Shown piece after piece: positions 1 to 47,379 of a stretch of DNA of 47,379 bases. Origin of the DNA: a bacterium (GTDB lineage Bacteria; Patescibacteriota; Patescibacteriia; Patescibacteriales; GWC2-42-12); the NCBI GenBank assembly GCA_030649205.1, contig JAUSGE010000037.1, positions 1 through 47,379 of the forward strand, given 5' to 3'. Under the pieces are notes generated by a model. The model did not search any database and had not been told where the DNA came from. It saw only the letters and a list, made by a program, of their open reading frames with translations. Position 1 is the stretch's first letter, and every line of letters starts with the position of its first letter. Both the position numbers and the translations under genes were made by a program.

Positions 1-117
1 AGCACTAATGCTTCAGCCGAGTCGTTTAACGCGAAATTAAAATCGTTTAGATCCATCGTCAGAGGAGTAAGAGATATCAAATTCCATCTTTTCAGGGTAG
101 CCAAATTGTATGCTTAG
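1..117 (+). pseudogene. Transposase C-terminal end (cut by window edge)
   Basis: Frame 1 is open from the first base and stops at TAG 115-117, giving 38 residues. The run SAESFNAKLKSFRS and the ending VRDIKFHLFRVAKLYA resemble the C-terminus of DDE transposases of the ISL3/ISAon1 type. The rest of the gene lies to the left, so it is unclear whether the element is intact. The terminal inverted repeat should fall just after the stop, around 118-152, where a family B palindrome begins. The family assignment is from memory of the C-terminal signature only. Confidence 0.6.
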
Positions 118-584
118 TCCAGCAATATTCTGTATGACCCCTAAAAAGTACCGTCATTCCTGCGAAGGCAGGAATCCAGAAAAAATATTTGGCTGAAATT
201 AAATTCTTTCTGGATCCCCGTTTTCACGGAGATGACGAATTTATGAGTTTTTAGACAGCATGTTGCGCGGGAATGACAGAAAGAAATTAAGCAAGCCTGA
301 AATGGAGTTTGTTGGCCGGAGAATATTTAAAAAGAACATGCTTATACTGACTTTTTATAATAGCATATATATATATAAATTAGTCAAGCTAAATTGGTAA
401 ATTTTAGGTAATATTAAGTAATATTTTGCTAAAATTAAATTCTTTCTGGATCCCCGTTTTCACGGAGATGACGAATGACAGAGCGGCTCCACAGCCCTGC
501 GGGACTATGGAGCCAAACTACCTAATGAACAGACACTCGGTGTCCATTGGACACCGAGTGTCTTTATGTTATAATAAAATAGCT
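118..584. repeat. Repeat-rich gap: family B palindromes and promoter region
   Basis: No gene is supported here. The stretch holds a family B palindrome (GTCATTCCTGC...GCAGGAATCCAG, 153-180) and two identical 45-bp copies of another B variant (196-240 and 432-476, around TGGATCCCCGTTTTCACGG). It also holds an AT-rich tract (355-380), a hairpin at 485-514 (GGCTCC...GGAGCC) and a double palindrome at 532-562. The reading frame of the downstream protease stays open back to 426. The residues encoded there come entirely from these repeats, so 426 is not taken as the start. Confidence 0.75.
547..575 (+). promoter_or_regulatory. Promoter of the subtilase gene, embedded in a palindrome
   Basis: A TTGGAC box (547-552) and a perfect TATAAT (570-575) are separated by 17 bases. 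The ATG at 585 begins 9 bases after the -10 box, so the transcript should be leaderless or nearly so. The -35 box lies at the centre and right arm of the double palindrome 532-562, so a protein binding the palindrome, or a cruciform, would compete with RNA polymerase. Start-site position is inferred from spacing only. Confidence 0.6.
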
Positions 585-2648
585 ATGGGAAACAAACTGG
601 CCGCGGGTTTTCGCGTTATTTTAATATTGGCAATTTTGATTGTTAATTATTTATCATGGCCGGCGGCTGTAGCCGCGCCTAATGACACATATTTAGGCAA
701 TCAATGGTACTTAACTAAAATCAAGGCGCCGAGCGCCTGGAGTTATGTTAAAGAAAGCCCGGCGGCGGTGATCGCCATTATAGACAGCGGCGTGCAGATA
801 GATCATCCGGAATTAAAAAATAATATTTGGGTGAACAGCCGGGAAATTGCCGCTAACGGCAAAGATGATGATAAGAACGGCTACGTTGACGACGTCAACG
901 GCTGGGATTTTGTCAACAACCAGCCTGATCCGCGGCCAAAATTTTCAGTCGGCTTTACCGAGGCCGGCATCACGCATGGCACGGTTATCGCCGGTATTAT
1001 CGCGGCCGAAGGCAATAACGCGGCCGGCATTGCCGGCATAACCTGGCGCGCGAAAATAATGCCGCTAAAAGCGCTGGATGACAAGCTGGAAGGCTTGGCC
1101 GCGAACGTGGTAAAAGCGATTGACTACGCGATTGCCAACGGCGCCGATATCATTAATTTGAGTTTCGCCAGTTTCGGCAACAGCAAAAATCTCAACGAGG
1201 CGATCGGACGCGCTTATAGCCGCGGACTAATCGTCGCGGCGGCCGCGGGCAACGAAAAAGACACCAGCAGCTACTCCTTGGACCAGCGGCCCATGTATCC
1301 GGTTTGCTACGACGGGCCAAACGGAGAAAATCGGGTGATCGGCGTAGCCGCCACGGATGCCATGGATCAGAAAGCGGATTTTTCCAGCTATGGCTATAAA
1401 TGCATTGACATTTCGGCGCCCGGCGTCAGCATCTACGGCGCGACGGTTTATTCTCCCGAACATTCCGTTGACAGTCAGCCGTTTGATAAATATTACGATG
1501 GCTGGCGCAGCGGCACATCTTTCTCCGTTCCCATGGTTAGCGGCGCCCTGGCTTTAATTGAAGCGGCCAACCCGGATTTAAGCCGGGCGCGGGTTATTAA
1601 AATTCTGCTTGACACCGCTGATAATATCAATCGGCTTAACCCTGATTATTTAAATCAGCTGGGGCGCGGGCGGGTCAGCGCGCTGGCGGCGGTGAACGCG
1701 GCCGCCGGCGAACTGGCCGATAAAAAAACCAGATTAATCATCTCGCCGCAGGCAAAACGTTTAAGCCTGATTAAAATAACCGATCAGGATGGAAACAAAG
1801 ACCGAGAATTTTACGCTTATGATAAAAATTTCCAGTCAGGCGTAAGTTTGGCCTCGTGCGATATTAACGGCGACGGAGCGGCGGAAATTATTACCGGCGC
1901 CGGTCCGGGCGCCGGTCCGGATGTTAAAATTTTCAAACTAAACGGCGAGCAAATAGGCCAATTTTCGGCTTACCGGCATGATTTTCGCGGCGGCGTCAAT
2001 GTCGCCTGCGCCAAAGCGGATAATGATAAACAGGCGGAAATTATTACCGCTCCGGCGTCCGGCCTGGAGCCAGTTGTTAAAATATTTGACGCGCGCCTAA
2101 ATTTAAAAAAATCATTTTACGCTTATGATAAAAAATTTTTGGGCGGCGTTAACCTGACGGCCGGCGATCTTGATGGCAATGGCTCAACCAGGATAATTAC
2201 CGGAGCCGGCGACAGCGGCGGGCCGCAGGTAAGAATTTTCAGAACTGACGGCCGGCCGCAGTCTCAATTTTTCGCTTATGACAAAAATCTCCGCCATGGC
2301 GTCAGGGTGGCGGCCGCCAATATCAGGGGCGGCACCAGCATTGACAGGTCGGCGATTATTACCGCGCCGGGCAAGGGCGGACTGCCGGAGATTAAAATAT
2401 TCAACAGCCGAAACGCTTTAACCGGGCATTTCTTCGCCTATAACAAAAATTTTCGCGGCGGGATTAATTTAGCCGGCGCTGATACCAATAACGACGGCTT
2501 GGCGGAAATAGTTACCGCGGCCGGTCCGGGCGGCGCGCCTCATGTCCGCGTTTTTAAAGCGAACGGCGGACTGGTTGGCTCATTCTACGCCTATGAAGAA
2601 AATTATAGCGGCGGAGTGAATGTGGCCGCGATTAAAATAGCTAAATAA
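585..2648 (+). CDS. Secreted S8 (subtilisin-like) serine protease with FG-GAP-like repeats
   Basis: 687 residues from the ATG at 585. This start is preferred because it lies just after a TATAAT box and gives a clean hydrophobic export segment (about residues 5-29, ending AAVAA). The subtilase triad is visible: Asp in IAIIDSGVQ (about 67), His in GITHGT (about 131) and Ser in SGTSFSVP (about 312), with the oxyanion Asn in AAAGNE (about 223). From about 385 to the end come five repeats of 55-60 residues with FYAYDKNF...GGV.....D.NGD...EIITGAG, a VCBS/FG-GAP-like beta-propeller of the kind used for binding at the cell surface. It is likely exported and degrades or processes external proteins. 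No RBS is visible, in line with a leaderless mRNA. The substrate is unknown. Confidence 0.9.
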   Translation: MGNKLAAGFRVILILAILIVNYLSWPAAVAAPNDTYLGNQWYLTKIKAPSAWSYVKESPAAVIAIIDSGVQIDHPELKNNIWVNSREIAANGKDDDKNGYVDDVNGWDFVNNQPDPRPKFSVGFTEAGITHGTVIAGIIAAEGNNAAGIAGITWRAKIMPLKALDDKLEGLAANVVKAIDYAIANGADIINLSFASFGNSKNLNEAIGRAYSRGLIVAAAAGNEKDTSSYSLDQRPMYPVCYDGPNGENRVIGVAATDAMDQKADFSSYGYKCIDISAPGVSIYGATVYSPEHSVDSQPFDKYYDGWRSGTSFSVPMVSGALALIEAANPDLSRARVIKILLDTADNINRLNPDYLNQLGRGRVSALAAVNAAAGELADKKTRLIISPQAKRLSLIKITDQDGNKDREFYAYDKNFQSGVSLASCDINGDGAAEIITGAGPGAGPDVKIFKLNGEQIGQFSAYRHDFRGGVNVACAKADNDKQAEIITAPASGLEPVVKIFDARLNLKKSFYAYDKKFLGGVNLTAGDLDGNGSTRIITGAGDSGGPQVRIFRTDGRPQSQFFAYDKNLRHGVRVAAANIRGGTSIDRSAIITAPGKGGLPEIKIFNSRNALTGHFFAYNKNFRGGINLAGADTNNDGLAEIVTAAGPGGAPHVRVFKANGGLVGSFYAYEENYSGGVNVAAIKIAK

Positions 2649-2652
2649 TATT

Positions 2653-2752
2653 GTCATTGCGAGCGACTGAAGGGAGCGAAGCAATCTAACGGACTATTGC
2701 TTAAGGTAAAAGTTCGTGAGATTGCTTCGTCGCTGGCGCTCCTCGCAATGAC
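2653..2752. repeat. Family C inverted repeat (GTCATTGCGAG...CTCGCAATGAC)
   Basis: The element begins GTCATTGCGAGCGACTGAAG and ends with the reverse complement CTCGCAATGAC. Inner arms GAAGCAATCT and AGATTGCTTC are also complementary. It fills the gap between the protease and the SDR gene and supplies the GAGG that precedes the SDR start. Further copies lie at 39153-39250 and 40441-40580, and a fragment is inside the DUF4012 gene near 15487. Similar GCGAAGCAATC repeats are known from many unrelated bacteria. Confidence 0.8.
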
Positions 2753-2764
2753 GAGGAAAAATAT

Positions 2765-3778
2765 ATGCCAAAAAGAGCGATTTTTGACAAAAAAAATGTT
2801 TTAGTCAGCGGCGGCGCCGGCTTTTTGGGTTCGCATTTATGCGACCGCCTGATCCAAGACAGCAAAGTAATCTGCCTGGATAATTTTTCCACCGGCGACG
2901 AAAGAAATATTGATCACCTGCTGGCCGAGCCTGATTTTGAATTTATCAAGCATGATATCGCCGAGCCGCTGGCCTTGGAAAAATTGCCGGAGCTTAATAA
3001 ATTTAAAATTGAGTTTCAAGGCGTTCAGGAAATTTATAATTTAGCCTGCCCGGCCTCGCCCAAGGATTTTGACAAAAATAAAATCGCCACCATTTTGGCT
3101 TCATCTTACGGCGTTAAAAATCTGCTTGATTTGGCGATTCGCTATCAGGCGAAATTCATGCAGTTTTCTTCGTCGGTAGTCTACGGCCCGCGCCAGGATA
3201 ATCAAACCCGGGTAGCGGAAGAGGAGCTGGGCAAAGTTGACTTTTTATCGCCGCGCAGTTCCTATGATGAAGGCAAAAGATTTGCCGAAACCATGGCGGA
3301 AAATTATCGCCAAGTTTACGGCCTGAACATTAAAATCGCCCGCGTATTCCGCGTCTACGGCCCAAGGATGAAATTAAACGATGGCAATTTGATACCGGAT
3401 TTTATTAATGGCGCGCTGGATAACGCTGATTTAGCCATACCGGGCGGAAAAAATTTCTCCACCGCGCTTTGCTATGTTAATGATTGCCTGGATGCCTGCC
3501 TGAAGCTGATGGATTCGGAAATCAATTATCCGGTCAATATCGGCTCGGACGTTAACGTCAGCCTCCGGCAAGTTTGCGAGCTGATCATTAAGATGCTTGA
3601 ATCAAAATCCAAAATAAAATATGCCGGCCAGCATCTGTTTATCACGGAGTTATGCCTGCCCGATATTACCAAAGCCCGCCGCGAGCTGGGCTGGATGCCG
3701 GTGGTTACTTTGGAAAAAGGCTTGGAAAAAACCATTGAAAATATCAGAGCCAGCAAAGGGCTGAAGACGGTAGTTTAA
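2765..3778 (+). CDS. NAD-dependent SDR sugar enzyme, UDP-glucuronate decarboxylase (UXS)-like
   Basis: 337 residues, close to the usual family length. The Rossmann NAD-binding motif GGAGFLG is at residues 16-22, the YNLACPASP motif typical of UDP-xylose synthases is at about 91-99, and the catalytic YDEGK pair is Y167/K171. VFRVYGPRM follows, as in UXS (VARIFNTYGPRM). The likely reaction is oxidative decarboxylation of UDP-glucuronate to UDP-xylose in the cytoplasm, making a donor for the glycosyltransferases downstream. A dTDP-glucose 4,6-dehydratase-like activity cannot be excluded. A GAGG sequence sits about 10 bases before the ATG. The gene begins a row of same-strand glycan genes running to 7346. 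Confidence 0.88.
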   Translation: MPKRAIFDKKNVLVSGGAGFLGSHLCDRLIQDSKVICLDNFSTGDERNIDHLLAEPDFEFIKHDIAEPLALEKLPELNKFKIEFQGVQEIYNLACPASPKDFDKNKIATILASSYGVKNLLDLAIRYQAKFMQFSSSVVYGPRQDNQTRVAEEELGKVDFLSPRSSYDEGKRFAETMAENYRQVYGLNIKIARVFRVYGPRMKLNDGNLIPDFINGALDNADLAIPGGKNFSTALCYVNDCLDACLKLMDSEINYPVNIGSDVNVSLRQVCELIIKMLESKSKIKYAGQHLFITELCLPDITKARRELGWMPVVTLEKGLEKTIENIRASKGLKTVV

Positions 3779-3790
3779 AGTTTTTATTTT

Positions 3791-3904
3791 CTGCCTGGCT
3801 TTAGCCAGAGTTACTTAACGCCGGCTGAAGCCGGGTAGAAATTGAAATAACGCCGGCTGAAGCCGGGTAGAAATTGAAATAACGCCGGCTGAAGCCGGGC
3901 AGAA
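3791..3904. repeat. Family A palindromes: half element plus a 32-bp unit in three tandem copies
   Basis: A CTGGCTTTAGCCAG hairpin is followed by three tandem copies of a 32-bp unit (3816-3847, 3848-3879, 3880-3904, the last shortened), each starting TAACGCCGGCTGAAGCCGGG. There are no spacers, so this is not CRISPR. The same CCGGCTRAAGCCGGGTAGAA core occurs at 7371-7400, 9909-9958, 12785-12806, 14881-14904 and 29913-29969, nearly always between genes. Confidence 0.85.
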
Positions 3905-3911
3905 CAAGGAT

Positions 3912-4580
3912 ATGAAAATTTTTTGCGTTATTCCGGCCTATAATGAAGCCGAGAATATAGTTAAGGTAATTGAACAGGTAAAACCGCTCGTCAATGAAGT
4001 GGTGGTGGTTGATGACGGATCAACCGATCAAACCGGCGCGCTGGCGGAACAGGCCGGAGCTAAAGTCTTAAGGCATATTATCAACTGCGGCCAAGGCGCG
4101 GCTTTGAGGACCGGCAATGAATACAGCCTGATCAACGGCGCCGGAATTATCGTGCATTTTGACGCGGACGGACAATTTTCAAGCCGAGACATTCGCCAGG
4201 TTATCGCGCCGATTATCAATGGCTCGGCTCAGGTGGTTTATGGCTCGCGCTTTTTAAATAAGCCAGGCAATTTAGAAATGCCTTTTTTAAAAAAGCGCTT
4301 GCTTATGCCATTGGCCAGAATGGCAAACCGAGTTTTTTATAAAATAAATTTAACCGATCCGCAAAGCGGCTTCAGGGCCATGTCCGCCTTCGCGGCTAAA
4401 AAAGTCTGCTGGGGCCAGGATCGGATGGCGCATTGTTCGGAAATTATGATTGAAGTGAAAAAAAACAATCTTTCAGCGGCTGAAGTTCCGATCACGGTCA
4501 TTTACCGCCGCTTTGGACAAAGTTTTTCCGGAGGCTTAAAAATTATCAGAGATTTATTACTGGCTAAATTTATTAATTAG
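3912..4580 (+). CDS. Glycosyltransferase family 2 (DPM1/polyprenyl-phosphate sugar transferase-like)
   Basis: 222 residues. It starts with the GT-A signature FCVIPAYNEAENI and VVVDDGSTD (the UDP-binding Asp pair near residues 36-37). A DxD metal-binding motif follows in HFDADGQF near 85 and QSGFRAM in the acceptor region. There is no transmembrane tail, which is compatible with a soluble or peripheral polyprenyl-phosphate mannose/glucose synthase. It probably loads a lipid carrier used by the GT-C enzymes nearby. An AAGGA ribosome-binding site lies just before the ATG. The sugar cannot be read from the sequence. The stop codon is the first base of a large inverted repeat. Confidence 0.88.
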   Translation: MKIFCVIPAYNEAENIVKVIEQVKPLVNEVVVVDDGSTDQTGALAEQAGAKVLRHIINCGQGAALRTGNEYSLINGAGIIVHFDADGQFSSRDIRQVIAPIINGSAQVVYGSRFLNKPGNLEMPFLKKRLLMPLARMANRVFYKINLTDPQSGFRAMSAFAAKKVCWGQDRMAHCSEIMIEVKKNNLSAAEVPITVIYRRFGQSFSGGLKIIRDLLLAKFIN

Positions 4581-4670
4581 CAATGAGGCGAAATCATTGA
4601 TTTTTGAAGTGAGGACTGTTTGAGCGTAGCGAGTTCCGCAACGAGAAAATCAATGATTTCGCCTCATTGC
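4580..4670. repeat. 91-bp MITE-like inverted repeat with 25-bp perfect arms
   Basis: The arms (4580-4604 and 4646-4670) are perfect complements around GCGAAATCATTGATTTT. The 41-base loop carries its own short inverted parts (GAGCGTAGCGAGTT). The element begins on the last base of the GT2 stop codon and fills the gap to the DUF2304 gene. It codes for nothing recognisable. It could be a non-autonomous mobile element or a strong mRNA hairpin separating the two genes; no T-run follows it. Confidence 0.8.
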
Positions 4671-4694
4671 CTTAATGTAAAATTTTAGGTATAT

Positions 4695-5018
4695 ATGCTG
4701 CAACAAATTACCGCCTTAATCATTATCGCGTTTTTTCTGGCCAAGCTTTACTGGCAGAAGCAGAAAAATCAGATCGGCATCAATGAATTTGTTTTCTGGC
4801 TGATATTTTGGCTTTTGGCCGCGCTCCTGATTATCGGCCTAAAATTCATTGACCGCTTGGTGGCTTATCTGGGCTTTAGCGGCACCGGCATTGAAGTTCT
4901 CTTGTATTTAAGCGTGGCGGCTTTGTTTTATTTTGTATTCCGCTTAAGGTTAAAATTGGAAAAAATTGAAAAAGATATTTCTAAACTGGTAAAGAGCCTG
5001 GCATTAAAAGATAAATAA
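4695..5018 (+). CDS. DUF2304 family membrane protein
   Basis: 107 residues, typical for DUF2304. Three hydrophobic segments are visible at about residues 3-17, 32-50 and 64-83, followed by a charged C-terminal helix (LRLKLEKIEKDISKLVKSL) likely to be a coiled coil. DUF2304 proteins are usually encoded beside GT2 dolichol-phosphate-type transferases, as here, and are thought to assist lipid-linked sugar transfer. The role is inferred from neighbourhood. The next gene begins 4 bases after the stop, so the two are probably cotranscribed. Confidence 0.75.
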   Translation: MLQQITALIIIAFFLAKLYWQKQKNQIGINEFVFWLIFWLLAALLIIGLKFIDRLVAYLGFSGTGIEVLLYLSVAALFYFVFRLRLKLEKIEKDISKLVKSLALKDK

Positions 5019-5022
5019 CTGT

Positions 5023-6180
5023 ATGAAAATCGCGCAAATCGTCTGCGCCTTTCCGCCCTATCAAGGCGGAATCGGCAATAGTGTTTATAATATTTCCGAT
5101 ATTCTCTCCGATTTGGGTCATGAGGTTACGGTATTTACTCCGGATTATAACCTGCCGGCCGAGCCGGACGAATTTAACGGTAAGTTTAGCGTCAAGCGTT
5201 TACGGCCGCTTTTAAAAATCGGCAACGCGGCAATCCTGCCCCAGCTTTTTTTTAAATTAAATAATTTTGACATCGTGCATCTGCATTACCCGTTTTACGG
5301 GGTAATTAAATCAATCCTGATCAAAAAACTGATCAAGGGGAAAAAAATGAAGCTGGTTTTGCACTATCATATGGATAACCGCGGCACCGGCCTCAAGGGG
5401 CTGATTTTTTATTTTTATAAAATCATGATTTTGCCGCTGGCCGCCAGGTCGGCCGACATTATTACCTGCGCGTCGCTTGATTACCTTAAGCATTCGGCTT
5501 TAAAAAAATACTACCGGCATAATCCGGAAAAATTCAGGCAGATTTTATTCGGGGTTAACCTTGATCAGTTTGTTACTTACCATGATAATTTGAATCTCAA
5601 ACGGCGGAATAAGATCATTTTATTCGTGGGCGGCTTAGATCAGGCGCATTATTTCAAGGGTCTGGAAAATTTGCTTAAAGCCCTGGCCGAAATTATTAAA
5701 GACCGTAAATTCAGTTTAACCGTCCTGAAGATCGTGGGGCGCGGCGGGCTTAAGGATTATTATATAAAGCAAGCCCGCGGCTTAGGCGTGGCTAAATCAG
5801 CCTTATTTTATGATAATATTGATAACAGCAAATTAGTTGACTTTTATAATTATTGCGACTGTCTGGTTTTGCCGTCCATCAACCGGTCCGAGGCCTTCGG
5901 CCTGACGCTGTTGGAGGCCATGGCCTGCTCCCGGCCGGTTATAGCTTCAAATTTACCCGGCGTCAGGGGGGTTTTTAAAAATGGCATCCAGGGGCTGCTG
6001 GTAAAACCAAATGATATTAAGGATTTAGCCGTAAAAATAAAAATAATTTTAAATGATAAAACGCGAGCCGAAAATATGGGCCGCGCCGGCCGCGAATTAG
6101 TGGAAAAAAAATATACCTGGGCCGGCGTAGGCAAGCGGCTTGACGCGATTTATCATTTTTTAATGTACAGTCCGACTTAA
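5023..6180 (+). CDS. Glycosyltransferase family 4 (GT-B fold)
   Basis: 385 residues. The N-terminal donor/acceptor loop IVCAFPPYQGGIGNSVYNIS is typical of GT4. The C-terminal half carries LFVGGLDQAHYFKGLENLL and the nucleotide-sugar E-x7-E motif in SEAFGLTLLEAMA, followed by SRPVIASNLPGVRGVF. It likely transfers a sugar from a nucleotide donor to a lipid-linked or surface glycan at the cytoplasmic membrane face. The start is 4 bases after the previous gene and the stop is 2 bases before the next ATG, indicating an operon. Confidence 0.88.
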   Translation: MKIAQIVCAFPPYQGGIGNSVYNISDILSDLGHEVTVFTPDYNLPAEPDEFNGKFSVKRLRPLLKIGNAAILPQLFFKLNNFDIVHLHYPFYGVIKSILIKKLIKGKKMKLVLHYHMDNRGTGLKGLIFYFYKIMILPLAARSADIITCASLDYLKHSALKKYYRHNPEKFRQILFGVNLDQFVTYHDNLNLKRRNKIILFVGGLDQAHYFKGLENLLKALAEIIKDRKFSLTVLKIVGRGGLKDYYIKQARGLGVAKSALFYDNIDNSKLVDFYNYCDCLVLPSINRSEAFGLTLLEAMACSRPVIASNLPGVRGVFKNGIQGLLVKPNDIKDLAVKIKIILNDKTRAENMGRAGRELVEKKYTWAGVGKRLDAIYHFLMYSPT

Positions 6181-6182
6181 TT

Positions 6183-7346
6183 ATGAAAATTTGCCTAATC
6201 AATAATTTATATAAGCCATTTGCCCGAGGCGGAGCGGAAAAGGTTGCCGAAACCATCGCCCAGGGGCTGATTCAAGCCGGGCATGAAGTTATAATCATAA
6301 CAACTCGTCCGCGTTTTGGAAATTGGAAATTGGAAATTGGAAATTCAGATATTTATTACATAAAAAGTTTATATTATAACCTAAACCGGTTTCCTGTGTT
6401 TATCCGTCTGATTTGGCACATTTGGGATATGTTTAATTTTATTAATTATTTTAAAATAAAAAAAATTTTACTTAAGGAAAAGCCTGATGCCGTGATTACC
6501 AATAATCTGATGGGGCTCGGTTTTTTAACTGTTTTTGCCATTAAAAAATTAAAAATTAAACTAGTTCATATTGTCCATGACGCGCAGTTAATTCATCCTT
6601 CGGGCGTCGTGCGCTGGGGCCATGAAGGCATGATTAACAGTTTTTCGGCCAGAAATTACGCCGGCCTGATGAGCTGGCTGGCGGACTCGCCGCCAATCGT
6701 TATTTTTCCTTCGCGCTGGTTGAGAAATATGCATCTGGAAAAAATATTTTTTATCAAATCCCAAAGAATAATTCTGCCTAATCCGGTGGAGGCTATGCCG
6801 GAACGATCCGCTGAACTCCGAGGAGAGATTTTTAAATTTTTATATCTGGGCCAGATTGAAAAGCATAAAGGAGCGGATTTATTAATCCAAGCCTTTAAAA
6901 AAATTAAAGCTGAATATCAAGGCCTGGAATTGCTGATTGCCGGAACCGGCGCTGATTTGGCGAGGTTGAAATTACTGGGCGAAGACGACAGCCGCGTAAA
7001 ATTTTTAGGCTGGCAAAGCCGGGCGGAGGCTGGTAAATTGCTTACCACCTGCCAGGCCCTGGTTTTGCCTACATTGTGCCATGAAAATTGTCCAGCCGCC
7101 ATCTTGGAAGCTTTTAGCGCCGGCTTGCCGGTTATTGCCGCTGATTTGGGCGGAATTCAGGAACTGCTAAGCCAAAACGCCGGCTTGCTGTTTAAGCCGG
7201 GCGAGAGCGATGATCTGGCCGAAAAAATGCGCTGGCTTTTAAATAACCAGGGCCAGCTGGCCGAGATGATTACGCGCGGCCGGGAAAAAGCCGCTTTATG
7301 CTCGCCGGAAAATTACGTTAAAGAGTTGGAAAAACTGTTAAAATAG
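6183..7346 (+). CDS. Glycosyltransferase family 4, with a heptanucleotide repeat in frame
   Basis: 387 residues. The GT4 start INNLYKPFARGGAEKVAETIA and the C-terminal E-x7-E motif in CHENCPAAILEAF, followed by GLPVIAADLGGIQELL, define the family. Residues about 46-54 (NWKLEIGNS) are encoded by four copies of GGAAATT at 6318-6345. These replace or lengthen the loop after the first beta-alpha unit, where other GT4 enzymes carry variable sequence. The acceptor and sugar are unknown. It ends the forward gene row; a family A half-element follows. Confidence 0.87.
   Translation: MKICLINNLYKPFARGGAEKVAETIAQGLIQAGHEVIIITTRPRFGNWKLEIGNSDIYYIKSLYYNLNRFPVFIRLIWHIWDMFNFINYFKIKKILLKEKPDAVITNNLMGLGFLTVFAIKKLKIKLVHIVHDAQLIHPSGVVRWGHEGMINSFSARNYAGLMSWLADSPPIVIFPSRWLRNMHLEKIFFIKSQRIILPNPVEAMPERSAELRGEIFKFLYLGQIEKHKGADLLIQAFKKIKAEYQGLELLIAGTGADLARLKLLGEDDSRVKFLGWQSRAEAGKLLTTCQALVLPTLCHENCPAAILEAFSAGLPVIAADLGGIQELLSQNAGLLFKPGESDDLAEKMRWLLNNQGQLAEMITRGREKAALCSPENYVKELEKLLK
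6318..6345. repeat. Four tandem GGAAATT heptamers in a GT4 gene
   Basis: Four perfect copies in 28 bases within the coding sequence. Because 7 is not a multiple of 3, loss or gain of one unit would shift the frame, so the tract could act as a slippage switch. Confidence 0.85.
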
Positions 7347-7370
7347 TTATTAATAATTTCTATCCGGCCT

Positions 7371-7400
7371 TTATTTAGCGCCGGCTAAAGCCGGGTAGAA
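7371..7400. repeat. Family A half-element between convergent genes
   Basis: CCGGCTAAAGCCGGGTAGAA (7381-7400) preceded by a degenerate left arm. It lies between the convergent ends of the GT4 gene and the minus-strand membrane gene. It may serve as a weak bidirectional hairpin, but there is no clear T-run on either strand. Confidence 0.6.
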
Positions 7401-7411
7401 ATAGATACGCT

Positions 7412-9343
7412 TTATTTTTCGTATTTAAACACGTACACCTCGCCGCCGGCAAAGGATTTATAACTTGACGCGGACAGCTTGGCTTCGGCCAAAATTTTGT
7501 CGTACGCCCACCAGTATTTGTTTAAAACAAAATAGCCTTGGCCGGCTTTTACCGAATCCATGGCTCTAATCATGGTTGCCCGGTCCGGCTGCTTATAGAC
7601 CATGTCCAAATAATACTGATAAAGCGGCGAGCCGGTCGGTATGGGGTAGTAGAAGATTGGGCCGGCCGGAGTCTGATAATATTTTTTAAAACCAAACCGA
7701 TTTAATGCCGCGGCGCTGACCTGCTGATTGGCCAAAACGATATAATCGCCTCCGGCGTCCTGGTTAATCCAGGCGACGGCTTCAAGGTCCGAGTCGGAAA
7801 CCGAATAGCCGCGAGAATTAAAATAGTTGTCGCCGCGCGGATATGATAAATATAAAGCCGAGCTGACCAGGAGCGTTAGCAGAACGGCAAAACTTAATTT
7901 AATGAAAATATTCTGTTTTATTATTTTTTCCATCAGCGAATAGATTGCTATGATGAAAATCGGCAGAAGAAATAGCAGGGCGGTAAATAAAATCCTGGCC
8001 GCGTAATCATCTCGTTCGTAGCTAATCAGGAAAACAAATGGAATTTTTTTAGCCAAAAAATATGAAGCGAACAAAGCGGCCGCTTCGGCCGAATAAACAG
8101 CCAGGACGCGGCAATGCGCTCTGAATTTCCAGGCCAGGCGCGCGCCATAGGCAATCAGCAATAATAAGATTACTTTAAAATTAAAGGCGTACAAATATAT
8201 AAAATTTAAAATAAAATTTTCCCGGTCGGCCGAATTGAGCCAGGCTGGACCGCTTGTCGGCGCCAATAAATCGCCCGCGGCCGCGGGCGGCAGTTTTTTT
8301 TCCAAAAAATAAAACAACACCGGTAAAATAAAAACAGCGGTTAGCAGCAATGGCGGATAAAGATATTTTTTAAGGCTGGCTTTATCGCTATGGTAGACGG
8401 CCAACAGCCCGCAAAACAGCAAAGCCGGCAGTCCGGCGACGGGCTGGGTGATGGCGGCGGTTGAAGCTAACAGCAAAATTATTAAAAAATCATAAAAACT
8501 TTTGCATATTAGCCCCAAAAGAATAGCCAGCAATAGCAGGATGTAAGCTAGATTTTGCGGCGTGGTAACAATCAGGAAGGGAAAGGTTAAGGCCAGCAGA
8601 GACAAGATCAAAATTAAATTAAGCCGCTCATCCGGAAACCATGATTTTAAGACGCGCCATAGAGCGGCGGGCAAAAACAGGGACGCCAGCGCCGGCACCA
8701 ATATCCGATCCAGCCAAACTACGGGCAGGGAAGTAAGTTTGCGCAGGCTGATAATCAGGCCGTATTGGCCCAGATAATAATATGGCTTGGGTTCGGCCGC
8801 GCCGGTCAAATCAATCAATTTTTCCGTGGCTTGATGGATAAACGGGTCAAAGCCGTAGCCCAGCCGGTAGACGATTAAAGCCGCGGAAAACGACAGCAGA
8901 TAATGCAGAGTGATCAGCGCCAATGATATTTTCGCATTTTTGATCAAATTGCCGATTAAGATAAAAGTCGCCAGGCCGTATAGAGCGAAAAAATACGGCG
9001 GAACCGCGTGCCAGGGCGAAATAATGGCGCTGGCAGTCCGATGCCTGATCAACAGGTAAATGCAGGCCAAGAAAAGCAAGAGGTAAGAAGCAAGAAGCAA
9101 AAAGTTAATCAGCTTAAACTTTGTTTTTTTCTCTTTCTCCGGTCTCGGCGGTCTTGTTTTTTTGCTGGAAATAAGGTAATAATATTGTAGGCCGGTAAAA
9201 AAAATAACGGCCAAGATTAAACTAACCGCCACTGTCAAATTATTCAAGGAATAAAAACGATAGGCCAAACCGCTAAACAAAGCGATCAGACAGATTAAAA
9301 TCAACAGCGAACTGATAAAATAAATTGGCCGCGTCATCCGCAT
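7412..9343 (-). CDS. Multi-pass membrane protein of unknown function (GT-C-like topology)
   Basis: 643 residues with roughly a dozen hydrophobic segments from residue 6 to about 500, then a soluble C-terminal domain of about 130 residues starting near YPRGDNYF. A loop after the fifth or sixth segment reads YGFDPFIHQATEKLI and LGQYGL, resembling the first outer loop of GT-C/PMT-like glycosyltransferases, but no clear DE or DD catalytic motif was found there. It is transcribed against its neighbours and its start overlaps the start of the next plus-strand gene by 2 bases. ATG at 9337 (Met3) is an alternative start. A role in envelope glycan assembly is suggested only by the neighbours. Confidence 0.75.
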   Translation of the reverse strand: MRMTRPIYFISSLLILICLIALFSGLAYRFYSLNNLTVAVSLILAVIFFTGLQYYYLISSKKTRPPRPEKEKKTKFKLINFLLLASYLLLFLACIYLLIRHRTASAIISPWHAVPPYFFALYGLATFILIGNLIKNAKISLALITLHYLLSFSAALIVYRLGYGFDPFIHQATEKLIDLTGAAEPKPYYYLGQYGLIISLRKLTSLPVVWLDRILVPALASLFLPAALWRVLKSWFPDERLNLILILSLLALTFPFLIVTTPQNLAYILLLLAILLGLICKSFYDFLIILLLASTAAITQPVAGLPALLFCGLLAVYHSDKASLKKYLYPPLLLTAVFILPVLFYFLEKKLPPAAAGDLLAPTSGPAWLNSADRENFILNFIYLYAFNFKVILLLLIAYGARLAWKFRAHCRVLAVYSAEAAALFASYFLAKKIPFVFLISYERDDYAARILFTALLFLLPIFIIAIYSLMEKIIKQNIFIKLSFAVLLTLLVSSALYLSYPRGDNYFNSRGYSVSDSDLEAVAWINQDAGGDYIVLANQQVSAAALNRFGFKKYYQTPAGPIFYYPIPTGSPLYQYYLDMVYKQPDRATMIRAMDSVKAGQGYFVLNKYWWAYDKILAEAKLSASSYKSFAGGEVYVFKYEK

Positions 9344-9908
9344 GTTTTTTATTTTACCATATTTTATGATTAATCCAATAATTAACTACCTTATTGGCGC
9401 GGGCCTGATATTCCTGGCGGTATTTTTCGCGGCCAGCCTGGTTTTTTCAGTTTTATCATTCGCGCCCTGGGTGCCCAGCCGCAGCCGCGATTTGGCTAGA
9501 ATCTTTAAACTGGCCGGCTTAAAACCCGGGCAAATTTTTTATGACCTGGGCTGCGGCGATGGAAAAATCGTGCTTTGCGCGGCTAATAATTTTAAAGCCA
9601 AGGCCATGGGTTTGGAAATTTCCCTGCCGCTCTATCTGATCTGCAGGCTGCGGCAGGCGCTGAACAGGCAAAGCGATATTAGTTTTAAGTTTAGAAATTT
9701 ATTTAAGGAAAATTTAAGCGCGGCTGACGCGGTTTATTTTTTCGGCATGCCCAAATCAATCAAGGAAAAATTAAGCGCCAAGCTAAAGAGCGAGCTGAAA
9801 CCGGGAGCAAAGATTATTTCTTACGCTTTCAGCCTGCCCGGCTGGGAACCGGTGGCAGTGGATAAACCAGGCGAAAAAGATCTGGCGATTTATTTGTACA
9901 TAAATTAA
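9342..9908 (+). CDS. Membrane-anchored class I SAM-dependent methyltransferase
   Basis: 188 residues from 9342; ATG at 9366 (180 residues) is equally possible and avoids overlapping the divergent gene start. One N-terminal transmembrane segment (IINYLIGAGLIFLAVFFAASLVF) is followed by PWVPS and the SAM-binding motif I FYDLGCGDGKIVLCAA with GLEIS as motif II. This layout matches small membrane-anchored methyltransferases of the DOT1/YtxF-like group common in CPR genomes. The substrate cannot be assigned. There is no convincing RBS before either start. Confidence 0.78.
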   Translation: MFFILPYFMINPIINYLIGAGLIFLAVFFAASLVFSVLSFAPWVPSRSRDLARIFKLAGLKPGQIFYDLGCGDGKIVLCAANNFKAKAMGLEISLPLYLICRLRQALNRQSDISFKFRNLFKENLSAADAVYFFGMPKSIKEKLSAKLKSELKPGAKIISYAFSLPGWEPVAVDKPGEKDLAIYLYIN

Positions 9909-9958
9909 TTCTACCCGGCTTTAGCCGGCGTTATAACTCCGGCTAAAGCCGGGTAGAA
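9909..9958. repeat. Family A palindrome, perfect 20-bp arms
   Basis: Arms 9909-9928 (TTCTACCCGGCTTTAGCCGG) and 9939-9958 are exact reverse complements with a 10-base loop. It fills the whole gap between the methyltransferase and the GT-C gene, ending 4 bases before the ATG. In mRNA it would form a very stable hairpin just upstream of that start. Confidence 0.85.
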
Positions 9959-9962
9959 AATA

Positions 9963-11654
9963 ATGAAAAAAAAAATTTTAAATCTATTATTTCAATATTG
10001 GCATATAGCGATTATAATAATTGTATCTTTTTGTTTTTTCCTTGGCTCTTCCAGTTATAGCTATATAACGCAAAAACAAGATTTTGTTAAGTGGTCGTCG
10101 CCGGATGAAGCCGCCAATTATAATTTTACCAAACTTTACGCCCAGGCCGGCCAGCTGTCATTTTTTGAAAAATATAATTTTGTTTCGCTTGACGTCATAC
10201 GCCCGCGCAGCTACAGAAGCGACGGCGGCTCCATCAAGCCGGTTAGCTTTCTGGGAATAATTTTAATTTACGGGAGTATCGCCAAGCTGCTGGGCCATAA
10301 TCTAATCCCGTATTTAACCCCATTCTTCGCGGCAGCCGGCATTGTTTTTTATTATCTGCTGGTCAAAAAAATTTTTGGCAAAAGCAATGCCTTAATTTCC
10401 GCCTGGCTTTTAGCCGTCTTTCCGCCTTATATTTACTATAGCGCCCACAGCATGTTTCATAATTCGCTCTTTACGGTTTTATTGATTATCAGCCTGTATT
10501 TCATAGTATTATCGGTTGAAAAAAGAAAATATCCGCTGAAGCTAAACTGGCCCGGCCTGCTTTTTTCGGCTGTGGCCGGCCTGCTTCTCGGCCTGGCCGT
10601 AATCACGCGCGCCTCGGAACTGATTTGGCTCATTCCGTTCTGGCTGATTTTATGGATCGTGAACCTTAAAAAATTCGGGCTGGCCAGGCTGATAATTTTT
10701 ATCGCCTGCCTGTTATTCGCCTTAACGCCGGCCATGTATTGGAACCAAATATTATACCACTCATTCTGGCGGGGCGGCTATAATGAAGCGAACCGCTCAA
10801 TCGCGAATATAGCGGACGCGAGTTCGTCTCTGCTAAAAACCGCGTCTATTAAAAGCAATTTAACGCGGATTAAAAATAATATTTTTTATTTCGGCTGGCG
10901 GCCGCTAAAAAGCCTGAAGATGTTTTATTATTATTTTACCGCCATTTTTTATTGGATTTTTTGGCCGGCCGCGCTGGGGCTCGTCTTGTTTCTTAAAAAA
11001 ATTAAAAAATGGAAAAAGCGCCATTACGCTTATTTAATTTCTTATTTTTGCTTCTCGCTTATTTTAATATTCTACTACGGCAGCTGGGATTTTCATGATA
11101 ACCCTGATCCGGCCAGCCGCACTATCGGCAACTCCTACGCGCGCTACTGGCTGCCGGTTTATCTGGGCGCCTTGCCTTTAGCCAGCCTGTTTATTTCGCG
11201 CTTAACCAATCTGCTAAGAAAAAAAATATTAATTGGCGCCGCCCGCGCCTTAATCGCGGCGATAATTTTTTTCATTTCCTTGAAATTTGTTTTAACCGGT
11301 TCGGCCGAAGGCCTAGCGCCATCCGCTCAAAAACAGCTGTCCGCTCAGCAGGAATTCAATCAGGTGGTTAAATTAACCGAGGCGCGCGCCATTATCATCA
11401 CCCAATACCATGACAAGCTGTTTTTTCCGGAGCGCAAAGTGATTGTCGGCCTGTTTAATGACAATAATATGATTAAACAGTACGCGGTTTTAGCCCAATA
11501 CCTGCCGCTATATTATTATAATTTTACTCTCCCGCCGGCAGACCTTGATTATCTGAATAACCGGAGGCTGGCGGAGTTCGGCCTGCGGATTGAGCCGGTA
11601 GAGCAGATTACTAAAAATTTCACATTATATAAATTATATGAAAATCGGCATTGA
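9963..11654 (+). CDS. GT-C type membrane glycosyltransferase (GT39/ArnT-like)
   Basis: 563 residues. One transmembrane helix (about 13-33) is followed by an extracytoplasmic loop with WSSPDEAANYNFTKLYAQAG, the acidic DE motif expected in the first loop of PMT/ArnT-like enzymes, and IKPVSFLGIILIYG. About ten further membrane segments follow, then a soluble tail of about 100 residues. Such enzymes transfer a sugar from a polyprenyl-phosphate carrier to a lipid or protein outside the membrane, which suits the GT2 gene upstream. The gene overlaps the next GT4 start by 17 bases. Confidence 0.8.
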   Translation: MKKKILNLLFQYWHIAIIIIVSFCFFLGSSSYSYITQKQDFVKWSSPDEAANYNFTKLYAQAGQLSFFEKYNFVSLDVIRPRSYRSDGGSIKPVSFLGIILIYGSIAKLLGHNLIPYLTPFFAAAGIVFYYLLVKKIFGKSNALISAWLLAVFPPYIYYSAHSMFHNSLFTVLLIISLYFIVLSVEKRKYPLKLNWPGLLFSAVAGLLLGLAVITRASELIWLIPFWLILWIVNLKKFGLARLIIFIACLLFALTPAMYWNQILYHSFWRGGYNEANRSIANIADASSSLLKTASIKSNLTRIKNNIFYFGWRPLKSLKMFYYYFTAIFYWIFWPAALGLVLFLKKIKKWKKRHYAYLISYFCFSLILIFYYGSWDFHDNPDPASRTIGNSYARYWLPVYLGALPLASLFISRLTNLLRKKILIGAARALIAAIIFFISLKFVLTGSAEGLAPSAQKQLSAQQEFNQVVKLTEARAIIITQYHDKLFFPERKVIVGLFNDNNMIKQYAVLAQYLPLYYYNFTLPPADLDYLNNRRLAEFGLRIEPVEQITKNFTLYKLYENRH

Positions 11655-12777
11655 CGCCCGCTTTTACGGACCAATCGGCAAGGGCTTGGGCCGCTACACG
11701 CAAGAAATTGTTGATAACATCATTAAGCTGGACCAGGCTAATGAGTATGTAATTTTTTTGCGCCGGGAAAATTTTGACGAGTTTCAATGCGCCGGCGCCA
11801 GAATAAAAAAAGTTTTGGCGGACATAAAATGGTACGGCTGGGCGGAACAGCTGATTTTCCCTGTCTGCATCTGGCGCGAGCGCGTGGCCTTAATGCATTT
11901 CACGCATTTTAACGTGCCGATTTTTTGTCCGGTTAAATTCATCGTGACGATCCATGACCTGATTCTCATAAAATTTCCCACCGCGCGCGCCACCACCTTG
12001 GGCGCGCTGGCATATAAAACAAAAAATCTGGCCTATAAAATCGTAATCACGCTGGCGGTTCGGCGCGCCAAGAAAGTTTTAGCCGTGTCTGAATATACTA
12101 AACAGGACCTGGCCAAGCAATTTAAAATTAAGCCGGATAAAATTGCCGTAACTCATGAGGGGGTGGCGGAACTTAACCCCCCTGCCCCCCTTTTGAAGGG
12201 GGGTGCAGAAAATAATTGCCCCCCTTGTAAAGGGGGGATAGGGGGGTTAAAGCCTTATCTCCTCTACGTCGGCAACGCTTATCCGCATAAAAATCTGGAA
12301 GGCTTTATCAGGGGGTTTGCGAAAATCAGCCAAAGCCGGCCGGATTTAAAACTGATTTTAGTGGGCAAGGAAGATTATTTTTACTCGCGGCTTAAGCAAT
12401 TCTCCGTTAATTTTTCAAAAAATATTATTTTCCCCGGCTACGTGCCGGACAGCGAACTGGCCGCACTGTACCGTAGCGCGCTGGCTTATGTTTTTCCTTC
12501 ATTTTACGAAGGCTTTGGCCTGCCGCCATTGGAAGCCATGTCGCGCGGCCTGCCGGTCGTAAGTTCAAACAAAACCTGCCTGCCGGAGGTGCTGGGCGCC
12601 GCCGCCCTATATTTTAATCCTGACGACGAGGCGGACATGATTGACAAAATAAAAAAAATAATCAATGATGAAAATCTGCGCGCCAACTTGCGCGGCCGGG
12701 GATACGAACAAATAAAAAAATACAGCTGGGAAAGTTGCGCCAGGCAAACCCTGGCTGTATATAAAAATATATTATAA
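11638..12777 (+). CDS. Glycosyltransferase family 4 with an in-frame palindromic insertion
   Basis: 379 residues. The start IGIDARFYGPIGKGLGRYTQEIV and the C-terminal YEGFGLPPLEAMSRGLPVV (E-x7-E) are classic for mannosyl/rhamnosyl GT4 enzymes. Residues about 179-204, in the linker between the two Rossmann-like domains, are encoded by a 78-bp palindromic family D repeat (12173-12250). It adds exactly 26 codons of Pro/Gly/Cys-rich sequence without breaking the frame. The ATG lies inside the last codons of the GT-C gene, so the two are translationally coupled. Confidence 0.88.
   Translation: MKIGIDARFYGPIGKGLGRYTQEIVDNIIKLDQANEYVIFLRRENFDEFQCAGARIKKVLADIKWYGWAEQLIFPVCIWRERVALMHFTHFNVPIFCPVKFIVTIHDLILIKFPTARATTLGALAYKTKNLAYKIVITLAVRRAKKVLAVSEYTKQDLAKQFKIKPDKIAVTHEGVAELNPPAPLLKGGAENNCPPCKGGIGGLKPYLLYVGNAYPHKNLEGFIRGFAKISQSRPDLKLILVGKEDYFYSRLKQFSVNFSKNIIFPGYVPDSELAALYRSALAYVFPSFYEGFGLPPLEAMSRGLPVVSSNKTCLPEVLGAAALYFNPDDEADMIDKIKKIINDENLRANLRGRGYEQIKKYSWESCARQTLAVYKNIL
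12173..12250. repeat. Family D palindrome inside a GT4 coding sequence
   Basis: The outer arms TTAACCCCCC and GGGGGGTTAA enclose two further inverted pairs (CCCCCCTTTTGAAGGGGGG and CCCCCCTTGTAAAGGGGGG). Length is 78 bp, a multiple of three, so the gene stays in frame. Other family D copies are at 14960-14990, 15287-15321, 15559-15592, 23681-23710 and 31449-31467. Confidence 0.88.
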
Positions 12778-12784
12778 TTCTATT

Positions 12785-12806
12785 CTGCCTGGCTTTAGCC
12801 AGAGTT
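12785..12806. repeat. Family A half-element
   Basis: CTGCCTGGCTTTAGCCAGAG between the GT4 and the M15 peptidase genes, the same variant as at 3791-3812. It forms a short hairpin (CTGGCTTTAGCCAG). Confidence 0.6.
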
Positions 12807-12840
12807 ATTTCGCTCTTTATATCTTAGAGGAGGGTAGGAG

Positions 12841-13560
12841 ATGTTTAATGACCGGGAGAAAGCCATGATGGAAAGCCTGCATTCAAAGCTGACGGCCGCG
12901 AAAAAGGCCAATCCGGAAAACTTGCTGATAACGATCAGCGAACTGATAAAAAAATTGTCCGTCAAGCAAATAGGGCTGGTGGAAAAAATTCTTTCCATTG
13001 ATCCAAAAGAGTATGGCATAAAAAACTTGCCGTATTACGGACTGGCGCCTTATATTCCGGCGAACTTGGTCAGGCTTGATGACTGGTCAGGAAGATTTTT
13101 GCCCATGCCGGTTTTTCTTTATTACTATTGCCTGAATCAGGCAATCATCAGGGACTTGGACTTGGATTGTCCAATTATTGTCAGAGACGGTTATCGCTCT
13201 GACGCGGAACAACTGCAGGTTTTTATGGGCAGGCTAATACAAAAAAACTGGGAGGTTGAAAAGGTCTTGAGGGAGGCGGCTCTGCCCGGATATAGCCAGC
13301 ACTCTTACCCCAGAATCAACGGCGGCTATATGCAAGCAATTGATTTTGCCGTAAATGGCTCCAGCAAATTTTCCCAGACCGTTCATTACGGCTGGCTGAA
13401 GCACTTTGCCTGGCTATTTGGTTTTTACGAGCCGTATGGGGAAAATAACAAATACGGCATTGGCCCGGAAAAATGGCACTGGGTGTGTTTTTTTGAGGAT
13501 GGAATAGGGAGGAAATATTTGACCAAATTCATCCGCCGGCGGTTAGCGATGAGGAGCTAA
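12841..13560 (+). CDS. M15B/VanY-type metallopeptidase (D,D- or L,D-carboxypeptidase-like)
   Basis: 239 residues. The M15 zinc site is visible: His154 in GYSQH, Asp168 in AIDFAV, and His213 in KWHW. DGYRS at about 116-120 matches the substrate-binding R/S of VanY enzymes. Between His154 and Asp168 the spacing (SQHSYPRINGGYMQAID) is longer than the usual SxHxxGxAxD, which is a family variant. The first ~60 residues form a charged helix and there is no signal peptide, so the enzyme may act in the cytoplasm or be exported otherwise. A strong GAGGAGG site lies about 9 bases before the ATG and an intrinsic terminator follows. Likely role: trimming peptidoglycan stem peptides. Confidence 0.85.
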   Translation: MFNDREKAMMESLHSKLTAAKKANPENLLITISELIKKLSVKQIGLVEKILSIDPKEYGIKNLPYYGLAPYIPANLVRLDDWSGRFLPMPVFLYYYCLNQAIIRDLDLDCPIIVRDGYRSDAEQLQVFMGRLIQKNWEVEKVLREAALPGYSQHSYPRINGGYMQAIDFAVNGSSKFSQTVHYGWLKHFAWLFGFYEPYGENNKYGIGPEKWHWVCFFEDGIGRKYLTKFIRRRLAMRS

Positions 13561-13590
13561 TCAGACAGGCCTAAAAAAATTTAAAAAAAC

Positions 13591-13626
13591 AAGCGCTGAC
13601 TTCGCCATGTGCAAGCCAGCGCTTTT
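13591..13626 (+). terminator. Intrinsic terminator after the M15 gene
   Basis: AAGCGCTG pairs with CAGCGCTT across a loop containing TTCGCCATGTGCAAG, followed by TTTT. It begins 30 bases after the M15 stop codon. Confidence 0.75.
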
Positions 13627-13628
13627 CT

Positions 13629-13690
13629 ATTGGACGTCCGACGTCCAATTTTTTTTCGTCATCCCTGCGCAGGCAGGGATCCAGAAATAA
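13629..13690. repeat. Short palindrome and family B element
   Basis: A 21-bp palindrome at 13629-13649 (ATTGGACGTC C GACGTCCAAT) resembles a single arm of family E. It is followed by a family B copy at 13667-13690 (CGTCATCCCTGCGCAGGCAG...). Both lie between the two convergent terminators. Confidence 0.75.
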
Positions 13691-13708
13691 TTAGCAGGAT
13701 GATGAAAA

Positions 13709-13745
13709 TAAAAAAGCCAGCATCGATCCAGGGAGGGATGCTGGC
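13709..13745 (-). terminator. Intrinsic terminator of the minus-strand two-gene cassette
   Basis: On the minus strand, GCCAGCATC (13745-13737) pairs with GATGCTGGC (13724-13716), and TTTTTT follows. It lies 27 bases beyond the stop codon of the 158-residue gene. Confidence 0.75.
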
Positions 13746-13771
13746 GAAAGGTTGGCGTTAATTGAAACTCA

Positions 13772-14248
13772 TTACAATGGTGGCTCAAAGACCACTTTAA
13801 AGTCAGTACCGGGAAGAGGAATGCCATTGGCATGTGCTTGTACCGCTAAAAGTTCCGAGGCTTTATTTTTTAGAGGAAAAGTTTGATTTTGAATTTTCAG
13901 TATGTATTTAGCATCCTGATAATTACCATTTTTTATGGTTATGTCCAGAAATAAAAACTCACGCACAGGTCCGGTGCCGGTGATCTTTTTCATCACGCTA
14001 ACTTGCGCCAGCATTGTTCTACCCAAATCCTTGCTACCTATATTGTAAAAGTGCCTATTGATAAAAACTTTGCATCCCAGCAAGACACAACGATCTCTCC
14101 AATGCGCAACCACCTGTATCTCCTTGCCCATCCTATCTTTAAAAGAATGAGCTTGGATTTCTTTCAGCACTCTGGGCACGCGAACTAGAACGTCTTCAAC
14201 GGTTGCAAGGTTTTCGTATCCGGGGGCTACTTTTTTTGGCTTTGGCAT
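13772..14248 (-). CDS. Hypothetical protein, 158 aa
   Basis: Not recognised. It encodes a soluble protein with a basic start (MPKPKKVAPGYENLATVEDVL), no signal peptide, no membrane segment and no known motif. The middle alternates short beta-type runs (CKVFINRHFYNIG, EFLFLDITIKNGNY). It follows the zinc-ribbon gene by 2 bases and ends before a terminator, so it is the second gene of a two-gene minus-strand operon. Coding is supported by length, tight spacing and terminator placement. Possibly part of a mobile or accessory cassette, since it interrupts a run of plus-strand genes. Confidence 0.7.
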   Translation of the reverse strand: MPKPKKVAPGYENLATVEDVLVRVPRVLKEIQAHSFKDRMGKEIQVVAHWRDRCVLLGCKVFINRHFYNIGSKDLGRTMLAQVSVMKKITGTGPVREFLFLDITIKNGNYQDAKYILKIQNQTFPLKNKASELLAVQAHANGIPLPGTDFKVVFEPPL

Positions 14249-14250
14249 CT

Positions 14251-14745
14251 TTATTCCTCCTCTTCAGAAAAATTAAAGCATATACTGTTTAAAGTGTCCT
14301 CGGTGGAGCTTTTTTCCTGCTCTTGTTTTTGCCTTTCCGCGCGAATTGGCGCCAGTTTCACATCAAGCCATGTTTTCCATGACCACCCGCAGGTCGAGCA
14401 AGTATGGTAGGGTTGAATCACCGTGCCACAGCGTGAGCAGCGCAACTTGCCGTCCTTGCTTTGAACAAGCGCGGCTTGAATGCACTGCAGTTCGTCAATC
14501 TTTTCCTGAGCTTTCTCGGCGGTTAAGACATCAAACCAGTCAACCCGATATTTGCCTAAACAGCTATAGCTCATGATAGCCAATCCATCGGGCATAAAGG
14601 TAAAATTAACTATGCCATATCGCCCATGGGTAAATTCAGCATCAATCATAAGCTGAATATTTTCGGCCGCAAAAAGATGGCGCATGATAAAACTGCGAGA
14701 CTCATCGTCTTTTGGATTGTCCAAAACTTTCTTTGCCAAAGGCAC
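14251..14745 (-). CDS. Hypothetical zinc-ribbon protein, 164 aa
   Basis: The start is GTG at 14745, chosen because AGGAG lies 5 bases upstream on the minus strand. The protein has an alpha/beta N-terminal half (MRHLFAAENIQLMID, YGIVNFTFMPDGLAIMSYSC). A CxxC...CxxC zinc ribbon follows at about residues 104-120 (CSRCGTVIQPYHTCSTCGW), then a charged, Glu-rich tail. The family was not recognised. It may bind nucleic acid or a protein partner encoded by the downstream gene, with which it forms a unit. The upstream gap carries double palindromes shared with the divergent DUF4012 gene. Confidence 0.72.
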   Translation of the reverse strand: MPLAKKVLDNPKDDESRSFIMRHLFAAENIQLMIDAEFTHGRYGIVNFTFMPDGLAIMSYSCLGKYRVDWFDVLTAEKAQEKIDELQCIQAALVQSKDGKLRCSRCGTVIQPYHTCSTCGWSWKTWLDVKLAPIRAERQKQEQEKSSTEDTLNSICFNFSEEEE

Positions 14746-14954
14746 GAGCTCCTGTAAAATTTTTGAGGTTTAACCTCCAAACTGGAGGTTCAACCTCCTG
14801 CGGGACTATGGAGCCCAACCGGATCCGTCAGAGTCCCTTTCAGGAGACTCTGACGATGGAGAAATGCAATGACCACGGCTTAACTCCGGCTGAAGCCGGG
14901 CAGAATAAAATAAAATCTTTTTTGTTTTTATTATTTTGTGTTATAATAAAATTA
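14746..14954. repeat. Divergent gap: double palindrome, hairpins and family A half-element
   Basis: No gene is assigned. In order there is a double palindrome (arms 14765-14777 and 14785-14797, GAGGTTTAACCTC and GAGGTTCAACCTC). Next is a 19-base sequence (14797-14815, CCTGCGGGACTATGGAGCC) that also occurs upstream of the subtilase (496-514). Then come a hairpin GTCAGAGTC...GACTCTGAC (14827-14854) and a family A half-element (14881-14904). The frame of the DUF4012 gene is open through this stretch, but the residues come from repeats. Confidence 0.7.
14942..14947 (+). promoter_or_regulatory. -10 box of the DUF4012 operon, start codon 7 bases away
   Basis: TATAAT at 14942-14947 lies 7 bases before the ATG at 14955, so the predicted start of transcription falls on or next to the start codon. 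The -35 region is T-rich (TTGTTT near 14922) and weak. This supports 14955 as the true start rather than the open frame upstream. Confidence 0.5.
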
Positions 14955-17504
14955 ATGAATAACCCCCTAAACCCCCCTTTGCAAGGGGGACTAAATATAA
15001 AAGTCAACAGCGGCGCCAAGTCGGCCAGGTTTGTGGTGGACTTAAAAAAGGATTTGCCCGTTAAGACATCCGATGTCCAAGGGGACATCGGATGTCCAGA
15101 ATCAAGGCTGGAAAAAATGGCCGAGCTGGATTATGGGAAGATGATAAAGAAGGGGAAGGTGAGGGGAGGAGTTTTAATAAATGATTTAGGCGGCGCGATA
15201 AACAAATTCTGGATCCCTTCCCCGCTTTCGCGAGGACTAAAGGCCGCAGGGATGACAAATAAAAAAGCGGGAATAAAGAAGAATAAAATCCCCCTACCCC
15301 CTTTGCTAAAGGGGGTAAATCAACTGGCGTTTGTGGAATTTGGTAAATTATTATACGCCGGATTTTATAAAATTTGCTACGGCGCGGGTTGGGTGATTAT
15401 GTTTATAGTGAGGCTGGGTTACTTGATCGGAGCGGCGGTGATAAGGAAATTCCGGATTCCCGCCTGCGCGGGAATGACAAGAATGGGGCGGTCGCTCGCG
15501 ATGACAGAGAGGAAAAAAGAAAGAAAAGTAGAAAAAGAGGAAATTGTAATAACAAATAAAATCCCCCTAACCCCCTTTGCTAAAGGGGGCTTAAAGCCGA
15601 TTTTAGTTTTTGCCGGCGCGCTGTTAATAATTATTTTGCCGGTCAAAGCTTTTACTTTTTATAAATCACTGGACTCCGTCAAAGGCCGGGTGCTGGGCGC
15701 CAGCGCCAGCGCCATGAGCGATTTGCTGGCCGGCGGCCAATCGGCGGCCAATTTTGACTTTAGCCAGGCGGATAAAAATTTCACGCAAGCCGGCGAAAAT
15801 TTTTTAACCGCGCAAAACCAGCTGGCTGACATCAACGGCCTGATCCTTGCTCTGGCGGCCTTAGCGCCGGATAAAAATGTCAGGCTGGCCGCGGCCGGCA
15901 AGCATATCCTGAAGGCCGGGGAACTAAGCGCCGAAGCCGGAAAAAATTTAAGCCTGGCCCTGTTCGGACTGACTGGTTGGCAAGAAAAGACACCGAGTGT
16001 CCTAAGGACACTCGGTGTCCAAAGCCAGCTGGCCGCGGACAACTTAAAAGGATTAGCCGCGGAGCTAAACCAAATAGACAGCGGCTTGATTCCGAGTGAA
16101 TATCAAAAAAATTTCATTTTGCTGAAGCAGAAAGTTTTTGAGCTGAACAGCGGCTTAAATCAATTTATCGGTTTAGCCGATACTTTGGCGATTTTTTTGG
16201 GCGCCGAACAGGATAAACGCTATCTGTTGGTCTTTCAAAACAATTCGGAACTGCGCGCCAGCGGCGGCTTTATCGGCAGTTACGCGATCATGGATTTTTC
16301 CCAAGGGCGGATTAAAAATATTTCCGCGCCGGGCGGGGGCAGTTACGATACTGACGCCGGCCTGCTAAAAAAAATAAAATCCCCGGAACCTTTGCGCTTG
16401 GTCAGGCCGGACTGGCATTTTTGGGACGCTAATTGGTGGCCGGACTGGCCCACCAGCGCCCGCAAACTGGCCTGGTTTTATGAAAATAGCGGCGGTTCCA
16501 CGGTGGACGGCGTCATCAGCCTGACGCCCACGGTTATGGAACGGCTTTTAAAGGTAATCGGCCCGATTGACATGAAGGAACAATACGGCATAATTTTTGA
16601 CGCGGATAATTTCTGGCTGGAAACGCAAAAACTGTCGGAGCAAAAACCGGATGTCACCAAACAGCCTAAAAAAATAATCGGCGATTTAATGAGCGCCATA
16701 ATCAGCGAATTGCCGAAAAGGCTGGGCCAAGGCAATTTGCTTGAGCTGCTTAAAGCGGGGCAGGAGTCGCTGGACGACAAAAATATTTTGTTTTATTTTA
16801 CTGATTCCGAGCTGCAAAGCCAAGCGGCCGAGCTGGGCTGGGCTGGAAAAATAAAAGACGCGGCCGGCGATTACTTAAGCGTGGTTAATACCAATATCGC
16901 CGGGCAAAAAAGCGACCGAAAAATTAATCAGCAAATTTCTCACTTGGCCGAAGTTCAGGCGGACGGCGCGATCATTGACACCTTAACCGTCAGGCGGACG
17001 CATACCGGCGCCAAAGGCGAACCGTTTTCCGGCGCGCGCAACGTTAACTGGATGAGAATTTACGTGCCGGCCGGCTCCGAACTGCTGTCGGCAGAAGGCT
17101 TTAAACCCTTGGACCAAATATTTTTTAAACCCGCCGAAAGCGGCTGGCTGGACGACCCGGACGTAGCGGCCGGCCAAAACAGCGAGCGGACGGATGAAGC
17201 GACTAAAACCTTAATTTATAGCGAATCCGGCAAAACCGTTTTCGCTAATTGGTCGCAATTGGATCCGGGCGAGTCGGTGGAAATAAATATAAAATACCGC
17301 CTGCCTTTCAGGCTGGACGGCGGCCAGGGCAAGCTCTGCTCCTATTCACTGCTGGCGCAAAAACAACCGGGCATGAATTCGTCGTCACTTGCCAGCGCCT
17401 TAAAATTAAGCCATAATTTTAAGGCGGTCTGGCAGGATAATCTGCCGCTTAATGAAGCTTTTGACGGCGATAAAATTATGGCGGCGGTGATGGAGGAAAA
17501 ATGA
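14955..17504 (+). CDS. DUF4012 domain membrane protein with a repeat-derived N-terminus
   Basis: 849 residues. The N-terminal ~210 residues contain two hydrophobic segments (about 134-163, then 214-235) and at least seven peptides encoded by palindromic repeats (NNPLNPPLQGG, SDVQGDIGCP, FWIPSPLSRG, KIPLPPLLKG, FRIPACAGMT, GRSLAMTE, KIPLTPFAKG); an eighth lies at about 345-355. After the second membrane segment comes KGRVLGAS, a helical region, then the DUF4012 domain (about 410-830) with YLLVFQNNSELRASGGFIGSY and a YDTDAGLL/WWPDWP region. The domain is thought to lie outside the membrane and is often found with exopolysaccharide genes. Its biochemical role is unknown. The next gene starts one base after the stop. 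The N-terminal repeats look tolerated rather than functional. Confidence 0.85.
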   Translation: MNNPLNPPLQGGLNIKVNSGAKSARFVVDLKKDLPVKTSDVQGDIGCPESRLEKMAELDYGKMIKKGKVRGGVLINDLGGAINKFWIPSPLSRGLKAAGMTNKKAGIKKNKIPLPPLLKGVNQLAFVEFGKLLYAGFYKICYGAGWVIMFIVRLGYLIGAAVIRKFRIPACAGMTRMGRSLAMTERKKERKVEKEEIVITNKIPLTPFAKGGLKPILVFAGALLIIILPVKAFTFYKSLDSVKGRVLGASASAMSDLLAGGQSAANFDFSQADKNFTQAGENFLTAQNQLADINGLILALAALAPDKNVRLAAAGKHILKAGELSAEAGKNLSLALFGLTGWQEKTPSVLRTLGVQSQLAADNLKGLAAELNQIDSGLIPSEYQKNFILLKQKVFELNSGLNQFIGLADTLAIFLGAEQDKRYLLVFQNNSELRASGGFIGSYAIMDFSQGRIKNISAPGGGSYDTDAGLLKKIKSPEPLRLVRPDWHFWDANWWPDWPTSARKLAWFYENSGGSTVDGVISLTPTVMERLLKVIGPIDMKEQYGIIFDADNFWLETQKLSEQKPDVTKQPKKIIGDLMSAIISELPKRLGQGNLLELLKAGQESLDDKNILFYFTDSELQSQAAELGWAGKIKDAAGDYLSVVNTNIAGQKSDRKINQQISHLAEVQADGAIIDTLTVRRTHTGAKGEPFSGARNVNWMRIYVPAGSELLSAEGFKPLDQIFFKPAESGWLDDPDVAAGQNSERTDEATKTLIYSESGKTVFANWSQLDPGESVEINIKYRLPFRLDGGQGKLCSYSLLAQKQPGMNSSSLASALKLSHNFKAVWQDNLPLNEAFDGDKIMAAVMEEK
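14960..15592. repeat. Cluster of seven palindromic elements inside the DUF4012 gene
   Basis: In order: family D at 14960-14990; family E double palindrome at 15065-15096 (arms GACATCCGATGTC/GACATCGGATGTC); family B at 15207-15260; D at 15287-15321; B at 15449-15482; a family C fragment at 15485-15510 (CGGTCGCTCGCGATGACAG); D at 15559-15592. All are read through in the same frame with no stop codon. Confidence 0.85.
15989..16019. repeat. Family E double palindrome in the DUF4012 coding region
   Basis: Arms GACACCGAGTGTC (15989-16001) and GACACTCGGTGTC (16007-16019) flank a 5-base loop CTAAG. The same two arms, in the opposite order, form the element at 532-562 upstream of the subtilase. Here it encodes TPSVLRTLGV within the helical region before the DUF4012 domain. 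Confidence 0.88.
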
Positions 17505-17505
17505 T

Positions 17506-19476
17506 ATGAACAAAAACGGCGACATTAAAATTAAACACGGTTCATCAAGCCTGTCCGAATTTATTGAGCGCCCTCTGCCCTCGGACGCGGAGGTGGAAGC
17601 CTTTGACCAGTACGTTGCCCATGAGGCTAAAGAGGAAGAAGTAAAAAGCAGTTTGGCTAAAATTTATCAAAACGATAAAGGCGAGGCGGTAAATGTACAG
17701 ACCCTCACGTTTAAAAAAAGGCGAGGCTGGCTTTTTAAGCTGTTCACTTTTCTGGTGGTGGTGTTCGCGCTGGGCGGCGCTCTTTACGCCGCTTACAACT
17801 ATGTTTCCTTAAAGCTGAATTTAAACAAGCAGCCGGTCAGCCTGGCCATTGACGCCAAAAAAGAAGTTGCGGCCGGGGAAGAATTTAATTATTATTTAAC
17901 CTATAAAAATGAGGATAAAGTCGCCATTAAAAATATTGAAATAAAAATTGCCTATCCTGATAATTTTATTTTTTTAGAGGCCGACCCCAAGCCCAGCCTC
18001 AATAACAATACCTGGAACGCGGCCAGCCTGGGCTCTCGCCGCAGCGATTTTATCAGGATAAAGGGCAAGCTGGCCGGAACGCTTAACAGCGATAATATTA
18101 TTTTAGCCGATATGACATATACGCCGGAAAATTTTTCCAGTGAATTCAAAAAATCAGCCGACTTTTCAATCGCGATTAATGATTTAGGGCTGGATATTTC
18201 CCTGGCCAACTCATCCAGCGCGCTCATAAACGAAGAAAATGAAATTAGCGTAATTTTTAAAGCCAAAGATCGGAATTACCTAAATACTTTCCGCCTAACC
18301 GCGAGCCATCCGGATGAAGTTGAAATCATCAAACTGCCCGATGCCCGAGCCACGTCCAGCCCGCCGGCCGCGCCTTTAATCAAAGCCGGCGGCCAAGATT
18401 CGTGGCTGATAAGCAATTTAGGAAAAAATGAAAATACCTTTAAAATTAAATTTAAGGTTAAGGAGAAAAAACAGCCCGCCGTCAGCTTGGCTATAAAATT
18501 TGAATACCCCTACGCGGCCAGCGCGGCGGAAGCGCCGAAATATTACGTGTTTTATGAAAATAGCTTAACCTACGAGGTAATTAAGAGCGATTTAAACATC
18601 AATTTAATCATCAACGGTTCGCCGCTTGATCAAGGAGTTGATTTCGGCCAAACCTTGAATTATTCAGTCAGCTATGCCAATAAAGGCGATTCTGAAATGA
18701 GGGATGTAATTATCATGGCAGTTTTGGAAAGCGACTTTTTGGACTGGCAATCGTTAAATGATAAAAATAGCGGCGCGGTCAGCGGCAATACTATCAGCTG
18801 GAGCAAAACGGAAATTCCGGCCTTAGCTGAATTAGCCAGCGGCGGACAGGGAATAATTGATTTTTCCATCAGCCTAAAAAATCTGGGCCCGATAGACCTG
18901 GCAAAAGCCTATCAAGTAAAAAGCTACGTCAGCTACAGCATCGCGGGCAAAAGCGCGGCCGGCCAAAGCCAGAGCAATACTATCGCCAGCAAAATAAACA
19001 GCGATTTGAATCTGGACGAGCAGCTAAGATATTTTAACAGCGACAATATCGCGGTCGGTTCCGGGCCAGTGCCGCCGAAAGTCGGGCAAATCACGGGTTT
19101 AAAAGTTTATTGGACGATTAGCAACAGCCTGCATGAATTAAACAATCTGCGGATCAGCGCGATTTTGCCGGCCGGCGTCAGCTGGGGCGCAAAAAATAGC
19201 GCGGCCATCGGGACAATAGCTTACGACAGCCAAAGCAATAAAGCTATTTGGCAAATTGGCCGCCTGCCGGCCGGATTCGGCAAAACCAGCGGCGAGTTTA
19301 ATATCAGCGTGGCGCCTACCGATGCTAATCTTAATCAAATCATGGTGATCCTGCCCGGCACCGCCATTAGCGCCAAGGATAGCGTCACCGGCGCCCAGCT
19401 TGATAAAATTCTGAAAGCCAAGACCTCAAAATTGGAAAACGATAATATGGCCAGCGGAGATGGAATAATTCAATAA
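17506..19476 (+). CDS. Single-pass membrane protein with extracytoplasmic beta-rich (DUF11/CARDB-like) region
   Basis: 656 residues. An N-terminal cytoplasmic part of about 75 residues (rich in acidic residues, ending TFKKRRGW) precedes one membrane segment (LFTFLVVVFALGGALYAAY, about 77-98). The rest resembles repeated Ig-like modules for bacterial surfaces: VAAGEEFNYYLTYKNEDKVAI and VDFGQTLNYSVSYANKGDSEM mark at least two, and the last begins near LKVYWTISNSL. The modules recall DUF11/CARDB domains. It is coupled to DUF4012 (1-base gap) and to the downstream tgt (1-base gap). A scaffold or envelope role is inferred. A GGAGG site precedes the ATG. Confidence 0.75.
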   Translation: MNKNGDIKIKHGSSSLSEFIERPLPSDAEVEAFDQYVAHEAKEEEVKSSLAKIYQNDKGEAVNVQTLTFKKRRGWLFKLFTFLVVVFALGGALYAAYNYVSLKLNLNKQPVSLAIDAKKEVAAGEEFNYYLTYKNEDKVAIKNIEIKIAYPDNFIFLEADPKPSLNNNTWNAASLGSRRSDFIRIKGKLAGTLNSDNIILADMTYTPENFSSEFKKSADFSIAINDLGLDISLANSSSALINEENEISVIFKAKDRNYLNTFRLTASHPDEVEIIKLPDARATSSPPAAPLIKAGGQDSWLISNLGKNENTFKIKFKVKEKKQPAVSLAIKFEYPYAASAAEAPKYYVFYENSLTYEVIKSDLNINLIINGSPLDQGVDFGQTLNYSVSYANKGDSEMRDVIIMAVLESDFLDWQSLNDKNSGAVSGNTISWSKTEIPALAELASGGQGIIDFSISLKNLGPIDLAKAYQVKSYVSYSIAGKSAAGQSQSNTIASKINSDLNLDEQLRYFNSDNIAVGSGPVPPKVGQITGLKVYWTISNSLHELNNLRISAILPAGVSWGAKNSAAIGTIAYDSQSNKAIWQIGRLPAGFGKTSGEFNISVAPTDANLNQIMVILPGTAISAKDSVTGAQLDKILKAKTSKLENDNMASGDGIIQ

Positions 19477-19477
19477 G

Positions 19478-20578
19478 ATGTTTAAAGTTTTAAAAAAATC
19501 AAAGCTATCCAAGGCCCGCCTAGGCCTTATCAAAACCGCTCACGGCGCCATAGAAACTCCCTTTTTTATGCCGGATGCCACCAGGGGAGCGGTAAAATAT
19601 TTAAGCGGCCAGGAACTGGAAAAATTAGGCTTAAAGTGCATGGTGGCCAATACCTTGCACTTATTTCTGCGGCCCGGAGTAAAATTAATCAAACAGGCCG
19701 GCGGCCTGCATAATTTTATTAATTGGCCAGGCTTGATTTTGTCGGATAGCGGCGGTTATCAGATTTTTTCCCTGCTGCATAAAAACCAGCGCGCCGGACA
19801 AATTACCGACCAAGGCGCCAAGTTTAAATCTCCTGTGGACGGCAGCGGGCTGGAGCTAACGCCGGAGCAATCAATTAAAGCGCAATTTGATCTGGGCGTT
19901 GATATGATGGTTTGCTTTGATGATTGCCCGCCCAATGATTACGCCGACGGCAAAATAAAAATCGCGGTTGAACGCACTATTAAATGGGCCGAGAGATGCG
20001 CGCGAGAATTCAAAAAACAAATTAAAGCGCGGCGGCTGAAGCGGCCGCCTCTGCTATTCGCGGTTATCCAGGGCGGCCATAATCAGGCGTTAAGAAAGTA
20101 TTGCGCCCAAGAGCTGATTAAAATCGGTTTTGACGGCTATGGCTTCGGCGCCAGGCATATTGACAGCGGCGGAAATTTCATGGCTGGCATTTTAAGGCGC
20201 ACGGCCTCGCTGATTAGCGAGGACAAACTGCGTTTTGGCCTAGGCATAGGAACGCCCGAAGATATCATCAAGGCGATTCGCCTGGGCTGGGACATGTTTG
20301 ACTGCGTTATTCCAACCCGGGAAGGCCGGCACGGAAGGCTATATTTGCGAAAACGCCAGACCATCAATATAACCAATGCTAAATTCGCGCGCGACTTTTC
20401 CCCAATTAATGCCGACAGCCGGCTGGCCGAGCTAAAAAATTATTCCAAAGCCTATCTGCATTATTTGTTTAAAATTAGCGAGCCCCTGGCCGCCAGGCTG
20501 GCCAGCTTGAATAATCTTGAATTTTATCTTAAACTATTAAGCGAGGCTAGGGAGTTGATAAAAAAAGACAAATTATGA
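19478..20578 (+). CDS. tgt: Divergent queuine/preQ1 tRNA-ribosyltransferase (Tgt) lacking zinc ligands
   Basis: 366 residues, slightly short for bacterial Tgt. Catalytic and base-binding motifs are kept: LSDSGGYQIFSL (general acid/base Asp), CFDDCPP, AVIQGG, and MFDCVIPTR with the nucleophilic Asp. Tgt exchanges guanine 34 of GUN-anticodon tRNAs for preQ1 or queuine. Two regions differ from the family. The substrate loop, GGLAVGE in E. coli, reads GFGARHI. The zinc site, CxCxxC plus His in E. coli, aligns with SRLAELKNYS and SLNNL, so all four ligands are replaced. Base specificity and folding may therefore be unusual. It is cotranscribed with two envelope genes. Confidence 0.88.
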   Translation: MFKVLKKSKLSKARLGLIKTAHGAIETPFFMPDATRGAVKYLSGQELEKLGLKCMVANTLHLFLRPGVKLIKQAGGLHNFINWPGLILSDSGGYQIFSLLHKNQRAGQITDQGAKFKSPVDGSGLELTPEQSIKAQFDLGVDMMVCFDDCPPNDYADGKIKIAVERTIKWAERCAREFKKQIKARRLKRPPLLFAVIQGGHNQALRKYCAQELIKIGFDGYGFGARHIDSGGNFMAGILRRTASLISEDKLRFGLGIGTPEDIIKAIRLGWDMFDCVIPTREGRHGRLYLRKRQTINITNAKFARDFSPINADSRLAELKNYSKAYLHYLFKISEPLAARLASLNNLEFYLKLLSEARELIKKDKL

Positions 20579-20582
20579 TAAT
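20555..20582 (+). promoter_or_regulatory. Probable promoter of the O-antigen-ligase-like gene
   Basis: TTGATA (20555-20560) and GATAAT (20577-20582) are spaced by 16 bases. They overlap the end of tgt and lie 38 bases before the next ATG. The region down to the start is AT-rich and has no Shine-Dalgarno sequence. Confidence 0.4.
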
Positions 20583-20620
20583 ATTAAATTATTAAATTAA
20601 ATTAATCTAAATTAACATCT

Positions 20621-23035
20621 ATGGATGAAAAAAAGACCATCACCAAACATCAGATAAACACTACCAAGGGCTTGGATTTTGTGATAATCGGCTCGATTTT
20701 TTTAGTGTTTTTTCTCTGCCCCATATTCTTTACCGGCTTAGCCGCGCAGAATCTGGGCTTTGAAAAAATGATTTTGTTTTATTTCTTAACCCTGCTGGGA
20801 GCCGTGGCCTGGGTAACTAAGGCCGTAATCGTTGGTGAATTAAATATTAAAAGGACGCCCTTGGATTGGCCGATCGTCGGCATGCTGGCGGTCTTTATAA
20901 TTTCCACGGTTCTATCCGTTAGCCAGAAAGATAGCCTGGTTGGCGCTTATGGAAATTCCGCGAAAAGCTTGGCTTCGGTGGTTATATTTATTTTATTCTA
21001 TTATTTGGTGATAAATAACATTGACCAAAAAAGAGTTAAGCTGTTATTTTGGGGGCTTTGCGGCTCAACCGCCCTGGCGGTGATATATTCAACCCTGCAA
21101 TTAATGGGAAAATTTGTTTTGCCCCTAGGTTTTACCAAAGCCATCAGCTTTAACCCCATAGGCTCATTGTCCGGCTTAACCATGTATTTGATAATTATTC
21201 TGCCGCTATTGGTTATCGGCATGACGCAAATCAGCGAAATACACCCTAACTTTAAAAACAAAATTCTTCAGCACGCTGTTCGGGTGTTTTTGGGCGCTAT
21301 AATTTTATTATCGCTGTTTGTCTTGACCCTGCTTAACGGCTTTACTTTCTGGCCGGCCGGAGTCGTGGGCATTGTGATTATTCTGATGTTTTTGCTGTCA
21401 AAAATTATTAAAGTTACCAGCTCCAATATCGTTATTCCCATCGCCACTTTTCTGCTCTTGATAATTCTTTTGGTTTTAGGCAATTTCAACATCATGACCT
21501 TGAATTTGCCGGTTGAAGTCAGCCTGTCCCGCAAAGCGTCTTTTGATATTGCCAAGCAAAGCATTAAAAAAGATCCGCTGTTCGGTTCCGGGCCGTCAAC
21601 TTATGTTTATGATTTTGTAAAATACAAAGGCGCGGATTTTAACGCTTCGCCGCTGTGGAATGTCCGTTTTGACAACTCGTCCGGCTCGCTGTTTGAAATA
21701 GCGGCTACGGCCGGCGGCCTGGGGGTCTTGGCGGTGGTCGTGTTATTTTTAATCGCTTTATCTATTTGCTTCATTACCCTGATTAAAGTGCAAAAAATTG
21801 AATCACAGTCAATTCTCCTGGCATTATTTTCCAGCTTAGTCACCGTGATAATTTTCAGCTTATTGTTTTCCCTGAATGGCTCGCTGGTTTTAATTTCCCT
21901 GCTAGTGGCGATCATGGCGGTGGCCATGGCCATAGTCAACTACCCGGAAAAATTTAAGAATTTCAATTTGTCATTCAGGGCCTCGCCCAAATACGCCTTG
22001 GCGCTGGCCGCGATCTTTTTAAGCTTAAGCGCCGGCGTAGTAATCTTATTCACTTTGGGAATTAAAATGTACTTGGCTGATTATTATGTCATGAAATCAT
22101 TAAGCCTGGCCGATACCGGCAAAAAAATTGAAAATATCAATAAAGCCGTGATTTTAGCGCCTTACCAGGATGTTTACTACATCAATCTGGCCAACAACTA
22201 CATGGCGCTGGCTAACCAGGAAGCGCAAGGCAATAAAGACCAGACGATAATTGAAAATAATTTATCATTAGCCATTGAGCAGGGTAAAAAAGCCTTGGAT
22301 ATCGCCCCTAATAATGTAGCCAGCACCGAGGCCATGGCCTTGATTTATGAAAACGCGTCTTTTTACGTCAGAGGCGCCTTGGACTGGGCGGAAAATCTAT
22401 ACAATAAAAATATTGAATTGGAGCCTGACAGCCCGACGCCGTATCTGCGCCTGGCCTTAATCAATATGGCTCGGGCTAACGCGGAGACCGATAAAGCCGA
22501 ACAAGCGCGCCTGGCTGAAGAGGCTATTAAAAAATACGATTTGGCGATTGCCAAAAAGAACGATTTCGGCGCGGCATATTACGGCAAAGCCATTGCTTAC
22601 GAAAAATTGAATAAAATTGACGAAGCCATTGATCAGCTGAAGAAAGCCGTCTTATCAACGCGTGATAGCGTTGACTACCGCTTTGAACTGGGACGGCTGT
22701 ATTTCAACCGCGGCACCGCGGCCGCGGGCAGCCTGGCGCAAACCGCTTCCCCGGATATCACCACCGGCAGTGAGACCAATCAGGATCTTAGCGTGCAAAA
22801 TGGCCAGGGCGGAGCGGCCATAAAAAATGACGATGTAAAAACCGCTGAACAATTATTCTTGAGCATTGTTCAAGCCAACCCCAATCACGCTAACGGCTTG
22901 TACAGCTTAGCCTTGCTCTACCAGAAAACCGGCGAGACGGCCAATGCTAAATTAGTCGTCGCCCAGCTGTTAAAGGTGGTTACCGATCAGCCGTCAATTG
23001 AGGTGATTAAGAAGCAATTTCCGGGATTATATTAG
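20621..23035 (+). CDS. O-antigen ligase/polymerase (Wzy/WaaL)-like membrane protein with TPR tail
   Basis: 804 residues. About a dozen membrane segments run from residue 20 to about 485. A long outer loop holds the sequence SIKKDPLFGSGPSTYVYDFVKYKG, typical of the Wzy_C/O-antigen ligase family (the GxGPxxF motif). The C-terminal ~310 residues form tetratricopeptide-type helices (ALDIAPNNVASTEAMALIYENA, NIELEPDSPTPYLRLALINMARA, AIAKKNDFGAAYYGKAIAYEKL, IVQANPNHANGLYSLALLYQKTG). It likely polymerises or attaches lipid-linked glycan outside the membrane, using products of the glycosyltransferases in this region. Substrate unknown. Confidence 0.85.
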   Translation: MDEKKTITKHQINTTKGLDFVIIGSIFLVFFLCPIFFTGLAAQNLGFEKMILFYFLTLLGAVAWVTKAVIVGELNIKRTPLDWPIVGMLAVFIISTVLSVSQKDSLVGAYGNSAKSLASVVIFILFYYLVINNIDQKRVKLLFWGLCGSTALAVIYSTLQLMGKFVLPLGFTKAISFNPIGSLSGLTMYLIIILPLLVIGMTQISEIHPNFKNKILQHAVRVFLGAIILLSLFVLTLLNGFTFWPAGVVGIVIILMFLLSKIIKVTSSNIVIPIATFLLLIILLVLGNFNIMTLNLPVEVSLSRKASFDIAKQSIKKDPLFGSGPSTYVYDFVKYKGADFNASPLWNVRFDNSSGSLFEIAATAGGLGVLAVVVLFLIALSICFITLIKVQKIESQSILLALFSSLVTVIIFSLLFSLNGSLVLISLLVAIMAVAMAIVNYPEKFKNFNLSFRASPKYALALAAIFLSLSAGVVILFTLGIKMYLADYYVMKSLSLADTGKKIENINKAVILAPYQDVYYINLANNYMALANQEAQGNKDQTIIENNLSLAIEQGKKALDIAPNNVASTEAMALIYENASFYVRGALDWAENLYNKNIELEPDSPTPYLRLALINMARANAETDKAEQARLAEEAIKKYDLAIAKKNDFGAAYYGKAIAYEKLNKIDEAIDQLKKAVLSTRDSVDYRFELGRLYFNRGTAAAGSLAQTASPDITTGSETNQDLSVQNGQGGAAIKNDDVKTAEQLFLSIVQANPNHANGLYSLALLYQKTGETANAKLVVAQLLKVVTDQPSIEVIKKQFPGLY

Positions 23036-23063
23036 ATTAGAAAACGTAAAATTATCAATTTTA

Positions 23064-23096
23064 GAAGGCTGGAGTAAATTCCGGCTTTCTTTAATT
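23064..23096 (+). terminator. Probable intrinsic terminator after the O-antigen-ligase-like gene
   Basis: GAAGGCTGGA pairs with TCCGGCTTTC (two G-U pairs) across a short loop, followed by TTTAATT. It lies about 30 bases after the stop. Confidence 0.5.
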
Positions 23097-23097
23097 C

Positions 23098-23126
23098 TTG
23101 AGCTTATCGGCAATATGTCGTATAAT
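23098..23126 (+). promoter_or_regulatory. Promoter of the type III restriction-modification locus
   Basis: TTGAGC (23098-23103) and TATAAT (23121-23126) are separated by exactly 17 bases. The mod ATG is 57 bases after the -10 box, leaving a 5' leader of about 50 bases without an obvious ribosome-binding site near the start. Confidence 0.6.
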
Positions 23127-23182
23127 TTAAGAAACCGCCAATAAAGTTAAGGAATGATAATATACGATTTAACTAAAAAAAT

Positions 23183-24973
23183 ATGAAAAACATTTTTGAA
23201 CAACTTGCTGATTTATTAAAAAAGGACGAACGGCTGGTTTCGCAAGACGGCGCACTCTTAAAAAACCAGGCGCAGGAGTTGGCGCGCAAGAATGATCCGT
23301 GGTTAATAATGCTTTTACTTTCCGACAAAGGCATAAAACAGCACTTTTTCTTTAAGGTTGACGAAACGGTTATTTTTGATAAAGAGAAATTTATTCGCTT
23401 TGTGTCTAATAAGCAGTTTTTGCCGGATTCTTACACGGCTTTTAAAAATAAAATCGGCTTAACGGCCGGCGACGAGTACTTAAGCGAAAATAAAGAAGTG
23501 GTTTTAGTTTGGCCGTACAAAGATTGTATTTTAGAAGGCGGAATGACGAAAGAAGACCAGAAACGGGATGAGATTTTTTATAACGAAACTCTGGCGCCGG
23601 ACGATATCAATCGCTTGCTTGACGCCAAGGTTTTTACCAATTTTAAAAGGATAGATAAAAACGGCGAACACCCGTTTAAAAGCCCCCTTGATAAAGGGGG
23701 TAAGGGGGATTTTTTCCGCCGCGACGAGAAAGGAGATATTAAAGATAATTTGATTATTAAAGGCAATAACCTGCTGGCGCTGGCTTCGCTTAAAAAAGAA
23801 TTCGCCGGAAAAGTAAAATTGATTTACATTGATCCGCCATTCAATACGGGCGGGGACTCTTTCAATTATAACGATAGTTTCAATCATTCCTCATGGTTAG
23901 TGTTCATGAAAAACCGGCTAAATATTGCAAAACCATTGCTTTCTGATGACGGAAATATTTTTATTCATATTGATATTAATGAGTCGCATTACTTAAAGGT
24001 TTTATGTGATGATATATTCGGTCGCGAAAATTTTGTAGAAGAAATAATTTGGGCATATGGGTCTCCTTCGGGTGGGCGCGCTGCTGGCGCAAAGCCGGTT
24101 AATATTCATGATTATATTCTGCACTATTCAAAAAATTACCAACATAGAAAGCAAAATAAAATCTACACACCATATCCGGAGAAATATATTTCGGATTGGT
24201 TCAAATTTACTGATAAGGACGGGAGAGTGTATAGAAAAAGAATGCGAGATAAGGATGAAAATGGAAAAAATATTTGGGAAACGCAATATCTTGACGAAAG
24301 CAAGGGCATGCCATTGACTACTGTTTGGAATGATATCAAGCAGGTATACGCTGACCCGCGAGCGTACAAAGAAAATCAGTCACAACATACAGAATTGATG
24401 AAAAGTTTTTCCGGAGGACAAAAACCAGAAAAACTACTTCAGAGAATTATAGAAATGGTTACCAATAAGGGTGACATTGTTTTAGATTATCATGCCGGAA
24501 CAGGTACGACCTTGGCAGCGGCTCACAAAACTGGACGGCAGTATATTGGCATTGAACAAATGGACTATATTCATGATTTGCCAGAATCAAGATTAAAAAA
24601 TGTAATTAAGGGGGATCAAACAGGAATTTCAAAAGATGTTGATTGGAAAGGAGGCGGAGATTTTGTTTATATGGAACTCGCAAGATGGAACGAGAAATGG
24701 ATTAGAAAAATTGAGAAAGCAAAAACCACCAAAGAATTGGTTAAACTTTGGGGCGAGATGAAAGAAAAAGCGTTTTTAAGCTACAAAGTTGAACCAAAAA
24801 CCGTTGACGCTAGCGCTAAAGAATTTACCGACTTGAACCTTGCCGATCAGAAGAAATTTTTAATTGAGTGCTTGGATAAAAATCAGCTCTATGTAAATTT
24901 GAGCGAGATTGAGGATAAGGAGTATGGGATAAGCAAGGAGGATAAGAAATTAAATGGGGAGTTTTATAAATAA
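23183..24973 (+). CDS. Type III restriction-modification DNA adenine methyltransferase (Mod)
   Basis: 596 residues. Order of motifs marks a beta-class N6-adenine methyltransferase: motif IV LIYIDPPFNTGGDSF (about 213-227), target-recognition region, then SAM-binding motif I LDYHAGTGTTLAAA (about 433-446). The N-terminal ~200 residues with NRLLDAKVFTNFKR and DNLIIKGNNLLAL are typical of type III Mod proteins. A family D palindrome (23681-23710) adds about ten residues (FKSPLDKGGKGD) in frame before that motif. Bases from about 23890 to 24700 look more AT-rich than the two ends, as expected for an exchanged recognition domain. It methylates one strand of an asymmetric site and gives specificity to Res. 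Confidence 0.88.
   Translation: MKNIFEQLADLLKKDERLVSQDGALLKNQAQELARKNDPWLIMLLLSDKGIKQHFFFKVDETVIFDKEKFIRFVSNKQFLPDSYTAFKNKIGLTAGDEYLSENKEVVLVWPYKDCILEGGMTKEDQKRDEIFYNETLAPDDINRLLDAKVFTNFKRIDKNGEHPFKSPLDKGGKGDFFRRDEKGDIKDNLIIKGNNLLALASLKKEFAGKVKLIYIDPPFNTGGDSFNYNDSFNHSSWLVFMKNRLNIAKPLLSDDGNIFIHIDINESHYLKVLCDDIFGRENFVEEIIWAYGSPSGGRAAGAKPVNIHDYILHYSKNYQHRKQNKIYTPYPEKYISDWFKFTDKDGRVYRKRMRDKDENGKNIWETQYLDESKGMPLTTVWNDIKQVYADPRAYKENQSQHTELMKSFSGGQKPEKLLQRIIEMVTNKGDIVLDYHAGTGTTLAAAHKTGRQYIGIEQMDYIHDLPESRLKNVIKGDQTGISKDVDWKGGGDFVYMELARWNEKWIRKIEKAKTTKELVKLWGEMKEKAFLSYKVEPKTVDASAKEFTDLNLADQKKFLIECLDKNQLYVNLSEIEDKEYGISKEDKKLNGEFYK
23681..23710. repeat. Family D palindrome in the mod gene
   Basis: AGCCCCCTTGATAAAGGGGG followed by TAAGGGGGAT. 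It encodes KSPLDKGGKGD in frame between the N-terminal segment of Mod and its DNLIIKGNNLLAL motif. Confidence 0.85.
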
Positions 24974-24988
24974 TTTTTTATTTTTATT

Positions 24989-25672
24989 ATGAAGCACGAA
25001 ATAAAGAAATTAAATCGATTAAAACATACAGATAGTTTTATGCAAATAAATTATTCTCGTGGCTTTAAATTTATAGATAGAGCCGGCGAGCTTGTAAATT
25101 TATTTTATACTGAAATAAAGGAGCCGCCATATCAAATGACGCAGCGGGAACTTATTGTCAAGGAAAAAATTGATGATTACAGAATGTACAGAATTGCAGT
25201 AAATAATTTTTGGTATCATGATTCGGACCCGCAAAATTTAGGCGATCTTCTAAATATTTTTTTAAAAAAAAGCAAGGATGTATTAGAAGTTTTAGAAATA
25301 GGCGAAATTACAAGAATTGGCTGGCGTAATTATTTTGTTTATGAATTTCAGAGTACAGAAGAAAAAAATAAAGTTTTTTCAAAATTAGTTTCTTTTGAAG
25401 GATTAGAATTGTCAAATTTGAGTTTTAAAAAAAATATTAACGGATACATCTGTAATTTTAATATCAAAAGTGCTGAGAAACAAGATGAAAACAAGACAGC
25501 CGCAATTATTTTTGATATAGACTGTTTTCATGTTTATAAAGAAACTATCGGGCAGAAATTGGTTAATGAAAAATTAAAAGCAATAAAAGATTTGTTTTAT
25601 TCTGATAATTTTTTAAGTGTTATTAATTCTATTTTAAATTCAGGCGAATGTGGAGATAAAATTAAAACTTAA
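24989..25672 (+). CDS. Hypothetical protein, possibly TIGR04255-like
   Basis: 227 residues, AT-rich and unlike its flanks in base composition. No membrane segment. ITRIGWRNYF near the middle recalls the RxGLRYxN core of TIGR04255 proteins, a family often encoded among defence and mobile genes, and the length fits. This assignment is weak. It lies 15 bases after mod and is followed directly by a small membrane gene, both placed between mod and res, where most type III loci have nothing. It may be an accessory or regulator of the restriction system, or cargo inserted in the operon. Confidence 0.65.
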   Translation: MKHEIKKLNRLKHTDSFMQINYSRGFKFIDRAGELVNLFYTEIKEPPYQMTQRELIVKEKIDDYRMYRIAVNNFWYHDSDPQNLGDLLNIFLKKSKDVLEVLEIGEITRIGWRNYFVYEFQSTEEKNKVFSKLVSFEGLELSNLSFKKNINGYICNFNIKSAEKQDENKTAAIIFDIDCFHVYKETIGQKLVNEKLKAIKDLFYSDNFLSVINSILNSGECGDKIKT

Positions 25673-25673
25673 T

Positions 25674-26063
25674 ATGCAAGATTTTTGGAAAAATTTAAGT
25701 AACTTTGCAAGCCTCGGGGTCGTGGTAGTCTTACTCTATTTTGGTGTTAATTTATTAAATAAAGCCGAAAAAAGCATAAGTATTGTCTCTATGTGCGGTT
25801 CCGGACTTATTTTTGTTGCGATTACTTTATCCATCATATTTTTTGCTGATTGGCGTAAAAGAGAGGGGTACGAACACATGATAAAACAGCAAGATGGAAT
25901 TATTAAAAATTTAAGCACTCAAATAAGAGAAACTGGTTTGACACATACGGCATTAGAACAGCAGACAAGAAATTCATTAGGAGATATTGACTCAGATAAT
26001 CAATTTAATAATACAAAAATTAGATATAAGCCAGATAATGCATCTGAGACAAAAAGTGTCTAA
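25674..26063 (+). CDS. Small two-helix membrane protein, unknown
   Basis: 129 residues from the ATG at 25674, one base after the previous stop; an upstream ATG at 25650 in the same frame overlaps that gene. Two hydrophobic segments (LGVVVVLLYFGVNLL and GSGLIFVAITLSIIFFA) are followed by a charged, probably coiled tail (YEHMIKQQDGIIKNLSTQI) and a polar end. No family was recognised. AT-rich like its upstream neighbour, so the two probably arrived together. A paired soluble plus membrane protein inside a restriction operon suggests an extra defence effector, but nothing in the sequence shows an activity. Confidence 0.6.
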   Translation: MQDFWKNLSNFASLGVVVVLLYFGVNLLNKAEKSISIVSMCGSGLIFVAITLSIIFFADWRKREGYEHMIKQQDGIIKNLSTQIRETGLTHTALEQQTRNSLGDIDSDNQFNNTKIRYKPDNASETKSV

Positions 26064-26067
26064 ACCC

Positions 26068-28767
26068 ATGCTCTACGACGAATTTAATTCATACAAAAAC
26101 TTTGCCGGCGCCGATGTTTTTAAAAATAAGGCGCTGGGGAAACCGGAAATTTTAAAAAATCTTAATCCGGCTTTTGCCATGCGCGAATATCAAAAAGAAG
26201 CTTTGGGTCGGTTTTATTATTACTACGAAGAATATCAACAAAAACAAAAACCGATTCATCTGATGTTTAATATGGCGACCGGTTCGGGCAAGACGCTGAT
26301 TATGGCCGCCAGCATTTTGTATTTTTATAAAAAAGGCTATCGTAATTTTATTTTTTTTACTCGCCTGGGCAATATTATCCAAAAAACCAAGGCTAATTTT
26401 CTTGATCCGGATTCAAAAAAGTATTTATTCGCGCAAAAAATTGTGATTGACGGAACGGAAGTAAAAGTGAAAGAGGTGGAAAATTTTGAAGGCGTAAATG
26501 ACGACGACATAAATATCATCTTTTCCACTACCGCGCTTATGCACTCCCGTTTTAATTTCGCGCGCGAAAACGTTTTGACTTATGAGGATTTCGCCGATAA
26601 AAAAATTGTTTTAATCGCGGACGAAGCGCACAACTTATCAGCGGAAACAAACAATAGATTAAGCAAAACTGAAGCGGAAGATCGCAGAAATTGGGAAAAT
26701 ACAATCGTGCGAATTCTTAACGCCAATAGTCAAAAAGAAAACGCGCTTTTAGAATTTACCGCCACAGCTCGGCTGGAGCAGGAATATCCGGAAATTTTGG
26801 AGAAATATAAAGACAAGGCGATTTATCGCTATGATTTAAAAGAATATCGCCTAGACGGATTTTCTAAAGATGTCAGGACTTTACAAATTAACGCGCCGAT
26901 GATGGAGCGCGCGCTCTCGGCCGTGATAATCTCTCAATACCGCCGCAAAGTAGCGGAAAAATATAGAATCGCCTTAAAGCCGGTGGTGATGTTTAAAGCA
27001 AACCGAGTAACGCCGCCAAAACAAAAAACGGAATCGCGGGGCGAAAATACGAAAATTGTCGTGTCCGGCGAATTTAAAATCGCCTTTCATCAGCTTATCG
27101 CCGGACTTAATGAGAAGTTATTAAAACAGCAAACGCAAATACAGAACGCAACCCTGCAAAAGGCTTTTCAATTTTTTGAGCGGCAGAAGATTACGCCGCA
27201 AAATTTAGCGGAAGAAATAAAAAGCGATTTCGCGCCGGAAAAATGTCTGACGGTTGATGAAGAAAAAGATTTAGAGCAAAAACAAATACAGCTTAACTCT
27301 CTGGAAGATCAAAATAACGCCATCCGCGCCATTTTCGCGACGGAAAAATTAAATGAGGGTTGGGATGTTTTAAATCTTTTTGATATTGTCCGGCTTTATA
27401 ATACCAGAAGCGAGCATAAATCAAAAACTGGCAAAGAGAGAAAACCCGGCAAAACCACCGTGCAGGAAGCGCAGTTGATTGGTCGGGGCGCGCGATACTG
27501 CCCATTTGCAACCGGAGAATTTACCGACCCGTATAGCCGGAAATTTGACGCTGAACCGGAAAATGAATTGCGTATTTTAGAACAGTTGTATTATCACTCA
27601 ATGCATAATCCGGATTATATCAGCGAATTAACCAAAGTATTGATAAAAGAAGGCATCGTGCCGGAGCGAACCATAAAAAGGGAAATTAAAATTAAAAATG
27701 ACTTTAAAAATAAGAATTTTTGGAAAAAGGGCTATATTTTTTTAAATTCGCGCCGGGAAAACTTTGGCAAAAATATTTTTACGCTCGCGGACGCTAAAGC
27801 GGAATTTGATCATGACGAGGAAGCCAATATATTCCAATTGCCGACGAGAGAAGCGATTGAAAAAGACATATTTGTTTTAGGCGAGGGCGCGGGAGCTAAA
27901 GTAAAAACAGAAATAAAAGAATTTCGTCTGGCGGATTTTGGAGTCAGCATTGCTCGAACTGCCTTAAGCGCGATATCGGCCGGACAATTTTCCGAACTCA
28001 AAAAAATATTTGGTAATACTGAATCAGCAAAAGATTTTATTGAAAAATACCTTGGCGGAATTAAAATTAATGTAAAAGGGACGGCCGCGCAGTTGGAAAA
28101 TTTTTTGCCGGCAGAAAAGCTGAACATTGCCGGATTTGTTATCGGTAAAGTTTTGGAAATTGCCGGCAGAGAGAGAAAAGAGTATTATGGAACGAAAGAA
28201 TTTAAGGCGCATTTGATTAAGAAAATATTTGAAAATGACAAAGTTTTGCAATTAGACGGCGAAAGTCCGCGAGCAAGAGAAATGCAGGATTTTAATTTTG
28301 GCGATAAAGAGTGGTTCGCACAAAATGAAATCTGGGGAACAAGCGAGGAGGAGTCATTTTTGCGTTTTATTGATGAAATGGTAACAAAATTAAAGGAAAA
28401 ATATCAAGATATCGCGTTATTGCGAAATGAGCAGTTTTTTAAAATTTATAATTTTGCCGACGGCGAGCCGTTTTATCCCGATTTTGTTTTATTTTTAACA
28501 GAAAAGAAAACCAGGCAAGAAATTATGTACCAGATTTTTATTGAGCCTAAAGGCGACGGTTTGTTAGATGAAGACAAAAAATTTGAAAAATCAAAAGAAG
28601 GCTGGAAGCAAAAATTTTTACTTGAAATAGAAAAAAATTATACGGTTGATTTGAAGTTAGAAAACAAAGATTTTCGCTTGGTTGGTTTGCCCTTTTTTAA
28701 CAATGGCCAGATTAATAATGCCCTAAGAGAAAAGTTTGAAGAAGCGTTTAATAAGCAGTTACTATGA
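26068..28767 (+). CDS. Type III restriction enzyme Res subunit (helicase/endonuclease)
   Basis: 899 residues from the ATG at 26068, 5 bases after the previous stop; the frame is open back to 25987 and GTG 26056 is another candidate. SF2 helicase motifs: Walker A MATGSGKT (about 69-76), DEAH-type LIADEAHN (about 182-189), motif III FTATARL, motif VI EAQLIGRGAR (about 470). The C-terminal nuclease of the PD-(D/E)xK type is visible as FYPDFVLF...YQIFIEPKGDG (about 801-830). Res uses ATP to act between two inversely oriented unmethylated sites and works only with Mod. All motifs look intact. It overlaps mnmA by 4 bases (ATGA). Confidence 0.88.
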   Translation: MLYDEFNSYKNFAGADVFKNKALGKPEILKNLNPAFAMREYQKEALGRFYYYYEEYQQKQKPIHLMFNMATGSGKTLIMAASILYFYKKGYRNFIFFTRLGNIIQKTKANFLDPDSKKYLFAQKIVIDGTEVKVKEVENFEGVNDDDINIIFSTTALMHSRFNFARENVLTYEDFADKKIVLIADEAHNLSAETNNRLSKTEAEDRRNWENTIVRILNANSQKENALLEFTATARLEQEYPEILEKYKDKAIYRYDLKEYRLDGFSKDVRTLQINAPMMERALSAVIISQYRRKVAEKYRIALKPVVMFKANRVTPPKQKTESRGENTKIVVSGEFKIAFHQLIAGLNEKLLKQQTQIQNATLQKAFQFFERQKITPQNLAEEIKSDFAPEKCLTVDEEKDLEQKQIQLNSLEDQNNAIRAIFATEKLNEGWDVLNLFDIVRLYNTRSEHKSKTGKERKPGKTTVQEAQLIGRGARYCPFATGEFTDPYSRKFDAEPENELRILEQLYYHSMHNPDYISELTKVLIKEGIVPERTIKREIKIKNDFKNKNFWKKGYIFLNSRRENFGKNIFTLADAKAEFDHDEEANIFQLPTREAIEKDIFVLGEGAGAKVKTEIKEFRLADFGVSIARTALSAISAGQFSELKKIFGNTESAKDFIEKYLGGIKINVKGTAAQLENFLPAEKLNIAGFVIGKVLEIAGRERKEYYGTKEFKAHLIKKIFENDKVLQLDGESPRAREMQDFNFGDKEWFAQNEIWGTSEEESFLRFIDEMVTKLKEKYQDIALLRNEQFFKIYNFADGEPFYPDFVLFLTEKKTRQEIMYQIFIEPKGDGLLDEDKKFEKSKEGWKQKFLLEIEKNYTVDLKLENKDFRLVGLPFFNNGQINNALREKFEEAFNKQLL

Positions 28768-29906
28768 AAACCAAAAAAATCAAAATTGCCGTTGCCATGT
28801 CCGGCGGCGTTGATTCAGCGGTGGCGGCCAAGCTGTTAAAAGACCAGGGACATGAGGTCGTTGGATTTTTTTTGCATTTTTGGAAAGAGCCGGGCGCCGG
28901 CGCCGCGGAAAATAAATGCTGTTCAACCGAAGCTTTGCTGGACGCGCGGCGGGTGGCTAATAAAATCGGCATCCGGCTTTACACCATGAATTTTTCCGGC
29001 ATTTTTAAAAAACAAGTGGTGGATAACTTTTTACGCGAATACGCGGCTGGACGAACGCCCAACCCGTGCGTGGTTTGCAATAAACAGGTTAAACTCGGCC
29101 ATTTAATCAAACAGGCGAAAAAATTAGGCTTTGATTACGTGGCCAGCGGGCATTATGCCCGCCTTCAGCGGGAATTTCCAATTTCCAATCCGCCAGCTGG
29201 CGGACAATTTCTAAAAAATGCTTGTAAACTCCTTAAAGCCAAAGATAAAGAAAAAGACCAATCTTATTTTTTATATACTTTTAATCAAAATGAACTGGCG
29301 CATATATTATTTCCGCTGGGTGATTATACCAAAAAGCAGGTTAGGGAATTGGCTAAAAAGTTTAAACTGCCGGTGGCGGAAAAAAAGGAAAGCCAGGAAA
29401 TTTGCTTTATTGCCGAGCGCGGTCATAATGAATTTTTAAAACGCCATTTGGAATTAAGGCCGGGTCCGATAAAATTTTTACGCGAACAAAGAGGTTTAGC
29501 CTCTAAATTGGAGGCTAAACCTCTTATCGGCATCCATCAAGGCCTGCCGCTTTACACCGTTGGCCAGCGCAGAGGCATAGAGATCGGCGGCACCGGCCCT
29601 TACTACGCCGCGGAAATGGATTATAAAACCAACATCCTGTACGTGGTGAATAATTTTGCCGACCAAATATTATACAAAGATGAGCTTACGGCTAAAAATG
29701 TTAATTGGATCGTTCCGCCGCGGAAATTGCCTCTGCTTTGCCAGGCTGTTATCAGATACCGGCATAAACCAGTACCGTGCCGCGTAATAAAATCAGGCAA
29801 AAATTACCGCGTTGATTTTGCTGAATCACAGCGCGCGGTTACGCCGGGACAGAGCGTGGTGTTTTATGCTGGAGAAGAGATACTGGGCGGAGGGATAATA
29901 GCATAG
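28764..29906 (+). CDS. mnmA: tRNA-specific 2-thiouridylase MnmA with repeat-derived insertions
   Basis: 380 residues. PP-loop ATP site AMSGGVDSAVAA (about residues 11-22), first catalytic Cys in NPCVVCN, second in ESQEICFI, GHYARL, DQSYFLY and YTVGQRRGI are all present. MnmA adenylates and thiolates U34 of Lys, Glu and Gln tRNAs. Two insertions come from repeats. 29171-29211 holds AATTTCC heptamers plus CCGCCAGCTGGCGG (residues about 137-150, FPISNPPAGGQF). 29489-29525 is a double palindrome (RGLASKLEAKPL) just before the C-terminal beta domain. Both lie in loops and the frame is kept. A housekeeping gene coupled by overlap to a restriction operon is unusual. Confidence 0.92.
   Translation: MKTKKIKIAVAMSGGVDSAVAAKLLKDQGHEVVGFFLHFWKEPGAGAAENKCCSTEALLDARRVANKIGIRLYTMNFSGIFKKQVVDNFLREYAAGRTPNPCVVCNKQVKLGHLIKQAKKLGFDYVASGHYARLQREFPISNPPAGGQFLKNACKLLKAKDKEKDQSYFLYTFNQNELAHILFPLGDYTKKQVRELAKKFKLPVAEKKESQEICFIAERGHNEFLKRHLELRPGPIKFLREQRGLASKLEAKPLIGIHQGLPLYTVGQRRGIEIGGTGPYYAAEMDYKTNILYVVNNFADQILYKDELTAKNVNWIVPPRKLPLLCQAVIRYRHKPVPCRVIKSGKNYRVDFAESQRAVTPGQSVVFYAGEEILGGGIIA
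29171..29211. repeat. Heptamer and CCGCC palindrome in mnmA
   Basis: Two AATTTCC heptamers (29173-29186) are the reverse complement of the GGAAATT repeats inside the GT4 gene at 6318-6345. They are followed by the palindrome CCGCCAGCTGGCGG (29190-29203), which recurs with one change inside the family C element at 40441-40580. Confidence 0.75.
29489..29525. repeat. Family E double palindrome in mnmA
   Basis: Arms GAGGTTTAGCCTC (29491-29503) and GAGGCTAAACCTC (29511-29523), with one more complementary base or two on each side, and loop TAAATTG. It resembles the element at 14765-14797 (same GAGG start and 7-base loop) but is inside a conserved gene. Confidence 0.85.
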
Positions 29907-29912
29907 TTCTCT

Positions 29913-29969
29913 TTCTACCCGGCTTTAGCCGGCCATTAAATAAATAACTCCGGCTAAAGCCGGGTAGAA
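29913..29969. repeat. Family A palindrome after mnmA
   Basis: Arms 29913-29932 and 29950-29969 are the same 20-base sequence as in the element at 9909-9958 (TTCTACCCGGCTTTAGCCGG and its complement) with a different 17-base loop. It lies between mnmA and the promoter of the CAP gene and may end the mnmA transcript. Confidence 0.85.
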
Positions 29970-29992
29970 TTTATTTTTATTTCCTTTTTTGC

Positions 29993-29998
29993 TATAAT
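29993..29998 (+). promoter_or_regulatory. -10 box of the CAP-domain gene, start codon 6 bases away
   Basis: TATAAT at 29993-29998, with ATG at 30005. The predicted transcript would begin at about the start codon (leaderless). The -35 region is not obvious. Confidence 0.5.
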
Positions 29999-30004
29999 AG
30001 AATC

Positions 30005-31447
30005 ATGCCCAGAAAAAAAAATTACAAACCTAAAGACTCGGACGCGGACGGACTGCCGGATGAGGTGGAAAAATTTTTCGGCACTGACCCGCATAATCCC
30101 GACACTGACGGCGACGGCGTGCCGGACGGCGAAGAAGTCAGGCGCGGCCGCAATCCGCTCGGGCCGGGCTTGCTTAAGGACTTATTTATTCCGCATAAAG
30201 GCAACGATTACGAGCCCCGAGCCCTGCATCCCTACCGCCTGTTATTTTACGCCTTGAGCTCAATTCTTTTAAAAGCCATTTTAATCGGCGCGGTGATAAT
30301 TTTACCGGTTGAAGCCTGGCTGACGCCGGATATTTTAGCTGAACAGAGCAAAAAAATTGTCAGCTTGACCAATGAAATCAGAAAAAATTTAAATCTTAGC
30401 CTGCTGGCTGAAAGCCCGCGGCTGGACCAGGCGGCCTTTAACAAGGCCCAAGACATGATCTTTAAGCAGTATTTTGCCCATACCGGGCCGGACAATCGGT
30501 CGCTGGCCGATTGGCTGAAAGCGCTAAAATACAATTTCGCCGTGGCCGGAGAAAATTTAGCCATGGGCTTTTCCAGCCCGGAAGACGTGGTTAACGGCTG
30601 GACGCGCAGCCAGACTCATTACCGGAATATGGTTGATCCTGATTTTAAGGAGATTGGCGTTGGCACGGCCAGCGGCTTGTATAATAGCGTGGACACGACT
30701 TTTGTGGCCCAGTATTTCGCGTCATCAACCGCCAGCTTCGCTGAACCGGAGGCGGAGGCCGAAGCGCCTTTAGCCGGCGTAGAGCTGCCGGCTAAGCCGG
30801 CCGTCAGCGCTGATCGGCAAATTCTGGGCGAAAAAAAAGTTGAAAAAAAATCCGCCTCGGCCGCGGAGCTGACAGTATTAAAAGCCGAGGTCAGAGCCGA
30901 AGCCGTAGATTTGGAACCGCCGCAAATTGATCAGGAACGGTCCAGGCTATATATTGATCAGCCGCGCGGCAAAACCGAGAAAATCGTGCGCGCCGAAGTT
31001 TATTTAAGCGCGGACGCGATTAAAGCCAGAGCGCATTTTAATAATTATTTCATAGATTTAAAGCCCGAGGACAGCCAGAGCGGCCGGTGGACCGGCCGAA
31101 CCATAATCTTCGGCCAAAACCAAGAGCAAATTTTTAATCCCGTGGTTTTAGCCTCGGTTACGGCCGAAGACCGGGCCGGAAATACTGCCACCAGGGATCT
31201 GAACTGGGATAAAATTATGCCGGCCAGAACCACTCTGCTAAAACAATATTATTTTATTAAACAGCACCAGCCGGCCTACATCAAGCCTTTGTTTGATATA
31301 ACCTCGTTTTATTACAAAATTATTTTAATTTTAGCCTCAATTGTTTTAGCCTTAAACGTACTGATTCAATTTAAAAAACAGCATCCGCATCTAATTTTAT
31401 CAACCCTGGGGCTAATCGGCTTGCTGGCGGCGCTGATTATCTTATAG
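30005..31447 (+). CDS. Membrane-anchored CAP (SCP/PR-1) domain protein with calcium-binding-like repeats
   Basis: 480 residues. The N-terminus carries two thrombospondin type 3-like loops (DSDADGLPDE, DTDGDGVPDGEE at about 7-45), a motif known to bind calcium. A hydrophobic segment follows (about 80-103), then the CAP domain (about 115-240: SLTNEIRKNLNLSLL, FAHTGPDNRS, GENLAMGF, HYRNMVDPDFKEIGVG). An Ala/Glu/Pro-rich linker with ADRQILGEKK follows, then a beta-rich region and two C-terminal hydrophobic helices (about 435-480). CAP proteins of bacteria are often found at the surface and some act on peptidoglycan or lipids; the activity here is unknown. The TSP3 loops precede the membrane segment, which is an odd topology. 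Confidence 0.85.
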   Translation: MPRKKNYKPKDSDADGLPDEVEKFFGTDPHNPDTDGDGVPDGEEVRRGRNPLGPGLLKDLFIPHKGNDYEPRALHPYRLLFYALSSILLKAILIGAVIILPVEAWLTPDILAEQSKKIVSLTNEIRKNLNLSLLAESPRLDQAAFNKAQDMIFKQYFAHTGPDNRSLADWLKALKYNFAVAGENLAMGFSSPEDVVNGWTRSQTHYRNMVDPDFKEIGVGTASGLYNSVDTTFVAQYFASSTASFAEPEAEAEAPLAGVELPAKPAVSADRQILGEKKVEKKSASAAELTVLKAEVRAEAVDLEPPQIDQERSRLYIDQPRGKTEKIVRAEVYLSADAIKARAHFNNYFIDLKPEDSQSGRWTGRTIIFGQNQEQIFNPVVLASVTAEDRAGNTATRDLNWDKIMPARTTLLKQYYFIKQHQPAYIKPLFDITSFYYKIILILASIVLALNVLIQFKKQHPHLILSTLGLIGLLAALIIL

Positions 31448-31448
31448 C

Positions 31449-31467
31449 GCCCCTTTGATAAAGGGGC
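31449..31467. repeat. Family D short palindrome after the CAP gene
   Basis: GCCCCTTTGATAAAGGGGC beginning 2 bases after the CAP stop codon. It forms a compact hairpin but lacks a T-run, so terminator function is doubtful. Confidence 0.65.
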
Positions 31468-31523
31468 AGAGGTTATTTCTTCATCTCCAGGCGGCATATA
31501 TAAATTATTTATTTTAATACAAT

Positions 31524-32276
31524 ATGGCCGATATTACTAAATACTTAAATAAAATAATTTGCGGAGATGTGCTTGATACAATGGCTAAAATACCAGATAA
31601 ATCAGTAAATTTAATCATTACTTCCCCACCCTATAATCTCAAAAATTCCACCGGCAACGGCATGAAAGACGGCCGTGGCGGAAAATGGGCAAACGCCGCT
31701 CTGCAAAAAGGCTATTCCAACTACAACGACAATATGCCGCACAAAGAATATGTGAAATGGCAAAGAGATTGTCTTAACGAAATGATGCGCTTAATCCCTG
31801 ATGATGGCGCGATTTTCTATAACCACAAATGGCGCGTTCAGGCTAATTTATTGCAAGACCGCCAAGATATTGTTGATGGCCTTCCTGTCCGTCAGATTAT
31901 TATTTGGAAACGGGCCGGCGGTTTAAACTTTAACGCCGGATATTTTTTACCAACTTACGAAGTAATTTACCTGATTGCCAAGCCAAAATTCAAACTTGTG
32001 CCAAAAGCTAACGCTTACGGAGATATTTGGGAGATCCCGCAAGAAATGAAAAACGGACATCCGGCGCCATTTCCGGTCAAGCTAATTGATCGCATTGTTT
32101 CTGCCACCGACGCAAAAATAATTCTAGACCCGTTTATGGGCTCGGGCACGACCGCAATATCTGCCATAAACTTTAAACGAAATTATATCGGTATTGAAAT
32201 TTCGCCGGAATATTGCGAATCAGCCAAAAAAAGAATTAAAAATCATCAAGCGCAAACTAAAAAAATATGCCGATAA
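31524..32276 (+). CDS. Orphan DNA methyltransferase (beta-class, N4-cytosine or N6-adenine)
   Basis: 250 residues. Motif IV LIITSPPYNL at about 31-40 precedes motif I ILDPFMGSGTTAIS at about 198-211, with YIGIEISPEYCESAKKRI after it. This order is that of the beta class. SPPY often marks N4-cytosine enzymes, yet some N6-adenine enzymes share it. The size matches solitary or type II methyltransferases. No nuclease gene is nearby, so it may act in regulation, protection or phage-type modification. It is separated from the type III locus by two genes. Confidence 0.85.
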   Translation: MADITKYLNKIICGDVLDTMAKIPDKSVNLIITSPPYNLKNSTGNGMKDGRGGKWANAALQKGYSNYNDNMPHKEYVKWQRDCLNEMMRLIPDDGAIFYNHKWRVQANLLQDRQDIVDGLPVRQIIIWKRAGGLNFNAGYFLPTYEVIYLIAKPKFKLVPKANAYGDIWEIPQEMKNGHPAPFPVKLIDRIVSATDAKIILDPFMGSGTTAISAINFKRNYIGIEISPEYCESAKKRIKNHQAQTKKICR

Positions 32277-32365
32277 AAAAATAAACATAAGTCTTAAAGA
32301 GATATAAATTTTTGCGCTAAATTTTACAACACAGAAAAATTATTCTGCCAAAGCGCGAAAAAGCC

Positions 32366-32394
32366 TTGACGCTTTATTAAGCCGGGCTTATAAT
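32366..32394 (+). promoter_or_regulatory. Strong sigma70-type promoter before a possible small RNA
   Basis: TTGACG (32366-32371) and TATAAT (32389-32394) are separated by exactly 17 bases, the best promoter match seen in the window. Transcription should begin near 32401. Confidence 0.7.
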
Positions 32395-32400
32395 TAAGGC

Positions 32401-32522
32401 AGAGTGACAATTTAATATATCGCATGAGAAATTTTTCGCCCCAAAAAATTTCAAGAAGTGCGTGGCAAAATATATTTTACCATATATGTTTATGAACCGC
32501 GGTTTTTAATCAGCGGTTTTTT
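32401..32522 (+). ncRNA. Candidate small RNA or small-peptide transcript (~120 nt)
   Basis: The stretch is bounded by a strong promoter and a terminator-like hairpin, and no larger gene lies inside. It contains a 23-codon reading frame (32424-32495, starting MRNFSPQK and ending TGA at the foot of the terminator stem), without a clear ribosome-binding site. It does not match SRP RNA, 6S RNA, tmRNA or RNase P by eye. The downstream giant surface gene could also be read from this promoter if termination is incomplete, in which case this would be a leader with an attenuator. Confidence 0.4.
32495..32522 (+). terminator. Terminator-like hairpin of the small transcript
   Basis: AACCGC (32495-32500) pairs with GCGGTT (32513-32518) across a 12-base loop, followed by TTTT. 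The stem is short, so termination may be partial. Confidence 0.5.
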
Positions 32523-32532
32523 GCGTTTAATC

Positions 32533-32563
32533 CGTCATTCCTGTGAAAACAGGAATCCATTTC
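32533..32563. repeat. Family B palindrome before the giant surface gene
   Basis: CGTCATTCCTGTGAAAACAG with GGAATCC following. It lies between the small transcript terminator and the ATG at 32589. Confidence 0.75.
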
Positions 32564-32588
32564 AATATTAATAATTTTTATATAAAAT

Positions 32589-35500
32589 ATGCCTAAAACA
32601 TTTTCAAAACTTATGAACACGCAAAAATTTTTCACAAAAAAGGCCTTCCTTTTTTCCGCCGTGATTCTATTGATTAGCGGTTTTTTCGTGGTTAAATTAG
32701 TTCTGGCCGTATCAATCTTTAATGTAGCCATAGATACTCCGGCAGTTGACGTTGGACAGACAAAAAGTGTCAGCTTTACAGTTAACTCCACTGGGGCTGA
32801 TAATATAAAAACCGTCGCGATTTCCATACAGGGTACGGGATTTTCAAATCCGACAAGTTTCGTTTGTCCGGCTAACTGGAATCAAATCGCCGCCATGCCG
32901 CCGATCTTGAACGGCTATGTCTGTAATGATCCAAGCGGCGCGGGTTTAGCTTCGGCCGTAGTTACCTTAGACGGTTTAACCGCGCCCGCGACAGCCGGAA
33001 CACAAAACTTTTCAGTCAGCGCTATTAATACGAACGCGTCTCCACAAACTGATAATCAATCCGTTGTTGTTACTGTAAAAAATCTCGCCGCCACAGCAAC
33101 GATTGAATCTACGACCAATATTAATCAAAACAAGATTTATACCCTAACTCTAACTAACTCCGCCTCCGATCCCGGTGATTCAATTAACCAGGTCAGCGGC
33201 ACGCTGTCGGATTTTAGTATTGCAACCTGCGAGGCGGCCGGTTGGTCTTCCTGCGTCCCGTCCGGCGGCTCATTTGTCTTAAGCGGCGGCGCATTAGCTC
33301 CGGGCGCCAGTCTGCCGATTGCTCTGACTGCTACGGCCCCGTCGACTTCCGGCGCGCGCCTGGTAGATGCCACGATCAACGGCGTACTCGGCGCCACGAC
33401 TTTTGTAACGGTTACTCCGAGCACGATTCAAGTGCAAACTCCGGCCAATCTTTCAGCCGAAAACATCACCACCGATAAAGCGCGCGTTTCTAGAAATAGC
33501 GGCGCTTACAATACGGCTAATATTTCCGTCACGGTTAATAACACTGGCGAAGCCACGGCCAATACTTTGGTAAAAAGTTTAATTATTAAAGATAATGGGG
33601 GAACGGATATTTCCTCGCAATTTACAATTTCTGAAACCGATACGGTTACTAGTATCGCTGGTGGCAGTTCGGGCGCCCTAACTTGGACGGTTACGGCAAA
33701 AGAAGGCACGGCCGAAGATTTGGATCAAGCGGAAATTTCAGTCGGCTATAATGACATAAATACCGGCGTAGCAGGTGAGGCTGGTCCTGCTAGCCAAACT
33801 AACGACGGAATTTTTACAGTTGATAACACCAATCCAATCTTAACAACAGCTACTACGGTTTCCAATAATACCAATACAACAAGAGCTAAAGTAGGGGACG
33901 CGATCACTTTAACTTTTATATCTAATGAAAACATTCAGACTCCGGTTGTTGCCATAGCCGGCCATTCAGTAGCGCCAACTCAAGTCAGTGATACTCAAAA
34001 CTGGTCCGCCACTTACACCATGCAATCAAGCGACACTGAAGGCACGGTTCCTTTTTCCATTACGCCAACCGATATAGCAGGCAATACAGCGGCGGCGGTC
34101 AGCGCTACCACGGATGGATCAAATGTAACTTTTGATGAAACCGCGCCGACTTTTAGTTCAATAGCCGCTAATCCTACACCGGCGAAATCCACCGGTCTTA
34201 TAACGGTAACTTTTACCGCCAGCGAAACCTTATTAACAGACCCCGAAGTTACCATTGGCGGAAAAAACGCGGCTAAAGACGAAACTGGCGCGGGCTTAAA
34301 TTATATTTATAAAAGAACGCTTGATGGCACCGAAACTGAAGGCACGGCCGCGGTGGCGATTTCCGGCGCTGATTTAACCGGCAATATCGGTACCGATACT
34401 ACCTCAAGCATAATAACCGATTTTCACGCGCCGACAACTTCCGACGATGCTCCGTCCGCTTGGCAGAACGACGATGTTACCGTTACATTAACCCCGACAG
34501 ACCAGAACCCGAGCTCCGGGCTGGCTTGGACAAAATATTGTACAGACGACGGAACAACTCCTTGTAATCCGTCCGCCGGTAATAGTTACTCTGAACCAGT
34601 GGTTATTTCCACGGTCGGCACTTCATATTTTAGATACGCTTCGCGAGATATGGCCGGTAATCTGCAAGCCACGGTTTCTAAAACCATACTAATTGATAAA
34701 ACCGGTCCATCCTCGGCGGTAATAACTTATCCTTCGGCCAATAGCTATTTAAAAAATTCAGTTACCATTACCGCTACAGCTACTGATAACGAGGGCGGTT
34801 CGGGCATAGCTAAAGTAGAATTTTATTACTCTACCACCGAGACAAAAATCGGCGAAGATTTGGTGGGGCCCGCCTATTCAATGGATTGGGCGACCCCAGC
34901 AGGCGAGGGCGATCATGACATCTATGTTAAGGTCTACGATAACGCCAATAATATTAAAGCATCCAATCATATAGCCGTTCACACTGACAATACGCCTCCC
35001 ACGATTATCACGTTCACAATGACTGTAAACGGTAGCGGCGCGACAACTGGGAATGTATCATTTTCTCCAAACGCGGATGGTGTTAAAGACGATGTCGGCG
35101 TCGACACAAGATTTTCAGAGGACGTTCAAGCTTACATAAAAATAAAAAATAATTTAGGAGGTATAGTAAAAATTCTATATACTTCAAGTGGCTACGTTGA
35201 AAATCCTACCTCTTATTCCTGGGATGGAAAAAATGACAACGGTGTAATGATGGCCGATGGTGTTTACACCGTTGAAGTAAAAGGCGTTGACCACGCGGGC
35301 AACGAAGTGATTAATAACAGCCGGACCATAACTCTGGATAACACCGCGCCAATTGTAAACGCAGGTGATGATAAAACCGCAAACACAACCATAACTCAAA
35401 CCGGCGCCACGGTTGAAAACGGTTCAGGCATTGCTTCTGTCCTATGGTCAAAGACTTCAGGCGACGGAAATATAACATTTGGCACGCCAACAACGTTAGA

Positions 35501-38500
35501 AACTACCATAGCGGCTGATGCTGATGGAACTTACATCTTAAAATTAGAAGTTACCGATAACGCGGGCAACAAGAGCTCGGATACCATGAACCTAATTCTT
35601 GATACGCAAAACCCCACGATTGACAGCTATACCGAACCTGAACTGGACAAAGTTTACAAAAATGGAACAATTGATGTTGCCTTTACGCCAAATGATACCG
35701 GTACCGCAGTAACCTGTACTTATCAAGTTAATAGCGACGCAGGCCCTTCCGGCACTATCGCCTGCACCGCAGGTTCAGCAGTAGATACAACTATTTCCGG
35801 ATTGTCAGATGGTCGGCATACTATAACAATAACCGTCGCCGATGCCGCTGGTAACTCAACCGCGGAAGCGTCAAATTCATTTGCGGTTGATACCAATAAC
35901 ACCTTAACCGTTGGCGCTGAAGGCGCGGATTTTACGACTATCCAAGCGGCCATAGACGCCGCGACGTCCGGCGACACGATTAGCGTCGCGGCGGGAACTT
36001 ACGCCGGCGAGATAACTGTTGATAAATCGCTCGCTATCAGAGGCGCTAACGCCGGAGTGGCCGGTAACGCAACGCGCGGCGCCGAATCCATTATTGACGG
36101 CAATGACGCAATCAACCCGGTTGACAAAGGCTTTATCGTAGCGGCCGGAAATTTAACGGTTACGATTGACGGTTTTAAATTTACCGATAATTCACCCTTG
36201 CACGATAATTACGCAGGCGGGGCGCATCAAACAACCGACCTTACTTTTACCAATAATATTGTGTCCAGCGGCAACGCTCTGCAGACCACCGAGACAACCA
36301 GCAACTGGAAAAATGTCTCCGTAACCTTCAATAAATTTGAAAATATTGACATGGAATCAAATTCCAGCGCCGTCTATTTGGCTTACAATAAAAATTCAGT
36401 TGTAACCGATAACGTTTTTTCCAGCATAAACTACGCGGCGGTGTTACTTATCAGCAACGACACCGCTACGGTTAGCCGCAATACAATAACTACTACCGGC
36501 CAGCAAGCTATTCAATTAGCCGGCACCATGGGAGACAGCACGGTAAGCGATAACGTAATTTCCGGCGCCAACACCGCTAACGCGGCCGACAAGGGCGGCA
36601 TCCGGCTTTACGGCGATGAATTTACCGGCACGGTCAACGTTACCGGCAATACTATCTCTAACTCTTTTAACGGCGTAGCAATCGCCAACGGTAAAAATAT
36701 TACCGGCAAGGATATTCATGTAAATAGCAACAACTTGGCAGGTAACAGCAACAAAGGCGTTTATCATGGAGGCACGGGCACGCTGGACGCCACTGAAAAC
36801 TGGTGGGGCACGACCGATAGCGCGGCAATCGCCTCATTAATAAGCGGAACTGTTGACTACCGGCCATGGTATTTATCGGACGCACTAACCGGCCTTGATT
36901 CAACCGCGCCAACTGTGGCTTTAACTTACAGCGTAAACCCGGCTAAGGCAGGTTCAATGGCCATTACGGCGACTTATTCCGAAGCTATTGCCGGCACGCC
37001 GCAGGTTAGTATTGGCCAGCCAGGCACAACCGACATAACCAATGCCGACATGACAGCCACATCCGGAATGGACAATAAAGTCTGGACATATTCTTATACT
37101 GTAAATACCGCCAACGGCTCTACTTACGTTGACGGCACGGCCACGGTTTCACTGTCAAGCATTAACGATCCTTCGGGCAATCTCGCGGCCAATCCGACTA
37201 ATAATAGTTTTACCATTGATACTACCTCTATGGACGCGCCCGTAATAACTCATATTGCCGGCGATGAATTCATTAACAATTCGGAAAAAAATGCGATAAT
37301 TGTAACCGGCACTGCCGAAGCCAATTCGTTGGTGACCGTATCATTAACCAGCGGCGAGACCGTTTCCGGCACCCAGCAATTATCCGGCGGCGGCGCCTCC
37401 TTTTCCATTACCATTGACGGCACAAATTTAACCGATGGAATAGTCACGCCGTCGGTTACGGCCACGGACGCGGCCGGAAACGTGAGCGTGGCTGATACCG
37501 CACCCACGGCCTTAAAAGATACTGTCGCTCCGGTGATTACCACGGTTGACGGCGTTTCGGCCACCCCGACGCAAACCGATACAATTAACTTAACCGTAAC
37601 TGAAGCCAATCTTTCAACCAGCCTATACGGCTATAGCGCGGATAGTACCTGCAACGCTTCCGATACGATTAATACTGCTTTCATCTCGGCGACTAATTTC
37701 TCAATTAGCGGCGACTATACAGATTACCTCTGCGCTATGGCCGCCGACACCTCCGGCAATGAAACTTATGAATTAATCGGACAACTAGTTACGGATAATA
37801 CTGATCCGGCTTTAACCCTAAACAGCATGTTCACTGATCAAACTCTGACCGGCGGAAATTCATATCCGATCAGCTGGACGGCTTCTGACGACCATCTAGG
37901 CGACGCGCCTGTCACGTTAGAATATTCAATTAATGGCGGCGTAACTTGGGCACCAATTAACACTAATCCCATGGGCAATGACGGGTCAGAAAGCTGGACA
38001 GTGCCGAACGTCAATAGCTCAAATTGTTATATCAGAGCTATTGTCACTGATCAAGCAGGAAATGATTATGAAGAAGAGAGCAGTAATTTCAGCGTCACCT
38101 ATTCAACCGTTACAGACACCTCAGCTCCGGTCGCGGCTTTAAACAGTCCGAACGGGGGAGAGACCTGGGAAAATGACGCCGCTCATATTATAACCTGGAC
38201 GGCGACCGATAATATTACCGCGGCCGCCAGCCTTAAAATCAAATTGGAATATTCAGTTAACGGCGGAGACAGCTGGGTTCAAATAGCCAATGATGAAACT
38301 AACGACGGCGCATATGCCTGGACGCCGACTGGCATCAGCTCATCAAATGCAATGGTAAAAGTTACGGCCACTGATGCGGCTAACTTAATCGGTTCGGATA
38401 TTAGCAACACGGCCTTAACTATTGCTATACCGGCCGCCTATCCGAGTTCAATCTGTACCGGCAGCGGGCCATATACTTGTACCATTGAATTAAGCTCGGG

Positions 38501-38972
38501 CTGGAATTTAATCTCCTTGCCGGTTATCCCGTCTGAAACCGCGATTGAAAGAGTGCTGGACGGAATAAAAAATAAGATAGATACTGTGAGATATTACGAT
38601 TCTACTCTTGCTGATGATTGGTTAAGCGCGGCGGTCTTAGATAATGCCTTTATCGGTGACTTAACAGCCATAGCAGACGGAAAAGGCTATTGGATTAGTA
38701 TGGACGCGCCGGCTACCTTAACCGTAACTGGTACGGCCGCACCGGTGGCGCCTGATCCGCCCTCAACCTATAGCGTAATTTCCGGCTGGAATTTAATCGG
38801 CTATAAATCAACAAGCCCTTGGCAAGATACTACGGATTATCTTTCTACTTTATCTACCGGTTATATTGTCTTTGATCAGAACAATACCAATAAAACCAGC
38901 TCATACATACAGCAGGGCAAGGGCTATTGGCTCTGGTCAGCCGGATCGGGCAGTATCGTGCCTAATGATTAA
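32589..38972 (+). CDS. Giant secreted surface protein: Ig-like repeats, beta-helix, GWNLI modules
   Basis: 2127 residues; ATG at 32613 (Met9) is an alternative start. An export signal (AFLFSAVILLISGFFVVKLVLA) is followed by many Ig-like modules bounded by DNTNPILT, DETAPTFSS, DKTGPSSAV, DNTPPTI and DNTAPIV, which mark Bacterial Ig/Big domains. A FlgD-like module (SFSPNADGVKDD, SWDGKNDNG) is near 815-905. Right-handed beta-helix repeats of the pectate-lyase type begin at about 1115 (FTTIQAAIDAATSGDTISVAAGTY) and run to about 1430. More Ig modules follow. Two C-terminal modules contain SGWNLISLPV and SGWNLIGYKS. It is likely an adhesin or host-contact fibre, perhaps with a glycan-binding helix. 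No membrane anchor is seen at the C-terminus, so how it is held is unclear. Confidence 0.85.
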   Translation: MPKTFSKLMNTQKFFTKKAFLFSAVILLISGFFVVKLVLAVSIFNVAIDTPAVDVGQTKSVSFTVNSTGADNIKTVAISIQGTGFSNPTSFVCPANWNQIAAMPPILNGYVCNDPSGAGLASAVVTLDGLTAPATAGTQNFSVSAINTNASPQTDNQSVVVTVKNLAATATIESTTNINQNKIYTLTLTNSASDPGDSINQVSGTLSDFSIATCEAAGWSSCVPSGGSFVLSGGALAPGASLPIALTATAPSTSGARLVDATINGVLGATTFVTVTPSTIQVQTPANLSAENITTDKARVSRNSGAYNTANISVTVNNTGEATANTLVKSLIIKDNGGTDISSQFTISETDTVTSIAGGSSGALTWTVTAKEGTAEDLDQAEISVGYNDINTGVAGEAGPASQTNDGIFTVDNTNPILTTATTVSNNTNTTRAKVGDAITLTFISNENIQTPVVAIAGHSVAPTQVSDTQNWSATYTMQSSDTEGTVPFSITPTDIAGNTAAAVSATTDGSNVTFDETAPTFSSIAANPTPAKSTGLITVTFTASETLLTDPEVTIGGKNAAKDETGAGLNYIYKRTLDGTETEGTAAVAISGADLTGNIGTDTTSSIITDFHAPTTSDDAPSAWQNDDVTVTLTPTDQNPSSGLAWTKYCTDDGTTPCNPSAGNSYSEPVVISTVGTSYFRYASRDMAGNLQATVSKTILIDKTGPSSAVITYPSANSYLKNSVTITATATDNEGGSGIAKVEFYYSTTETKIGEDLVGPAYSMDWATPAGEGDHDIYVKVYDNANNIKASNHIAVHTDNTPPTIITFTMTVNGSGATTGNVSFSPNADGVKDDVGVDTRFSEDVQAYIKIKNNLGGIVKILYTSSGYVENPTSYSWDGKNDNGVMMADGVYTVEVKGVDHAGNEVINNSRTITLDNTAPIVNAGDDKTANTTITQTGATVENGSGIASVLWSKTSGDGNITFGTPTTLETTIAADADGTYILKLEVTDNAGNKSSDTMNLILDTQNPTIDSYTEPELDKVYKNGTIDVAFTPNDTGTAVTCTYQVNSDAGPSGTIACTAGSAVDTTISGLSDGRHTITITVADAAGNSTAEASNSFAVDTNNTLTVGAEGADFTTIQAAIDAATSGDTISVAAGTYAGEITVDKSLAIRGANAGVAGNATRGAESIIDGNDAINPVDKGFIVAAGNLTVTIDGFKFTDNSPLHDNYAGGAHQTTDLTFTNNIVSSGNALQTTETTSNWKNVSVTFNKFENIDMESNSSAVYLAYNKNSVVTDNVFSSINYAAVLLISNDTATVSRNTITTTGQQAIQLAGTMGDSTVSDNVISGANTANAADKGGIRLYGDEFTGTVNVTGNTISNSFNGVAIANGKNITGKDIHVNSNNLAGNSNKGVYHGGTGTLDATENWWGTTDSAAIASLISGTVDYRPWYLSDALTGLDSTAPTVALTYSVNPAKAGSMAITATYSEAIAGTPQVSIGQPGTTDITNADMTATSGMDNKVWTYSYTVNTANGSTYVDGTATVSLSSINDPSGNLAANPTNNSFTIDTTSMDAPVITHIAGDEFINNSEKNAIIVTGTAEANSLVTVSLTSGETVSGTQQLSGGGASFSITIDGTNLTDGIVTPSVTATDAAGNVSVADTAPTALKDTVAPVITTVDGVSATPTQTDTINLTVTEANLSTSLYGYSADSTCNASDTINTAFISATNFSISGDYTDYLCAMAADTSGNETYELIGQLVTDNTDPALTLNSMFTDQTLTGGNSYPISWTASDDHLGDAPVTLEYSINGGVTWAPINTNPMGNDGSESWTVPNVNSSNCYIRAIVTDQAGNDYEEESSNFSVTYSTVTDTSAPVAALNSPNGGETWENDAAHIITWTATDNITAAASLKIKLEYSVNGGDSWVQIANDETNDGAYAWTPTGISSSNAMVKVTATDAANLIGSDISNTALTIAIPAAYPSSICTGSGPYTCTIELSSGWNLISLPVIPSETAIERVLDGIKNKIDTVRYYDSTLADDWLSAAVLDNAFIGDLTAIADGKGYWISMDAPATLTVTGTAAPVAPDPPSTYSVISGWNLIGYKSTSPWQDTTDYLSTLSTGYIVFDQNNTNKTSSYIQQGKGYWLWSAGSGSIVPND

Positions 38973-39258
38973 AATAATAATTTAATAGTCATTGCTTGAA
39001 ATTAGTTCGTAGCGATAAACTCTGGCAGACTTTCCGAAAACTCATAAATTCGTCATCCTCGTGAAAACGGGGATCCAGAAATAATTTAATTTTAGCTAAA
39101 TATTTTTCTAGATTCCTGCCTACGCAGGAATGACGATAATTTTCGGACAGTCTCAATGACAAAGAGAGAGAGGAAATGGGATTGTCTGGCTACGCCAGAT
39201 CTCGCGTAGCGTTGACTTCGTCGCTCGGGTACGAGCTCCTCGCAATGACAGATAACAT
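38973..39258. repeat. Gap with nested family B pair and family C element
   Basis: No gene. Outer arms GACTTTCCGAAAA (39028-39040) and TTTTCGGACAGTC (39140-39152) enclose two family B palindromes (39051-39080 and 39109-39135). A family C element follows (39153-39250, ending CTCGCAATGAC) and runs up to the next start. The B part with its flank (CTCATAAATTCGTC...) is a near-identical inverted copy of 191-250. No terminator with a T-run was seen after the giant gene. Confidence 0.8.
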
Positions 39259-40431
39259 ATGACAAAAAAAATTCTGTACTTAGGCATACTTGTCAGTTTT
39301 TTAATGATGCCAATTATTGTTATCGCCGCTACTCCGCCGGCCATTCCTTTAGCCGTGTACGGCAATGTTAAAATTGACAGCGCCCTCGCGCCGGTCGGCG
39401 CCGTGATCACCGTCTTTAACGGCGCGGCTGAAGTGGCGCGCGCGACCACCACGCAAATAGGCAAATATTTTTTGGAAGTGCCGGCCATTAACGCGGGACT
39501 GAATCTTACCTACAAAGTTAACGGCGCCGCGGCCGCGGAAAAAATTGCCGTTAATCCGGCAAGCCAAGCCAGCGATAAAATTGATTTGGCCGTAACTGCG
39601 CCCGCGGCCAGCGCGCCCGTACCGGCGCCAGCCACATCATCAGGCACAAGCTCAAGCGGCGGTTCCGGCAGTACGGGTTCGTCCGGCGGCGGAGCAAATA
39701 ATTCAGCTTCAGCCGGCGGCTCGGCCCCAACAACGGCTACGGCTCCCGCGCCCACTGCCAGCCAAACTTCGCCAAGCTTGCCGCCTCGGCCAGCCCCGCC
39801 CCAAGTTCTAGGCGTGAAAATTGCCAGCGCGGCCGAAATCCAGCTGAAGAATATTTTAACAGAATCGGCCGCGGTCTGGGCTGAAAATATTGAGACGATT
39901 CTGAATAATGCCAAAACCGCGCGCGATGCTAAAGCGGAAAAAACCACGGCTGATAAATATTTAAGCAATTTAACGCGCAGTGAAAAAAGTTTAGCTTCGG
40001 CTGACGCCAATCGCTTAAATTTTTTTATTACCTATGGCACTGCCGGGACAAAAATTTTAGGAGCCGGGGAGCGCGCCGGAGTTCTAAGTTCATACAAAGC
40101 CGCTTTCGGCCAACTGCCGAAAAACGAAATTCAATGGCAGGATGCTTTAAAAATCGCTTCCGGCCGCTGGCCCGCGGAAAAAAACAGCGCGGCTGAAACT
40201 CTGGCCAAGACGGCTTTCAAGAAAATTTATTTGCGCGAGGCGGATATGGCTAAGCCCAACGATAACGCGTCCGTAACAGTCATGGCGTACGGACTGCGGC
40301 CGAGCGCCCGCAATTTAAACTCGGAAAAAGCGGCCATTAATTCTTTTAAGTTTATTTATAAGCGCGTACCGGCTTCGGCGGTTGACTGGGACGCGGTACG
40401 GGCGATCGCGTATTCGGGAGCTAAGAGGTAA
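39259..40431 (+). CDS. Secreted modular protein A (CarboxypepD_reg-like domain, S/G/P linker, GERAGVL domain)
   Basis: 390 residues. Signal peptide (about 1-22, ending IVIAA). Residues about 30-115 form a beta-rich domain (LAVYGNVKIDSALAPVGAVIT...GKYFLEVP) like the carboxypeptidase regulatory-like domain, also present in the next protein. A Ser/Gly/Pro/Ala-rich linker (about 115-180) ends in PPQVLGVKIAS. The C-terminal part carries FFITYGTAGTKILGAGERAG, SYKAAFGQLP and WQDALKIASGRWP, then MAYGLRPSARNLNSEKAAI. This domain recurs at the end of the window (47130-47379). It is probably a surface protein whose function is unknown; similar C-terminal domains occur in other CPR genomes as far as I recall. 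Confidence 0.75.
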   Translation: MTKKILYLGILVSFLMMPIIVIAATPPAIPLAVYGNVKIDSALAPVGAVITVFNGAAEVARATTTQIGKYFLEVPAINAGLNLTYKVNGAAAAEKIAVNPASQASDKIDLAVTAPAASAPVPAPATSSGTSSSGGSGSTGSSGGGANNSASAGGSAPTTATAPAPTASQTSPSLPPRPAPPQVLGVKIASAAEIQLKNILTESAAVWAENIETILNNAKTARDAKAEKTTADKYLSNLTRSEKSLASADANRLNFFITYGTAGTKILGAGERAGVLSSYKAAFGQLPKNEIQWQDALKIASGRWPAEKNSAAETLAKTAFKKIYLREADMAKPNDNASVTVMAYGLRPSARNLNSEKAAINSFKFIYKRVPASAVDWDAVRAIAYSGAKR

Positions 40432-40440
40432 ATTTTTTAT

Positions 40441-40580
40441 GTCATTGCGAGTCCTGTTCCGCCGGCTGGCGGACAGGGCGAAGCAATCTCCGGTATGATA
40501 AAACCTATAAATAGTAGCAATTCAAATTTAAACATCAAATTAGTGAGATTGCTTCGCTCCTTTCAGTCGCTCGCAATGAC
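40441..40580. repeat. Family C element overlapping the start of the next surface gene
   Basis: GTCATTGCGAG at 40441 and CTCGCAATGAC at 40570-40580 are the ends. A hairpin CCGCCGGCTGGCGG lies near 40460, and inner arms contain GAAGCAATCTC and GAGATTGCTTC. Its right half is read as coding sequence (VRLLRSFQSLAMT) at the N-terminus of the gene starting at 40495. Confidence 0.8.
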
Positions 40581-42318
40581 AATCTCAATTATCATGGCCG
40601 GAGTCATGGCGGCCGGCCTGGCTTACGCCGCTGATCCGACCCCGCCCAAACTGCCGGTTTTATATTATGGCTCGGTTAGGATTAACGGCGAACTGGCCAC
40701 CACCAGTCCGGTTATTACCGCTCGCCGCAAAACCGACGGCCGGCCAATCGCCAGCGCCGCGACCGGAAAAACCGGCAGATATTTCGCGGAAATGCCTTGC
40801 GCCGATTATGCCGGACAAGCCATGGTTTTTAGAATCGGCAATTTAATTACGGCTGAAGCTGACTGCGTTGACGCGATGGCTGTGCCGAGCGTAAATTTGA
40901 ATTTGAATTTTGACAGCGCCGACCAAACCGTGGAAAATACGGTTTCTGAAATTATCATTCCGGCTTCAGTCAGCGATAGCCAGGAATCAAAAATACATTT
41001 TACCGCCGTGGCTGCCACCACCGCCGCTTCAACGGTTACGATCGGTTCCAGCGGCCTAACCTTAACCAGGCAATCAGCGTCCGCGGATAATAGATTTACA
41101 GTCACCTTCGCGGCCGATACCGTCATCTCGGGAGCTAGCGGCTGGGACGGAACCTTAATCGCGCCCACGCTAACCGGCATCAGCTTAAATATTCCGGCCG
41201 ATAATAACTATGCCAGCCGCGCGGATAAAATAATCAGCCTGGGCTACTCGGGCCAAAGTTTAACTTTAGATCGGCCAGCCGGCATTTTGTTTCCCGGCCA
41301 AGCCGGCCAACAAATCGGCTTTAGCTATAACGGCGCGGATTTTACTGAAATTATTGCTGTCTGTTCGGAAAATAGCGTTAACGGCCTGCCGGCCGCTTCC
41401 CAGGAGTGTAAATTTAACGGCGCGGACGATTTAACGGTCTGGACCAGGCACTTTACTTATTTCGCGGTCTATCATCAGGTTGCGGCGCCGCCGCGCGGCA
41501 GTTCGGGCGGCGGCTATAATTATCAACCGCCTAAAACGGCAACCACTACTATTGCCGCAACTACCGAGGTTAAATTAATCACAACATCCACTCCGGCCGT
41601 GGAAGCGGAACCGGAAGTTAAGCCGGCTGTAAAATCGCTGGTTTCACCGCGGGTTTCAGGCGTTAAATATTTCGCGGATGGCAGTTTAATCAGAGGCCGC
41701 GACCGAAAAATATATTTGATTGAGCGCGGCCGGCTGACGGTTATCAGAACCGTTGCCCAGCTTAGCCGCTATAAAGGCCAAAAAATTTACGACGTGGCCG
41801 ATGAAGTTATCAGGCAATACCTGGATTTTTTTGACGGCCAGCTGATTAGAGGCCCGGACAAAAAAGTTTATGCCATCATTCAGGGCATGAAAAAACATCT
41901 CCGCAACCCTCAAGAATTAATGCCATACGCCGGGCAAAAAATAAATGGCGTCAGCCTGGAAATATTGAATAAATTTCCGGCGTTTGACTTCAGGGACGGC
42001 GTGCGGTACTTTGACAGCGGCAGTTTAATCCGCGGCCATGATCATAAAATATATTTAATCCAAAACGATAAGCTAGCCGTCATTAGAACCATTGCCCAGT
42101 TAAGTAAATTCAAAGGCCAAAAAATTTACGACGTGCCGGACGAAGTGGTGCGGCAATATTTGCCTTTCTTTAACGGCAGTTTAATCCGCGGCCGCGACAA
42201 TAAAATTTATATAATATCAAAAAACAAAAAACAGCGGCTAAAAACTCTGGCTGAACTGAAAAAATACAAAAATCTGAAAATTAACAACGTGGCCGATGAA
42301 ATTCTGAATAAGTACTAG
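40495..42318 (+). CDS. Secreted modular protein B (regulatory-like domain, four LIRG repeats)
   Basis: 607 residues from ATG 40495; ATG 40576 (Met28) is an alternative. The stretch before Met28 is largely from a family C repeat, while MTISIIMAGVMAAGLAYA after it makes a signal peptide. The N-terminal domain (LYYGSVRINGELATTSPVIT...GRYFAEMP) matches that of protein A. A beta-rich middle region ends with DDLTVWTRHFTYFAVYH. After a Thr/Pro-rich linker, residues about 385-607 contain four repeats of about 50-60 residues built on DGSLIRGRDRKIYLI...IRTVAQL..YKGQKIYDV.DEV..QY. The same repeat occurs in the next protein. The function is unknown; repeats of this type resemble surface-binding modules. 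Confidence 0.75.
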   Translation: MIKPINSSNSNLNIKLVRLLRSFQSLAMTISIIMAGVMAAGLAYAADPTPPKLPVLYYGSVRINGELATTSPVITARRKTDGRPIASAATGKTGRYFAEMPCADYAGQAMVFRIGNLITAEADCVDAMAVPSVNLNLNFDSADQTVENTVSEIIIPASVSDSQESKIHFTAVAATTAASTVTIGSSGLTLTRQSASADNRFTVTFAADTVISGASGWDGTLIAPTLTGISLNIPADNNYASRADKIISLGYSGQSLTLDRPAGILFPGQAGQQIGFSYNGADFTEIIAVCSENSVNGLPAASQECKFNGADDLTVWTRHFTYFAVYHQVAAPPRGSSGGGYNYQPPKTATTTIAATTEVKLITTSTPAVEAEPEVKPAVKSLVSPRVSGVKYFADGSLIRGRDRKIYLIERGRLTVIRTVAQLSRYKGQKIYDVADEVIRQYLDFFDGQLIRGPDKKVYAIIQGMKKHLRNPQELMPYAGQKINGVSLEILNKFPAFDFRDGVRYFDSGSLIRGHDHKIYLIQNDKLAVIRTIAQLSKFKGQKIYDVPDEVVRQYLPFFNGSLIRGRDNKIYIISKNKKQRLKTLAELKKYKNLKINNVADEILNKY

Positions 42319-42327
42319 CGCCAACAA

Positions 42328-42359
42328 ACATCCGGCTCAAGCCTTGGCCGGATGTTTTT
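42328..42359 (+). terminator. Intrinsic terminator after modular protein B
   Basis: ACATCCGGC (42328-42336) pairs with GCCGGATGT (42347-42355) with a 10-base loop, followed by TTTTTATTTT. It starts 10 bases after the stop. Confidence 0.85.
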
Positions 42360-42538
42360 ATTTTCCTCTTAATAAAAAATTAATCCGGCTATATTATTAT
42401 GAGGGTAGTAAATAATTACTAAGTTAATATAAATTAATTAAATTAATAAAAACATATTCACCCTGTTAAATATTTATTATAAAGCCATAAATTAAAATAT
42501 AAAGCTTTTGATAATTATTTAGCAGGAAATAAAATTAT

Positions 42539-43519
42539 ATGAAAACCTTAAAATTTAACAGGGTAAAAAAAATAAATTTAACGGCAGTTAGTATGCTGGC
42601 AGTCTCATTGGCCATCGCCGGAGCGGCGCAAGCGGCAACGTTTGAGGATAATACGCTGATTCGAGGCGAGGACGGGCAAATCTTTGTGGTTAGGCAAAAT
42701 CAAAGAGTTAAAGTCAGCAGTTTAGATGATCTAAGAAGAAATTTTAGAGGCAAAGCAATTGTTAACGTGGACAATAGAACTTTGTCCGAAATTAAAGTGC
42801 GAACCTCTAATAGCGGGAGGGGCAGTGTTCAATCGGCTAACAGCGGCCCCGGCAGTATTAAAAATAACAGCTTAATCAGAACGCGCGACGGCAAAATTTT
42901 CGCGATTGAACAAGGCGAGCGGCGGCAAATCAGAGATATGGCCGAGTTGCGCCGAGAACACGCCGGCCAAGCCGTGCGTAATGTTGATGATGCTGTCTTA
43001 AGAAGGTTTCCAATTAATTTAGACGATAACCCAAACAGCTTATTTGACAATAATCGCTTAATCAGAGACACAAAAAACCGCATTTTCGTGGTTGAAGACA
43101 ATGGCCTAAGGCGCATTGCCGACCTGAATGAAATACGGCGCGAGCATTTAGGCCAGGCCATCCATAATGTTAACGACGATATCCTGTTGGCCAATGGAGT
43201 TAAGCTCCGCGGCGACGGCACGGTTGATGATAATTCGCGCCAAATCAGAGGCCTAGACGACTTGGTTAGCGGCATTAAATTGCGCGGCGACGGCACGGTG
43301 GATGACAATTTACCCGGACGTAGCGGCGTGGACGACCTGGTGAACGGCGTCAGGCTGCGCGGCGACGGCACGGTGGATGACAGTCCCGTAGGCACCAGAG
43401 TATCGGACGACCTGGTGAACGGCGTTAATCTCCGCGGCGACGGCACGGTGGATGACAATTCAGCCGGCTCCGGCGGCTCAAGTTCTGGCAGCGGAGGCGA
43501 TAGCGGCGGGCGTAAATAA
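42539..43519 (+). CDS. Secreted modular protein C (three LIRG repeats and four LRGDGTVDD repeats)
   Basis: 326 residues. Signal peptide MKTLKFNRVKKINLTAVSMLAVSLAIAGAAQA, cleaved about after residue 32. Three repeats of the LIRG type follow (NTLIRGEDGQIFVVRQ, NSLIRTRDGKIFAIEQ, NRLIRDTKNRIFVVED at about 37-220), matching those of protein B but more diverged. Then come four tandem units of about 22 residues, each LRGDGTVDDN or close to it, spaced by DDLV(N/S)G (43198-43460). The end is Gly/Ser-rich (SAGSGGSSSGSGG). AGGAAA about 12 bases before the ATG may be the ribosome-binding site. An intrinsic terminator follows. Function unknown; the acidic repeats could bind calcium. Confidence 0.75.
   Translation: MKTLKFNRVKKINLTAVSMLAVSLAIAGAAQAATFEDNTLIRGEDGQIFVVRQNQRVKVSSLDDLRRNFRGKAIVNVDNRTLSEIKVRTSNSGRGSVQSANSGPGSIKNNSLIRTRDGKIFAIEQGERRQIRDMAELRREHAGQAVRNVDDAVLRRFPINLDDNPNSLFDNNRLIRDTKNRIFVVEDNGLRRIADLNEIRREHLGQAIHNVNDDILLANGVKLRGDGTVDDNSRQIRGLDDLVSGIKLRGDGTVDDNLPGRSGVDDLVNGVRLRGDGTVDDSPVGTRVSDDLVNGVNLRGDGTVDDNSAGSGGSSSGSGGDSGGRK
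43198..43460 (+). repeat. Tandem repeat in protein C, four units of about 66-69 bases
   Basis: Four units with the core CGCGGCGACGGCACGGT(TG)GATGA in the same frame, each coding LRGDGTVDD followed by a variable 12-13 residue spacer. The DNA core is nearly identical between units, which points to recent duplication or gene conversion. Confidence 0.85.
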
Positions 43520-43549
43520 TAATTGCTTCGCCCTCTCCGCTTAATATAT

Positions 43550-43580
43550 AACCGCCCCGATTTAATCGGGGCGGTTTATT
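43550..43580 (+). terminator. Intrinsic terminator after modular protein C
   Basis: AACCGCCCCGAT (from 43550) pairs with ATCGGGGCGGTT (to 43576), followed by TATTTTATT. The stem is long and GC-rich, 30 bases after the stop. Confidence 0.9.
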
Positions 43581-43612
43581 TTATTCTTAATATAAATTTA
43601 ATCAGCGTTCAT

Positions 43613-43668
43613 TATAATTTCAGTATAAGCTAATTTTTACAATCATTCGGCAAGGTCGGTTGCCGAAT
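43613..43668 (+). promoter_or_regulatory. -10 box and leader hairpin before modular protein D
   Basis: TATAAT at 43613-43618 has only a weak -35 candidate upstream (TTAATA). The leader then contains a hairpin, ATTCGGCAA (43645-43653) with TTGCCGAAT (43660-43668). No ribosome-binding site is seen before the ATG at 43705. The hairpin could be regulatory, but no known riboswitch is recognised. Confidence 0.4.
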
Positions 43669-43704
43669 TAACATAAAAAAATAAATTAATTATTGAATAA
43701 TAAT

Positions 43705-46700
43705 ATGAGTAAAAAAATTATAAAAAAATTATCCATTATAACGCTGATTTTCAGCTTCGTTATAGGCGGATTAAATCTGCAAGTCGGTTCGGCTAGCGCG
43801 GCCTTAAACGCGGCCGGACCGATCAGTACTGTTCATGGGTATCCGGTTTGGTATCAAGACGCCAGCGGCTTGGCGCTTCAGCCCTGCTTAGGCCTTAACG
43901 CCGACGGCACGGGATTGGCCGACCCTAACTGCGTTTTGCCGCTAGCCGGCGAAGAGCTGAATTTTAACCCCGCGGTTTCAACCAGCTTTCCTAACAATTT
44001 TCCGTCAGAATTTTTCTATTACATCGGCGATGCTGGGCCGCTTGATGTTAGCGCTATCGGCACAAAAGCTAAATTCAGAATGGCGCTTGAAGGCGCGTTC
44101 GCTTCGCTTGACGGCTCACCAGCCGTTGGCCAGCAGATCGCTTTCTTAAGAATTAACTTCGCGGTCAACCAAGTTGGCGGAACCAATGGCTTAACTCCCA
44201 ATAGCACCTACACAATTAATCACCCCTACGGCAGTTTTACCGTGACCACTGACGCCTTAGGCGACATCATCGCGGCCGGCGGAGCTGATTTCAGAGCCGA
44301 AGATGGCGCTTTTACGCCTCCTTTAACCACCGCCACATCAGTCTCATTCTTAACCGCGGTTAATACCAATATCGGGCCATTCTTACGCGCGGTAAGCCCA
44401 GCGGCTCCTGCCGGCTATATTGGCAACCCTAATATCACCCAGACTATCCAGGCCGGACCGGGCGGCGCAGTCTTTAGCATGACCGGACCGGGCGTTGCGG
44501 TTTCCACCGATCAATGGGCCCTAGCTGGTAAAATCGCGGTAATTGATACAATTGCCCCGGTGATCGGCGCGACTAGTCCGGCCAGCGTAGCCTTGGACGG
44601 CGCAGCCAATGTCAATTTTGGCGCCAATGTTGTTATCACTGACGATTTGGGCGTGTTTAATACCACGATTGATCTAGGTCCTTTAGGCAATAGCTTTACC
44701 ACCACTTTAAACGGGACTAACGCTGGCACGGCCAGCGCGGGCACCGGCACCGGAACTTTTACCATAGACACCACACTTAACACTTTAGCTTTTAGCATCA
44801 GTATCGCCGGATTAACCGGCGCGGAAACCTCGGCCCATATCCATGGACCCCTGCAAGCCATATTCACATTACCGGCAGGTTCGCCCAAAGTCGGAACCTG
44901 GAATTATCCTGAATCAGTGGAAGCGGATATTTTGGCCGGCAACATGAGCGTGCAAATTCATACCAACGCGGTGCCAGCCGGAGAAATTTCCGGACCGATC
45001 CTGCCGACTGCTAATGTTCAAGCTATGAGCAGAACTCTAGGCACGCCGACTAACGGCACTTGGTTTGTTAACATTCCGTCCGCGACCAGATTAGGCACCT
45101 TTAATTTGCCGATCGTTACCAGCGACGGTTCTAATACCACCAACGGCACTATGACACTGCAAGTTGTCAGTCCGTTAGCCAGCGTTAATGTTACGCCGGT
45201 AACCGCCAGCGTAGTCGCGGGCAATAGCCAGCAGCTTACCGCTTCACCGATTGACAACACCGGCGCGGCCTTCACCGGCGCGGCTACTACTGTTTGGTCG
45301 TCTAGTGATAACACCATCGCCACGGTTTCAAACACCGGTCTAGTAACCGGCGCGGCCGTGGGCACGGCCACAATCACCGCCAGCGTGACCGGCGCGGGCG
45401 CGACCGTTACCAGCGCTTCAACCATCACCGTTACGCCGGTCCCAGTTCTTACTACTATTAATTTAACTCCGGCCAGCGCTACTTTAGCGGCTGGCGGAGC
45501 TACCCAAGCTTTAACCGCGGCCGGTTTAGACCAATTTGGCGCGGCTATCGCTACCGGACCGATCACTTGGGCATCCAGTAATCCTTTAGTTGCATCAGTC
45601 AGCCCGGCAGGCGTGTTAACGCCACTATCAGCTGGCGCTACATCTATCACCGCCACTAACGGCGCGGTTGTCGGCACAGCCGCCATTAATGTCATACAGC
45701 TTACCAGCGTCGCCGTTACGCCATCACCCGGTACAGCCGTCATCGGCAGCGCCGGTTTACAGATGGCCGCCGCGCCTAAAGACCAAACTGGAGCGGCTTT
45801 CACAGGCGCGGCCGTAACTTGGGCGTCTGATAATTTAGCCGTGGCCACGATCGGCGCCAACACTGGCATAGTTGCAGCCGTTGCCACGGGCACAGCCAAT
45901 ATCACAGCCACCGCGGCTAGCGGAGCTGTTAGTGTAACTGGCACGTCAGTTGTAACGGTAGTTACCGAACCGCAAGTATTGACCAGCGTCAGTTTGGCGC
46001 CGGCCACGGTTACTTTAAATAGCGGTACTTCACAGTTAACCGCCACGGCGCTTGATCAATTCGGCGGAGGCATGGCGCCCCAGCCAGCTATTACCTTTAC
46101 TTCAAGTAATCCTGCCGTAGCCACGATTGATGCCGCGGGCTTAGTCACAGCAGTCAGCGCTGGATCAACCACGATTACAGCGGCCAGCGGCGCCTTAAGC
46201 AGTACATCCGCCATCACCGTTCCAGCCGTCTTAACCGCTATTAGCGTGACTCCGTCTCCGGCCTCGGCCGCCACCGGTTCAACTAAACAGCTGGCCGCGC
46301 TGGCCAAAGACCAATTTGGCACAGCCATAGCGACCCAGCCAGCGATCACCTGGAGTTCAGATACTCCGTCTATCGCCGCGGTTGACGCCAACGGTTTAGT
46401 TACCGCCAGCACCACCGCCGGCACAGCCACCATTACGGCCGCTAGCGGACTGGTTAGCGGAACTACCGTCTTGACGGTCGCGGCTCCAGCCTTGACCTCA
46501 ATTACCATTTCACCTTTAACGCCAACGTTAACAGTTGGCAATACCCAGCAATTCACCATCGCCACGCTTGACCAGTCAGGCAATGCCTTTACCGCGACCA
46601 CAACTTTAACATCTAGTAATACCGCGGTCGGCACAATTAATGACGCGGGGTTATTCAGCGCTTTAACTGCTGGTACTTCCATCATCACGTCAACCAATGG

Positions 46701-47379
46701 CGCCATTAACGCCAGCACTACTGTAACCGTGGCTGCCGCTCCAGCGCCAGCGCCGACTCCGGCCAGTAGCGGCGGCGGCGCGGTAATTTCATTCGGCGGA
46801 GGAGGCGGAGGAGGCGGAACAAACATGCCGCCGAGCTCCGGCTCTAACAGCGAAGCCGAAAATCAAATTCAGCGCCAGCTGGAAATAGATCGGAGATTTA
46901 ACGCCGTTCAAGGCCGAGTCTTGGGCGTAAAAATTGATGACCGGCAAGTTCAGATTAAAGAAATAGAAAATGAAGCTGAACTGGTGCATAATAATGACTT
47001 AAACTCGCTCTTAGCCAATTCGGCTAGGGCCAGACAGTCTGGCAAAGAAACCGAAGCCCGGGGTAAATTCGTGGCCAAGCTGAAAATCAACGTCAGAGGC
47101 TTAAGCCAAGACGATGAATCAGCTATTACCAATTTCATAACCTACGGCACGGCCAACACCAAGAAATTGGGCGAAGGCGAGCGCGCCGGCGTACTGGATT
47201 CTTACAAAGCGGCTTACGGCAAACTGCCGACCACCAAAAGCGAATGGCAAGACGCCTTGAAAATAGCGGTCGGCCGCTTCCCCGGCCAAATCAACGCCGC
47301 GGCCGAAGCCAGAGCCAAAGCCGAATTCAGGAAAATCTATCTGCGCGACGCCAATCTAAACAACGAAAAAGATAAGGCC
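43705..47379 (+). CDS. Secreted modular protein D (CHRD domain, six Big2 Ig-like repeats, GERAGVL domain), partial
   Basis: At least 1225 residues; the frame is open from ATG 43705 through the last base, so the end is missing. Signal peptide (LSIITLIFSFVIGGLNLQVGSASA, about 9-33). Near residues 330-435 is a CHRD-like domain, with ETSAHIHGP and VQIHTNAVPAGEISGPI. Six Big2 (BIG_2) modules follow (about 490-1010), each with the pattern LTSVxVTP...TxQLTATxxDQxG...ITWSSSNxxVATVxxxGLVT..AGTxTITA. A Gly-rich linker (GGGGGGGG at about 1033) leads to RVLGVKI and a domain shared with protein A (ITYGTANTKKLGEGERAGVL, SYKAAYGKLP, WQDALKIAVGRFP). A cell-surface adhesin or structural protein is likely. The minus-strand open frames here are shadows of repetitive sequence. 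Confidence 0.82.
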   Translation, partial: MSKKIIKKLSIITLIFSFVIGGLNLQVGSASAALNAAGPISTVHGYPVWYQDASGLALQPCLGLNADGTGLADPNCVLPLAGEELNFNPAVSTSFPNNFPSEFFYYIGDAGPLDVSAIGTKAKFRMALEGAFASLDGSPAVGQQIAFLRINFAVNQVGGTNGLTPNSTYTINHPYGSFTVTTDALGDIIAAGGADFRAEDGAFTPPLTTATSVSFLTAVNTNIGPFLRAVSPAAPAGYIGNPNITQTIQAGPGGAVFSMTGPGVAVSTDQWALAGKIAVIDTIAPVIGATSPASVALDGAANVNFGANVVITDDLGVFNTTIDLGPLGNSFTTTLNGTNAGTASAGTGTGTFTIDTTLNTLAFSISIAGLTGAETSAHIHGPLQAIFTLPAGSPKVGTWNYPESVEADILAGNMSVQIHTNAVPAGEISGPILPTANVQAMSRTLGTPTNGTWFVNIPSATRLGTFNLPIVTSDGSNTTNGTMTLQVVSPLASVNVTPVTASVVAGNSQQLTASPIDNTGAAFTGAATTVWSSSDNTIATVSNTGLVTGAAVGTATITASVTGAGATVTSASTITVTPVPVLTTINLTPASATLAAGGATQALTAAGLDQFGAAIATGPITWASSNPLVASVSPAGVLTPLSAGATSITATNGAVVGTAAINVIQLTSVAVTPSPGTAVIGSAGLQMAAAPKDQTGAAFTGAAVTWASDNLAVATIGANTGIVAAVATGTANITATAASGAVSVTGTSVVTVVTEPQVLTSVSLAPATVTLNSGTSQLTATALDQFGGGMAPQPAITFTSSNPAVATIDAAGLVTAVSAGSTTITAASGALSSTSAITVPAVLTAISVTPSPASAATGSTKQLAALAKDQFGTAIATQPAITWSSDTPSIAAVDANGLVTASTTAGTATITAASGLVSGTTVLTVAAPALTSITISPLTPTLTVGNTQQFTIATLDQSGNAFTATTTLTSSNTAVGTINDAGLFSALTAGTSIITSTNGAINASTTVTVAAAPAPAPTPASSGGGAVISFGGGGGGGGTNMPPSSGSNSEAENQIQRQLEIDRRFNAVQGRVLGVKIDDRQVQIKEIENEAELVHNNDLNSLLANSARARQSGKETEARGKFVAKLKINVRGLSQDDESAITNFITYGTANTKKLGEGERAGVLDSYKAAYGKLPTTKSEWQDALKIAVGRFPGQINAAAEARAKAEFRKIYLRDANLNNEKDKA

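Follow-up and report, generated by a model that had tools for sequence, protein, structure and literature searches.

How did palindromic genomic repeats come to be read in frame in the N-terminal coding sequence of a conserved bacterial membrane protein, and did they build a new part of that protein or settle in an old one? The question is raised by a gene in the window, by which we mean the whole 47,379-nt stretch that was analyzed; it is contig C40 of the 1.22-Mb genome of an uncultured, Falkowbacteria-like member of the Patescibacteria (50 contigs, ~98% complete). Pfam PF13196 (DUF4012) matches the product at aa 419–543 (E=1.4e-27). DUF4012 has been tentatively tied to envelope polysaccharide genes (PMC6744442), and a fold search with the model of the protein gave low TM-scores throughout and no convincing match. 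Homologues are present in 139 of the 145 relatives searched, and 12 of the 12 other genomes of the same family carry one. The first-pass annotation had described seven palindromic repeats of families B, C, D and E that run in a single frame without a stop codon, and all seven were found at 14961–15596 in the order it gave. It had overlooked an eighth one downstream of the third membrane helix, a perfect E palindrome (15986–16021) that is likewise in frame. The features are as follows.

14881–14904, plus strand: A repeat of the GCAG variant, 5' of the start and intergenic if ATG 14955 is the start
14942–14947, plus strand: TATAAT, 7 nt 5' of the ATG, read from the sequence
14955–17504, plus strand: gene of the DUF4012 membrane protein, 849 aa, ATG start
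14961–14993, plus strand: D repeat 1, in frame, NPLNPPLQGGL, between the start codon and the first conserved block, where orthologues have fewer residues
14994–15065, plus strand: ancestral block NIKVNSGAKSARFVVDLKKDLPVK, which aligns with same-family orthologues; its FVVDL motif is kept in a 38-sequence alignment
15064–15097, plus strand: E repeat 1, in frame, TSDVQGDIGC, with 14-nt perfect arms
15102–15158, plus strand: ancestral block RLEKMAELDYGKMIKKGK, from the orthologue alignment
15207–15260, plus strand: composite B repeat, in frame, FWIPSPLSRGLKAAGMTN; the G009 orthologue has one at the corresponding position
15286–15319, plus strand: D repeat 2, in frame, IPLPPLLKGV, found with the D pattern
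15318–15449, plus strand: ancestral membrane hairpin NQLAFVEFGKLLYAGFYKICYGAGWVIMFIVRLGYLIGAAVIRK, kept in same-family orthologues; helix 125–165 in the model
15448–15480, plus strand: B repeat 2 (CGTC/dRS3-like), in frame, FRIPACAGMT
15490–15508, plus strand: C repeat, 3' fragment, in frame, SLAMT, too short to score by itself
15560–15596, plus strand: D repeat 3, in frame, IPLTPFAKGGLK
15591–15665, plus strand: third membrane helix LKPILVFAGALLIIILPVKAFTFYK, ancestral by orthologue alignments and the model
15986–16021, plus strand: E repeat 2, in frame, KTPSVLRTLGV, with perfect arms of 15 nt, between helices in the part that precedes DUF4012

As had been proposed, these families are true repeats of the genome, and copy counts bear this out for the D pattern and for the core of composite B. 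With up to 3 mismatches the D pattern gave 164+128 raw matches in the genome (some of them overlapping) against 2+2 for a reversed control. The claim that the N-terminus was assembled largely from repeats was overstated, as they make up 244 of the 639 nt (38%) of the coding stretch up to the third membrane helix, less than half. Their clustering nevertheless exceeds chance. At 0.25 in-gene repeats per kb, 0.16 repeats are expected in 646 nt, and five were found by strict patterns. When repeats were placed uniformly, a maximum of five anywhere was reached in only 5 of 2,000 placements. Two more palindromes lie directly upstream of the gene, at window positions 14765–14797 (GAGGTTNAACCTCC type) and 14826–14855 (GTCAGAGTC type), and the first of these types recurs in frame near L133:5295–5328.

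The alignment with orthologues supports ATG 14955 as the start: their own starts line up with it, a few residues ahead of a common N-(I/L)-K-(V/I) motif. The TATAAT upstream is a possible −10 box of a leaderless transcript; a consensus scan found no two-hexamer promoter at this site. We aligned 11 orthologues from the 12 other same-family genomes. Between the repeats, the complete orthologues have blocks in common: N(I/L)K(V/I)-x-SxRFVVDLK near the start and QLAFxxxxKxxYxxxYKICYxxGWxxxF further on, and most of them also have xLEKxAELDYGK between these two. The (S/P)xF(V/L)(V/I)DL motif near the start is still visible across the wider orthologue set. The protein has 212 residues before the third membrane helix, and eight complete orthologues have 177, 217, 230, 235, 240, 248, 257 and 268. 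Because orthologues without these repeats have N-termini of similar length, no new extension arose through the repeats. Homologues from other genera likewise carry the same N-terminal blocks without these repeats. The alignment and the length comparison together speak strongly against a new N-terminal extension built by repeats. In several orthologues the membrane hairpin is followed by an extra amphipathic stretch of some 25–40 residues, which is missing here. B repeat 2, the C fragment and D repeat 3 occupy its place, so some ancestral linker was apparently replaced or lost, and some repeats after the hairpin may have replaced rather than merely joined ancestral sequence. E repeat 2 leaves the net length nearly unchanged relative to orthologues.

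The conserved blocks are separated by linkers, and it is in these that the repeats lie. In an AlphaFold2 model the pLDDT is below 50 at residues 1–24, 33–64, 66–115 and 166–212, and nearly all of the seven N-terminal repeats are inside these segments. The seven thus sit mostly in linkers that are predicted to be disordered, and they are well supported as tolerated insertions. E repeat 2 is an exception to this rule because it is located in a confidently modelled helical region, at the start of the predicted helix 346–372. Linkers of orthologues from other genera hold repeats of their own: C-type in L036 (DCFVPRVKPGAKGAPRND), L035 (MRGPRND) and L037 (TPRND), D-type in L033 (PPLPPLSGG) and L038 (PPSRPFYQGG), and B-type in L053 (WIPAFAGMT). 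These mostly differ from genus to genus. All 12 of the B-, C- and D-type repeats detected in 37 other orthologues precede the third membrane helix, in 22.1 of 98.0 kb (binomial p=1.7e-8), a value to be read with the shared ancestry of these genes in mind, which makes the 12 less than fully independent events. Counts of generic hairpins gave a weaker enrichment in the linkers, and family-specific counts were used in their place. In the G017 orthologue (L018/L044) the N-terminal linker has a tandem peptide, TRKHENTKTLKHENTK, apparently from a repeat type outside A–E.

One insertion is common to two genomes. The G009 orthologue has the composite B element of 15207–15260 at the corresponding site, with 32 identical bases in the core and 16 identical residues, and the flanking linker residues differ. 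Its core has 3 copies in this genome, 8 in G009 and none in the ten other same-family genomes tested. G009 also gives the best DUF4012 match (61%) and has a D insert in LigA in common. The shared element is most simply explained by vertical descent from one ancestor of both genomes; the coincidence could also reflect two independent insertions. The stems differ by a paired silent change that keeps the stem (ATCCC/GGGAT here, ATTCC/GGAAT in G009, L004), and this could be due to hairpin-templated repair or to two source subtypes.

The DUF4012 gene is one of many carriers. At least one in-frame repeat was present in 42 of the 336 sampled genes. Carriers identified by Pfam are LigA, PheT, CysS, UvrB, a UvrD/PD-(D/E)XK helicase-nuclease, RecG and TrmD, and further a MurG-type glycosyltransferase, a Mur ligase and class I synthetases. 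Empty sites were seen in relatives for LigA, PheT and TrmD. LigA reads ILNPPTPLSKGGEGELNYY where relatives have ILPGEKFNYY, and PheT reads EKQTPLIPLLKGDKRGLGPINL where relatives have EKKYKLNQGPINL; both have nine extra residues. PheT, the phenylalanyl-tRNA synthetase beta chain (L123:461–2995), has five D and two E inserts, and orthologues have an empty site at most of these places. Set against solved structures of the same enzymes, UvrB contains two D inserts in place of a short loop and CysS contains one of ~11 residues. In the DNA ligase of G007 (L147), the loop that has a single D copy in the genome of the window contains a tandem series of several D-like copies, with TPLTPLIKGENS repeated. 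An ORF cut at the end of its stretch and without a Pfam match (L133:4910–7000) has nine in-frame A, C and D repeats, including two A tandem pairs; its four coding A copies all read CAG and not the stop-making TAG.

The first-pass annotation had also suggested comparing the families by the share of their copies that is coding. We sampled 354 kb of the genome, which with the window gives 402 kb or 33%, and called genes with a simple home-made hexamer model (coding density 0.90). Copies inside called genes were 6 of 53 for A, 7 of 31 for B, 14 of 50 for C, 47 of 64 for D and 18 of 25 for E; the stretches were picked partly for D hits, which biases copy densities upward and affects the comparison between families less, and the strict family patterns undercount degraded copies. 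D and E are thus mostly coding, and A, B and C mostly intergenic (A, B and C together 27 of 134; D against these three, Fisher p=6e-13). Among the six A copies placed in genes, two were rejected: that in L131 is ordinary CysS sequence and that in the window is upstream of the true start. The contrast of D with B and C recurs in a second genome, G004, where 134 kb sampled around D hits had 28 of 50 D copies in genes, 1 of 6 for B and 1 of 14 for C. D is plentiful in some genomes of the same family and absent from many others in the order. Stop-codon content was rejected as the cause of the coding bias of D, since by inspection B and C have more stop-free frames and yet are less often coding. 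A repeat length fixed at a multiple of three was also rejected: in this genome the D copies within genes tend towards 27 nt (17 of 30 measured), G004 has no such bias, and E is mostly 31–32 nt. We put forward, as a speculative idea that we consider rather unlikely, that D and E are mobile palindromes adapted to residence within coding sequence. The peptides they encode, either rich in proline and glycine or short and polar, together with their mode of insertion, would let most copies persist in coding sequence and make them a continuing source of protein loops in reduced genomes. The coding bias is a comparison of surviving copies, in which target preference and tolerance are mixed.

Two Y1/HUH transposase genes in the genome are candidate movers of families A and E. 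The first (L133, 205–774; G000:C41; PF01797) is bracketed by A repeats and ends in a stop codon within an A repeat, and with these GTAG-type repeats it forms a REPtron-like arrangement. The second (L113, 1279–1932; G000:C33) has an E element in frame close to the HUH motif and E half-copies just after the stop and upstream; its product is possibly the mover of family E. No candidate mover for D was found in the genome, and we know of no mover for B, C or D. The D and E consensus sequences had no matches in public plasmids. Against phage records the repeat consensus sequences gave weak matches only, the best of them for B in a Microcystis phage record. CGTC REPs, for their part, appear without a dedicated transposase (PMC3733652).

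As a whole, these observations are best explained by an old DUF4012 protein whose linkers gathered in-frame palindromic repeats as passengers, to which we assign a probability of about 0.86. The membrane protein would be old and vertically inherited, with an N-terminal cytoplasmic segment (conserved start motif, short helix and membrane hairpin) whose long linkers would accept almost any in-frame peptide. Several unrelated palindromic families would have spread through the genomes of the lineage and inserted again and again. Survival would have been limited to in-frame insertions without a stop codon, and the linkers would have gathered these. Peptides such as NPPLxPLxKGG, IPACAGMT and TPSVLRTLGV would then most likely be passive passengers. 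Three parts of this account are inferred: translation of the repeats, an active process behind their movement, and their neutrality. Of the two readings that the first-pass annotation had offered, a new N-terminal extension did not survive the comparison of blocks and lengths among orthologues. The other, that insertions are tolerated as in Rickettsia, agrees with the variable low-confidence linkers, the other repeats in orthologue linkers and the inserts in housekeeping enzymes.

Other explanations have points in their favour. The repeat-derived share of the N-terminal coding stretch (38%) and the composite B element, with its 16 residues kept in G009 amid differing linker residues, would fit a recruitment of the repeats as a new, functional N-terminal extension; we regard this as very improbable, because the N-terminus is of ancestral origin and most orthologues reach at least its length without these repeats, the same linkers hold different repeats or none in orthologues, and the repeat segments are predicted to be disordered. 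It is equally hard to credit that the repeats are non-coding, with translation starting downstream or the gene a decaying pseudogene, even though PMC3733652 warns that REPs close to N-termini frequently fall outside the real coding frame. Blocks of conserved protein sequence separate the repeats, beginning right behind the first, orthologues start at the same place, and the DUF4012 part is intact. The 849-codon frame is moreover open through all eight repeats, which is unlikely to be accidental because a random frame passes with a chance of only ~0.03; for each element only some plus-strand frames are open.

A regulatory role as mRNA hairpins within the coding sequence, with the peptides as by-products, would account for the good preservation of the palindromes and for the silent paired change that keeps the composite B stem between the window and G009. 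The family, number and place of the repeats vary between orthologues, however, and the paired change is explained equally well by two source subtypes or by hairpin-templated repair, so that we give this account only a slim chance.

By analogy, the phenomenon is that of protein-coding palindromes as known from Rickettsia and from intragenic REPs. The elements are palindromic with many genomic copies, they occur both between genes and in frame in conserved genes, and homologues have empty sites. The Rickettsia palindromic elements (RPEs), as summarized in PMC2229807 from Ogata et al. 2000, likewise lie between genes and, stop-free and in frame, in conserved genes. They measure 105–146 bp in that summary and the elements here ~26–54 bp; unlike what it describes, a single protein here has collected four unrelated families, in a host that belongs to the Patescibacteria. 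Rickettsia Gmk has been reported to be translated and active with its palindromic insert (PMC2229807). Intragenic REPs of the GTAG and CGTC superfamilies are closer in size (20–40 bp), and the REPs found inside ORFs, many in repair and tRNA-related genes, also hit UvrB, UvrD, DNA ligase and synthetase genes (PMC3733652). REPs are mostly intergenic in that survey, whereas D and E are mostly coding here, and the GTAG/CGTC tag is absent from the D and E copies listed. Family A has both features of GTAG REPs: GTAG at one palindrome end (CCGGCTAAAGCCGGGTAG copies; about half read GCAG), and a Y1/HUH gene that it flanks. For family B, a copy in the window, CGTCATTCCTGCGAAGGCAGGAATCCA, agrees with the CGTC REPs, compared by their description only (CGTC/TGTC tag, 8–9 bp stem beginning AT, tail CCA; PMC3733652), and CGTC-1 elements have been equated with dRS3 of Neisseria and RPE-6 of R. 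conorii (PMC3733652).

The coding palindromic repeats of Wolbachia (Ogata et al. 2005, as described in PMC3733652) also belong to a reduced, host-dependent bacterium, a likeness by description. Enterobacterial RU/MITE fusions (PMC2759123, PMC2229807) are small mobile sequences joined in frame to genes as well; they are 103–168 bp long, and several have terminal inverted repeats and target duplications. Our search of the open-access literature, with subscription journals outside its scope, found no earlier report of coding palindromes for Patescibacteria and no paper with both 'candidate phyla radiation' and 'repetitive extragenic palindromic'. The filled and empty sites in a dozen same-family genomes form a natural experiment on the tolerance of proteins, and the contrast of D and E with A, B and C makes coding-compatible mobile DNA a testable question. 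Coding palindromes are best known from Rickettsia, Wolbachia and scattered REPs; in the sampled genome of the candidate phyla radiation (CPR) they affect about one gene in eight, including enzymes of replication, repair and translation, and repeat-derived loops are therefore to be expected in annotation, alignment and structure work on CPR bacteria.
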